From Candidatus Kaiserbacteria bacterium (lineage in GTDB: Bacteria > Patescibacteriota > Minisyncoccia > Phycocordibacterales > UBA2100): a DNA stretch of 40,497 bases. The DNA is taken from NCBI GenBank assembly GCA_016204805.1, contig JACQKA010000039.1, forward strand, positions 1-40,497. Direction: 5' to 3'. The notes beneath the pieces are model-generated. The model searched no databases. It was not told where the DNA came from and worked only from the letters and a program-made list of their open reading frames with translations. This document shows positions 1 through 40,497 of the stretch, piece by piece (the first letter of the stretch is position 1; each line of letters begins with the position of its first letter). A program made the position numbers and the translations under genes.

Positions 1-90
1 ATGTAAAGTAAGTGGGACCACCGAGGTAACCCACCGATTGTAAAAAATGGTACCTGAGTAGTATACGTTGATCCATTGCCAAAGTTTTTG

Positions 91-130
91 AAACGCCTTA
101 TGGGGATATATAAACACCATAAGGCGTTTT
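91..130 (+). terminator. Rho-independent terminator-like hairpin (AAACGCCTTATGG...CCATAAGGCGTTTT)
   Basis: 13-bp perfect inverted repeat followed by TTTT. Confidence 0.75.
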
Positions 131-139
131 CATATTGTC

Positions 140-256
140 GTTCCGTGGAAATCGCGAGCTGCTTTGTTGCGGGCTTCGGCGCTCCCTCACCGTATATTCA
201 ATACGGCTCAGTTCGCTCCTCGCCCGCGCCTCGCATCTCATCAATTTCCACGAAAC
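140..256. repeat. Long imperfect inverted-repeat (hairpin) element, copy A
   Basis: GTTCCGTGGAAAT (140-152) pairs with ATTTCCACGAAAC (244-256); central CCGTAT-ATTCA-ATACGG hairpin; sequence-related to 14036-14157. Confidence 0.65.
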
Positions 257-357
257 TCCGAGGCATATTTACGCCCCTCGAACTGCATCCAATTCCACAA
301 ACCCTCCCCGCATCCAGTACCTTTTATCCAAATTGCCATCTTAAATATGCAAACGAA

Positions 358-387
358 GAGCCCATTCCACCAAGGTGGAATGGGCTC
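358..387 (-). terminator. Strong hairpin, probable terminator of the zinc-ribbon gene
   Basis: GAGCCCATTCCACC / GGTGGAATGGGCTC perfect 14-nt arms downstream of the minus-strand ORF. Confidence 0.55.
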
Positions 388-460
388 TCGGCTATTCACA
401 TCACCGCCAGCATGCTTCCCTTGACATTATGTCTTGGGTGGCACAAGCACCTACGCGATC

Positions 461-718
461 CTATATAGTTGGGATTTTGTAGCGCGCTGGTTCGGTGACA
501 TGTTTGTTCCCACAACAAGCACAAGTGCAGTACTTGGCTGGGACTTGCTCTATAGGCTCGATGTACCCATAAGAGTCCCCATTGGTATCATCAACGCCGT
601 TCACGAACGCGACCTTTTTCTTGCACATTGGGCAAGAGGCGGGGTCTATATCGTAGGCGTCGATTTCCCAGTAGTGGCCGTTCTCGCACCAGACTTGCTG
701 GCGACCTTCGTATGACAT
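461..718 (-). CDS. Small zinc-ribbon-like protein (85 aa)
   Basis: ORF with CxxC pairs (C-P-M-C; C-A-C-C) and an upstream GGAGG Shine-Dalgarno (aggaggaagccATG). Confidence 0.6.
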   Translation of the reverse strand: MSYEGRQQVWCENGHYWEIDAYDIDPASCPMCKKKVAFVNGVDDTNGDSYGYIEPIEQVPAKYCTCACCGNKHVTEPARYKIPTI

Positions 719-797
719 GGCTTCCTCCTAGGTTTGAGCCGAATGTACTGTACAATATCAAATAGAAAAAAGCAAATTCACAAATTCAGACAGATTT

Positions 798-2261
798 CTA
801 GCTGACGTGATACTTTTCCCTAAGCTTTTCAACCTCCTTTTCATCCTCTTCAGTGCGGCGGTCTTTGCCCTGCTCGCCTAGTTTCTTTAGTTCTTCTGCA
901 GGTAGCGCGAGCAATTCAAGGGCGTGGCGTTCCAAATACGCCGCATCATTTTTCGTAGGATCATCGAATACTTCTTCAAGAAGTGCATGTAGTGTCCAGC
1001 CGATTTTGGGCCCCGGCCGTTCGGCGGATAACGCCATGAGCTGTTTGCCGTCTATCTTGAGCATACCGACCGAAATCGGGTCGCGGAGTGCCTCTTCCAC
1101 CATAGAAATATATTTTCGCAGACGGAACGGCTGTGCTTTTGGCCTGCCGGTGCCGATACGGTCGCAAATGCGGAGGTTCAGTAGGTCCCAAATGTTCTCC
1201 TGCCCCACATTCACAATGAGCCGGCGTACCGCAGAGAGCGTGATCTTGTCCGGATCGGAGAAAAACATGTGCCAGCGCACCAGTCGTACAATTTTTTCAG
1301 TTAAATCATTGGGAAGCTTGAGGTTTTCAAGTATTTTCTTGGCCATGCGAGCGCCGATGACCTCGTGTCCATGGAAGGTAAAGTCGTCTTTTTCTTTGTC
1401 GTGGCGGCGGGAATCGGGTTTCCCGATGTCGTGGAGAAGCGCCGCGAGTCGCACATGGATCGGCCACTTTTGGTCGGCGGCATATTGAAGTGTGCGGAGA
1501 GAATGTTCGAACACATCAAATGAATGCGCCTGATTCTGTTCGATCCCCATCGCCCCTTCGAGTTCCGGCAGGATATATTTCAAAAGCCCCAGCTTTTGCG
1601 CAACATATAGCCCTTGCATGGGCCGGTCGGTTTCAATGATGCGGATGAATTCGTCGCGAATACGCTCGCAGGAAATTTTCTCAAGCTGACTCGCGTTTGC
1701 CGCGATGCCCGCCATCGTTTCCGATGCGATAGTGAAATCAAGCTCGCAGGCGAGCCGTACGGCGCGCAACATGCGAAGCGCGTCTTCGGCAAAACGCTCT
1801 TTCGGGTCGCCGACGGCGACGACAAGCTTGTTTTTCAAAGCTTCCTCACCTTCGTGCAAATCGATCAATTCAGACCTGTGCGGCTCGTATGCAATGGCGT
1901 TAATAGTAAAATCGCGCCGTTTAAGGTCATCTTCCAGTTTGTCGCTCCATACTACCCTATTCGGCCAACGCGCATCTTTATATTCGTCCTCGAGGCGATA
2001 TGGAGTTACTTCTATCACCTTGAGGCGCGGGTCTTCCGATTCTGTTTTCACGCCAACGGTGCCGAATTGGTTTTCATAGAAACTGTCAGGGAATACTTGC
2101 TGAATTTTTTCCGGCGTTGCGTTCGTGGTGATGTCCCAATCTTTCGGCTCGCGCTCAAGCAAAAGATCGCGCACGCATCCGCCGATCAAATATGCTTCAT
2201 ACCCCGCGATGTGGAGACTTTCATACACGTGAAGAACCTCATTGGGAATCTTAAGCCGCAT
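798..2261 (-). CDS. cca: CCA tRNA nucleotidyltransferase with HD domain
   Basis: GGCVRDLLL, DWDITTNATPE, RRDFTINAIAY motifs and HDIGK HD motif. Confidence 0.95.
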   Translation of the reverse strand: MRLKIPNEVLHVYESLHIAGYEAYLIGGCVRDLLLEREPKDWDITTNATPEKIQQVFPDSFYENQFGTVGVKTESEDPRLKVIEVTPYRLEDEYKDARWPNRVVWSDKLEDDLKRRDFTINAIAYEPHRSELIDLHEGEEALKNKLVVAVGDPKERFAEDALRMLRAVRLACELDFTIASETMAGIAANASQLEKISCERIRDEFIRIIETDRPMQGLYVAQKLGLLKYILPELEGAMGIEQNQAHSFDVFEHSLRTLQYAADQKWPIHVRLAALLHDIGKPDSRRHDKEKDDFTFHGHEVIGARMAKKILENLKLPNDLTEKIVRLVRWHMFFSDPDKITLSAVRRLIVNVGQENIWDLLNLRICDRIGTGRPKAQPFRLRKYISMVEEALRDPISVGMLKIDGKQLMALSAERPGPKIGWTLHALLEEVFDDPTKNDAAYLERHALELLALPAEELKKLGEQGKDRRTEEDEKEVEKLREKYHVS

Positions 2262-2320
2262 CTTGCTATTTTAGTACATTCATTGTGTTCATGCGAATTG
2301 GCGGATATCATGCATGCATT

Positions 2321-2393
2321 GCGCCCGTAGCTCAAAGGATAGAGCGTTCGACTTCGGATCGAAAGGTTGGGGGTTCGAGTCCCTCCGGGCGCA
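2321..2393 (+). tRNA. tRNA-Arg (anticodon UCG)
   Basis: Acceptor GCGCCCG/CGGGCGC, anticodon loop CTTCGGA, T arm GGGGGTTCGAGTCCCTC; CCA not encoded. Confidence 0.95.
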
Positions 2394-2435
2394 CAAGTTG
2401 ATGACCGGCGCAGAGTATGAGAACATAGACCACAC

Positions 2436-2506
2436 GCGGGTGTAGTTTAGTGGTAGAACACGACATTGCCAATGTCGAAGTTCGGGTCCGATTCCCGACA
2501 TCCGCA
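2436..2506 (+). tRNA. tRNA-Gly (anticodon GCC)
   Basis: Acceptor GCGGGTG/CATCCGC, anticodon loop TTGCCAA, T loop TTCCGATTC-like; CCA not encoded. Confidence 0.93.
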
Positions 2507-2682
2507 CAAAAAAGAAAAGCCCCGGAAATATTTTCGGAGCTAAAAAGGGCTGCGCGATTAGTCGTTATCGGCTCCCGCATGTTGCCCACACATGCGCTCA
2601 TTGACCTTGCCGTCTCGGCTCTCACCGAGAGGATACAGGTTATCATCGCGCGACTTACCCTGTACCTGACGAAATGACTTTT

Positions 2683-2716
2683 CTCCACCGTTCCGTCGAT
2701 CGCCGGAACGGTGGAG
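2683..2716. terminator. Hairpin (CTCCACCGTTCCG...CGGAACGGTGGAG)
   Basis: 13-bp perfect inverted repeat; no clear T-tract. Confidence 0.4.
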
Positions 2717-2741
2717 GGGGATCTGTAAACAGCCTTGACCC

Positions 2742-2793
2742 CCTTTCGAGAGCACTAATGTTATATAAGTACCTCAGTAGTGCTCTCAAAAGG
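2742..2793. repeat. Long-stem hairpin CCTTTCGAGAGCACTA...TAGTGCTCTCAAAAGG
   Basis: 16-nt arms with one mismatch, 20-nt loop, intergenic. Confidence 0.6.
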
Positions 2794-2915
2794 AGGCGGG
2801 AGCAGAGTTCCCACAGTAATCCTTGTACTAAACGTGTACCCAAGCCTAAGTAGATATACATGCGCACCTTCTCAACTCACCTATCTTCTGTGGACACAGT
2901 AAACCTGTTAATAAG

Positions 2916-2947
2916 TGGTGGTCAATACCACCATTTTGGTGTATACT
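2916..2947 (+). promoter_or_regulatory. Promoter with palindrome TGGTGGT-CAAT-ACCACCA and -10 TATACT upstream of the TrmB-type gene
   Basis: 7-bp inverted repeat overlapping the -35 position; TATACT (2942-2947) six nt before ATG (2954). Confidence 0.5.
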
Positions 2948-2953
2948 GTAGGC

Positions 2954-3700
2954 ATGAAGAAATATACGCAAATTCTCAATGATATTGGGCTGAGCCCCAA
3001 TGAGGCAAAGATTTACGAAGCGCTTCTTCAACTGAAGAACGGGACGATTTGGGACATTTCGAAACATGCCGAAGTGCACCGCCGTAACGCATATGACGCT
3101 ATCCAACGCCTCATTGCTCGCGGACTCGCCTATCAAGTCTTGCCCAAAAAAGTGCTTACATATGCACCGGTGCATCCCGACAAACTCAGGGAACTTGTCG
3201 ATGAAAATGTGCGTTCGCTTGAGTCCGCCCTGCCAGGACTGCGTAAGCGTTTCGATGAAATTGATCGGGAACAGTCAATCGCAGTGTATCGGGGCGTTCA
3301 AGGAGTAAAAAACTATCTCCACCTGCTTATCAGAGATGCGAATCCTCGATATGTGTTCGGTGCCAAGGGGTTGTTTCCGGCGCTTGGTATTTCCACCCTC
3401 GTGCGTAAGGCGGAGTCAGGTACACGAAAACACAACAGAATCATCTATCAAATGAGTGAGCGAGCACGCCTCGCGAAGGAGGGGAAAATAAATGCGCGGT
3501 ATCGTTTTCTTCCCGAGAAATACAGCACAGACACATCCGTATCTATCTTCGGAGACTACGTCGCTCTTGTTGGCGCAGGAATCGGGAGAGTTGAGACTAA
3601 GGACGATGCGATCGTCTTCGTCGTCAAAGATGCGCGTGTTGCAGCAGACTACAAGAAATGGTTTGAGTTCATGTGGGACCATTTACCCGCCGAGAAATAA
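2954..3700 (+). CDS. TrmB-family transcriptional regulator
   Basis: N-terminal wHTH (LSPNEAKIYEALLQLKNGTIWDISKHAEVHRRNAYDAIQRLIARGLA) followed by a sensor-like C-terminal domain. Confidence 0.75.
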   Translation: MKKYTQILNDIGLSPNEAKIYEALLQLKNGTIWDISKHAEVHRRNAYDAIQRLIARGLAYQVLPKKVLTYAPVHPDKLRELVDENVRSLESALPGLRKRFDEIDREQSIAVYRGVQGVKNYLHLLIRDANPRYVFGAKGLFPALGISTLVRKAESGTRKHNRIIYQMSERARLAKEGKINARYRFLPEKYSTDTSVSIFGDYVALVGAGIGRVETKDDAIVFVVKDARVAADYKKWFEFMWDHLPAEK

Positions 3701-3701
3701 G

Positions 3702-4592
3702 CTAGAACGGAAACCGCTTGGTCTTCTTCTTGCCGTCGAGTGTGGTGGGCATAACGAGCGTTCCGAGCGTGAGGAGCGTTACTGCGATCGGGAACCAGCG
3801 ATGCTCGCGGCAGCGGTCAAACATGAACCACAGGGCGAGCAGTACCAAGAACATAACCAGGAGAGTCACCGCAAATCGCACTCCATTTCCAGCCAAGAGA
3901 TACGGCAGAGAATCGATAATCACGAACACAGCGACGATACATATCAGAATAAGGAATATCCATGTCATCTTGGGCCAGCTCTTGCATTGCTTGCCCAGCA
4001 TGACGGTGTCGGTGATGCCCGATCCGACCATGCCCTTCCCTTCATTCACATCCGGCTTCTTGTCGGTGTGAGTCGTCTTTCCTTTTTCAGCAAGCTTTGT
4101 CGTAGATGATGTGCCGGTTGGGGTTGCAGGATGAGTCGGGGTGACCGGTGTCGGCGCTGTCAGGTGACGAGTGGGCAACTGCACGACAAATTCTTTCTGT
4201 ACGACACAGTCGATGCTTGTTGCGGTCATAACGCTGACCATGATGTGCACCTCACCCGCGATGCCGTACCAGCTTGGTACGTCAACGTGGAGTTTTGTCG
4301 CCTGCGTTGTGCCCGTCTGCCAGTAGGTAGTGAAACGGGATTCGAGCGCGTGACCACCAACTACTGTTGCGGTTGCGACCGGCGTGCCATCCCCTACCAC
4401 CGTGTAATCAAAGGAGTGCAAATCGCCGTCCTCATACACATACGGCTTGAAGTTCTCGATGGTGGGCGCGTTAACGCACACTGCCGGCATTGTCGCCGCT
4501 TCGGCACGGATCGTTGTTCCCAATATGCCGGCAATAAAGAGCCCGACATAAAGGACAGCAGATACTATGAATTTTGAGCTTACAGTACGCAT
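3702..4592 (-). CDS. Secreted/membrane hypothetical protein
   Basis: N-terminal signal-like segment, T/P-rich linker, C-terminal hydrophobic helices. Confidence 0.6.
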   Translation of the reverse strand: MRTVSSKFIVSAVLYVGLFIAGILGTTIRAEAATMPAVCVNAPTIENFKPYVYEDGDLHSFDYTVVGDGTPVATATVVGGHALESRFTTYWQTGTTQATKLHVDVPSWYGIAGEVHIMVSVMTATSIDCVVQKEFVVQLPTRHLTAPTPVTPTHPATPTGTSSTTKLAEKGKTTHTDKKPDVNEGKGMVGSGITDTVMLGKQCKSWPKMTWIFLILICIVAVFVIIDSLPYLLAGNGVRFAVTLLVMFLVLLALWFMFDRCREHRWFPIAVTLLTLGTLVMPTTLDGKKKTKRFPF

Positions 4593-5013
4593 AAAAATAA
4601 TTGAACAATTGGATAAAACACGAGTGGACCTCGCTTCAACATGCTATTTACTAAATTGGGATGATTAAGGATTGATCCTGAATCCCGAACCGCTTGGCCT
4701 TTGACATACAAAGTCCGAAACGGTGTGCATAAGGAGAATACAACTGTCCTATGTGTACACCCACCATTACCCCACTGTCAACCTTGAAAACACTGATTTT
4801 TAAGTCAAAAACAGCAATCAGTAACGGCCAGAACTCTAGGTCAAAACTGTGGAAAACTAAGTGGATATGTGGATTAATCAGACATGAAAAGGAATGTCTC
4901 ACACGAAACGTCCGATGGGAAATTGGCGTAAAACCAATGAGTATATGGTTTTCCCTGACAAATGACATAATGTTACTTAGAAACATGGGGGTAATGTTTC
5001 CCGTGAAAACCCG

Positions 5014-5157
5014 GCGCTCGATTGCTTCTCCCGCAGGGTACGGGTTGCGCCCCAGCGGAGCGCATCCTGAAGGATCGGCGGCTGGCCCCTCGCTTCACTC
5101 GAGGACCATGCCCAGCCGCCTGCGCGACCCCCCTGCGGAGAGAACAATCTTCGCTCC
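5014..5157. repeat. Large nested hairpin element (copy C)
   Basis: Outer arms GCGCTCGATTGCTTCTCCCGCAGGG / CCCTGCGGAGAGAACAATCTTCGCTCC; inner GGCGGCTGG (5077-5085) / CCAGCCGCC (5112-5120). Confidence 0.55.
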
Positions 5158-5173
5158 TAGGCAGTGAGGTGCT

Positions 5174-5590
5174 ATGATTCACGCGAAACTTATGTTGCCA
5201 AACAAGAAAGAGGAGAACAAAAGGATCGGGCGGATAGGCGAGGGGATAGCGCAGAAATTTCTTGAAAATAAAGGTTTTTTCGTCCTTGCGCGTAACTACA
5301 AGAGGAAGTTCGGCGAGGTGGATATCATCGCCCAGAAGGGCAGGGTTGTGCATTTTGTGGAAGTTAAGTCTGTCCGTTCAACCCAGGGCGGCGATGTTAC
5401 ACGTGAAAACGGGGGGTATAGGCCAGAGGAATTGGTCCACCCAGGCAAAATGCGGAAGATCAGTATGGTAGCGAATGAATATATGGCTCATAAGCCGGAA
5501 AACCTGGATTTTCAGATTGATGTGGTGGCCGTGTTCATAGACGAAGCAAGAAGGATAGGGAAATGCCGCTTCAGCGAGAACGTTAATTAA
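5174..5590 (+). CDS. yraN: YraN / UPF0102 family endonuclease-like protein
   Basis: GRIGEGIAQKFLENKGFFVLARNYKRKFGEVDIIAQKGRVVHFVEVKS is typical of the UPF0102 fold. Confidence 0.85.
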   Translation: MIHAKLMLPNKKEENKRIGRIGEGIAQKFLENKGFFVLARNYKRKFGEVDIIAQKGRVVHFVEVKSVRSTQGGDVTRENGGYRPEELVHPGKMRKISMVANEYMAHKPENLDFQIDVVAVFIDEARRIGKCRFSENVN

Positions 5591-5605
5591 CGTAATGGAC
5601 ATTAT

Positions 5606-5626
5606 AAAGGACATATAATGTCCTTT
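5606..5626 (+). terminator. Hairpin AAAGGACAT-ATA-ATGTCCTTT
   Basis: Palindrome downstream of yraN; overlaps the alternative stem GGACATTATA/TATAATGTCC (5597-5623). Confidence 0.5.
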
Positions 5627-5664
5627 AGATATCTAATGTTTTCGTGCTACACTCTCCAAGTACG

Positions 5665-5735
5665 CGGGGCGTAGTATACCGGTAGTACGCCTGCTTTGGG
5701 AGCAGGTAGACCGAGTTCGATTCTCGGCGCCCCGA
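5665..5735 (+). tRNA. tRNA-Pro (anticodon UGG)
   Basis: Acceptor CGGGGCG/CGCCCCG, anticodon loop TTTGGGA, T arm CCGAGTTCGATTCTCGG. Confidence 0.95.
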
Positions 5736-5737
5736 CA

Positions 5738-7525
5738 ATGGACAAACTTGATGAAAAGATGGAATGGAAAGATTTTAATCAATCCTTAAGGTTCGTGTTT
5801 TCCTACATGTTGGAAAACAGGCGCGAAGCAATCACGGTATCCATTCTTTCTCTTCTTGTAGCAGTTTTGAGCGCTGCCACTCCATATGCGATGGGGAAGT
5901 TCATTGACGGCCTTACGGCCCTATCGCAGGGGAACGGAGGTTCACTTTGGTTTTGGGCGTTGATTGCTTGGGCGGCAATCGTTTTTATAGACACACTTGC
6001 TGATTGGCAATTGGGTGTGCACTCGCGTCGTATGTCGACTTATGTCCAAGCCATGTCGCTTGCCCGCTGGTATACAGGTGTCTTATCTCTCACAATGGAT
6101 TTTCATAAAAACGAAAAAAGAGGATCCATCAGTAGCAAGATAAACAGGGCAAGCAACTACCTCTCGCAACTGATTGAGCGCATAATCCTAGGCCCTGGCC
6201 CCCAGCTCATCGCTATACTTTTTGCTCTTGTAGTTGCATACACGTTACAACCGATTCTCACCGGGATTATTGCTATCGGCATGATTCTCTTTGGGGTCAT
6301 CTCTATCAAGACAGCACTACCGCTTGTCCAGTTACAACAGGGGTCCAACAAAGCATCAAATAAGGCGCATGGTGATGCGTACGATACTCTGGGTAACATC
6401 CAAACGGTCAAACAATCCACGGCGGAATTATACAAAGAGCAAACGATTACAAAGCTTTTTGTTTCTGAAACCCTCCAGCAGTGGCTGAAGCCCGTCGTTG
6501 TGTGGCAAAGAATCAAATTCTCTCAAGATCTCGCTGTTCTCATGACGAGGCTGACAGTACTTGTCGGATCGGTGTATTTTGTGGCACGCGGCGCACTGTC
6601 CGTTGGTGAACTCATTGCGCTCAATACATACACTGGCATGGTTTTCGGACCTCTCACCAACATCGCCCTCAATTGGAACACCATTCAGGCCGGATTAACT
6701 TCTGTGCATGAAATGCAGGAAGTTCTTGATCTTGAAAAAGAAGCATACGAACGTCCAGACGGCGTTGTGCCTGCGGAATGGAGGGGCAATATTGAATTTC
6801 GCACCGCAAATTTTGCTTACCCCGATGCGCCAGAGCGAACGATTCTTTCTGACGTATCATTTGAAATCAAGAGTGGAGAAACAGTGGCGTTTGTGGGTGA
6901 ATCGGGAGTGGGGAAGAGCACCGCGATAGAACTTATTGGTGGGTATTACTATCCGACGGCGGGTGAAGTGTTGGTAAGTGGAGTGCCGACAAGCAAATTG
7001 CCTCTTCGGCCGTTGCGCGAACGCATTGCGGTCGTGCCGCAAGAGCCCGTGCTTTTCAACGACACAGTCATTAGCAACATTCGTTTCGGGCGGGCGAATG
7101 CGACAGATGCGGAAGTCGTGGAAGCGGCGAAAAAAGCTTTTGCACATGAATTCATCGAAACGTTTCCTGAAAAATACAATCAATTGGTGGGGGAGCGCGG
7201 CGTAAAGCTTTCCGTCGGCCAGAAACAGCGCATCGCGATTGCCCGCGCCATTTTACGGGACCCGAAGATTCTCATTCTCGATGAACCGACATCGGCGCTT
7301 GATGCCAAAACAGAATCACAGATCACTACATCGCTTGAAGAACTCATGCGCGGGCGCACCACCATTATCATCGCGCACCGACTCTCCACCGTGCGCAAAG
7401 CAGACAATATCGTTGTGTTCGAAGGCGGTAAGGTTGTGGAGCAAGGCAAGCATACCGACCTCATCGCAAAAGAAAACGGCGTCTACCGCAAGCTCTACGA
7501 ATACCAAATCGGCTTGCATGCATAG
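5738..7525 (+). CDS. ABC transporter ATP-binding/permease protein (exporter type)
   Basis: Walker A GESGVGKS, signature LSVGQKQR, Walker B ILILDEPTSALD, N-terminal TM domain; start two nt after the tRNA-Pro discriminator. Confidence 0.93.
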   Translation: MDKLDEKMEWKDFNQSLRFVFSYMLENRREAITVSILSLLVAVLSAATPYAMGKFIDGLTALSQGNGGSLWFWALIAWAAIVFIDTLADWQLGVHSRRMSTYVQAMSLARWYTGVLSLTMDFHKNEKRGSISSKINRASNYLSQLIERIILGPGPQLIAILFALVVAYTLQPILTGIIAIGMILFGVISIKTALPLVQLQQGSNKASNKAHGDAYDTLGNIQTVKQSTAELYKEQTITKLFVSETLQQWLKPVVVWQRIKFSQDLAVLMTRLTVLVGSVYFVARGALSVGELIALNTYTGMVFGPLTNIALNWNTIQAGLTSVHEMQEVLDLEKEAYERPDGVVPAEWRGNIEFRTANFAYPDAPERTILSDVSFEIKSGETVAFVGESGVGKSTAIELIGGYYYPTAGEVLVSGVPTSKLPLRPLRERIAVVPQEPVLFNDTVISNIRFGRANATDAEVVEAAKKAFAHEFIETFPEKYNQLVGERGVKLSVGQKQRIAIARAILRDPKILILDEPTSALDAKTESQITTSLEELMRGRTTIIIAHRLSTVRKADNIVVFEGGKVVEQGKHTDLIAKENGVYRKLYEYQIGLHA

Positions 7526-7587
7526 GATTTTTATGGTATTGTTGTGAAGTTAAGCCTCCGGACGCTCTTGAGGGTTAGCAATGCAAT

Positions 7588-8919
7588 ATGAATCCATCCT
7601 CTGTTCCGCAAACGCCAGAGCACACATTCCATGGTCTCGGCATTGCGCCGAACCTACTCCAGGTGCTCGAAGCACTTCACTTCAAGATACCCACACCCAT
7701 TCAGCACAAAGCCATTCCGCCCGCGATAGAAGGGAAGGATGTCATTGGTGTCGCACAGACGGGCACGGGCAAAACGCTCGCATTCGGTATCCCTACAGTG
7801 CAACATATTGTTGCAACCAAAGGTCGTGGACTCATTGTGCTCCCGACGCGCGAGCTTGCGCTCCAGGTGGAAGAGACGCTCGCAAAAATTGGTCGCCCGC
7901 TTGGGCTCACGACTGCGGTCTTGATCGGCGGCATGTCGATGGGGCCGCAGATTTCAGCGATCAGACGCGATCCGCACATCATCATTGCGACTCCGGGGCG
8001 TTTGCTCGATCATGTAGGGCAGAGGACACTGAATCTCAACCGTATCAGCGTGATGGTGCTCGACGAAGCAGACCGTATGCTCGACATGGGTTTCTGGCCG
8101 CAAGTGCGCAAGATCATTGTGGCAGTTCCGAAAGACCGCCAGACGATGTTGTTCTCCGCGACTCTTTCGAAAGAGATCATGGCACTCATTACCGGTCACA
8201 TGAAATTACCGGTGCGTATTGAGGTTGCGCCGCCAGGGACGACTGTCGAGCGCGTGACGCAGGAATTTTTCATTGTTCGAAAAGAAGAAAAGATCCGTTT
8301 GCTCGAAAAAGTGCTCACTGATCACACCGGTTCGACACTCGTGTTTTCACGCACCAAGCATGGCGCAAAGAAGATCATGCGCGGCGTGCGTGCGATGGGG
8401 CATAGCGCCGCAGAGATCCACGGCAATCGTTCGCTCAACCAGCGCAAAGAAGCACTCGAAGGATTTAAGACCGGCCGCTACCGTGTGCTTGTTGCCACGG
8501 ATATCGCATCGCGCGGTATCGATGTAAAAGGAATTGAACTCGTGGTGAATTATGATCTACCGATGGAAAGTTCTGATTATGTGCACCGCATCGGCCGCAC
8601 CGCACGCGCAGGTGCCGAAGGCCACGCCATCTCTTTCGCAGAACCGGCGCAGAGGCGCGAAATGCGGGACATCGAACGCCTCATCAGGAAAGCAGTGCCG
8701 GTGTCCGCATTGCCTGAACTGCCGCCGGCACGCGCTATCCCACACGCCTCTGCGGATAACAGGCGTGACGATAGACGTGGTCATTCTTTCCACTCCTCGC
8801 CGCACAAACGCCGTCCAGTATTTGGTGGTGTGCGACCTGGCAGCGCCCGACCGTTCCGTCGTAGTGCAGGTCGTCCGCACCATTCTTCTCACGGTCGTCA
8901 CCATTCACAAGGCATATGA
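7588..8919 (+). CDS. DEAD-box RNA helicase (RhlE/DeaD-like)
   Basis: AQTGTGKT, PTRELALQ, DEAD, SAT, HRIGRTAR motifs; basic His/Arg-rich tail. Confidence 0.95.
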   Translation: MNPSSVPQTPEHTFHGLGIAPNLLQVLEALHFKIPTPIQHKAIPPAIEGKDVIGVAQTGTGKTLAFGIPTVQHIVATKGRGLIVLPTRELALQVEETLAKIGRPLGLTTAVLIGGMSMGPQISAIRRDPHIIIATPGRLLDHVGQRTLNLNRISVMVLDEADRMLDMGFWPQVRKIIVAVPKDRQTMLFSATLSKEIMALITGHMKLPVRIEVAPPGTTVERVTQEFFIVRKEEKIRLLEKVLTDHTGSTLVFSRTKHGAKKIMRGVRAMGHSAAEIHGNRSLNQRKEALEGFKTGRYRVLVATDIASRGIDVKGIELVVNYDLPMESSDYVHRIGRTARAGAEGHAISFAEPAQRREMRDIERLIRKAVPVSALPELPPARAIPHASADNRRDDRRGHSFHSSPHKRRPVFGGVRPGSARPFRRSAGRPHHSSHGRHHSQGI

Positions 8920-9056
8920 AATGGATAGAAAAACCACTGCAACCGTTGAAGGGCGAGATCATCGTCTGCGCCTGCGGTAATAAATATTTAAAAACACGCG
9001 ACCAGCAGAAAATGTGTGTTCGGTGCATGATGAAAGAACGCGACTCATTGCGGTAA
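8916..9056 (+). CDS. Small zinc-ribbon protein (46 aa) translationally coupled to the helicase
   Basis: MKWIEKPLQPLKGEIIVCACGNKYLKTRDQQKMCVRCMMKERDSLR; ATGA overlap with the helicase stop; CxC...CxxC. Confidence 0.6.
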   Translation: MKWIEKPLQPLKGEIIVCACGNKYLKTRDQQKMCVRCMMKERDSLR

Positions 9057-9085
9057 AGAAAACGGCTCGGAAGTTTTTAAGCAAA

Positions 9086-9110
9086 AACCGCCGACGAATG
9101 GTCGGCGGTT
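9086..9110. terminator. Convergent terminator AACCGCCGAC-GAATG-GTCGGCGGTT
   Basis: 10-bp perfect stem between convergent genes. Confidence 0.75.
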
Positions 9111-9133
9111 AGTAGTATAGATCTCTCACGGGG

Positions 9134-10717
9134 TCAACTGGCGCGGTATGTTCCGACCGGCTCCACACAAGGCTCTTTTAGGCGTTCTCGTGCAAGCGCA
9201 TATGCTTCGCCTGCACGGTACGATGTGCGAACCAGCGAGCCCGCAATGACAATCGGGATTCCAACCTCCTCAGCCCTCTTTTTCAAAGTCACGAAGTCGG
9301 TCGGCGCATAGTACTTTACGACGGGCAGATGGTTCAGAGTCGGTTGCAGATATTGTGTGATGGTGAGAATGTCGATGCCAGCCTCGTAGAGATCGCGTAT
9401 GGTGTCGATTACTTCGCCTTCCGATTCACCAAACCCGAGCATGATGTTCGATTTCACGATCGGTGCACGGTGGTGTTTCTTGGCAAGCGCGAGCACCGCG
9501 AGTGACCGATCATATTTCGCCTGCGGGCGCACTTTTTTATGCAATCGTGCGACTGTTTCGATGTTGTGCGCAAAAACATGCGGACCCGCATCGAGCACGA
9601 AGTTGATCTGTGCCTCGTTGCCTTTGAAATCAGGCGTGAGTATCTCAATGGTTTTATCCGGGGAAAACTTTTTTGTCTCGATGATGGTTGAGTTCCAGAT
9701 GCGGCAGCCGTTATCCGGCAATTCGTCGCGGTCGACCGACGTAATGACCACATGCGAGTGGGGGATCTGGGCGACGGCGAACGCCGTGCGTACCGGTTCA
9801 TTCCAATCGATAGCGGATGGTCGTCCCGTTTTTACGGCACAGAACCCGCACGAACGCGTACAGGTGTCGCCCAGAATCATGATGGTGACATCGCCCCGCG
9901 ACCAGCACTCATTCAGATTAGGGCATCGCGCTTCTTCACATACCGTGTGCAGTGCCGCGTTTTTCACCAACTGCCGTGTTGCGGCGGTCGACGACAACGC
10001 GAGTGTCCGTATCCATGCCGGTTTCCCTGTGGAATAGAAACCGAATTCGCGCGGCGAAACAGTCCTGATCGGTTCGCCGAATGCGACGCTGATATTCTGC
10101 GAAACGTCACCTGCCACCTTTTCAAGCGATAGAGTAATGCCAAGATCAGCGAGTGAGATCACGCTCGGCCGCTGTGCCCCGCACGGATAGATGCGGTTCA
10201 GATACGGTAGTGGTTCTTTTGTAACGTTGAGCGCAAAACCATGCATGGTGATCGAGCCTCCGACAAAACGGACGCCGAACGAGCAGATTTTCTTCCCATC
10301 CACCCACACACCGTCGTGATAGCGCGATGATATGCCATACCCTGCAAGCGTCGCGATTATTGCGTGTGCAAGCTTCCCTACGAAATCGCGCGCAAACGGC
10401 CCATTGAGACGCTTGATGTAATATCCGACGAGCTGTCCGGGGCCATGATAGGTCATCTTGCCGCCGCGCGAAGTGCGCGTCACGGCAATATGTTGGTCGC
10501 GAACGAATTGCCAGAACTCGTCTTTCTTTCCCCGCAAACACGTTTCGAGATCGTGCTCTTGATGATACGTATACACGGAAGGATGTTCCAAAAAGAGGAG
10601 TGTGTCCTCTGGTTCCGGGAATCCATGCCGCTGATTCGAGAGTTTCCCGTACACGAACTGCTCTTGGAGCGCAAGGGCGGTTTCGTATGAGACTCGCCCA
10701 AGCCATGCACTGCGCAT
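9134..10717 (-). CDS. Fused octanoyltransferase (LipB) - lipoyl synthase (LipA)
   Basis: LipB: RGGKMTYHGPGQLVGY, GKKICSFGVR, MHGFALNV, PCG. LipA: CEEARCPNLNEC, CTRSCGFC radical-SAM, VITSVDRDELPD, HNIETV, SNIMLGFGE, SLVRTSYRAGE. Single reading frame of 527 aa. Confidence 0.93.
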   Translation of the reverse strand: MRSAWLGRVSYETALALQEQFVYGKLSNQRHGFPEPEDTLLFLEHPSVYTYHQEHDLETCLRGKKDEFWQFVRDQHIAVTRTSRGGKMTYHGPGQLVGYYIKRLNGPFARDFVGKLAHAIIATLAGYGISSRYHDGVWVDGKKICSFGVRFVGGSITMHGFALNVTKEPLPYLNRIYPCGAQRPSVISLADLGITLSLEKVAGDVSQNISVAFGEPIRTVSPREFGFYSTGKPAWIRTLALSSTAATRQLVKNAALHTVCEEARCPNLNECWSRGDVTIMILGDTCTRSCGFCAVKTGRPSAIDWNEPVRTAFAVAQIPHSHVVITSVDRDELPDNGCRIWNSTIIETKKFSPDKTIEILTPDFKGNEAQINFVLDAGPHVFAHNIETVARLHKKVRPQAKYDRSLAVLALAKKHHRAPIVKSNIMLGFGESEGEVIDTIRDLYEAGIDILTITQYLQPTLNHLPVVKYYAPTDFVTLKKRAEEVGIPIVIAGSLVRTSYRAGEAYALARERLKEPCVEPVGTYRAS

Positions 10718-10793
10718 TGTGTTCTCCTATGTAGCTATCCTGACCCTAGTGCAAAAAAGGAAGGTTAGCAACGCAATTGTCTTAAGGAGGTAG

Positions 10794-10812
10794 TAGTGTA
10801 TCATGGACACTA
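10794..10812 (+). promoter_or_regulatory. Putative NrtR operator 1 (TAGTGT-atcatgg-ACACTA)
   Basis: Same 6-7-6 palindrome as at 17635-17653, immediately 5' of the Nudix regulator ATG. Confidence 0.75.
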
Positions 10813-11481
10813 ATGTTCCCTCGACACATCAAATTTGCCGCCCTCGCAGTCGATGTCGCTGCTCTTTCTTTCATCGACGGAGCGCTTAACGTGCGGCTTG
10901 TTACTACGCAGGTGCCGGTGTTCAAGGGCAAGCGAGCGCTTCCGGGCGCTCTTATCCGCCCCCACGAAACAGCACACGAAGCGGCTGTCCGCGTCCTTGA
11001 GGAAAAAGCGGGGGTTTCAGTCAAATATCTTGAGCAAGTATGCACATTCAGTACAATCAACCGCGATCCGCGCGGACGCGTGGTTTCCGTCGCGTACATG
11101 GCTTTGCTTAGCCCCGATGAACTTCGTGCGGTCAAGGCACGAGAGATGCATGGCGCAGCATGGGTTCCGCTGTCACGCATACCACATCTCGCATACGATC
11201 ATGATGAAATAATACAAACGACCGCTGCGCGGTTGCGGGGAAAGATCGAATATACAGACATCATCAGACACCTGTTGCCGCAAGCATTCACACTTACCGA
11301 ACTGCAGGAGGCATGCGAAACGATACTCGAACACCCGCTCGATAAAAGAAATTTTCGCAAGAAACTGCTTGCGCAGGGAATAGTGAAACAAACCGGGAAA
11401 AGCGCGCATGCCAGCGCACACCGCCCCGCAGCACTCTACATGTTTACGGCGTCGAGAAAAGGAGCTGTGGATCTCATATAA
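10813..11481 (+). CDS. nrtR: NrtR-type Nudix-domain transcriptional regulator of NAD metabolism
   Basis: Degenerate Nudix box (GALIRPHETAHEAAVRVLEEKAGV) plus C-terminal wHTH typical of NrtR (FTLTELQEACETILEHPLDKRNFRKKLLAQGIV). Confidence 0.82.
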   Translation: MFPRHIKFAALAVDVAALSFIDGALNVRLVTTQVPVFKGKRALPGALIRPHETAHEAAVRVLEEKAGVSVKYLEQVCTFSTINRDPRGRVVSVAYMALLSPDELRAVKAREMHGAAWVPLSRIPHLAYDHDEIIQTTAARLRGKIEYTDIIRHLLPQAFTLTELQEACETILEHPLDKRNFRKKLLAQGIVKQTGKSAHASAHRPAALYMFTASRKGAVDLI

Positions 11482-11516
11482 AAACTGCGGCTTTTGCCCT
11501 GTATCCACGGCAACAT

Positions 11517-12347
11517 TCAGACACCTTGCCCTGTTGGTTTTTGGACCGAAAAAATAGTTGTTGAATGAAGGGCTGAAAGCTCTTCGTCTGAAAGCTTGAA
11601 ATCGGTGCGCCATTTCCCGCGCAGAAACGGGATGAGATATGTTTCTTCATGTTCGATCGATGCACCGAGTAGCATAAAAAGAGATCGGTATTGTTCAAGC
11701 GTAACGGGGGCATATTCCTCGGCGCATTCACGCATCCAGTTGTCTGAATAGAAGTATTTAAGCAAGAAATGATTTGCCGCATGGAGTGTTTCCATCGCTC
11801 CATGTGTCCTTTCGAAATCAGCGATGCGAGATTGCATATCTGGCGCGGCGCGAATTTTTGAAACAATAGAGGGTGCCGGCATCAACTTCGCTTTTTCAGA
11901 AAAAATCATATCGCGCACAATAATTTTTCCACCAGGGTGCAGGAGTTCAAACGCATCAGCAATTGCTTTTACAACAGAAGACGTGCCTTCCCCATAGGAG
12001 AAGAACTCATGTAGAACGGATGTAAACATGATTGCGTCAAAACGTTCTGGGCGAGCGAGCATGTCGCGCAAGTACACACACTCAAACCGTGGTGGATGTA
12101 CGGCATCGCGAGAAGACGTGTGCGCTTGTTCTATAAAAGAAGCATCAAGATCGATACCATGGACTGTTGTAGTGGGGAAGAGATGCGACAGTTCGCGCGT
12201 GACCGCTCCGTCGGCACATCCAACATCAAGAAGCAGAGAGGCATGAGGGGGAATATGTTCAGCAATGCGCAATTTTTCCTGCATCGGTTTTGCTAGGCGC
12301 TCCAAGTATCCTTTCCGGTCGTGGAAACCCTCGTGTATTGAACGCAT
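11517..12347 (-). CDS. SAM-dependent methyltransferase
   Basis: LLLDVGCADGAVTRELSHLFPTTTVHGIDLD motif I/II; start set at MRSIHEGF. Confidence 0.8.
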   Translation of the reverse strand: MRSIHEGFHDRKGYLERLAKPMQEKLRIAEHIPPHASLLLDVGCADGAVTRELSHLFPTTTVHGIDLDASFIEQAHTSSRDAVHPPRFECVYLRDMLARPERFDAIMFTSVLHEFFSYGEGTSSVVKAIADAFELLHPGGKIIVRDMIFSEKAKLMPAPSIVSKIRAAPDMQSRIADFERTHGAMETLHAANHFLLKYFYSDNWMRECAEEYAPVTLEQYRSLFMLLGASIEHEETYLIPFLRGKWRTDFKLSDEELSALHSTTIFSVQKPTGQGV

Positions 12348-12379
12348 ACGTGGATAGTATACCCGACAATGTAATAGTA

Positions 12380-12402
12380 AAACCCCGGCTTTTGCCGGGA
12401 TT
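12380..12402 (-). terminator. Terminator AAAACCCCGGC-TTTT-GCCGGGATTTT
   Basis: Stem flanked by A and T runs at the 3' end of the minus-strand gene. Confidence 0.7.
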
Positions 12403-12405
12403 TTA

Positions 12406-12897
12406 TCACTGTTTGATGCGCCCTGCGATGGCGCGGGACAATTCCGTCGTTGATGCATGATCTTCTACATCATGGACGATGACTAATTTCCGGGCAAATT
12501 CCCGCCCGACCACTTCATCCTCGCGTCCTGCGAAGTCACTGTTTCTGAAAAGAAAATCAGGACGGATCAGCTTTGCTGCAGCCCGCAGATCTTCGAGACC
12601 GTTCATGACGAATGCGAATGCAACTGGTTTCAATGCATCGACCATGGTTGCCCGTTTGTAGTCAAAGATAAATGGCCGCTCCGGTCCTTTTTCGGCGCGA
12701 ACCATCTCATCAGAATCTACGCCGACGACCAGCACGTCGCACTGGCGCTGGCACCGGAAAAAATAATAGAAGTGTTGAAAGTGGATGAGATCGAAACAGC
12801 CCGATGTGAGCCCGATCGTCTTTCCTCCCTTCCGCTTTTCCTCAAGCGTGAGCAGTACCGTCCTGGTCTCTTCACTATTGCGCAAGTCAAAGAGCAT
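12406..12897 (-). CDS. Cytidylyltransferase-like nucleotidyltransferase (RfaE-C/GCT fold)
   Basis: TSGCFDLIHFQHFYYF (variant HxGH), VVGVDSDEMVRAEKGPERP, RPDFLFRNSDF, ASTTELSRAI. Confidence 0.75.
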   Translation of the reverse strand: MLFDLRNSEETRTVLLTLEEKRKGGKTIGLTSGCFDLIHFQHFYYFFRCQRQCDVLVVGVDSDEMVRAEKGPERPFIFDYKRATMVDALKPVAFAFVMNGLEDLRAAAKLIRPDFLFRNSDFAGREDEVVGREFARKLVIVHDVEDHASTTELSRAIAGRIKQ

Positions 12898-12920
12898 ACC
12901 GTTTCTCCTTCGCCCTGGTC

Positions 12921-12949
12921 TTCATACCGAATGCACACACTGCCGTCAA
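12921..12949 (-). promoter_or_regulatory. Divergent sigma70-like promoter for the nucleotidyltransferase
   Basis: Minus strand TTGACG-N17-TATGAA. Confidence 0.5.
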
Positions 12950-12960
12950 TCGCGCGACGC

Positions 12961-12993
12961 TTGACAGAAGTAAGTGTACAAACTACACTTACT
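12961..12993 (+). promoter_or_regulatory. Sigma70 promoter overlapped by putative NrtR operator 2
   Basis: TTGACA (12961-12966)-N17-TACACT (12984-12989); perfect inverted repeat AGTAAGTGTA-caaac-TACACTTACT (12969-12993). Confidence 0.8.
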
Positions 12994-13074
12994 GTAGGCG
13001 AGGTTCGAGGTGCCGTCAAGGCATCTGGGGTAGCGACCGCGTCGTATTGCCAAGGGTAGAATAGCGTGTTAGAA

Positions 13075-13176
13075 ATGACGAACTTTGTTCCTTCAAAAAA
13101 CACCGCAGAACCAAGGTTTTTAGCTCCAATGTTGCTGTTTGGACTTAAAAACCTCGGCTTTCGCTGGGGAGCCTGA
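13075..13176 (+). CDS. Possible leader peptide (33 aa) in the pncA 5' UTR
   Basis: MTNFVPSKNTAEPRFLAPMLLFGLKNLGFRWGA; spans the leader hairpin; weak Shine-Dalgarno. Confidence 0.2.
   Translation: MTNFVPSKNTAEPRFLAPMLLFGLKNLGFRWGA
13111..13157 (+). promoter_or_regulatory. 5'-leader hairpin upstream of pncA
   Basis: CCAAGGTTTTTAGCTCCAA (13111-13129) pairs imperfectly with TTGGACTTAAAAACCTCGG (13139-13157). Confidence 0.5.
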
Positions 13177-13208
13177 AACTTGAAAACTGAATAGAGAAGG
13201 AGAAGGCC

Positions 13209-14033
13209 ATGAATAAGACCGGCTTGAACATTCAGTTGGTCGTGATCGACCCGCAGAATGACTTCATGAACATCCCTGGTGCGGCATTGCCCGTGCCTGG
13301 AGCCAATGAAGACATGAAACGGGTCGCAAAGATCGTAGAGCGTTGCGGACGCAAGTTCAGCGACATCCACGTAACGTTGGACAGTCACCGGCTCGTCGAC
13401 ATTGCGCATCCTGTGTGGTGGGTAGACGGCCGCGGTAAGAATCCCGCACCCTTCACGCTCATCACTGCCAGCGATATCGAGAAGGGTATTTGGACGACGC
13501 GCAATCCGGCGTTCCGGAAGCGCTCGCTCGAATACACCAAGAAGCTTGAAGCGACCGGTAAGTACACGCTGTGCATCTGGCCCGTTCACTGCCTCATCGG
13601 CACGTGGGGCCACAATGTGCAAAGCGATCTGAACGGTGCGCTTCAGGCATGGTCGGAGAAAGAGTTCGCCATGGTGGATTACGTTACCAAGGGTTCAAAC
13701 CCGTGGACGGAACACTACGGCGCGCTTCAGGCGGAAGTGCCGGATCCAACGGATCCGGGTACGGCGCTCAACACGGAGGTCTTGTCCATGTTGAAGCCGG
13801 CAGATGTCATCGCTCTTTCAGGCGAGGCGCTGTCGCATTGTGCAATGGCGACCATTAACCAGATTGCCGACAACATCGGCGACGAGCATATCAAGAAATT
13901 TCATATCTTGACCGACTGCTCGTCGCCAGTGATTCATCCGGCAGTCGACTTCCCCGCGATTTCAGCCAAGTGGCTGAAGGCGATGGAGAAGCGCGGCATG
14001 CATCTCACTACCTCGCGCGATTTTCTCGCGTAA
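13209..14033 (+). CDS. pncA: Nicotinamidase
   Basis: VVIDPQNDFMNIPGAALPVPGA, TLDSHRLVDIAHP, WPVHC, VTKGSNPWTEHYGAL, LSHCAMATI correspond to D/K/C catalytic and metal motifs; Shine-Dalgarno AGAAGGAGAAGG. Confidence 0.85.
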   Translation: MNKTGLNIQLVVIDPQNDFMNIPGAALPVPGANEDMKRVAKIVERCGRKFSDIHVTLDSHRLVDIAHPVWWVDGRGKNPAPFTLITASDIEKGIWTTRNPAFRKRSLEYTKKLEATGKYTLCIWPVHCLIGTWGHNVQSDLNGALQAWSEKEFAMVDYVTKGSNPWTEHYGALQAEVPDPTDPGTALNTEVLSMLKPADVIALSGEALSHCAMATINQIADNIGDEHIKKFHILTDCSSPVIHPAVDFPAISAKWLKAMEKRGMHLTTSRDFLA

Positions 14034-14035
14034 CT

Positions 14036-14157
14036 GAGTTCAACAAAAATCGCGAGCTGCTTCGTTGCGGAGCCTCTGCGGCTTAGTCGTCGTATGTTCA
14101 TATGACTTCTGCGCCGCTTTCTCCGCACCTCGCATCTCATCGATTTTCGCTGAACTC
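14036..14157. repeat. Long hairpin element, copy B (related to 140-256), inside the operon
   Basis: GAGTTCAACAAAAATCG / CGATTTTCGCTGAACTC ends, inner GTCGTATG-TT-CATATGAC; ATCGCGAGCTGCTTyGTTGCGG and CCTCGCATCTCATCrATTT shared with copy A. Confidence 0.7.
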
Positions 14158-14181
14158 CCAACCCAAGAAGGAGAGAAGACC

Positions 14182-14934
14182 ATGCCTAAACTTATGGACC
14201 CGAACATGGAGGTTGCCACTATCGGTGGCCTTCAGCAATTCAAGTTCTCCGGCGTACGTACTGAGCACTTAGGTGCGACGGAATACACGCTGGTAACGAT
14301 CGCAACCGATTCGACAGGATCGGTCAGTGGTTTCGAAGCCGACTTACGGAAAGCAGAAATTACTGCGGTCGAGGCGTGCAAGAAATCGCCTCGCTCGAAC
14401 AATCTTTTGCTCCGGCTCGTCCGGTTCTCGACGTCGTTCCCCAGTGGAATCGAGGAGATTCATGGCTTCAAGCCGCTCTCCGAGATCGACACGGCAACGT
14501 ATCCGGCAGTTGTGCCTCAAGGTATGACTCCGCTTTACGATGCTGCGTTTTCTGCGGTGGGTGCGACAAACGTCTATGCCGAAAAATTGAATGCTGATGA
14601 GTATCTCAGCAATGGCATTGTGTTCATCATCACCGATGGCGACGACAACGAGTCTCGCTCTACGCCTGCGATGATCCGCAAGGAAATCGAGAAGGCGGTT
14701 AAGGGCGAACACATTGAGTCGTTGATCACGGTTTTGGTTGGCATCAATGCGACGGCCTTCCAGCAACGGTTGGAGGAATTCGGCCGTGATACTGGTCTCA
14801 AGTATATTGACGTGGGCGACGTGACGAAGGGTAAGCTCGCAAAGCTGGCCGACTTCGTCTCGCAATCGGTATCGAGCCAGAGTCAGGCTCTCGGCACCGG
14901 CGGTCCAAGTCAGAGCATCGCGGCTACTATCTAG
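14182..14934 (+). CDS. vWA-domain protein (TerY-like)
   Basis: Degenerate MIDAS (ATDSTGSVSGF), T in GMTPLYDA, FIITDGDDNES; Shine-Dalgarno AAGGAGAG. Confidence 0.8.
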   Translation: MPKLMDPNMEVATIGGLQQFKFSGVRTEHLGATEYTLVTIATDSTGSVSGFEADLRKAEITAVEACKKSPRSNNLLLRLVRFSTSFPSGIEEIHGFKPLSEIDTATYPAVVPQGMTPLYDAAFSAVGATNVYAEKLNADEYLSNGIVFIITDGDDNESRSTPAMIRKEIEKAVKGEHIESLITVLVGINATAFQQRLEEFGRDTGLKYIDVGDVTKGKLAKLADFVSQSVSSQSQALGTGGPSQSIAATI

Positions 14935-14948
14935 TCGCGCACAGGGGC

Positions 14949-14980
14949 GGAGAGCAATCACGCTCACCGCCCCTTTTCAT
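14949..14980 (+). terminator. Intra-operonic terminator/attenuator-like hairpin
   Basis: GGGGCGG-a-GAGC-aatcac-GCTC-a-CCGCCCC followed by TTTT between the vWA and PP2C genes (approximate coordinates). Confidence 0.6.
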
Positions 14981-15002
14981 TGGCCTTCAAGAGGAGAAAA
15001 AG

Positions 15003-15857
15003 ATGAAACTCTACACAGACCATGCTTTCCATATCGGCAAGCCGCATCTCACGGGCGGTACGCCGTGCCAGGACTATGCACTCTCGGGTATCCATGGTGA
15101 TGGCGCGTATGCGGTCGTTTCCGATGGGTGCTCGAGAGGTCGCGAGACCGATGTGGGCGCACGGCTCATTGCGCATGCGATGCGTATGGAATTGTGCGAA
15201 AAAGGTTTGCAGGGTGGTGATTTGCCGAGTTTGCAAGCTCGTTTGCCCCTCGCCAATAATCCGTGGGGATTATCGGAGCAGGATATGCTCGCGACTGTTA
15301 TCGGTGCCTATGCCACGAAAAACAGCGGGGCGGTTCATCTCTACGGAGATGGAGTGATCGCCTTCAAGTACAGAGACGGCACGGTGAATGCGATCAGATA
15401 TGAATGGAGCAAGAATGCGCCGTTCTATCCTGCGTACTGCAGTGCCGAGGCGCTCGCTGGGTTCGGCGCTCTCTATCGAGACCAGCCATATTCTGTGGCG
15501 CGTGCGCAATCTCATCTCTATAAAAGTGGGATTGTTTCGCGCCATGCACTCATGCACTCACTGTGTGATGGAATGAAAGGCTTTCATTACATCATTGGAC
15601 GTTGGGAGATGTATCTCAACCTGGGACTTGAATACGTTGCTGTCTTTACCGACGGCGTTACGCAAGTCGATGGCATGTATTGGGAAGATGTCGTGAAAGA
15701 GCTACTCGCATTCAAGACGATCGAAGGGTCGTTCGCGAAACGGCGATTGATGGCCTTTGTAAGAAATGCCGAAAAGAACGGCCGCGGGTGTCTTGACGAC
15801 ATCGCCTACGCGGTCATTCGTATCGACAAGGAGGAGAAAAATGGCAAGAACACCTAA
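15003..15857 (+). CDS. PP2C-family serine/threonine phosphatase
   Basis: CQDYALS, YAVVSDGCSRGRETDVGARL, VAVFTDGVTQ, CLDDIAYAVIRID; Shine-Dalgarno AAGAGGAG. Confidence 0.8.
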   Translation: MKLYTDHAFHIGKPHLTGGTPCQDYALSGIHGDGAYAVVSDGCSRGRETDVGARLIAHAMRMELCEKGLQGGDLPSLQARLPLANNPWGLSEQDMLATVIGAYATKNSGAVHLYGDGVIAFKYRDGTVNAIRYEWSKNAPFYPAYCSAEALAGFGALYRDQPYSVARAQSHLYKSGIVSRHALMHSLCDGMKGFHYIIGRWEMYLNLGLEYVAVFTDGVTQVDGMYWEDVVKELLAFKTIEGSFAKRRLMAFVRNAEKNGRGCLDDIAYAVIRIDKEEKNGKNT

Positions 15858-17571
15858 TCTTTCGACAGTAGTACTCGAAGGCAAAGGACAAGTAACGCTC
15901 AATGCGAATGCTCACGTCGCCACAGGCGGCGAGGGATCGATCTACCGTATCGGAGACACCGGCATCAAGATATATCTCGATCCGGATAGGATACGACGGG
16001 AAGGGCTTACTGAAAAAGTGAGGATGCTCTCGCAGTTGCGGCATCCGTACATCGTCGCACCACAGGGTTTGGTGACGACGACGACGGGCGTGCCTGTCGG
16101 ATTCTATATGCCGTTCGCGGATGGTACGCCTCTGCCGCGTCTCTTCACCAATGACTTTCGCAAACAGGTCGGCTTCACCGACCCAGATGCATCAAAGCTC
16201 GTTGAAGGGATGCGCGAGGGTGTACAGTTCGCTCATGACCATCAGGCGATCATGGTTGATGGTAATGAGCTCAACTATCTTGGAATGCTTGCAAAGAAGA
16301 GAGCTCCCGAGCCGCGCTTCATTGACGTAGATTCATGGACGATAGGTAGATGGAAATCAACAGCCATCATGCTTTCTATCCGCGACTGGCACGCAAAAGG
16401 ATTTACGCCGCTTACGGATTGGTTTTCGTGGGGCATCGTGACGTTCCAGTTGTATACGGGCATCCATCCATATAAGGGGCGGCTCGATGGATTCGATTTT
16501 GGCGATTTCGAATCCCGCATGAAAGCGAACGCCTCTGTGTTCAGGAAAAGCATACGGTTGAATAACGCCGTACGGGACTTTTCTTGTATTCCTGCAGGGT
16601 TGGCCGGATGGTATGAGGCGGTATTCGAACATGGTGAACGTACCGTACCACCATCGCCGCTTGCGGCGATGCAGATTCCGGCACGTGCTCGTACGATGCG
16701 TGTGGTTGCGACCGGAAAGGGAACATTGGTGTTCGAAAAACTCTTAGAGCGGACGAATGATGAAGCCCTAAGGGTATTTCCCTGCGGCGTCGCGTTGTTC
16801 GCTTCCGGCACGCTGATAGATCTCAGAAGCAAACGCGAGATCGGTACTGCTGATCCCGCCACGGCCGAGGTTGCACGCGTTGAAGATGGCTGGCTCATCG
16901 TGAGTGGCCGCAGTGGAAATATGCGTGCGCAGTATGTCGATCATACGTCGCGCGTAAACCACGTCATCGCCCTTCCCATCACGGGTGAACAGTGTGTGCG
17001 GTATGAAAACAGGCTCTTCATCGTGAGCAACCGGGGGCTTACGGAAATCGTACTCAAGCTCTTCGGCAAACCGATTCTTGCCGTAGGGCAGACTTGGGGA
17101 GCGATGCCATTATCAACCCGTTGGTTCGATGGTTGTGGCATTCAGGATGCACTAGGCGCGGCCTATCTCGTAGCTCCCTATGGGGACGCCATGTGTGCGC
17201 ATATCCGTGTGCGTGAACTTGATGGCATCACGCCAGTTGCCGCAAAGTCGGGCAATCGTTTTGTTGCGGTCGCTGGTATCGACAAATCAGGCACATATCG
17301 AAAATACGAATTCGCATGCAACAAAGACTACGACGCCTATACCCTTTGGCAGGGTAAGGCCGATGGACCGGAGCTCAACATGGCGATTCTCGCGCGCGGC
17401 GTGTGTGCGACCATCGTCGAGGACGGCAGGATGTCGATATTCGTGCCCTCAACAGGCGCGAAGACTGATGTGCAAGATCCACATATCGCGACAGACATGA
17501 CGTTGTACGCAGATACCGATCGGGTGGTATACACCCGTGACGATGCTGTGTGGAGTGTGAAGATGAAATAG
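15841..17571 (+). CDS. Protein kinase-like protein with C-terminal beta-propeller-like repeats
   Basis: GGEGSIYRIGDTGIKIY (glycine loop/VAIK-like Lys), VDGNELNYL (catalytic loop-like), FIDVDSW (DFG-like), DWFSWGIVTFQLYTGIHPYKG; 17-nt overlap with the PP2C gene. Confidence 0.75.
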   Translation: MARTPNLSTVVLEGKGQVTLNANAHVATGGEGSIYRIGDTGIKIYLDPDRIRREGLTEKVRMLSQLRHPYIVAPQGLVTTTTGVPVGFYMPFADGTPLPRLFTNDFRKQVGFTDPDASKLVEGMREGVQFAHDHQAIMVDGNELNYLGMLAKKRAPEPRFIDVDSWTIGRWKSTAIMLSIRDWHAKGFTPLTDWFSWGIVTFQLYTGIHPYKGRLDGFDFGDFESRMKANASVFRKSIRLNNAVRDFSCIPAGLAGWYEAVFEHGERTVPPSPLAAMQIPARARTMRVVATGKGTLVFEKLLERTNDEALRVFPCGVALFASGTLIDLRSKREIGTADPATAEVARVEDGWLIVSGRSGNMRAQYVDHTSRVNHVIALPITGEQCVRYENRLFIVSNRGLTEIVLKLFGKPILAVGQTWGAMPLSTRWFDGCGIQDALGAAYLVAPYGDAMCAHIRVRELDGITPVAAKSGNRFVAVAGIDKSGTYRKYEFACNKDYDAYTLWQGKADGPELNMAILARGVCATIVEDGRMSIFVPSTGAKTDVQDPHIATDMTLYADTDRVVYTRDDAVWSVKMK

Positions 17572-17588
17572 TTCTTTACAGTGAAGTG

Positions 17589-17617
17589 GCGCGGCAGGAA
17601 ATCCTGCCGCGCTTTTT
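17589..17617 (+). terminator. Terminator GCGCGGCAGGA-AA-TCCTGCCGCGC-TTTTTG
   Basis: 11-bp perfect stem plus T-tract after the kinase gene. Confidence 0.9.
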
Positions 17618-17619
17618 GT

Positions 17620-17653
17620 TTGACAGACAAATAATAGTGTATATACTACACTA
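17620..17653 (+). promoter_or_regulatory. Sigma70 promoter overlapped by putative NrtR operator 3
   Basis: TTGACA (17620-17625)-N16-TATACT (17642-17647); TAGTGT-atatact-ACACTA (17635-17653). Confidence 0.85.
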
Positions 17654-17735
17654 AGTATGGCTGGGTGCAACCTTGCGGAAGTGTATTTTCTGTGGTTAGG
17701 TTGCCCGAGCATTTGGACGTTAACAGGAGGAAAAG

Positions 17736-18983
17736 ATGGAGCTCTGGAAACGAGACAGGCCGATTATCGAGAGTCTGCTCGAAATCGACGTCTATAAGCT
17801 TCTGATGCTCAACTTCATCGATAGGTTTTATCCGAATCTTGAAGCGCGGTTCACACTCAAGAATCGCACGAATGGAGTAGAGATAGCCAAATATATCGAC
17901 AAGAGAGAACTGGAGGATCAGCTTGCGCATGTGGCAGGACTTCGTTTCAGTGGGACGGATGTCGCGTACCTACGGACATGGGGCGTATTCCCGGAGCATT
18001 TCTTGCGCGGGCTCTCCGGCTTGCGGCTACCGCCGCTTTCCGTGGCAAAGTACCATTGCGGGGGTGCACTGAAACTCGACGTTTCTGCGCGTGGCAGGTG
18101 GTCTGAAGTAACGTTATGGGAAACCATCGTACTTGCCATTGTGAACGAATTGTACACGCGTGGGTATGTTAGGAAGCAGGGCCTTTCTGAGCAAGAGCTT
18201 GTCCAAATGGGCATAGATCGTCTGGAAGAGAAAATGAAAATCTTGATGAAGAATCTGGGCGTACGGTTCGCACAATTTGGACTTCGACGGCGCTTCAGCG
18301 GTGCGTGGGAAGAATATATCACTCGCGTGCTCGCGAATGCTGTTCCCAAAAGCATGGTCGGCGTTTCAAACATCCGCCTCGCGCGTGATCTTGGTGTCGA
18401 GGCAGTCGGCACGAACGCACACGAGCTCCCGATGGCATTGTATGCGCTCGCGCGGCATGCAAGCGATGAAGCGGCGCGGCAAGCTCCATACGAGGTGTTG
18501 CGCCAGTGGCAGATGCTCTACGGCCAAAGACTACTTGTTATGTTGCCGGATACGTTCGGTACGGACTCATTCCTCGATGGTCTGTCGAGGCAGTATGCGC
18601 TTGATTGGCGTGGCTCGCGGCAGGATTCAGGCGATCCGTATGCGTACGGTGAGAAGTGGCTGGCGTTCTACAAGAAGCACGGCATTGATGCCCGCGACAA
18701 GCTCATCATTTTCAGCGATGGGTTGGATGCCGGAAAGATGGTCAGCTTGTACGAGCGATTCTCGCCGCACATCAATGTATCATTCGGATGGGGCACCAAT
18801 CTCACCAACGATCTCGGTGTTCCGCCTCTCTCGCTTGTGATGAAACTTGCTGAAGCGGCAGGAAATCCGGCAACAAAGCTTTCTGACAATATCGCGAAAG
18901 CGACAGGTCCGGAAGAAGAGATCAGAGTTGCGAAACGCATTTTCGGCTACGACGTTGCTTTCAACGAACAGCCGATGTATTGA
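17736..18983 (+). CDS. pncB: Nicotinate phosphoribosyltransferase
   Basis: LLEIDVYKLLM, FGLRRRFSG, VGVSNIRLARDLGVEAVGTNAHEL, RQDSGDPYAYGEKW, LIIFSDGLD, SFGWGTNLTND, KLSDN; Shine-Dalgarno AACAGGAGG. Confidence 0.93.
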   Translation: MELWKRDRPIIESLLEIDVYKLLMLNFIDRFYPNLEARFTLKNRTNGVEIAKYIDKRELEDQLAHVAGLRFSGTDVAYLRTWGVFPEHFLRGLSGLRLPPLSVAKYHCGGALKLDVSARGRWSEVTLWETIVLAIVNELYTRGYVRKQGLSEQELVQMGIDRLEEKMKILMKNLGVRFAQFGLRRRFSGAWEEYITRVLANAVPKSMVGVSNIRLARDLGVEAVGTNAHELPMALYALARHASDEAARQAPYEVLRQWQMLYGQRLLVMLPDTFGTDSFLDGLSRQYALDWRGSRQDSGDPYAYGEKWLAFYKKHGIDARDKLIIFSDGLDAGKMVSLYERFSPHINVSFGWGTNLTNDLGVPPLSLVMKLAEAAGNPATKLSDNIAKATGPEEEIRVAKRIFGYDVAFNEQPMY

Positions 18984-18988
18984 TTTTT

Positions 18989-19019
18989 AGCTCCGATAGC
19001 CAAGCTATCGGGGCTTTTT
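18989..19019 (+). terminator. Terminator AGCTCCGATAGC-CAA-GCTATCGGGGCT-TTTT
   Basis: 12-bp stem plus T-tract after pncB. Confidence 0.9.
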
Positions 19020-20164
19020 CATTGTTGCGGTACCTGATCCACGAGCTTTTGGGCAAGGACTGCAAGTTGATTTACGCGGAAATCATTTGCGTGCTCGAGA
19101 ATGTCGCCGTTCAGGAATTCAGAAAGCCCCATACCAGTGTGTTCGCGGATGCTTCGGTCTACATGGGCGATGGTGACGGCGCGCAAGTCGCGGTCGGCAG
19201 TCGTTTCGCCTTCGCTCGTCGTGACGATGAGCCCTACCAGATTGCCCCACCTGTTGACGATGGCGCCGCCGGAAGAGCCGCCTTGCGCCACTATGGCGCC
19301 ACCGAGCGATAACAGATCGATCGAACTATTTTTGAACGTATAGAGTTTACGGATGGCTCCGAAGGTTGTTGTAGGATAGAGATTATTCATCACGATAAAT
19401 CCGCCGACGAATCCCGCAGGGTAACTGGCGAGCAAAACAGGGTCGCCCTCAAATGACACGCCTTCGCGCGTGTCATACGCAAGATGACGGATCGGCGGAG
19501 GTGTAGGTACGGTGGGGAGAGGTGCAAGCAGGAGCAGTGAGTAATCATGTTCACCGGTTCCCGTCGGCTGTGGACTGCGAAGGTCTTGCGCGTGTGCATC
19601 CACCCATGTCGACGGCATGAACAGCGTTCGCAATTTCCATGCGGATTGTGCCGGTGAGCCGGCGCGTGCGGTGCACGTGATATTTTGCGAAACTTCCGAC
19701 AGCAATACATATTGACCGACATGTGCATTGGTGAGCACAACGCCGCGCTCATCGATCACGACGCCGCTACCGCTCACTGACTGGCCATTATTGACGATGC
19801 AGAGGATATTGATGATCGCGGCACGCGTTATAATATCAAGTGCCGAATCGGAGAGTTGCGGATATACATATGGATTTTTGATGCGTGTAACGTACGGGTC
19901 AGGGTCTGCTTTGATGGCCGGCTCGGTTGGCGCGACCAATTGCGGCTTCGGCGTGGATTTTTTTACCGGTGTGGTTTTCTGTTGGGGTGCCGGTTCGGAT
20001 GTCGTTGCGACCGGCAGGGCTGGTGCCTCATAAATGATAGCGGCCTGTTCGGTGGTTGTTGTCGCGGTGTGATCAACCGTGGGGGCTTCGATGTCAGACG
20101 CGAGTATCATCAGCGCCAGAAATGCGCTGACTACCACCACAAGCACGGAATAAGGCCACGACAT
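19019..20164 (-). CDS. Membrane-anchored trypsin-like (S1/HtrA-like) serine protease
   Basis: N-terminal TM, VLTNAHV (His), HDYSLLLL (Asp), QGGSSGGAIVN (Ser). Confidence 0.82.
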   Translation of the reverse strand: MSWPYSVLVVVVSAFLALMILASDIEAPTVDHTATTTTEQAAIIYEAPALPVATTSEPAPQQKTTPVKKSTPKPQLVAPTEPAIKADPDPYVTRIKNPYVYPQLSDSALDIITRAAIINILCIVNNGQSVSGSGVVIDERGVVLTNAHVGQYVLLSEVSQNITCTARAGSPAQSAWKLRTLFMPSTWVDAHAQDLRSPQPTGTGEHDYSLLLLAPLPTVPTPPPIRHLAYDTREGVSFEGDPVLLASYPAGFVGGFIVMNNLYPTTTFGAIRKLYTFKNSSIDLLSLGGAIVAQGGSSGGAIVNRWGNLVGLIVTTSEGETTADRDLRAVTIAHVDRSIREHTGMGLSEFLNGDILEHANDFRVNQLAVLAQKLVDQVPQQ

Positions 20165-20298
20165 CGGTTTATTCTAGGATATGCACAGGTTATGAGCAAA
20201 GAACCCCTTGACGTCTGCACTGCACAAAATACAATGCCCCTTGCTCGTGGATACTTTTTCTTCGGGCGCATTAGTCGTTTGATAATATCTGACGAAGT

Positions 20299-20439
20299 AT
20301 GGATCCGTGGGACGTGAAAGAGGACGAGACAGATGAACCTCGGAAACGAGGGGTGGATGGCGCGGAATTCGATGTGGAGGGAGACGAAGACGAGGACGAT
20401 GCTGTGGATGGTATGGAAGGGGAGGAAGACGATGAATAG
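20299..20439 (+). CDS. Highly acidic microprotein (46 aa)
   Basis: MDPWDVKEDETDEPRKRGVDGAEFDVEGDEDEDDAVDGMEGEEDDE; followed by terminator 20463-20491. Confidence 0.5.
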   Translation: MDPWDVKEDETDEPRKRGVDGAEFDVEGDEDEDDAVDGMEGEEDDE

Positions 20440-20462
20440 AAACAAGACACAGATGCTTTTTT

Positions 20463-20491
20463 GTCAAAAACCACCGGTTTTCGGTGGTTTT
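20463..20491. terminator. Terminator CAAAAACCACCG-GTTTT-CGGTGGTTTTTG
   Basis: Stem with A/T flanks. Confidence 0.8.
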
Positions 20492-20620
20492 TGCACCACA
20501 AGTCGATGATGTCCACGGAAGGCGCTTGCCGGCAATACACAGGCAGTTGGTACACTAGGGAAACCCTAACGGGTATATTAGTACACCGGCAAAAATAATT
20601 TGACGGGTAACTTGTAGGAT

Positions 20621-20695
20621 ATGAACGATACAAACCCTGACCAGAAGAAGGAGGAAAAGAAGGAAGGCGATGGCACCACACAGCCACAAGAATAA
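20621..20695 (+). CDS. Charged microprotein (24 aa)
   Basis: MNDTNPDQKKEEKKEGDGTTQPQE; no clear Shine-Dalgarno. Confidence 0.25.
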   Translation: MNDTNPDQKKEEKKEGDGTTQPQE

Positions 20696-20714
20696 TTATT
20701 AGGTTGCACATCCT

Positions 20715-20807
20715 ATGGATATGGATAACAACAACTGTACTTGCCAAGGAGCAAAGAAGTGCGACCATGCAGGAACAACGTGTGATTGTGGTTGCACCGG
20801 TGAGTAG
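20715..20807 (+). CDS. Cysteine-rich metallothionein-like microprotein (30 aa)
   Basis: MDMDNNNCTCQGAKKCDHAGTTCDCGCTGE, 6 Cys + 1 His in 30 aa with CxC pairs; followed directly by a perfect terminator. Confidence 0.5.
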   Translation: MDMDNNNCTCQGAKKCDHAGTTCDCGCTGE

Positions 20808-20816
20808 TTTTGGATA

Positions 20817-20857
20817 CAAACACAAAACCTTCCGTAGTACGGAAGGTTTTGTGTTTT
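20817..20857 (+). terminator. Terminator (AACACAAAACCTTCCGTA/GTACGGAAGGTTTTGTGTT)
   Basis: Long perfect stem with T-rich end. Confidence 0.85.
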
Positions 20858-20886
20858 CGCGGGCATTGGGTACGATAAGCACTGTT

Positions 20887-20960
20887 GCGGGATTGGTGTA
20901 ATGGCAACACGGCAGTTTTCCAAACTGCAAACGGGAGTTCGATCCTCCCATCCCGCACCA
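20887..20960 (+). tRNA. tRNA-Gly (anticodon UCC), CCA encoded
   Basis: Acceptor GCGGGAT/ATCCCGC, anticodon loop TTTCCAA, 3' ACCA. Confidence 0.93.
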
Positions 20961-20961
20961 A

Positions 20962-20997
20962 ACCAAAGAACCGCCTTAAGGCGGTTCTTTGGTTTGG
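20962..20997. terminator. Bidirectional terminator AACCAAAGAACCGCC-TTAA-GGCGGTTCTTTGGTT
   Basis: Perfect palindrome between tRNA and the convergent HU gene. Confidence 0.9.
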
Positions 20998-21012
20998 AAA
21001 ATAGCGACGAAG

Positions 21013-21285
21013 CTATTTCACCGCATCCTTGAGGGTCTTTGAAGCGCTGAACTTCGGTACGCGCATTGCAGGGATCTGCACTGCGGCGCCTGTTCGCGGG
21101 TTGCGGCCGGTGCGGCCTGCGCGCATTTTTGAGACAAATTTTCCCAATCCTGCGATCGCCACTTCCTCACCCTTTTTGAGGGAAGTAGTGACTTCGTCGA
21201 TAACTTTATCCATCATGCGCTCTGCGTCCGCCTTGGTGCACCCACACGATTCCGCGATTCGGTCCACGAGATCCATCTTGTTCAT
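21013..21285 (-). CDS. HU-family DNA-binding protein
   Basis: MNKMDLVDRIAESCGCTKADAERMMDKVIDEVTTSLKKGEEVAIAGLGKF...GRNPRTG. Confidence 0.93.
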   Translation of the reverse strand: MNKMDLVDRIAESCGCTKADAERMMDKVIDEVTTSLKKGEEVAIAGLGKFVSKMRAGRTGRNPRTGAAVQIPAMRVPKFSASKTLKDAVK

Positions 21286-21480
21286 ATGTCTTATATGTAT
21301 AGCCTTTTATTAATACAGTCGACCCGATAAATGCTTCCTAACCATTGTTCTCAAAGAATGCAAGTGTGTCAATAGAGCCATTTTTTAGACAGGGGAAAAG
21401 CGAAAAATGCAATTTTCTGCTAGAAATTCGTGGTCTATAACGGCCACCATCGCAATTCCTCCATATCTGGAAGAATGTGT

Positions 21481-21567
21481 CTTAGAAACTGTCTAAAATC
21501 TTCGTGGTGCCCAAGGCAGAAAAGCAAGGGTTTCTGCTTGGGGGAAAGATTTTAGACAGTTTCTGAG
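21481..21567. repeat. Long nested hairpin element H
   Basis: AGAAACTGTCTAAAATCTT (21484-21502) / AAGATTTTAGACAGTTTCT (21546-21564) perfect 19 bp; inner CCCAAGGCAGAAA/TTTCTGCTTGGG. Confidence 0.8.
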
Positions 21568-21631
21568 GCATTGCCGGAGTGTGAGTAATCCATTCTGGGG
21601 AGTCTTGCGCGGAGTATACTATGTATACGCT

Positions 21632-22144
21632 ATGCAGTTCCAAATCCCTCAATTCATCGAAGTCGAGGATAAGATCTTCGGACCTCTGACCTTCAAACAA
21701 TTTATTTATCTCGCGGGTGCGTTGGGTAGTGCCTTTATTGCGTGGCGCCTTTTCCCCCTCTATATAGCCATCTTCGTGATAATGGGCGTCGGCGGCCTCG
21801 GTGCGGCGCTTGCGTTATTCGAATGGAACGGCCGCCCCTTCATTCTCGGGCTTGAATACGGATTTTATTACCTCATCAACACGAAACTGTATCTCTGGAG
21901 CCATGAACGCAAGCAAAAAAAGGCGCGGGAGGCGCTCAAAGAGAACAAAAAGGTTGCCGAAGTGTATGTCCCGCGCCTCTCGGACAGTAAACTGCACGAC
22001 TTGGCATGGTCTCTCGACATAAAAGAAAAAGTAGGGCAGGTGGGTATTCGTGATTTTTCTGCGCCGGGAATGCAATTACAACCGCGCGCAACCACCGATG
22101 CGCTTGCGGCAGTCCACACAGCAAAAGAAGCCGTGGTGCGATGA
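21632..22144 (+). CDS. PrgI-family T4SS-associated membrane protein
   Basis: MQFQIPQFIEVEDKIFGPLTFKQFIYL and two TM helices; precedes TraC/VirB4. Confidence 0.75.
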   Translation: MQFQIPQFIEVEDKIFGPLTFKQFIYLAGALGSAFIAWRLFPLYIAIFVIMGVGGLGAALALFEWNGRPFILGLEYGFYYLINTKLYLWSHERKQKKAREALKENKKVAEVYVPRLSDSKLHDLAWSLDIKEKVGQVGIRDFSAPGMQLQPRATTDALAAVHTAKEAVVR

Positions 22145-22160
22145 TGTATACATATTTTTC

Positions 22161-22817
22161 ATGGCATTAAATTCACAAAAAGCATCACAGGATTTCGTTC
22201 CGATCAAAGAAGTGCACGACAGCGTCGTCGTGCTCAAAGACGGGGGGCTGCGCGCTATCCTCATGACATCGTCGCTCAACTTCGCGCTCAAATCCGAAGA
22301 CGAGCAGACGGCTTTCATCATCCAATTCCAGAACTTTCTCAATTCACTCGATTTTACGGTGCAGATTTTCGTCGAGTCGCGTATGCTTGATATCCGCCCG
22401 TACATCGCCTCGCTCGAAGAAGCGTTCAAGAACCAGCTCGATGACCTCATGCGCGTACAGATTCGCGAATACATCGAATTCGTAAGGAATTTTACCGAGG
22501 CGGCCAACATCATGACGAAAAGCTTTTTCGTCGTGGTGCCCTACACACCCGCCACGATCACCGTTAACAAAAGTACTTTCACGAGTCTCCCGTGGCAGAA
22601 AAAGAAGGCCGACCAGACAGAGATCAACCGGACATTCGAGGAGAATCTTTCCCAACTAGAACAACGTATTTCGATCGTCCAACAAGGTCTCGTACGGTGC
22701 GGCGTGCGCACTGTGCAGTTAGGAACCGAAGAGGCGATTGAGTTGATGTACAAATTATTCAACCCCGGCGAGCGCAGTAAACCAATCGCCATCCTCCAAG
22801 AAGAGGCGGCAAAATAA
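22161..22817 (+). CDS. TraC/VirB4 N-terminal-domain-like protein
   Basis: SQDFVPIKEVHDSVVVLKDGGLRAILMTSSLNFALKSEDEQ; located directly 5' of the VirB4 ATPase. Confidence 0.65.
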   Translation: MALNSQKASQDFVPIKEVHDSVVVLKDGGLRAILMTSSLNFALKSEDEQTAFIIQFQNFLNSLDFTVQIFVESRMLDIRPYIASLEEAFKNQLDDLMRVQIREYIEFVRNFTEAANIMTKSFFVVVPYTPATITVNKSTFTSLPWQKKKADQTEINRTFEENLSQLEQRISIVQQGLVRCGVRTVQLGTEEAIELMYKLFNPGERSKPIAILQEEAAK

Positions 22818-22822
22818 AGCAT

Positions 22823-24691
22823 ATGGCTCTGTTAGACACATTCAGAAATCTTATAGGGGGCAAAAAAGAAGAGCAGCCTGGCGTATTGCCCATTCTCCCG
22901 CAGGAAATCTATGAACAAGGGGTTTTGGATCTTCAGGATGTCATCGCACCGCACGCGCTCAAGATCGACCCGCGCGAATTGAACCTCGGCGAGAAGATCG
23001 CGCGCACATTCTTCGTCGTATCGTACCCACGCTTTCTCACGACCGGCTGGTTCTCGCCGATCATCAATATGGACAAGGTCCTCGACATTGCGATCTATAT
23101 CCACCCGCTCGATACGAATGAGATCTTGCGGAAATTCCAGAAAAAAGTCGCCGAAGTGCAGAGCCAGATCGCCATGCGCGAGCAGAAAGGTCTTGTCCGC
23201 GATCCGATATTGGATACTGCATATTCCGACCTCGAACACTTACGTGATTCACTCCAGCAGGCTCAGGAGCGCATGTTCGAAGTGGGGCTCTATCTAACAA
23301 TCTATGGCGACACGCGCGAGGCCGTCGACAAAGCCGAAGCGGAAATCCGTTCCATCCTGGAATCCCGTCTGGTCTATATACGCCCCGCGCTGTTCCAGCA
23401 GGAACAGGGTTTCAAGAGTATCCTGCCGCTCGCAGATGACGAACTCGGCGTACACACTAAATTGAATTCTGCGCCGCTGTCGAGTGTGTTCCCGTTCATA
23501 TCATTCGACCTCACGTCGGATCGCGGCATCCTCTATGGCATCAACCGCCACAACTCGTCGCTTATTCTCTTTGACCGCTTTTCTCTCGAAAACTACAATT
23601 CGGTGACTTTTGCAAAATCAGGTGCTGGGAAATCATACACGACCAAACTCGAGATCCTGCGCAGTCTCATGTTCGACACCGAAGTCATCGTCATCGACCC
23701 TGAACGCGAATACGAATATCTCGCCGAGACTGTCGGCGGACGTTATTTCAACATTTCGCTCTCATCCGAACACCACATCAATCCTTTCGATCTTGCTATC
23801 GCGCGTGAAGACGAGAACCCATCGGACGTCCTGCGCAACCAGATCATTTCTCTGGTCGGTCTCTTCCGTATCATGTTGGGCGGCCTCACCCCCGAAGAAG
23901 ACGCCATCATCGATAAAGCCATCACCGAAACATATGCCCTGAAGGACATCACTGCGGATTCAAACTATTCAGTCACCAATCCGCCACTGCTTACCGACTT
24001 TGAGCTCGTGCTCTCCGGCATGGAAGGGTCCGAGTCGTTGGTCCAGCGCCTTTCGAAATACACGAAAGGCACGTGGGCCGGCTTTATGAACCGTCCGACG
24101 AACGTCGACATGAACAAAAAACTCATCGTTTTCTCGGTGCGCGACATGGAAGATGACCTGAAGCCGGTCGCTATGTATATCGTGACTCACCACATCTGGA
24201 ACTCTGTCCGCAAAGAATTGCGCCGGCGTCTGCTGGTCATCGACGAGGCGTGGTGGATGATGAAATCGGAAGACACTGCGTCGTTCCTTTTCGGTATCGC
24301 GAAGCGCGGTCGTAAATACTTCCTCGGTCTCTCCACCATCACCCAGGACGTCGCCGACTTCTTGAACTCGCCCTACGGCCGTGCGATGATCACGAACTCT
24401 TCTATCCAGATGTTGCTTCGCCAATCGCCGACTTCTATAGATCTGGTGCAGGAAACGTTCAAACTTTCTGATGAAGAAAAATATCTTTTGCTCGAATCGG
24501 ACGTGGGGGAGGGGATATTCTTTGCCGGCCTCAAACATGTGGCTATCAAGGTCATCGCATCGTACACCGAAGACCAGATTATCACATCGGATCCTTCGCA
24601 GATCCTTGCGATCCGTAAGGCAAAGACCGACCTCCAGACTGCCGCAAACGCCGACCTCGCAGAGCCGGTTCCACAGCAGAACCAAGTGTAG
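22823..24691 (+). CDS. VirB4/TraC-family T4SS ATPase
   Basis: Walker A FAKSGAGKSYTTKLEI, EVIVIDPEREYEYLAE, LLVIDEAWWMMK, LGLSTITQDVADFL. Confidence 0.9.
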   Translation: MALLDTFRNLIGGKKEEQPGVLPILPQEIYEQGVLDLQDVIAPHALKIDPRELNLGEKIARTFFVVSYPRFLTTGWFSPIINMDKVLDIAIYIHPLDTNEILRKFQKKVAEVQSQIAMREQKGLVRDPILDTAYSDLEHLRDSLQQAQERMFEVGLYLTIYGDTREAVDKAEAEIRSILESRLVYIRPALFQQEQGFKSILPLADDELGVHTKLNSAPLSSVFPFISFDLTSDRGILYGINRHNSSLILFDRFSLENYNSVTFAKSGAGKSYTTKLEILRSLMFDTEVIVIDPEREYEYLAETVGGRYFNISLSSEHHINPFDLAIAREDENPSDVLRNQIISLVGLFRIMLGGLTPEEDAIIDKAITETYALKDITADSNYSVTNPPLLTDFELVLSGMEGSESLVQRLSKYTKGTWAGFMNRPTNVDMNKKLIVFSVRDMEDDLKPVAMYIVTHHIWNSVRKELRRRLLVIDEAWWMMKSEDTASFLFGIAKRGRKYFLGLSTITQDVADFLNSPYGRAMITNSSIQMLLRQSPTSIDLVQETFKLSDEEKYLLLESDVGEGIFFAGLKHVAIKVIASYTEDQIITSDPSQILAIRKAKTDLQTAANADLAEPVPQQNQV

Positions 24692-24692
24692 T

Positions 24693-24808
24693 GTGTGTAA
24701 ACACCCACTCTGCTCCTCGCTAGCCGTTATATGGACGGGGTCCATATAACGTCTTCGCTCGAGGGTAATGTGAGTAAACTCCCACTACTCCTCTCGCTAG
24801 CCGTTATA
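24693..24808. repeat. Tandem ~38-nt direct repeat flanking a hairpin
   Basis: GTGTGTAAACACCCACT...CTCGCTAGCCGTTATA (24693-24730) and GTGAGTAAACTCCCACT...CTCGCTAGCCGTTATA; hairpin GTTATATGGAC-ggg-GTCCATATAAC between. Confidence 0.7.
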
Positions 24809-24816
24809 CTATACAC

Positions 24817-25860
24817 ATGCCTTTTGCGTTCCGCGCGATAATCATTGGTGCGCTTCTTTTTGCTCCGACATTCGGTTTTGCGCAAGACTTTTCGTTGCCA
24901 CAATTCGGGGAGACGGCGTCTCTGGAAGTTTCCCCCCGCACTATCATCGAGCCTGAAATGGATGTGACGGTAGCCGCGCAAAGCTCACTCATTGATCTCG
25001 ACCGCGCCTCTCTCATGTGGTGGGTTAACGGCGTGCATGACGAAACTGCTGACGGGAACAAGACGTTCGCCACGAAAGCGGGTGCGCTTGGTTCCGAAAC
25101 GACGGTGGTTGCAGTGATCGACGGCGCGAATGGCCTGCATGCTGAACCGAAAGTAACAGTGCGCCCGACGATGCTCGCACTCCTCTGGGAAGGGGATGGA
25201 TATACGCCGCCATTGTACCGCGGCCGGACACTGACTTCACCCGGGAGCAATGTCATCGCGCAAGCAGAGGCGCAATTCATCCGGAAGGGGGTGATTGTAC
25301 CGCCGCAAAACATTTTGTATTCATGGCGTCTTAATGGCCAGCGGTTGGGTGATGTCTCGGGGCGCGGAAAAAACTCCGCCCGCATTCCCATCACAGAACT
25401 ATTTGGTGATGCCATACTCACCGTAGAAGCAACGTCGCTCGATAGCATTTTCCACGCCGAGCAAAGCGTGCGTATCCCACAGGTAGAACCGCAGGTCCTC
25501 CTGTATCGCGATCACCCGCTGTTGGGCATAGACTATCATCATGCAATACCGGAAACGGCAACGTTCGCGGACAGCGAGATAACCGTCGCAGCACTGCCGT
25601 ACTTTTCGAACATCCGCAGTCCATTCGACAAAACAATATCGTATGATTGGACTATTGAGAACAAACGTATCGCTCCCGATGCCGCGAACCCGTTCTTGGT
25701 GACGCTTTCGCTCGCGGAAAAGACGTTCGGTTCAACCAAAGTTGGCGTATTCCTACGCAGTTCTGTGAACGTACTACAGTCGGCTCAAAAACAATGGTCG
25801 ATAAGCTTGAGTGCGCAAGCGGCGATTGAACAGCTCCCCAGTCCGTTCCCGACACAATAG
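24817..25860 (+). CDS. Secreted protein, T4SS locus, unknown function
   Basis: Signal-peptide-like N-terminus, Ig/PKD-like beta-rich repeats, operonic with the next gene. Confidence 0.65.
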   Translation: MPFAFRAIIIGALLFAPTFGFAQDFSLPQFGETASLEVSPRTIIEPEMDVTVAAQSSLIDLDRASLMWWVNGVHDETADGNKTFATKAGALGSETTVVAVIDGANGLHAEPKVTVRPTMLALLWEGDGYTPPLYRGRTLTSPGSNVIAQAEAQFIRKGVIVPPQNILYSWRLNGQRLGDVSGRGKNSARIPITELFGDAILTVEATSLDSIFHAEQSVRIPQVEPQVLLYRDHPLLGIDYHHAIPETATFADSEITVAALPYFSNIRSPFDKTISYDWTIENKRIAPDAANPFLVTLSLAEKTFGSTKVGVFLRSSVNVLQSAQKQWSISLSAQAAIEQLPSPFPTQ

Positions 25861-25863
25861 AAT

Positions 25864-27150
25864 ATGTTTCCACGACAACTATTACGGTGGGTGGGAATCG
25901 CGCTTATAGTGGCCATACTGGGCGGTTTGTTTGGTTGGTACTTGTTCGTGAGCCGCCAACAACAGGAGGTGACGACCTTGACCGAGGGCCGCGGGTTTTT
26001 TGATCCAACACCGGCGTTTTCGGGGACCGGCGGGAGCATGCATGAAAACATCGTTTCGTTCTTCGGTTCTACTCTGCGCGCTGTTGAAAATGGAACTTCT
26101 TCTGCTGTAACTTCTACGAAAAGCGGCCCCACTGTTTCTGCCCCGCGCTTGTGGCGCGTCAGCCCTATTCCTGCCGTCGGGCTGGCATCGTTCACCATAA
26201 ACAACGGTACAACTTCGACAGAGGTGCTCCGGTATGTTGAACGGCCTTCGGGGAATGTTTTTGAAGTGCCTTTGGCCGGCGGCTCGCCACAACGCATCAC
26301 CAATACCCTTATCCCGCGCGTATATGAAGTGTCGTGGATCGACCCCAACACCCTTATTCTGCGCCATGCGAAAGAAGAAAATGGTCTCACGGTGCAAACA
26401 TTCTTGGCAGCCATCAAAGCCGCGACCTCATCGCCTGAAATCGGGGCGCTGACTGGTTCGTATCTTGACGACAATATACGCGGCATCGTTTCTTATACAA
26501 ACAACAAAAAACCGTGGTTGTTCTATCTTGTGGCTAATGAACAGGGTACGTTCGGCATTACGACCGATGGCTTGGGGAAGAACCCCAAGCGCCTCTGGAG
26601 CTCGGCGCTCCACGGCTGGCGGTTTTCACAATTCGCGGACACCGTTCTACTCTGGCAGAAAGCATCGGAGGGTATTGTGGGGAGCGCCTACACACTATCT
26701 CTCAAAACCGGTGAATCGAAGCTTTTGTTGGGGAACAAGAATGGTTTGACGGTATTGAAACACTCTTCGGAAGACGCGGTGCTCTACAGCACGTCACTGA
26801 ACGGCAAAACCACTCTTTTTGCTCAAGTCGCCGGCATTACGCGCGAACTCCCTGTGGTTACGTTCGCTGAAAAATGTGTGTGGGGTATGGGGACTCCGCT
26901 CCGCGCATATTGTGCCGTTCCACGCTCACTACCACCCGCGCAACTCCCCGATGCGTGGTACCGCGGGGAGGTGTCGTTTGATGATCAATGGTTCTCCATC
27001 GATGCTACACAAGGTACCGCTGAAATAGTGCTTGATCCTAAAGAGGGGCAGGGTGTTGCGTTCGATGTGGTGGATCCTTCCACTCTGGATGGCAAACATA
27101 TCTTCTTCACGGACAGCAAAACAGGAACGGTGTGGGTGCTCACTATATGA
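25864..27150 (+). CDS. Membrane-anchored beta-propeller-like protein
   Basis: N-terminal TM, repeated beta-strand pattern; ATGA overlap with the next gene. Confidence 0.6.
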   Translation: MFPRQLLRWVGIALIVAILGGLFGWYLFVSRQQQEVTTLTEGRGFFDPTPAFSGTGGSMHENIVSFFGSTLRAVENGTSSAVTSTKSGPTVSAPRLWRVSPIPAVGLASFTINNGTTSTEVLRYVERPSGNVFEVPLAGGSPQRITNTLIPRVYEVSWIDPNTLILRHAKEENGLTVQTFLAAIKAATSSPEIGALTGSYLDDNIRGIVSYTNNKKPWLFYLVANEQGTFGITTDGLGKNPKRLWSSALHGWRFSQFADTVLLWQKASEGIVGSAYTLSLKTGESKLLLGNKNGLTVLKHSSEDAVLYSTSLNGKTTLFAQVAGITRELPVVTFAEKCVWGMGTPLRAYCAVPRSLPPAQLPDAWYRGEVSFDDQWFSIDATQGTAEIVLDPKEGQGVAFDVVDPSTLDGKHIFFTDSKTGTVWVLTI

Positions 27151-27593
27151 TAGATTATATAAAAAAAATATTTCCAGCTTCGCCGATGGTGCTTTTCCAG
27201 GCGGTGGTCGAGGTACCTGCGTTCCGGCCCATCACACAAGGAATTTCGGATGGGCCACCGCTCTTGGCCCAAGCGTTCGAGGGACAGGGTAGTTTTAGTG
27301 ATTTTCTTGTCGCTCTTTTCAATATCGCCATATCAGTCGGCGCAATTCTTGCGGTACTGCGTATCGCATACGCCGGCTTCAAATACATGACCACCGACGC
27401 GGTGGGGCAGAAGAGCGACGCGAAGGAAATGATCCAGAACGCGGTTGTTGGATTGTTACTACTCCTCGCGATCGTGCTCATCCTCGAGCGTATCAATCCG
27501 GATCTCCTTCAGATGAATTTCGATCTGGCTCCCAATGGCAGTGCAACCACACAACAAACCGGCGGGTTTGGGTTCCCGTCACTAAGTAATTAA
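27147..27593 (+). CDS. VirB2/TrbC-like pilin or T4SS membrane subunit
   Basis: Two hydrophobic segments (FLVALFNIAISVGAILAVLRIAYAGFKYM; AVVGLLLLLAIVLILERINP) in T4SS context. Confidence 0.6.
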   Translation: MIDYIKKIFPASPMVLFQAVVEVPAFRPITQGISDGPPLLAQAFEGQGSFSDFLVALFNIAISVGAILAVLRIAYAGFKYMTTDAVGQKSDAKEMIQNAVVGLLLLLAIVLILERINPDLLQMNFDLAPNGSATTQQTGGFGFPSLSN

Positions 27594-28039
27594 ACAGCCG
27601 TGTAGCGGATGACGACACGTCTGTCGCGGCCTTCGCCGCGCGATTCGGTCTTAATGTTTGGTGCTTGCGCGAGAACCGAGTGGATGATGAGTCGTTCGTA
27701 TGAGCTCATTGGGGTAAGTTCGACGTCGTATTGAAACGACCGGGCTCGTTCGGCCATGATAAGCGCTTTTTGTTCCAATTCTTTTATCTGCCGCGCCCGA
27801 TACCCGTCTACATCAATGACGAACAACGTGTCACTGATTCCTTGTTTTTCTGCCATCTTTTTGACGAGGTAGTCGATAGCTTTGAGCGTCTCACCGCGCA
27901 TGCCGATAAAGTGTTTGGGTTCTTTCGCCTCTATTTGGAAAACTGTCTGCCCTGCGGCTGTTTGTGTTGCGATAGTGTGTTCCGAAAAACCAGCCGCCCC
28001 CAACACCCCTTTTAGAATTGTTATTATCTTCTGTTCCAT
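27590..28039 (-). CDS. khpB: KhpB/Jag RNA-binding protein (KH-R3H)
   Basis: KHFIGMRGETLKAIDYLVKKM KH motif; R3H-like MSSYERLIIHSVLA; rnpA-yidC-jag synteny. Confidence 0.88.
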   Translation of the reverse strand: MEQKIITILKGVLGAAGFSEHTIATQTAAGQTVFQIEAKEPKHFIGMRGETLKAIDYLVKKMAEKQGISDTLFVIDVDGYRARQIKELEQKALIMAERARSFQYDVELTPMSSYERLIIHSVLAQAPNIKTESRGEGRDRRVVIRYTAV

Positions 28040-28045
28040 ACATGC

Positions 28046-28786
28046 TTACTTGCTCTCTTCTATAGCACGGATGTGTCTTTTCACCAAGAGATCCTGCACG
28101 ATGGTAAAGATGTTGCTGGTTACCAAATACAGCGCAACTGCTGATGCGAAAATGTATGCAAAGACACCGAACATGACCGGCATGACATATTTGGTCTGTA
28201 TATGGAGACTGCGCATAATATCGTCTTTGAGCGATTCCCCGGGTTTTGTGGTTACTATCGGCGCTTCGAAACTGATATGGCCTATCAAAAATTGTGAGAG
28301 TGCCATCAAAACCGCAAGTAAGATACTTCTTTCAGAAAGGTTAAAGAAACCGAGAAAGTGCATTTGGATTATGTCTGGTGCGGGGACAAAGGAATAGAGA
28401 AGTTCCGGATGGATCTGCGGAAGCTCCCCTCGGGAAAACACCGCGTACAGCCCGATGATGATGGGAAGCTGGATGAGTAGCACGATGATCCCTGACAGTG
28501 GGTGCACTCCGTTCGCTTTATATATTTTCAGCATTTCCGCCACTTGTTCTTTTTGGTCTTTGTATTTCGCTTTGATCGCTTCAATTTGAGGTGCGATCTT
28601 TTTGAGGATGATCTGCGTGCGAGTCGCCTGCCGCGCGAGAGGGAAGAGGATGGCTTTGACTATGACGGTGAGGGTGATGATGGCTAGCCCCACACTCCCA
28701 CCGGGGAGAATGTCTATCAGAAAGATGAGGGCATTGTAGAGCGGTGTGTAGATAAGCGCCGACGCCACGGCCCAAAATGTTTCCAT
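28046..28786 (-). CDS. yidC: YidC/Oxa1-family membrane insertase
   Basis: YNALIFLIDILPGGSVGLAIITLTVIVKAILFPLARQATRTQ and synteny. Confidence 0.93.
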   Translation of the reverse strand: METFWAVASALIYTPLYNALIFLIDILPGGSVGLAIITLTVIVKAILFPLARQATRTQIILKKIAPQIEAIKAKYKDQKEQVAEMLKIYKANGVHPLSGIIVLLIQLPIIIGLYAVFSRGELPQIHPELLYSFVPAPDIIQMHFLGFFNLSERSILLAVLMALSQFLIGHISFEAPIVTTKPGESLKDDIMRSLHIQTKYVMPVMFGVFAYIFASAVALYLVTSNIFTIVQDLLVKRHIRAIEESK

Positions 28787-28816
28787 CGTGCTATTTTACT
28801 GCATGATCAACGTCTT

Positions 28817-29095
28817 TCAAACATACATAGCGGCGACTGTTTTAAGGTCGTTTTGTATGGAGTTGTGGTCGACTGTCTTATTTTTGATACGAATGGTGGT
28901 CAATAGATCATTTTCACCGGCCAGTGTGTTTTTACGCCAAGATTCGCGACACCAGCGTTTTATACGGTTTCGTTCTGTTGCTTTGGGGAATAGTTTTGCT
29001 GGAACAATAAGAAATAGCCTTGGTTTGCTATTTTCTGTCTGTTCGAGAATTACATCAACAACCAACCCACGAATTGTTGTTTTGGTCATTCTCAT
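28817..29095 (-). CDS. rnpA: Ribonuclease P protein component
   Basis: KLFPKATERNRIKRWCRESWR motif between yidC and rpmH. Confidence 0.88.
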   Translation of the reverse strand: MRMTKTTIRGLVVDVILEQTENSKPRLFLIVPAKLFPKATERNRIKRWCRESWRKNTLAGENDLLTTIRIKNKTVDHNSIQNDLKTVAAMYV

Positions 29096-29230
29096 TTAGA
29101 CAGCAAGGTGGGTACGCCCTTTTCTGCGCCGTTTTTGAATCACTTTTCTGCCAGTGCGCGTACGATTACGCTTCCGGAATCCGTGTGTTTTTGCTCGCTT
29201 CTTTTTTTTGGGTTGGTATGTTCTCTTCAT
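29096..29230 (-). CDS. rpmH: 50S ribosomal protein L34
   Basis: [44 protein letters not shown] (44 aa, absent from the ORF track). Confidence 0.97.
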
Positions 29231-29319
29231 AGGTATGTAATCTACACTGTTTTCTGTTTTTTACAAGTTTTTCATTTATCGGGGTGGGTTGCTGTTTCTT
29301 TTTTTTGTTGGATGCTCCC

Positions 29320-29339
29320 CTATACACAGCTTATACACA
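29320..29339 (+). promoter_or_regulatory. DnaA-box-like pair upstream of dnaA
   Basis: CTATACACA (29320-29328) and TTATACACA (29331-29339), same orientation, 11-nt period. Confidence 0.65.
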
Positions 29340-29433
29340 CATCTCTCCAATGTAAGTGTTGTTTGTATAGTGTGTTGTGTAGGATCTTTTATGTATAATC
29401 GGGGTACTTTGCGGGCGTGCAACTCATTTTTTT

Positions 29434-30780
29434 ATGATGTCTGATCGAGAGCTTTGGCAGAACACACTCGTCCAAATAGAACTCGCTACAACTGAAGCTA
29501 GTTTCCGCACGTGGTTTAAGGGCACTGATATCCTGAAACGTGATGGTGGTGTCGTCTCTCTCGCGGTCCCCAGTAAGATAGTAAAAGAGTGGCTTCGTGA
29601 AAAACACCATAAGCTTGTTTTGAAAACTCTGCGCGCTCTCGACCCATCCATACGCGGAGTTGAGTATGTGGTCCACAAAAACCTCCGCACCCCGACCCGT
29701 ACTCAGATACAACCCCAACAATACAACACCACCATCGAGCTCCAGGACCTATATATCGATAAACGGGATAATTTAAATCCGCGTTACACGTTCGAAAATT
29801 TTGTGGTGGGGCCTTTCAACCAACTCGCCCACGCCGCCGCACAAGCGGTATTGCAACGCCCCGGTCTCACCTACAACCCTCTTTTTATTTATGGACACAC
29901 AGGGAGGGGAAAGACGCATTTGATACAAGCGATTGGGAATGCATTCAAAAAAACCCATTCAAATAAAAAGGTGTTCTATGTAACATCGGACCGGTTCACC
30001 AATGACTTAGTGAATGCCATCCGGGCTGGACGGGCTGGGAGCTTTAAAGATCAGTATAGGCAATATGACATACTTATTATGGATGACATTCAATTCATCG
30101 CTGATAAAGAAAAAACCCAGGAAGAGTTGTTCCATTTGTTCAACTCGTTCCATGACAACAACAAACAGATCATCTTTTCCTCTGATGTACACCCATCTAC
30201 CATGCTTGGTTTTGAAGCTCGTCTGCGTGGACGATTCAGTGCGGGGATGATCGCTGAGGTGCCGGAACCGGATGTTGAGTCGCGTATCGCTATTTTAAAA
30301 GCGAAGGCTGAACAGTATCACTTCCAGGTTACCAATGAGACTATCCAATATATAGCAAGAAATGTGCCTGGAAATATACGTGAGCTTGAGGGGGTTTTGA
30401 ATTCTGTCATCTGTAAAACCCAATTAAAGGGTGGTGAAATCACCATTCATGAGGTGGCTTCGTTTATAAAAAACTCAACTCGAGCGCATAAAGGTGTTTC
30501 GGTAGTTGATGTAGTCAAAAAAATATCCCAATACTATGGTATAGAAGAGCAGAGTATCTATGAAAAAACCCGTAAAAAAGAGGTGGTGAAACCTCGGCAG
30601 ATAATCATGTATATCCTTCGCGAAGAGTTCAATATCTCATATCCAAGCATTGGTGAGCAGTTGGGTGGACGCGATCACACCACTGTCATACATTCCTGCG
30701 AAAAGATAAAGGGTGAGTTGAGGGCAAGCCCTCTATTAACACAGGAGATCGATCAGATAAAGGCGGCTTTAACAGGGTGA
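29434..30780 (+). CDS. dnaA: Chromosomal replication initiator DnaA
   Basis: NPLFIYGHTGRGKTHL, DILIMDDIQF, GRDHTTVIHSCEKI. Confidence 0.98.
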   Translation: MMSDRELWQNTLVQIELATTEASFRTWFKGTDILKRDGGVVSLAVPSKIVKEWLREKHHKLVLKTLRALDPSIRGVEYVVHKNLRTPTRTQIQPQQYNTTIELQDLYIDKRDNLNPRYTFENFVVGPFNQLAHAAAQAVLQRPGLTYNPLFIYGHTGRGKTHLIQAIGNAFKKTHSNKKVFYVTSDRFTNDLVNAIRAGRAGSFKDQYRQYDILIMDDIQFIADKEKTQEELFHLFNSFHDNNKQIIFSSDVHPSTMLGFEARLRGRFSAGMIAEVPEPDVESRIAILKAKAEQYHFQVTNETIQYIARNVPGNIRELEGVLNSVICKTQLKGGEITIHEVASFIKNSTRAHKGVSVVDVVKKISQYYGIEEQSIYEKTRKKEVVKPRQIIMYILREEFNISYPSIGEQLGGRDHTTVIHSCEKIKGELRASPLLTQEIDQIKAALTG

Positions 30781-31052
30781 GTATGGTTATACACATATTC
30801 AATACTTGGTGGTGGATACTGTGGCTAAGACTGTGTGAGTTTGTTGTTTATAACATGTGTGTTGTTTGGGGACTCCTTCACATCTATACACAGTATGTTG
30901 GTGTTGTTTTTACTGTTATCCGATCGATGGTGAGTTGTTGGTTGTTTGGTGAGTATAACCTCAGTGTAGAAAACTGTAGTAGTATCGGTATGTTTCGTAG
31001 TTATACAGTACTCCACAGTGTTAATAGTAATAATAATTTTTTATAAAAAAAT
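30781..31052 (+). other. Putative replication origin (oriC)
   Basis: dnaA-dnaN intergenic; TTATACACA (30787-30795), CTATACACA (30884-30892), TTATACAGT (31001-31009); AT-rich DUE-like TTAATAGTAATAATAATTTTTTATAAAAAAAT; G/T-biased top strand. Confidence 0.75.
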
Positions 31053-32153
31053 ATGCGTGTGTTTGTGGAAAAACAAAGACTGCAGGAATCTATCAGTCTC
31101 GCCGCCCGTGTTGTCGGCAAGAAAGAGTCCCTCCCAGTGCTTTCATGTGTATTATGTGAGGCTACAAAAAACGAACTCGTTATACGGGCAACAAACCTCG
31201 AATCCGCAATCGATATCCGCATACCCGCTCGTGTTGAGCGGGTCGGCGTCTGCGCTATTCCCGCACAAATATTCATACAGACTGTGCGGGCTCTGCGCGC
31301 CGACCACATAACACTCACATACGAAAACCGGCATGTGGTGTGTACTACTGGTGGCAGTACTACATCTATAAATAGTATCCCACACGAAGAGTTCCCCACA
31401 ATACCTAAACCAACAGACGGTGTCCGTTTCTCACTACCACACAACATCTTTCTTGAGGGCATCCGCTCTGTAGCGTATGCCGCATCCCCTTCAACTATCA
31501 GACAGGAATTCGCGAGTGTCTTCCTTACATACAAAGACGGGGCAATGGTTTTTGTAGCAACCGACTCATTCCGGCTCGCCGAGAAAAAAATACACACACC
31601 GATCAAAAAAGAACCGGAAGATATACTCATCCCTGTCAAAAACGCACTCGATCTGGTGTATGTGTTCGAGCGCGGTGGGGAAGAGGAGATCATATGCACA
31701 GTAGCTGATTCACAACTACACGCCTCTTTGGGTCCGGTCTCGTTCGTGTCTCGTGTAGTTGATGCTTCTTTTCCCGACTATGAAGCCATTATCCCTAAAA
31801 AAACGACAACCGAATCGGTTGTACTCAAAGAAGATCTGGCTGTCATATTACAAAAAGCTACCATCTTCTCAGGAGATGCGCGTCAGGTCGGTTTCCACGC
31901 ATATCCAAAAAGGAAGATATTTTCCGCCTCTGCGCAAAACACAACAATCGGTGAGATGTCAGACACGATCGATGCAGCTATAACAGGTGATGATATCGAC
32001 ATAAACTTCAATATCCCATTCGTGTCCGATTGCCTGCAGAGCATCGGTTCGGACAGTCTCCAACTAAAATTTGCCGGTCCGGGGAAACCGCTCGTTATCG
32101 AGGGGATTTCTGATAAAACATTCCGATATCTTGTGATGCCCCTTAATCGTTGA
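31053..32153 (+). CDS. dnaN: DNA polymerase III beta clamp
   Basis: MRVFVEKQRLQESISLAARVVGKKESLPVLSCVL; C-terminal YLVMPL; synteny with dnaA. Confidence 0.95.
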   Translation: MRVFVEKQRLQESISLAARVVGKKESLPVLSCVLCEATKNELVIRATNLESAIDIRIPARVERVGVCAIPAQIFIQTVRALRADHITLTYENRHVVCTTGGSTTSINSIPHEEFPTIPKPTDGVRFSLPHNIFLEGIRSVAYAASPSTIRQEFASVFLTYKDGAMVFVATDSFRLAEKKIHTPIKKEPEDILIPVKNALDLVYVFERGGEEEIICTVADSQLHASLGPVSFVSRVVDASFPDYEAIIPKKTTTESVVLKEDLAVILQKATIFSGDARQVGFHAYPKRKIFSASAQNTTIGEMSDTIDAAITGDDIDINFNIPFVSDCLQSIGSDSLQLKFAGPGKPLVIEGISDKTFRYLVMPLNR

Positions 32154-32156
32154 ATA

Positions 32157-34550
32157 TTATTCTACGAAGAAAGAACTTTCACCTACCACATGGCCATCCG
32201 CACTTTCCGCGACTGCGGTGATGCGGACAGCCCCGCGTATGGTAGGGAAGGTTGTTATCGAGAATGGATCGCGGGTGGATGCCCCGATAAATACATCATT
32301 CAGATAGAATGAAACCTTTCGCGTGTTCGCTCCAAAAGGACTTTTTGTCATGATGGTGAGCGGTGATTGAAGCGAAACAACACCACCACTCTGTGGGTAC
32401 GTGATCAGTGTCGCTCCCAGCGCAAGTGGGCGCGCTACCATGTGTGCAGGCGTGGTGCTAGGGGTCAATATGTCCTGATTTTTACCAGCCCACAAAGCAA
32501 CCGGATATTCCCACAATAAAAATTGCGGGTCATCTTGTGCATTTACCACAGGTGAACAAGGGCGGTCCTTGTCCACCGAATACAGGATCTCGTGCGGGCC
32601 GGTTGCACTCCAGTCACCACGCAAGGACGGCGGGCAGGTAGAAAGATCTTTCGGTGCGGGTGATATGAATTCCTCGTGTGTAGATGCGCGCTCAAGAGCG
32701 AACTGCATGACTTCGTGCCACAACGGCGCAACAATAAAACCCGCAACCTTCTTTTCCATAGGTGTGTTGTCATTATTCCCCGCCCACGCTCCGATAGTGA
32801 TCGTTGGTGTGTACCCGATCACCCACGCATCACGATAGTCGTTGGTGGTACCTGTTTTTACAGCAACAGAAAATCCAGGAAAATAAAGAGAAGAGCTTTC
32901 ACCAAAAGCCGGGGCGCGAGCAACATTATCAGACAACACGCTATTCATAGTTCGAGCGACCTCGGGGTCGAGCACTTTCGTTTCGTTATCTTTATACTCC
33001 TCAAGAATGGTTCCTTTCGAATCAGTCAGCTTGAGGATACCTACCGTAGGGTGTCGCACACCATCATGAGCAAACGACCCATACGCACCAACCATTTCAA
33101 GCAGTGTCACTTCACCCCCACCCAATACAAGCGGTAGTCCGTAATGGGCGGCGTTTTCCTTGAGTGTGGTGATCCCGAGGCGCTCTGCCATCGAGAGCGC
33201 GTTCTTAATTCCCACCAGGTATAACACCTTTACAGAGGGAATGTTGACCGATTGGGCGAGTGCGTCACGAAGTGATATTGGTCCACGGAATATATGATCA
33301 TAATTGTCCGGGGAATAACAAAGCTCATTCGACTCGAACATATCCGGAGCACAGGTTGTTGAGAATTGGGTTTTCAGATCGAACACCACTGTTTCCGGCG
33401 TATACCCTTTTTCGAACGCCGCCGCGTACACAAACGGCTTGAAAGACGAACCAGGTTGGCGTTTCGCCAGTGTGATATTGAACTTGCCCTCAATAGCATC
33501 GTCAAAATATCCCCGAGAGCCCACCATCGCGAGCACCTGGCCGGTTGTAGGGTCGATAGCGACGAGACCGGCATTTTTCGCATTGAATGTAGTTTCGTTC
33601 GTGAGCGCGTAGCGCAACACCACATCCTCCGCCTTTTGTTCTAGATCGTAATCAAGTGTTGTTATAACCTGGAGCCCGCCCTCATTCACCACATCAACAC
33701 CATATTTTTCTTCCAAATATTCAAGTATGTAAAACACAAAATGCGGTGCCTTGATACCCGAATCATCCCGGGCCTCGAATGTAACCTCGATGCGCTTAGC
33801 ATCTTCATATTCAGCGGCTGTGATAAAACCGCTTTCATACATACGTTTCAAAACAAGATCTTTACGCTCATCAAGTTTGTCGCGGTGATTGCCGAACGGA
33901 GAATAGTACGTCGGTGCCTGCGGAAGCGCCGCGAGGTACGCCGCCTCAGGAAGAGTCAGGTCTTTTGCCGGTTTATTAAAAAAATACTTTGAAGCCTCCT
34001 CGATACCATACAACGAACCACCGTACGGGGTTTCGTTGAAATAAAGCTCAAGTATCTTATCTTTGGTCATCACCCGCTCGAGTTTTATGGCAAGGATAGC
34101 CTCTTTTATTTTCCGCGTGAAGGTTTTTTCATTACTTAACAAGGTATTCTTTATGACCTGTTGCGTGATGGTGGATCCCCCCTGTCCCAACCCGCCCTGG
34201 GTTATATTCGCGAGCAGGGCGCGCATGATGGCAGTTGGTTTGATGCCGCGATGTTGATAGAATTCGGTGTCTTCAATAGCGATAGTCGCATTCTGGGCGT
34301 TGCGGGAAACCTGTTCGATCGGGACTATGGTGCGGCGCACGGTGCCATGCACGTCGTACAAAAGCACTTTGCCGGTCCGGTCGTATATTTTCGTTGATTC
34401 AGCGACCCGGCGATTCTCGAAACCATCAATACTCGGGATGTTGAGTGTGACGGCCCAGAGCGCTGTGGTGCCAGCCACAAAAAAACCGAGCGCTAGGGCG
34501 CTAAATATCAGTAGTTTCCAAAAAGAGGTTTCCCTGCGATGGCGGGCCAT
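32157..34550 (-). CDS. Penicillin-binding protein 1A (transglycosylase/transpeptidase)
   Basis: IEDTEFYQHRGIKPTAIMRA, GGSTITQQ, PGSSFKPF, KTGTTNDYRDAW. Confidence 0.95.
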   Translation of the reverse strand: MARHRRETSFWKLLIFSALALGFFVAGTTALWAVTLNIPSIDGFENRRVAESTKIYDRTGKVLLYDVHGTVRRTIVPIEQVSRNAQNATIAIEDTEFYQHRGIKPTAIMRALLANITQGGLGQGGSTITQQVIKNTLLSNEKTFTRKIKEAILAIKLERVMTKDKILELYFNETPYGGSLYGIEEASKYFFNKPAKDLTLPEAAYLAALPQAPTYYSPFGNHRDKLDERKDLVLKRMYESGFITAAEYEDAKRIEVTFEARDDSGIKAPHFVFYILEYLEEKYGVDVVNEGGLQVITTLDYDLEQKAEDVVLRYALTNETTFNAKNAGLVAIDPTTGQVLAMVGSRGYFDDAIEGKFNITLAKRQPGSSFKPFVYAAAFEKGYTPETVVFDLKTQFSTTCAPDMFESNELCYSPDNYDHIFRGPISLRDALAQSVNIPSVKVLYLVGIKNALSMAERLGITTLKENAAHYGLPLVLGGGEVTLLEMVGAYGSFAHDGVRHPTVGILKLTDSKGTILEEYKDNETKVLDPEVARTMNSVLSDNVARAPAFGESSSLYFPGFSVAVKTGTTNDYRDAWVIGYTPTITIGAWAGNNDNTPMEKKVAGFIVAPLWHEVMQFALERASTHEEFISPAPKDLSTCPPSLRGDWSATGPHEILYSVDKDRPCSPVVNAQDDPQFLLWEYPVALWAGKNQDILTPSTTPAHMVARPLALGATLITYPQSGGVVSLQSPLTIMTKSPFGANTRKVSFYLNDVFIGASTRDPFSITTFPTIRGAVRITAVAESADGHVVGESSFFVE

Positions 34551-34608
34551 ATGAGAGCTGTTTTAGAGCACGTTTCTCTATACTACTGATTTTTAAATAA
34601 GATGGCAA

Positions 34609-35085
34609 TCAAGGGTGCCGGACAGACGCGAGGTGGGTGATACCGAGCGCGATCGCATCATACTCATCATCATGCTGAATTTTTTTGTCGATGTGGATGA
34701 GTTTTGGGAGCATTGCCATCATTTGTTTTTTATCGGCACGTCCCCATCCGGCAACCGCTGATTTTACCTGCGGTGGCGTGTATTCGTACACAGGTATACC
34801 AGCCGCCGTAGCGATGTATATAATAGCACCACGCACCTCCGCGACATGCATGGCGGTCTTTTGGTTCGTGTTGAAGTACAGATTTTCGATGGCGATCGAG
34901 GATGGTTTGAATTTTTTGATAAGCGACTCAACCGCCGCGCCGACTACCCCAAGACGCTCCGCAAAAGGGGCGCGTGCGGACGTGGTGATACAAGAAGAGT
35001 AGAGCAGTACATCGCCGGTCTTCTGCCGTTCGAGTATCGCCACACCGCAACGGTCGTATCCAGGGTCTATCGCGAGCACCTTCAT
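34609..35085 (-). CDS. ruvC: Holliday junction resolvase RuvC
   Basis: MKVLAIDPGYDRCGVAIL, IAIENLYF, VKSAVAGWGRADK, DEYDAIALGITH. Confidence 0.95.
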   Translation of the reverse strand: MKVLAIDPGYDRCGVAILERQKTGDVLLYSSCITTSARAPFAERLGVVGAAVESLIKKFKPSSIAIENLYFNTNQKTAMHVAEVRGAIIYIATAAGIPVYEYTPPQVKSAVAGWGRADKKQMMAMLPKLIHIDKKIQHDDEYDAIALGITHLASVRHP

Positions 35086-35128
35086 ACATACAGTGTACGC
35101 GCCGTTCGACACAAAAAGAAACGCCAGC

Positions 35129-35722
35129 CTAACGAGAGGCTGGCGCTGATCCAACAACTACCGACGGAACCAAACTTACCCAAACCGTAGGGTCCCCGGT
35201 CGACTGGCGCATGACATATTGGTATGGGGTTTTAAGCCACACCTTTACGTCAGGATCCTTAACGTCGAGCACATAGTCCGCTTTTGTGGTGCTGGCCAGG
35301 AGCACCGCGTGGCCGTCGCCCTTCTCGTCACGAACAACAGTGATGAGGAGCGAGCTCACTGGCCAACCTTTTTTGATGAGGTCGTGGCGTTTCTGGAGGA
35401 CATAGTCCTCACAGTCGCCGCGTCCATTCGCAGGGAGCGTCCAGTACTCGTTAACTCCGTAATTGTCGAGGTCAGTTACTGGGTCGACACTCCGGTTGAC
35501 CTTGTTATTCACGTCCACCAACTGTTGGTAGCGTGCCTTAGTCCACTGGAGCTTCTGCACTCCTTTATTGTCTGGAACGCACTCAGTGGGTATTTCGTCG
35601 CAAAAACGTACGAATCCGTGCGGTGGGTCTGCTTTTCCGAACACCGCCGGTTCCTGCGCCCGTGCCTGCCACGGAAGAACCAAGGCAGACAGCAAGATAA
35701 CAAACCGCGCATGTCTGCGCAT
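35129..35722 (-). CDS. Transglutaminase-like cysteine peptidase (BTLCP / peptidase C93, LapG-like)
   Basis: Signal peptide; GDCEDYVLQKRHDLIKKGWP (Cys), DGHAVLLASTTKADYVLDVKDPDVKVW (His/Asp). Confidence 0.85.
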   Translation of the reverse strand: MRRHARFVILLSALVLPWQARAQEPAVFGKADPPHGFVRFCDEIPTECVPDNKGVQKLQWTKARYQQLVDVNNKVNRSVDPVTDLDNYGVNEYWTLPANGRGDCEDYVLQKRHDLIKKGWPVSSLLITVVRDEKGDGHAVLLASTTKADYVLDVKDPDVKVWLKTPYQYVMRQSTGDPTVWVSLVPSVVVGSAPASR

Positions 35723-35886
35723 CGCGTCCTCCTTATGTTGTGTCCATTTTTGCCGGACTTCTACCGGACCTAAAGAAATTATACCCCACTACTGTGTATT
35801 TGTAAATACCTCTTCTACACCGCCGTTTTCACCAAGTAAATCAAGGGGTTTTGGTGTGTAAGGGGACCTCTCACACACTCGCATAA

Positions 35887-36897
35887 CTACTCCATTAAAC
35901 GCTTTTGTTTTGTTTCAAACCCAAGATGCTCATGTGCCTTTTTGGTCGCGGTGCGGCCGCGCGGGGTGCGTTCGATGAGGCCGAGTTGCATTAGGAATGG
36001 CTCATGTACCTCTTCTATAGTGCCTTCTTCTTCTGAAAGTGCGGCCGCAAGTGTCGAAAGCCCCACCGGGCCGCCGCCATACTTTTCGATTATTACATTA
36101 AGCATGTCTCGGTCGTGTTGGGTGAGACCAAGTTCATCTATCTCAAGTTGTGCGAGCGCATTGCGTACAATATCCATTGCGATTGGCTTGCTACTTATCT
36201 GTGCGAAGTCGCGCACGCGCTTCAAAAGATAATTTGCGGTGCGTGGTGTTGCGCGGCTGCGGCGTGCGATTTCCAACAGCGCGTCTTTTGGTGCACCGAC
36301 ATCGAGAATGTTCGCCGAGCGCGCCAGTATCGCGGCTATCTCCGGTTCGTTGTAATACGACAGACGGAACGTTCCGCCTGAAAACCGACTGCGGAGCGGG
36401 GAGGAGAGGAGTGATGGGCGCGTCGTTGCGGCGACAAGGGTAAATGCAGGCAGCTCCAACTGCACCGTGCGCGCGGACGGTCCCTTGCCGATGATGATAT
36501 CGAGCACACCCGATTCCATGGCGGGATACAGCACCTCTTCGATGGTTTTGTTGAGCCGGTGGATCTCGTCGATAAAGAAGACGTCTCCTGTGGATAGGTT
36601 GGTCAGGATGGACGCCAGGTCGCCCACGCGTTCGATCGCGGGGCCGGAAGTCGCTTTTAATTGTGCGCCGATCTCTTTCGCCATCAGGTGTGCGAGGGTG
36701 GTCTTCCCGAGACCGGGCGGGCCGTATAAAAGGACGTGCTCGGGTTGCTCCCCGCGCTCTTTTGCGGCGGTGAGGAGCACGCGGAGGTTCTTTTTAATCG
36801 TCGCTTGGCCCACATATTCATCCCATACAGAGGGGCGGAGCGCCTGGTCGAGCGATCGAAGCGTCTGCGGTGCGTCTTGTTTCTGTTTTTTCACCAT
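35887..36897 (-). CDS. ruvB: Holliday junction helicase RuvB
   Basis: LRPSVWDEYVGQ, LLYGPPGLGKTTLAH, FIDEIHRLN, PRTANYLLKRVRDFAQ. Confidence 0.97.
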   Translation of the reverse strand: MVKKQKQDAPQTLRSLDQALRPSVWDEYVGQATIKKNLRVLLTAAKERGEQPEHVLLYGPPGLGKTTLAHLMAKEIGAQLKATSGPAIERVGDLASILTNLSTGDVFFIDEIHRLNKTIEEVLYPAMESGVLDIIIGKGPSARTVQLELPAFTLVAATTRPSLLSSPLRSRFSGGTFRLSYYNEPEIAAILARSANILDVGAPKDALLEIARRSRATPRTANYLLKRVRDFAQISSKPIAMDIVRNALAQLEIDELGLTQHDRDMLNVIIEKYGGGPVGLSTLAAALSEEEGTIEEVHEPFLMQLGLIERTPRGRTATKKAHEHLGFETKQKRLME

Positions 36898-36977
36898 ACA
36901 TTCATGTATTGACAGTAGCGACAGTGCATGATAGAATCTTCATGGTAATTCTAACACAAACAGACTCGGTTCAGAGC

Positions 36978-37112
36978 TACAAATCTCTCAACGATCGAAA
37001 GTTTTCCCGAGGACGGTGGCGGTCTCCCGCCACGTGCGGCCGTGCGGCCCCTATCCTTAGGTGTGAACTTGTCTTTCGATACCTCATTGAAAGCATCGTT
37101 GAGAGATTTGTA
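36978..37112. repeat. Long hairpin element D
   Basis: TACAAATCTCTCAACGAT (36978-36995) / ATCGTTGAGAGATTTGTA (37095-37112) perfect 18 bp; inner GTGGCGG-TCTC-CCGCCAC. Confidence 0.85.
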
Positions 37113-37178
37113 CCCCCGAATTGCAAAAAGCATCTCTACTGCGCACCGTAGCACCTCCTTGCGAAAAGAAAACTTTCA

Positions 37179-37221
37179 CCCCCACACCAATCGTTTCATA
37201 ATGAAACGATTGGTGTGGGGG
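37179..37221. repeat. Perfect palindrome E
   Basis: CCCCCACACCAATCGTTTCAT-A-ATGAAACGATTGGTGTGGGGG, 21-bp arms. Confidence 0.9.
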
Positions 37222-37290
37222 CATGCTTTTGATACTCAAAGCATTTCGCATTAGCGCAAGCAAACAAATTACTCTGTAATTTTGGTGAAG

Positions 37291-37436
37291 AAACATCCCT
37301 GCGTATAACTTTTTTGGAGCACGCGTCGAAAATCCCAGCGGGATTTTCGCGCTTCCTCTCGCCCTCACTCTCGCTTCGCGAACCGTGCCCGTTCGGGCTC
37401 CGAGAATCTCCAAAAAAGTTATACGCAGGGATGTTT
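37291..37436. repeat. Element F with 29-bp perfect terminal inverted repeats
   Basis: AAACATCCCTGCGTATAACTTTTTTGGAG (37291-37319) / CTCCAAAAAAGTTATACGCAGGGATGTTT (37408-37436); inner CGAAAATCCC-AG-CGGGATTTTCG. Confidence 0.92.
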
Positions 37437-37454
37437 TGTGTGTGCGGGGGCGGA

Positions 37455-37527
37455 GTCGGCATGTCTTTCAAAATGACTAAAGCTTGGGCAAACGCCCTCG
37501 AGTGGTCATTTTGAAAGATATGCCGAC
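37455..37527. repeat. Long hairpin element G
   Basis: GTCGGCATGTCTTTCAAAATGAC (37455-37477) / GTCATTTTGAAAGATATGCCGAC (37505-37527), 1 mismatch in 23; inner GGGC-AAAC-GCCC. Confidence 0.9.
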
Positions 37528-37538
37528 GGAGCGATTTT

Positions 37539-39227
37539 TCAAGCATCACCACCAATCTCTTCCTCGATGTTCACCGTACGTTCGACTTCGTCTATTGACG
37601 TGATACCCCTCAAAACCTTAACGATGCCGTCCTGCGGCATGCGGCGGATCTGTTGCCGTGCAGATGCGCGCCAGATCTCGCGCTCGCTCGATGTCGCGCG
37701 AACCGTCTTTTCCATCTCCTCGTCCATAAAAATAGCTTCGACGATGCCGATGCGGCCTTTGTAACCGATACCACCACACCTCTCGCACCCTTTTGGTACC
37801 CACATCATCGTGCGGTTCTCCGGGAGGTCTTCGGGGTGGGGGATGTTTTTGAGCATACGCTCCACATTCTCTTTATTCTTGCCTTCGATTGGCGCTGTTT
37901 CGCGGCAGTGTTCACATAAACGGCGCACCAAGCGCTGTGCCATCGCGATGTTGACCGATGAACCGAGGATCTCTGCCTGGATACCCATGTCGATGAGGCG
38001 GGGGAAGGTTCCGGCGGCGTTGTTGGTGTGGAGCGTCGAGAAGACGAGATGGCCGGTCAGTGCGGCGTGGACGGCGGTCGAAGCGACCTCGCCATCGCGG
38101 ATTTCGCCCACCATGATGATGTCCGGGTCTTGGCGCAATGTAGAGCGGAGTCCCTGGGCGAAAGAATAATTTTTAGAAACTTGCGTCTGCACGATGCCCG
38201 GGAGGTGATATTCGATAGGGTCCTCGATAGTTACTATCTTTACGCCTGGTTTATGCACCGCACGCAAGAATGCGTAGAGCGTCGTCGTCTTACCGGAACC
38301 GGTAGGACCAGTGTTCAGTATCATACCGTTCGGCCGTTCGATCTCTTTCAAGAAAATCTCCATCAGGTATTTATCGAAGCCGAGCTTTTCAAGCGAAAGT
38401 CCGATCGTTGTGGGGTCGAGCACACGCATCACCACCGTCTCGGCATAGTTCCCGGGCAATATCGAAGTACGTATCTCGATCTCTTTTTGATTAACTACGA
38501 TAGAGAACCGGCCGTCCTGCGCCGCGTTTTTGATATTCAATTTCAATCCCGAAAGCAGTTTGATACGCGATGCGATCATCCCATATGTTGTGTGGTCAAA
38601 GGTGAGGAGTTCGTTCAACACACCGTCGAGTCGATATCGCATGCGCACGTACGCCTCTTCGGGTTCCAGGTGCACGTCGGATGCGCCGAGCGAAAGTGCA
38701 CCGGCCATAATGATCTCCAAGACGCGCGAAATGCGGTGGGTGTCTTTGCTCCCAATGTTTTCGTGTACGTGGTCGGAGACATCTTTAACACTTTTCAATT
38801 CAGAAAGCATCTTCTGGATAGCGTCGTTTGAAATGGTGAGCACACCCGCTTCGGTCTCGGTCGCCATCGACAAGTCGCGGTAACGGTCCCACGCATGGAG
38901 GAGCGATGCCTGGGACACCATAAAGCGGCGGACCTGATACCCGAGACGCTCTAAGTTTGCGATCGTTTGGAGCGAGTTCGCGCGTTCTGGCGCACGCATG
39001 GCGACGAACAGGCGCTTGCCGATCTTCCTAAACGCGGCGACTTCCGAATCGTGTGCTTCTTGTTCAGGCACAAGCTGGAGCGCATCGGTGTCTATGGATT
39101 TGCTGGTGAGGTCGGTGTATTCGACGCCATATTTGCCGGCGAGCATTTTCGCCAACTCTTCTTCCTCGCGCCTGCGGAGCTGTTCTATGCGCTCGTCGCT
39201 TTTTTGGTCATGGAACTGGGTCGTCAT
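37539..39227 (-). CDS. PilB/GspE-family type IV pilus/secretion ATPase
   Basis: NTGPTGSGKTTTLYAFL, EDPIEYHLPGIVQTQV, LRQDPDIIMVGEIRD, HTNNA; start set at MTTQFHDQ. Confidence 0.93.
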   Translation of the reverse strand: MTTQFHDQKSDERIEQLRRREEEELAKMLAGKYGVEYTDLTSKSIDTDALQLVPEQEAHDSEVAAFRKIGKRLFVAMRAPERANSLQTIANLERLGYQVRRFMVSQASLLHAWDRYRDLSMATETEAGVLTISNDAIQKMLSELKSVKDVSDHVHENIGSKDTHRISRVLEIIMAGALSLGASDVHLEPEEAYVRMRYRLDGVLNELLTFDHTTYGMIASRIKLLSGLKLNIKNAAQDGRFSIVVNQKEIEIRTSILPGNYAETVVMRVLDPTTIGLSLEKLGFDKYLMEIFLKEIERPNGMILNTGPTGSGKTTTLYAFLRAVHKPGVKIVTIEDPIEYHLPGIVQTQVSKNYSFAQGLRSTLRQDPDIIMVGEIRDGEVASTAVHAALTGHLVFSTLHTNNAAGTFPRLIDMGIQAEILGSSVNIAMAQRLVRRLCEHCRETAPIEGKNKENVERMLKNIPHPEDLPENRTMMWVPKGCERCGGIGYKGRIGIVEAIFMDEEMEKTVRATSSEREIWRASARQQIRRMPQDGIVKVLRGITSIDEVERTVNIEEEIGGDA

Positions 39228-39247
39228 CCTTGTTATTGTAACACTCA

Positions 39248-39688
39248 ATGGAGGAGACCATATTCGGCGCGGATTCGATGTATCGCCACGCGGCGGATTT
39301 CGTGCGCAGGCTTGTACCGGGGGAGGCGGCGATTGTCGTGGGGCTTCAAGGTGATTTGGGCGCAGGGAAGACGACTTTTTTTCAGGGTGTTGCACAGGCG
39401 CTTGGTGTGAGAGAGCACACGACGAGCCCCACATTCGTCATACAAAAATCCTACAAGCTCTCGGGTCAACCCTTCCACAACCTCATTCATATAGACGCAT
39501 ATCGGCTCAAGGAGGCACATGAGCTCGAAGTACTTGGCTGGCACGATATCGTGAAAGATCCACACAACCTCATTTTTATCGAGTGGCCGGAGCGCGTGTC
39601 TGGCATCCTTCCCAAAAATGCAGTCATACTGAAATTTCGTTTTATAGACGAGCAGACTCGAGGAGTCGAGCGAGTGACAGGGGTGTGA
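39248..39688 (+). CDS. tsaE: tRNA threonylcarbamoyladenosine biosynthesis ATPase TsaE
   Basis: VGLQGDLGAGKTTFFQGVAQALGV, SPTFVIQKSY, HIDAYRL, FIEWPERV. Confidence 0.93.
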   Translation: MEETIFGADSMYRHAADFVRRLVPGEAAIVVGLQGDLGAGKTTFFQGVAQALGVREHTTSPTFVIQKSYKLSGQPFHNLIHIDAYRLKEAHELEVLGWHDIVKDPHNLIFIEWPERVSGILPKNAVILKFRFIDEQTRGVERVTGV

Positions 39689-39700
39689 TAGATTGAGTGC

Positions 39701-40497
39701 GTGGCAAAGAAAGACAACAAAGGAAGAAAACGACTCGTGCTCTTGGATGCGCACGCCATCATCCATCGCGCGTACCACGCGCTGCCGGAATTCACATCGA
39801 GCAAAGGCGAACCGACGGGTGGCTTGTACGGCCTGTCGTCCATGCTCATCAAACTCATTGATGAATTGAAGCCGGATTATCTGGTGGCGTGTTTTGATTT
39901 GCCCGGACCGACCCACCGCCATGATGTGTACGAAGAGTACAAAGCGAAACGCCTGAAAGCGGAAGATGCGTTGGTGGCACAGCTCAAACGCGCGCGTGAT
40001 GTGTTCACTGCGTTCGGTATTCCCATTATCGACTCGCCGGGGTTCGAGGCGGATGATTGTCTTGGTACTCTCGTGCAGAAATTCGCAGACCGCGACGATA
40101 TAGAGATCATCATCGCCTCCGGCGACATGGACACACTCCAGCTCGTCGACGACGACCGCGTGAAAGTCTTCACGTTCCGTAAGGGGCTTTCCGACACAGT
40201 AACGTACGACGAAAAAAAAGTACGTGAGCGATTTGGATTCGGACCGGAAGTATTACCGGACTACAAAGGTCTCCGTGGCGATCCATCGGACAACATCAAA
40301 GGGGTGAAAGGAATCGGAGAGAAAGCCGCGACGGATCTTTTGCTCGCGTTTGGCAGTATGAAAGGTATCTACGATACACTCGCAAAACACCCCGAGAAAT
40401 TTGCGGCAAAAGGCATCAAGCCGCGCGTGGTCGCATTACTCGAAGAAGGAAAAGACGACGCGATGTTCTCTATGATGCTCGCGACCATCCGCCGCGA
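39701..40497 (+). CDS. polA: DNA polymerase I, 5'-3' exonuclease domain (truncated by window end)
   Basis: GTG start; RLVLLDAHAIIHRAYHALPEF, FEADDCLGTL, ASGDMDTLQLV, GDPSDNIKGVKGIGEKAA. Confidence 0.9.
   Translation, partial: MAKKDNKGRKRLVLLDAHAIIHRAYHALPEFTSSKGEPTGGLYGLSSMLIKLIDELKPDYLVACFDLPGPTHRHDVYEEYKAKRLKAEDALVAQLKRARDVFTAFGIPIIDSPGFEADDCLGTLVQKFADRDDIEIIIASGDMDTLQLVDDDRVKVFTFRKGLSDTVTYDEKKVRERFGFGPEVLPDYKGLRGDPSDNIKGVKGIGEKAATDLLLAFGSMKGIYDTLAKHPEKFAAKGIKPRVVALLEEGKDDAMFSMMLATIRR

Follow-up and report, generated by a model that had tools for sequence, protein, structure and literature searches.

Results

The gap between pilB and ruvB

The window analysed here is a stretch of 40,497 nucleotides from Candidatus Kaiserbacteria (contig JACQKA010000039.1), whose source genome (G000) amounts to 748 kb in 71 contigs and is 79.6% complete. 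Near one end of the window, ruvB and a gene for a pilB-like T2SSE/MshEN ATPase, both on the minus strand, enclose a gap that holds four inverted repeats (E1 to E4; Table 1), and the true start of pilB may lie inside the open frame listed there. The initial annotation had reported these four stems, and all of them were recovered in two ways, by a repeat search and by a separate stem finder, with the same coordinates. It had also judged that chance could hardly account for them and, in fact, no such stem appeared in first-order Markov shuffles of the window (5 trials, 40 kb each). The sequences of the stems are as unrelated as had been claimed, given that nothing common to all four was found on comparison, and the nested inner hairpins expected in at least three elements are present in E1, E3 and E4. 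Fold prediction, which had been suggested as a check, returned z = -14 for the 611-nt stretch, and each of the four elements folds far below shuffled sequence (z = -7 to -12).

Table 1. Genes and sequence elements in and around the pilB-ruvB gap of the window
Feature	Position	Strand	Description
ruvB, flanking	35887..36897	-	RuvB_N, RuvB_C and AAA_lid_4 domains, all far above cut-off
sigma70-type promoter	36909-36937	+, divergent from ruvB	TTGACA-N17-TAGAAT; 11/12 consensus matches, TG before -10
E1 core	36977..37113	+	137 nt; P1 closing stem, P2, P3, variable distal hairpin, P4 hairpin
E1	36978/37112	+	18 bp perfect stem; 26 at 88%
E2	37179-37221	.	21 bp perfect stem, 1-nt loop; 43-bp perfect palindrome
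E3	37291/37436	.	29 bp perfect stem; 88-nt loop holding nested hairpins
E4	37455/37527	.	23 bp stem, 1 mismatch; 27-nt loop; 11 nt from pilB stop
pilB-like T2SSE/MshEN ATPase, flanking	37539..39434	-	T2SSE E=2e-114, MshEN E=4e-7

Long perfect inverted repeats are not rare in this genome. In 410 kb sampled from G000 we counted 47 of them (score of at least 16), 28 of which lie mostly outside open reading frames of at least 100 aa, according to a crude gene count. Because the genome is rich in such stems, the cluster between pilB and ruvB is unusual mainly by its density, and has to be explained element by element. Additional long perfect inverted repeats are found in the window around tRNA-Gly, at 20818-20856, 20958-20997 and 21484-21564, and the first two of these resemble bidirectional terminators. 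Elsewhere in G000, a group I intron scores above the Rfam cut-off (L027:7319-7510).

Conservation of E1

Of 30 family loci, 23 carry an E1-like element upstream of ruvB, in which the closing stem differs and the core is the same. All 23 elements sit behind a TTGAC..TANNNT site directed away from ruvB. The rod made of P2, P3 and the distal hairpin carries a near-invariant AGGA...UCCU core, P3 being CC.AGGA/UCCUYAGG, and P4 is a small hairpin on the 3' side. At the class level, TTGACA or TTGACT, a 17-nt spacer and a TANNNT box occur within 110 nt upstream in 16 of 19 matches.

The paired positions change together. In an alignment of 21 family elements (A1), 24 of 36 pairs show two-sided changes, and 92% of the cells pair, whereas slid controls reach 37-45%. 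In a class-wide alignment of 28 sequences (A4), two-sided changes affect 32 of 40 base pairs (16-25 in slid controls) and cover all 19 pairs of P1, 87% of the cells are paired versus 39-44% in slid controls, and the observed covariation value was reached by none of 500 shuffles. Searches used a model R1 and a model R2, the latter built from A4, and covariance models match the E1 of the window at 101.6 and 108.1 bits. Judging from these comparisons of sequence, E1 is almost certainly a genuine structured RNA gene. Of the hairpin-array non-coding RNA proposed at first, the RNA holds for E1 alone, where the comparative evidence is strong, and the array does not.

R1 matched 49 of the 68 family genomes, in all six genera and with a single site in each genome (a handful of additional rows repeat that site on the opposite strand), and it also found members beyond the family, and in genomes named Kaiserbacteria, Nomurabacteria, Yonathbacteria and Zambryskibacteria. 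Class-wide, R2 matched 49 of 143 sampled genomes, from 41 of 124 genera, and added Ryanbacteria and Sungbacteria to the hosts. At all 19 class-level loci examined, pilB and ruvB flank the match on either side, wherever the genes are in reach; this synteny represents independent support, because the model contains no gene information. The RNA was absent at Chloroflexi and Firmicutes ruvB loci, and was found here only in Patescibacteria-type genomes. Five relatives (G010, G017, G047, G052 and G054) have no E1 upstream of ruvB and no copy elsewhere according to the model, and have probably lost it, even though these are incomplete drafts in which single absences weigh little. Being missing from some relatives, the RNA is not universally essential.

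Transcription and mode of action of E1

The promoter in front of E1 is predicted to drive a plus-strand transcript containing the 137-nt core, which would fold into a long closing stem, the P2-P3-distal rod and the small 3' hairpin. In several relatives (loci L109, L154, L156 and L248) a T tract follows immediately on the 3' arm of P1, which allows this stem to double as a terminator; in the window, P1 has no clear U tract behind it. From the promoter and, in relatives, the terminator, we infer that E1 RNA is made as a discrete transcript. Such a structured RNA could bind protein and act in trans, and it is toward a role in trans that we lean, with some reservation.

It is also possible, although we consider it rather doubtful, that E1 works in cis, either as a leader of ruvB or as an antisense RNA, with the overlap of divergent or antisense transcripts tuning ruvB or pilB. 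The strict class-wide synteny beside ruvB would agree with such a function, and so would the finding that the reverse complement of the E1 of the window folds equally well and could be part of the ruvB 5' leader; furthermore, several relatives show, by eye, -10-like sites towards ruvB beyond the RNA. The conserved promoter, however, is directed away from ruvB, the non-Watson-Crick pairs in the RNA (50 G-U versus 23 A-C) favour the plus strand, and in several relatives the plus-strand RNA has its own terminal U tract.

Palindromic repeats between E1 and pilB

E4 is a short-loop copy of a dispersed palindromic repeat, here called family A, for which a pattern search found 11 copies in G000 and none in the 67 other family genomes searched. 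In 12 aligned copies the loops, 33 or 88-89 nt from GAC to GTC, are 93-96% identical, whereas the 18 innermost stem positions show a mean identity between copies of 60%. The copies share, in addition, a flank preference for CGCTWC...TCCGCT. Family A is like REP elements in comprising several short, intergenic palindromes with a shared consensus, but this consensus is strong in the loop rather than in the stem. As many as 212 of 216 stem pairs are Watson-Crick, and none is G-U on the strand that was scored; of the four exceptions, three are by eye A-C, hence G-U on the other strand. Because RNA-level selection usually tolerates G-U, as in E1, the arms of family A appear to be kept complementary at the DNA level, and they would co-evolve there around a fixed loop. 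Template switching between arms, for example, would maintain their complementarity. How both arms of a palindrome change together while the loop stays constant is the question that this family raises.

We also considered whether RAYT-like enzymes mobilise family A. Five Y1_Tnp genes are present in G000 (C48, C13, C14, C15 and C11; L147-L151), with open frames of 225-246 aa, and no mobiliser emerged from the comparison, since none of the five has a family A copy next to it. Three near-identical AAATTCGGGTTT hairpins were noted near the Y1_Tnp gene of L151.

The other two elements are less easily placed. The arm of E2, CCCCCACACCAATC, is family-B-like and recurs at L017:8447, and related CCSCACACC arms are found in other elements, which suggests, more weakly and on arm sequence only, that E2 belongs with the dispersed palindromes. 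Families B and C are further dispersed palindromes of the family A design. Family B palindromes were found at L018:16675, L131:10349, L134:195, L134:2458 and other sites; their outer arms are CCCGCACACC, and their loops measure approximately 91-99 nt. For E3, no second copy was found in a whole-genome DNA search of G000 or in the fetched loci. A relative carries in the same gap, beyond E1, a perfect stem of 25 bp that encloses nested hairpins and is E3-like in design (L046:2827-2943), and the two have only the 11-mer CTCACTCTCGC in common. The search of each arm against the genome that had been proposed was positive for E4, which is dispersed, and for the recurring arm of E2, and left E3 as a single-copy element. 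The suggestion of nested MITEs or mobile repeats fares likewise, in that it agrees with E4 (at least 12 dispersed copies), agrees less with E2, and meets in E3 an element without a second copy.

E2 to E4 are probably palindromic DNA repeats, which would have accumulated in the stretch from the E1 RNA to the pilB stop, and E2 may in addition serve as a terminator. On either strand E2 resembles a terminator by its score, with a weak tail, and the E1 transcript may stop there. It is unlikely that all three are mainly transcription terminators or mRNA 3'-end hairpins instead of mobile or dispersed repeats, in spite of the score of E2 and of their placement between the pilB stop and E1: E3 and E4 are without a proper U tract, and the common conserved loop and flank preference of the family A copies would be needless for terminators.

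E1 and known RNAs

Of 4227 families in Rfam 15, none matched the E1 of the window or its homologues with the thresholds that were applied, any hits being at chance level or well short of the cut-off. The matches returned in the gap were weak, nearly all of them to eukaryotic miRNA hairpins far below the cut-offs, and are chance matches of long stems.

Because of its closing stem and 3' hairpin, E1 was examined as a 6S RNA. RF00013 gave no match at E<=10 in the gap of the window or in E1-bearing loci. In the class, on the other hand, weak full-length RF00013 matches with a GGGCACCCACCUG block were found at a locus other than E1, and two genomes (G146 and G169) carry both this 6S-type RNA and E1. 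The 6S hallmark 15-mer was found in six family genomes, among which G004, G005, G009, G043 and G055 also have E1 elsewhere; a search for it in G000 was negative. E1 is not the 6S gene, since genomes with E1 hold a 6S-type RNA at a separate locus. The class 6S-type RNAs, which fall below the Rfam cut-off (L232:1501-1653, L233:1501-1636, L234:1501-1638 and L069/L236), could be used to extend the 6S model, and at least two of them lie, by eye, near an apparent nucleoside-diphosphate kinase gene.

The small SRP RNA model (RF00169) had no match at E<=0.01 in 39 family genomes, G000 included, compared to matches in 11 of 14 control genomes, and it may be that SRP RNA is strongly diverged or absent in this family. 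No Ffh was seen in the stretches sampled, the sample being incomplete and the absence hence uninformative. Because RF00169 found nothing in these 39 genomes, a diverged SRP RNA was considered for E1, and it was rejected when a motif scan of the fetched loci for SRP helix 8 (tetraloop and AGCAG asymmetric loop) detected none within E1.

That E1 might still be a strongly diverged housekeeping RNA (SRP, 6S, RNase P or tmRNA) missed by the Rfam models is, in our opinion, improbable. Its length, which we take to be too short for RNase P or tmRNA, and its architecture, presumably unlike either, do not encourage this explanation, and the GGGCACCCACCUG hallmark in a 6S-type RNA at a separate locus, together with a core free of any helix-8-like motif, also speaks against it. 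The five relatives without any E1 copy would moreover be surprising for an essential RNA. In its favour are the single site per genome with a long, 6S-like closing stem, and the silence of the SRP model in this family. We retain it as a minor alternative because known RNAs can hide below thresholds, RNase P being the precedent in this radiation (PMC8172020).

A description of the E1 RNA was not found in the open-licence papers on 6S, SRP and structured RNAs of CPR/Patescibacteria. Within that literature, E1 would be a new structured RNA family.

Discussion

The gap between pilB and ruvB very probably contains two unlike things, namely an RNA gene, E1, and three palindromic DNA repeats, E2 to E4. 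Comparison of the syntenic gap in relatives, recommended by the initial annotation, went against a single unit; since relatives retain E1 without E4, the four elements are not one unit. That they form together one functional array, be it a hairpin-array RNA, a set of recombination sites of the attC kind or a nucleoid site, is barely credible in spite of the close spacing of the stems and of loops in E1 and E3 that are alike in size, as E1 is class-wide but family A, E4 included, is absent from 67 relatives, at least 11 copies of family A besides E4 exist in the source genome, and the four elements share no sequence. The earlier proposals of an attC/integron, origin or nucleoid site gained no support, as the stem of E1 varies, its core is conserved, and it occurs in single copy at one locus class-wide, and no feature of an integron or an origin was noticed in the course of the analysis; an RNA that is syntenic and confined to one site, next to repeats that are dispersed, gives no reason to suspect an attC/integron.

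An RNA that is supported by covariation and kept between two genes across a reduced, mostly uncultured class would be a rare clue to RNA biology in the candidate phyla radiation, and one that is directly testable in metatranscriptomes. We would go as far as to speculate, while thinking it unlikely, that E1 founds an RNA class of this radiation with a core cellular role that known RNAs do not fill. If that were true, its partners might be, for example, the transcription, secretion or DNA-uptake/recombination machinery, and its hosts would be organisms without Rfam-detectable SRP RNA.

Both kinds of element can be compared with known systems. Family A is like REP/BIME elements with their RAYT (Y1) transposases in being short, palindromic, dispersed and mostly intergenic, in a genome with Y1_Tnp genes; it differs from them because its stems vary among copies, with conservation limited to the loop, and because the Y1_Tnp genes have no family A copy as a neighbour. 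With MITEs it shares inverted repeats round a short non-coding core and the presence of several copies, although from copy to copy its terminal repeats are little conserved, and no cognate transposase came to light. E1, on its part, is comparable to 6S RNA (RF00013) in size, in being structured and confined to one site per genome, in having a closing stem that the RNA ends form and a sigma70-type promoter, and in the small hairpin that an internal loop bears on its 3' side, but it is unmatched by RF00013 and lacks the GGGCACCCACCUG block. Unlike the catalogued structured RNA motifs, it corresponds to no Rfam 15 family at the thresholds tried, and it was found here in Patescibacteria-type genomes only; E1 resembles the candidate bacterial structured RNA motifs of the Rfam kind, as it is intergenic, covarying, of wide phylogenetic span and of unassigned function.
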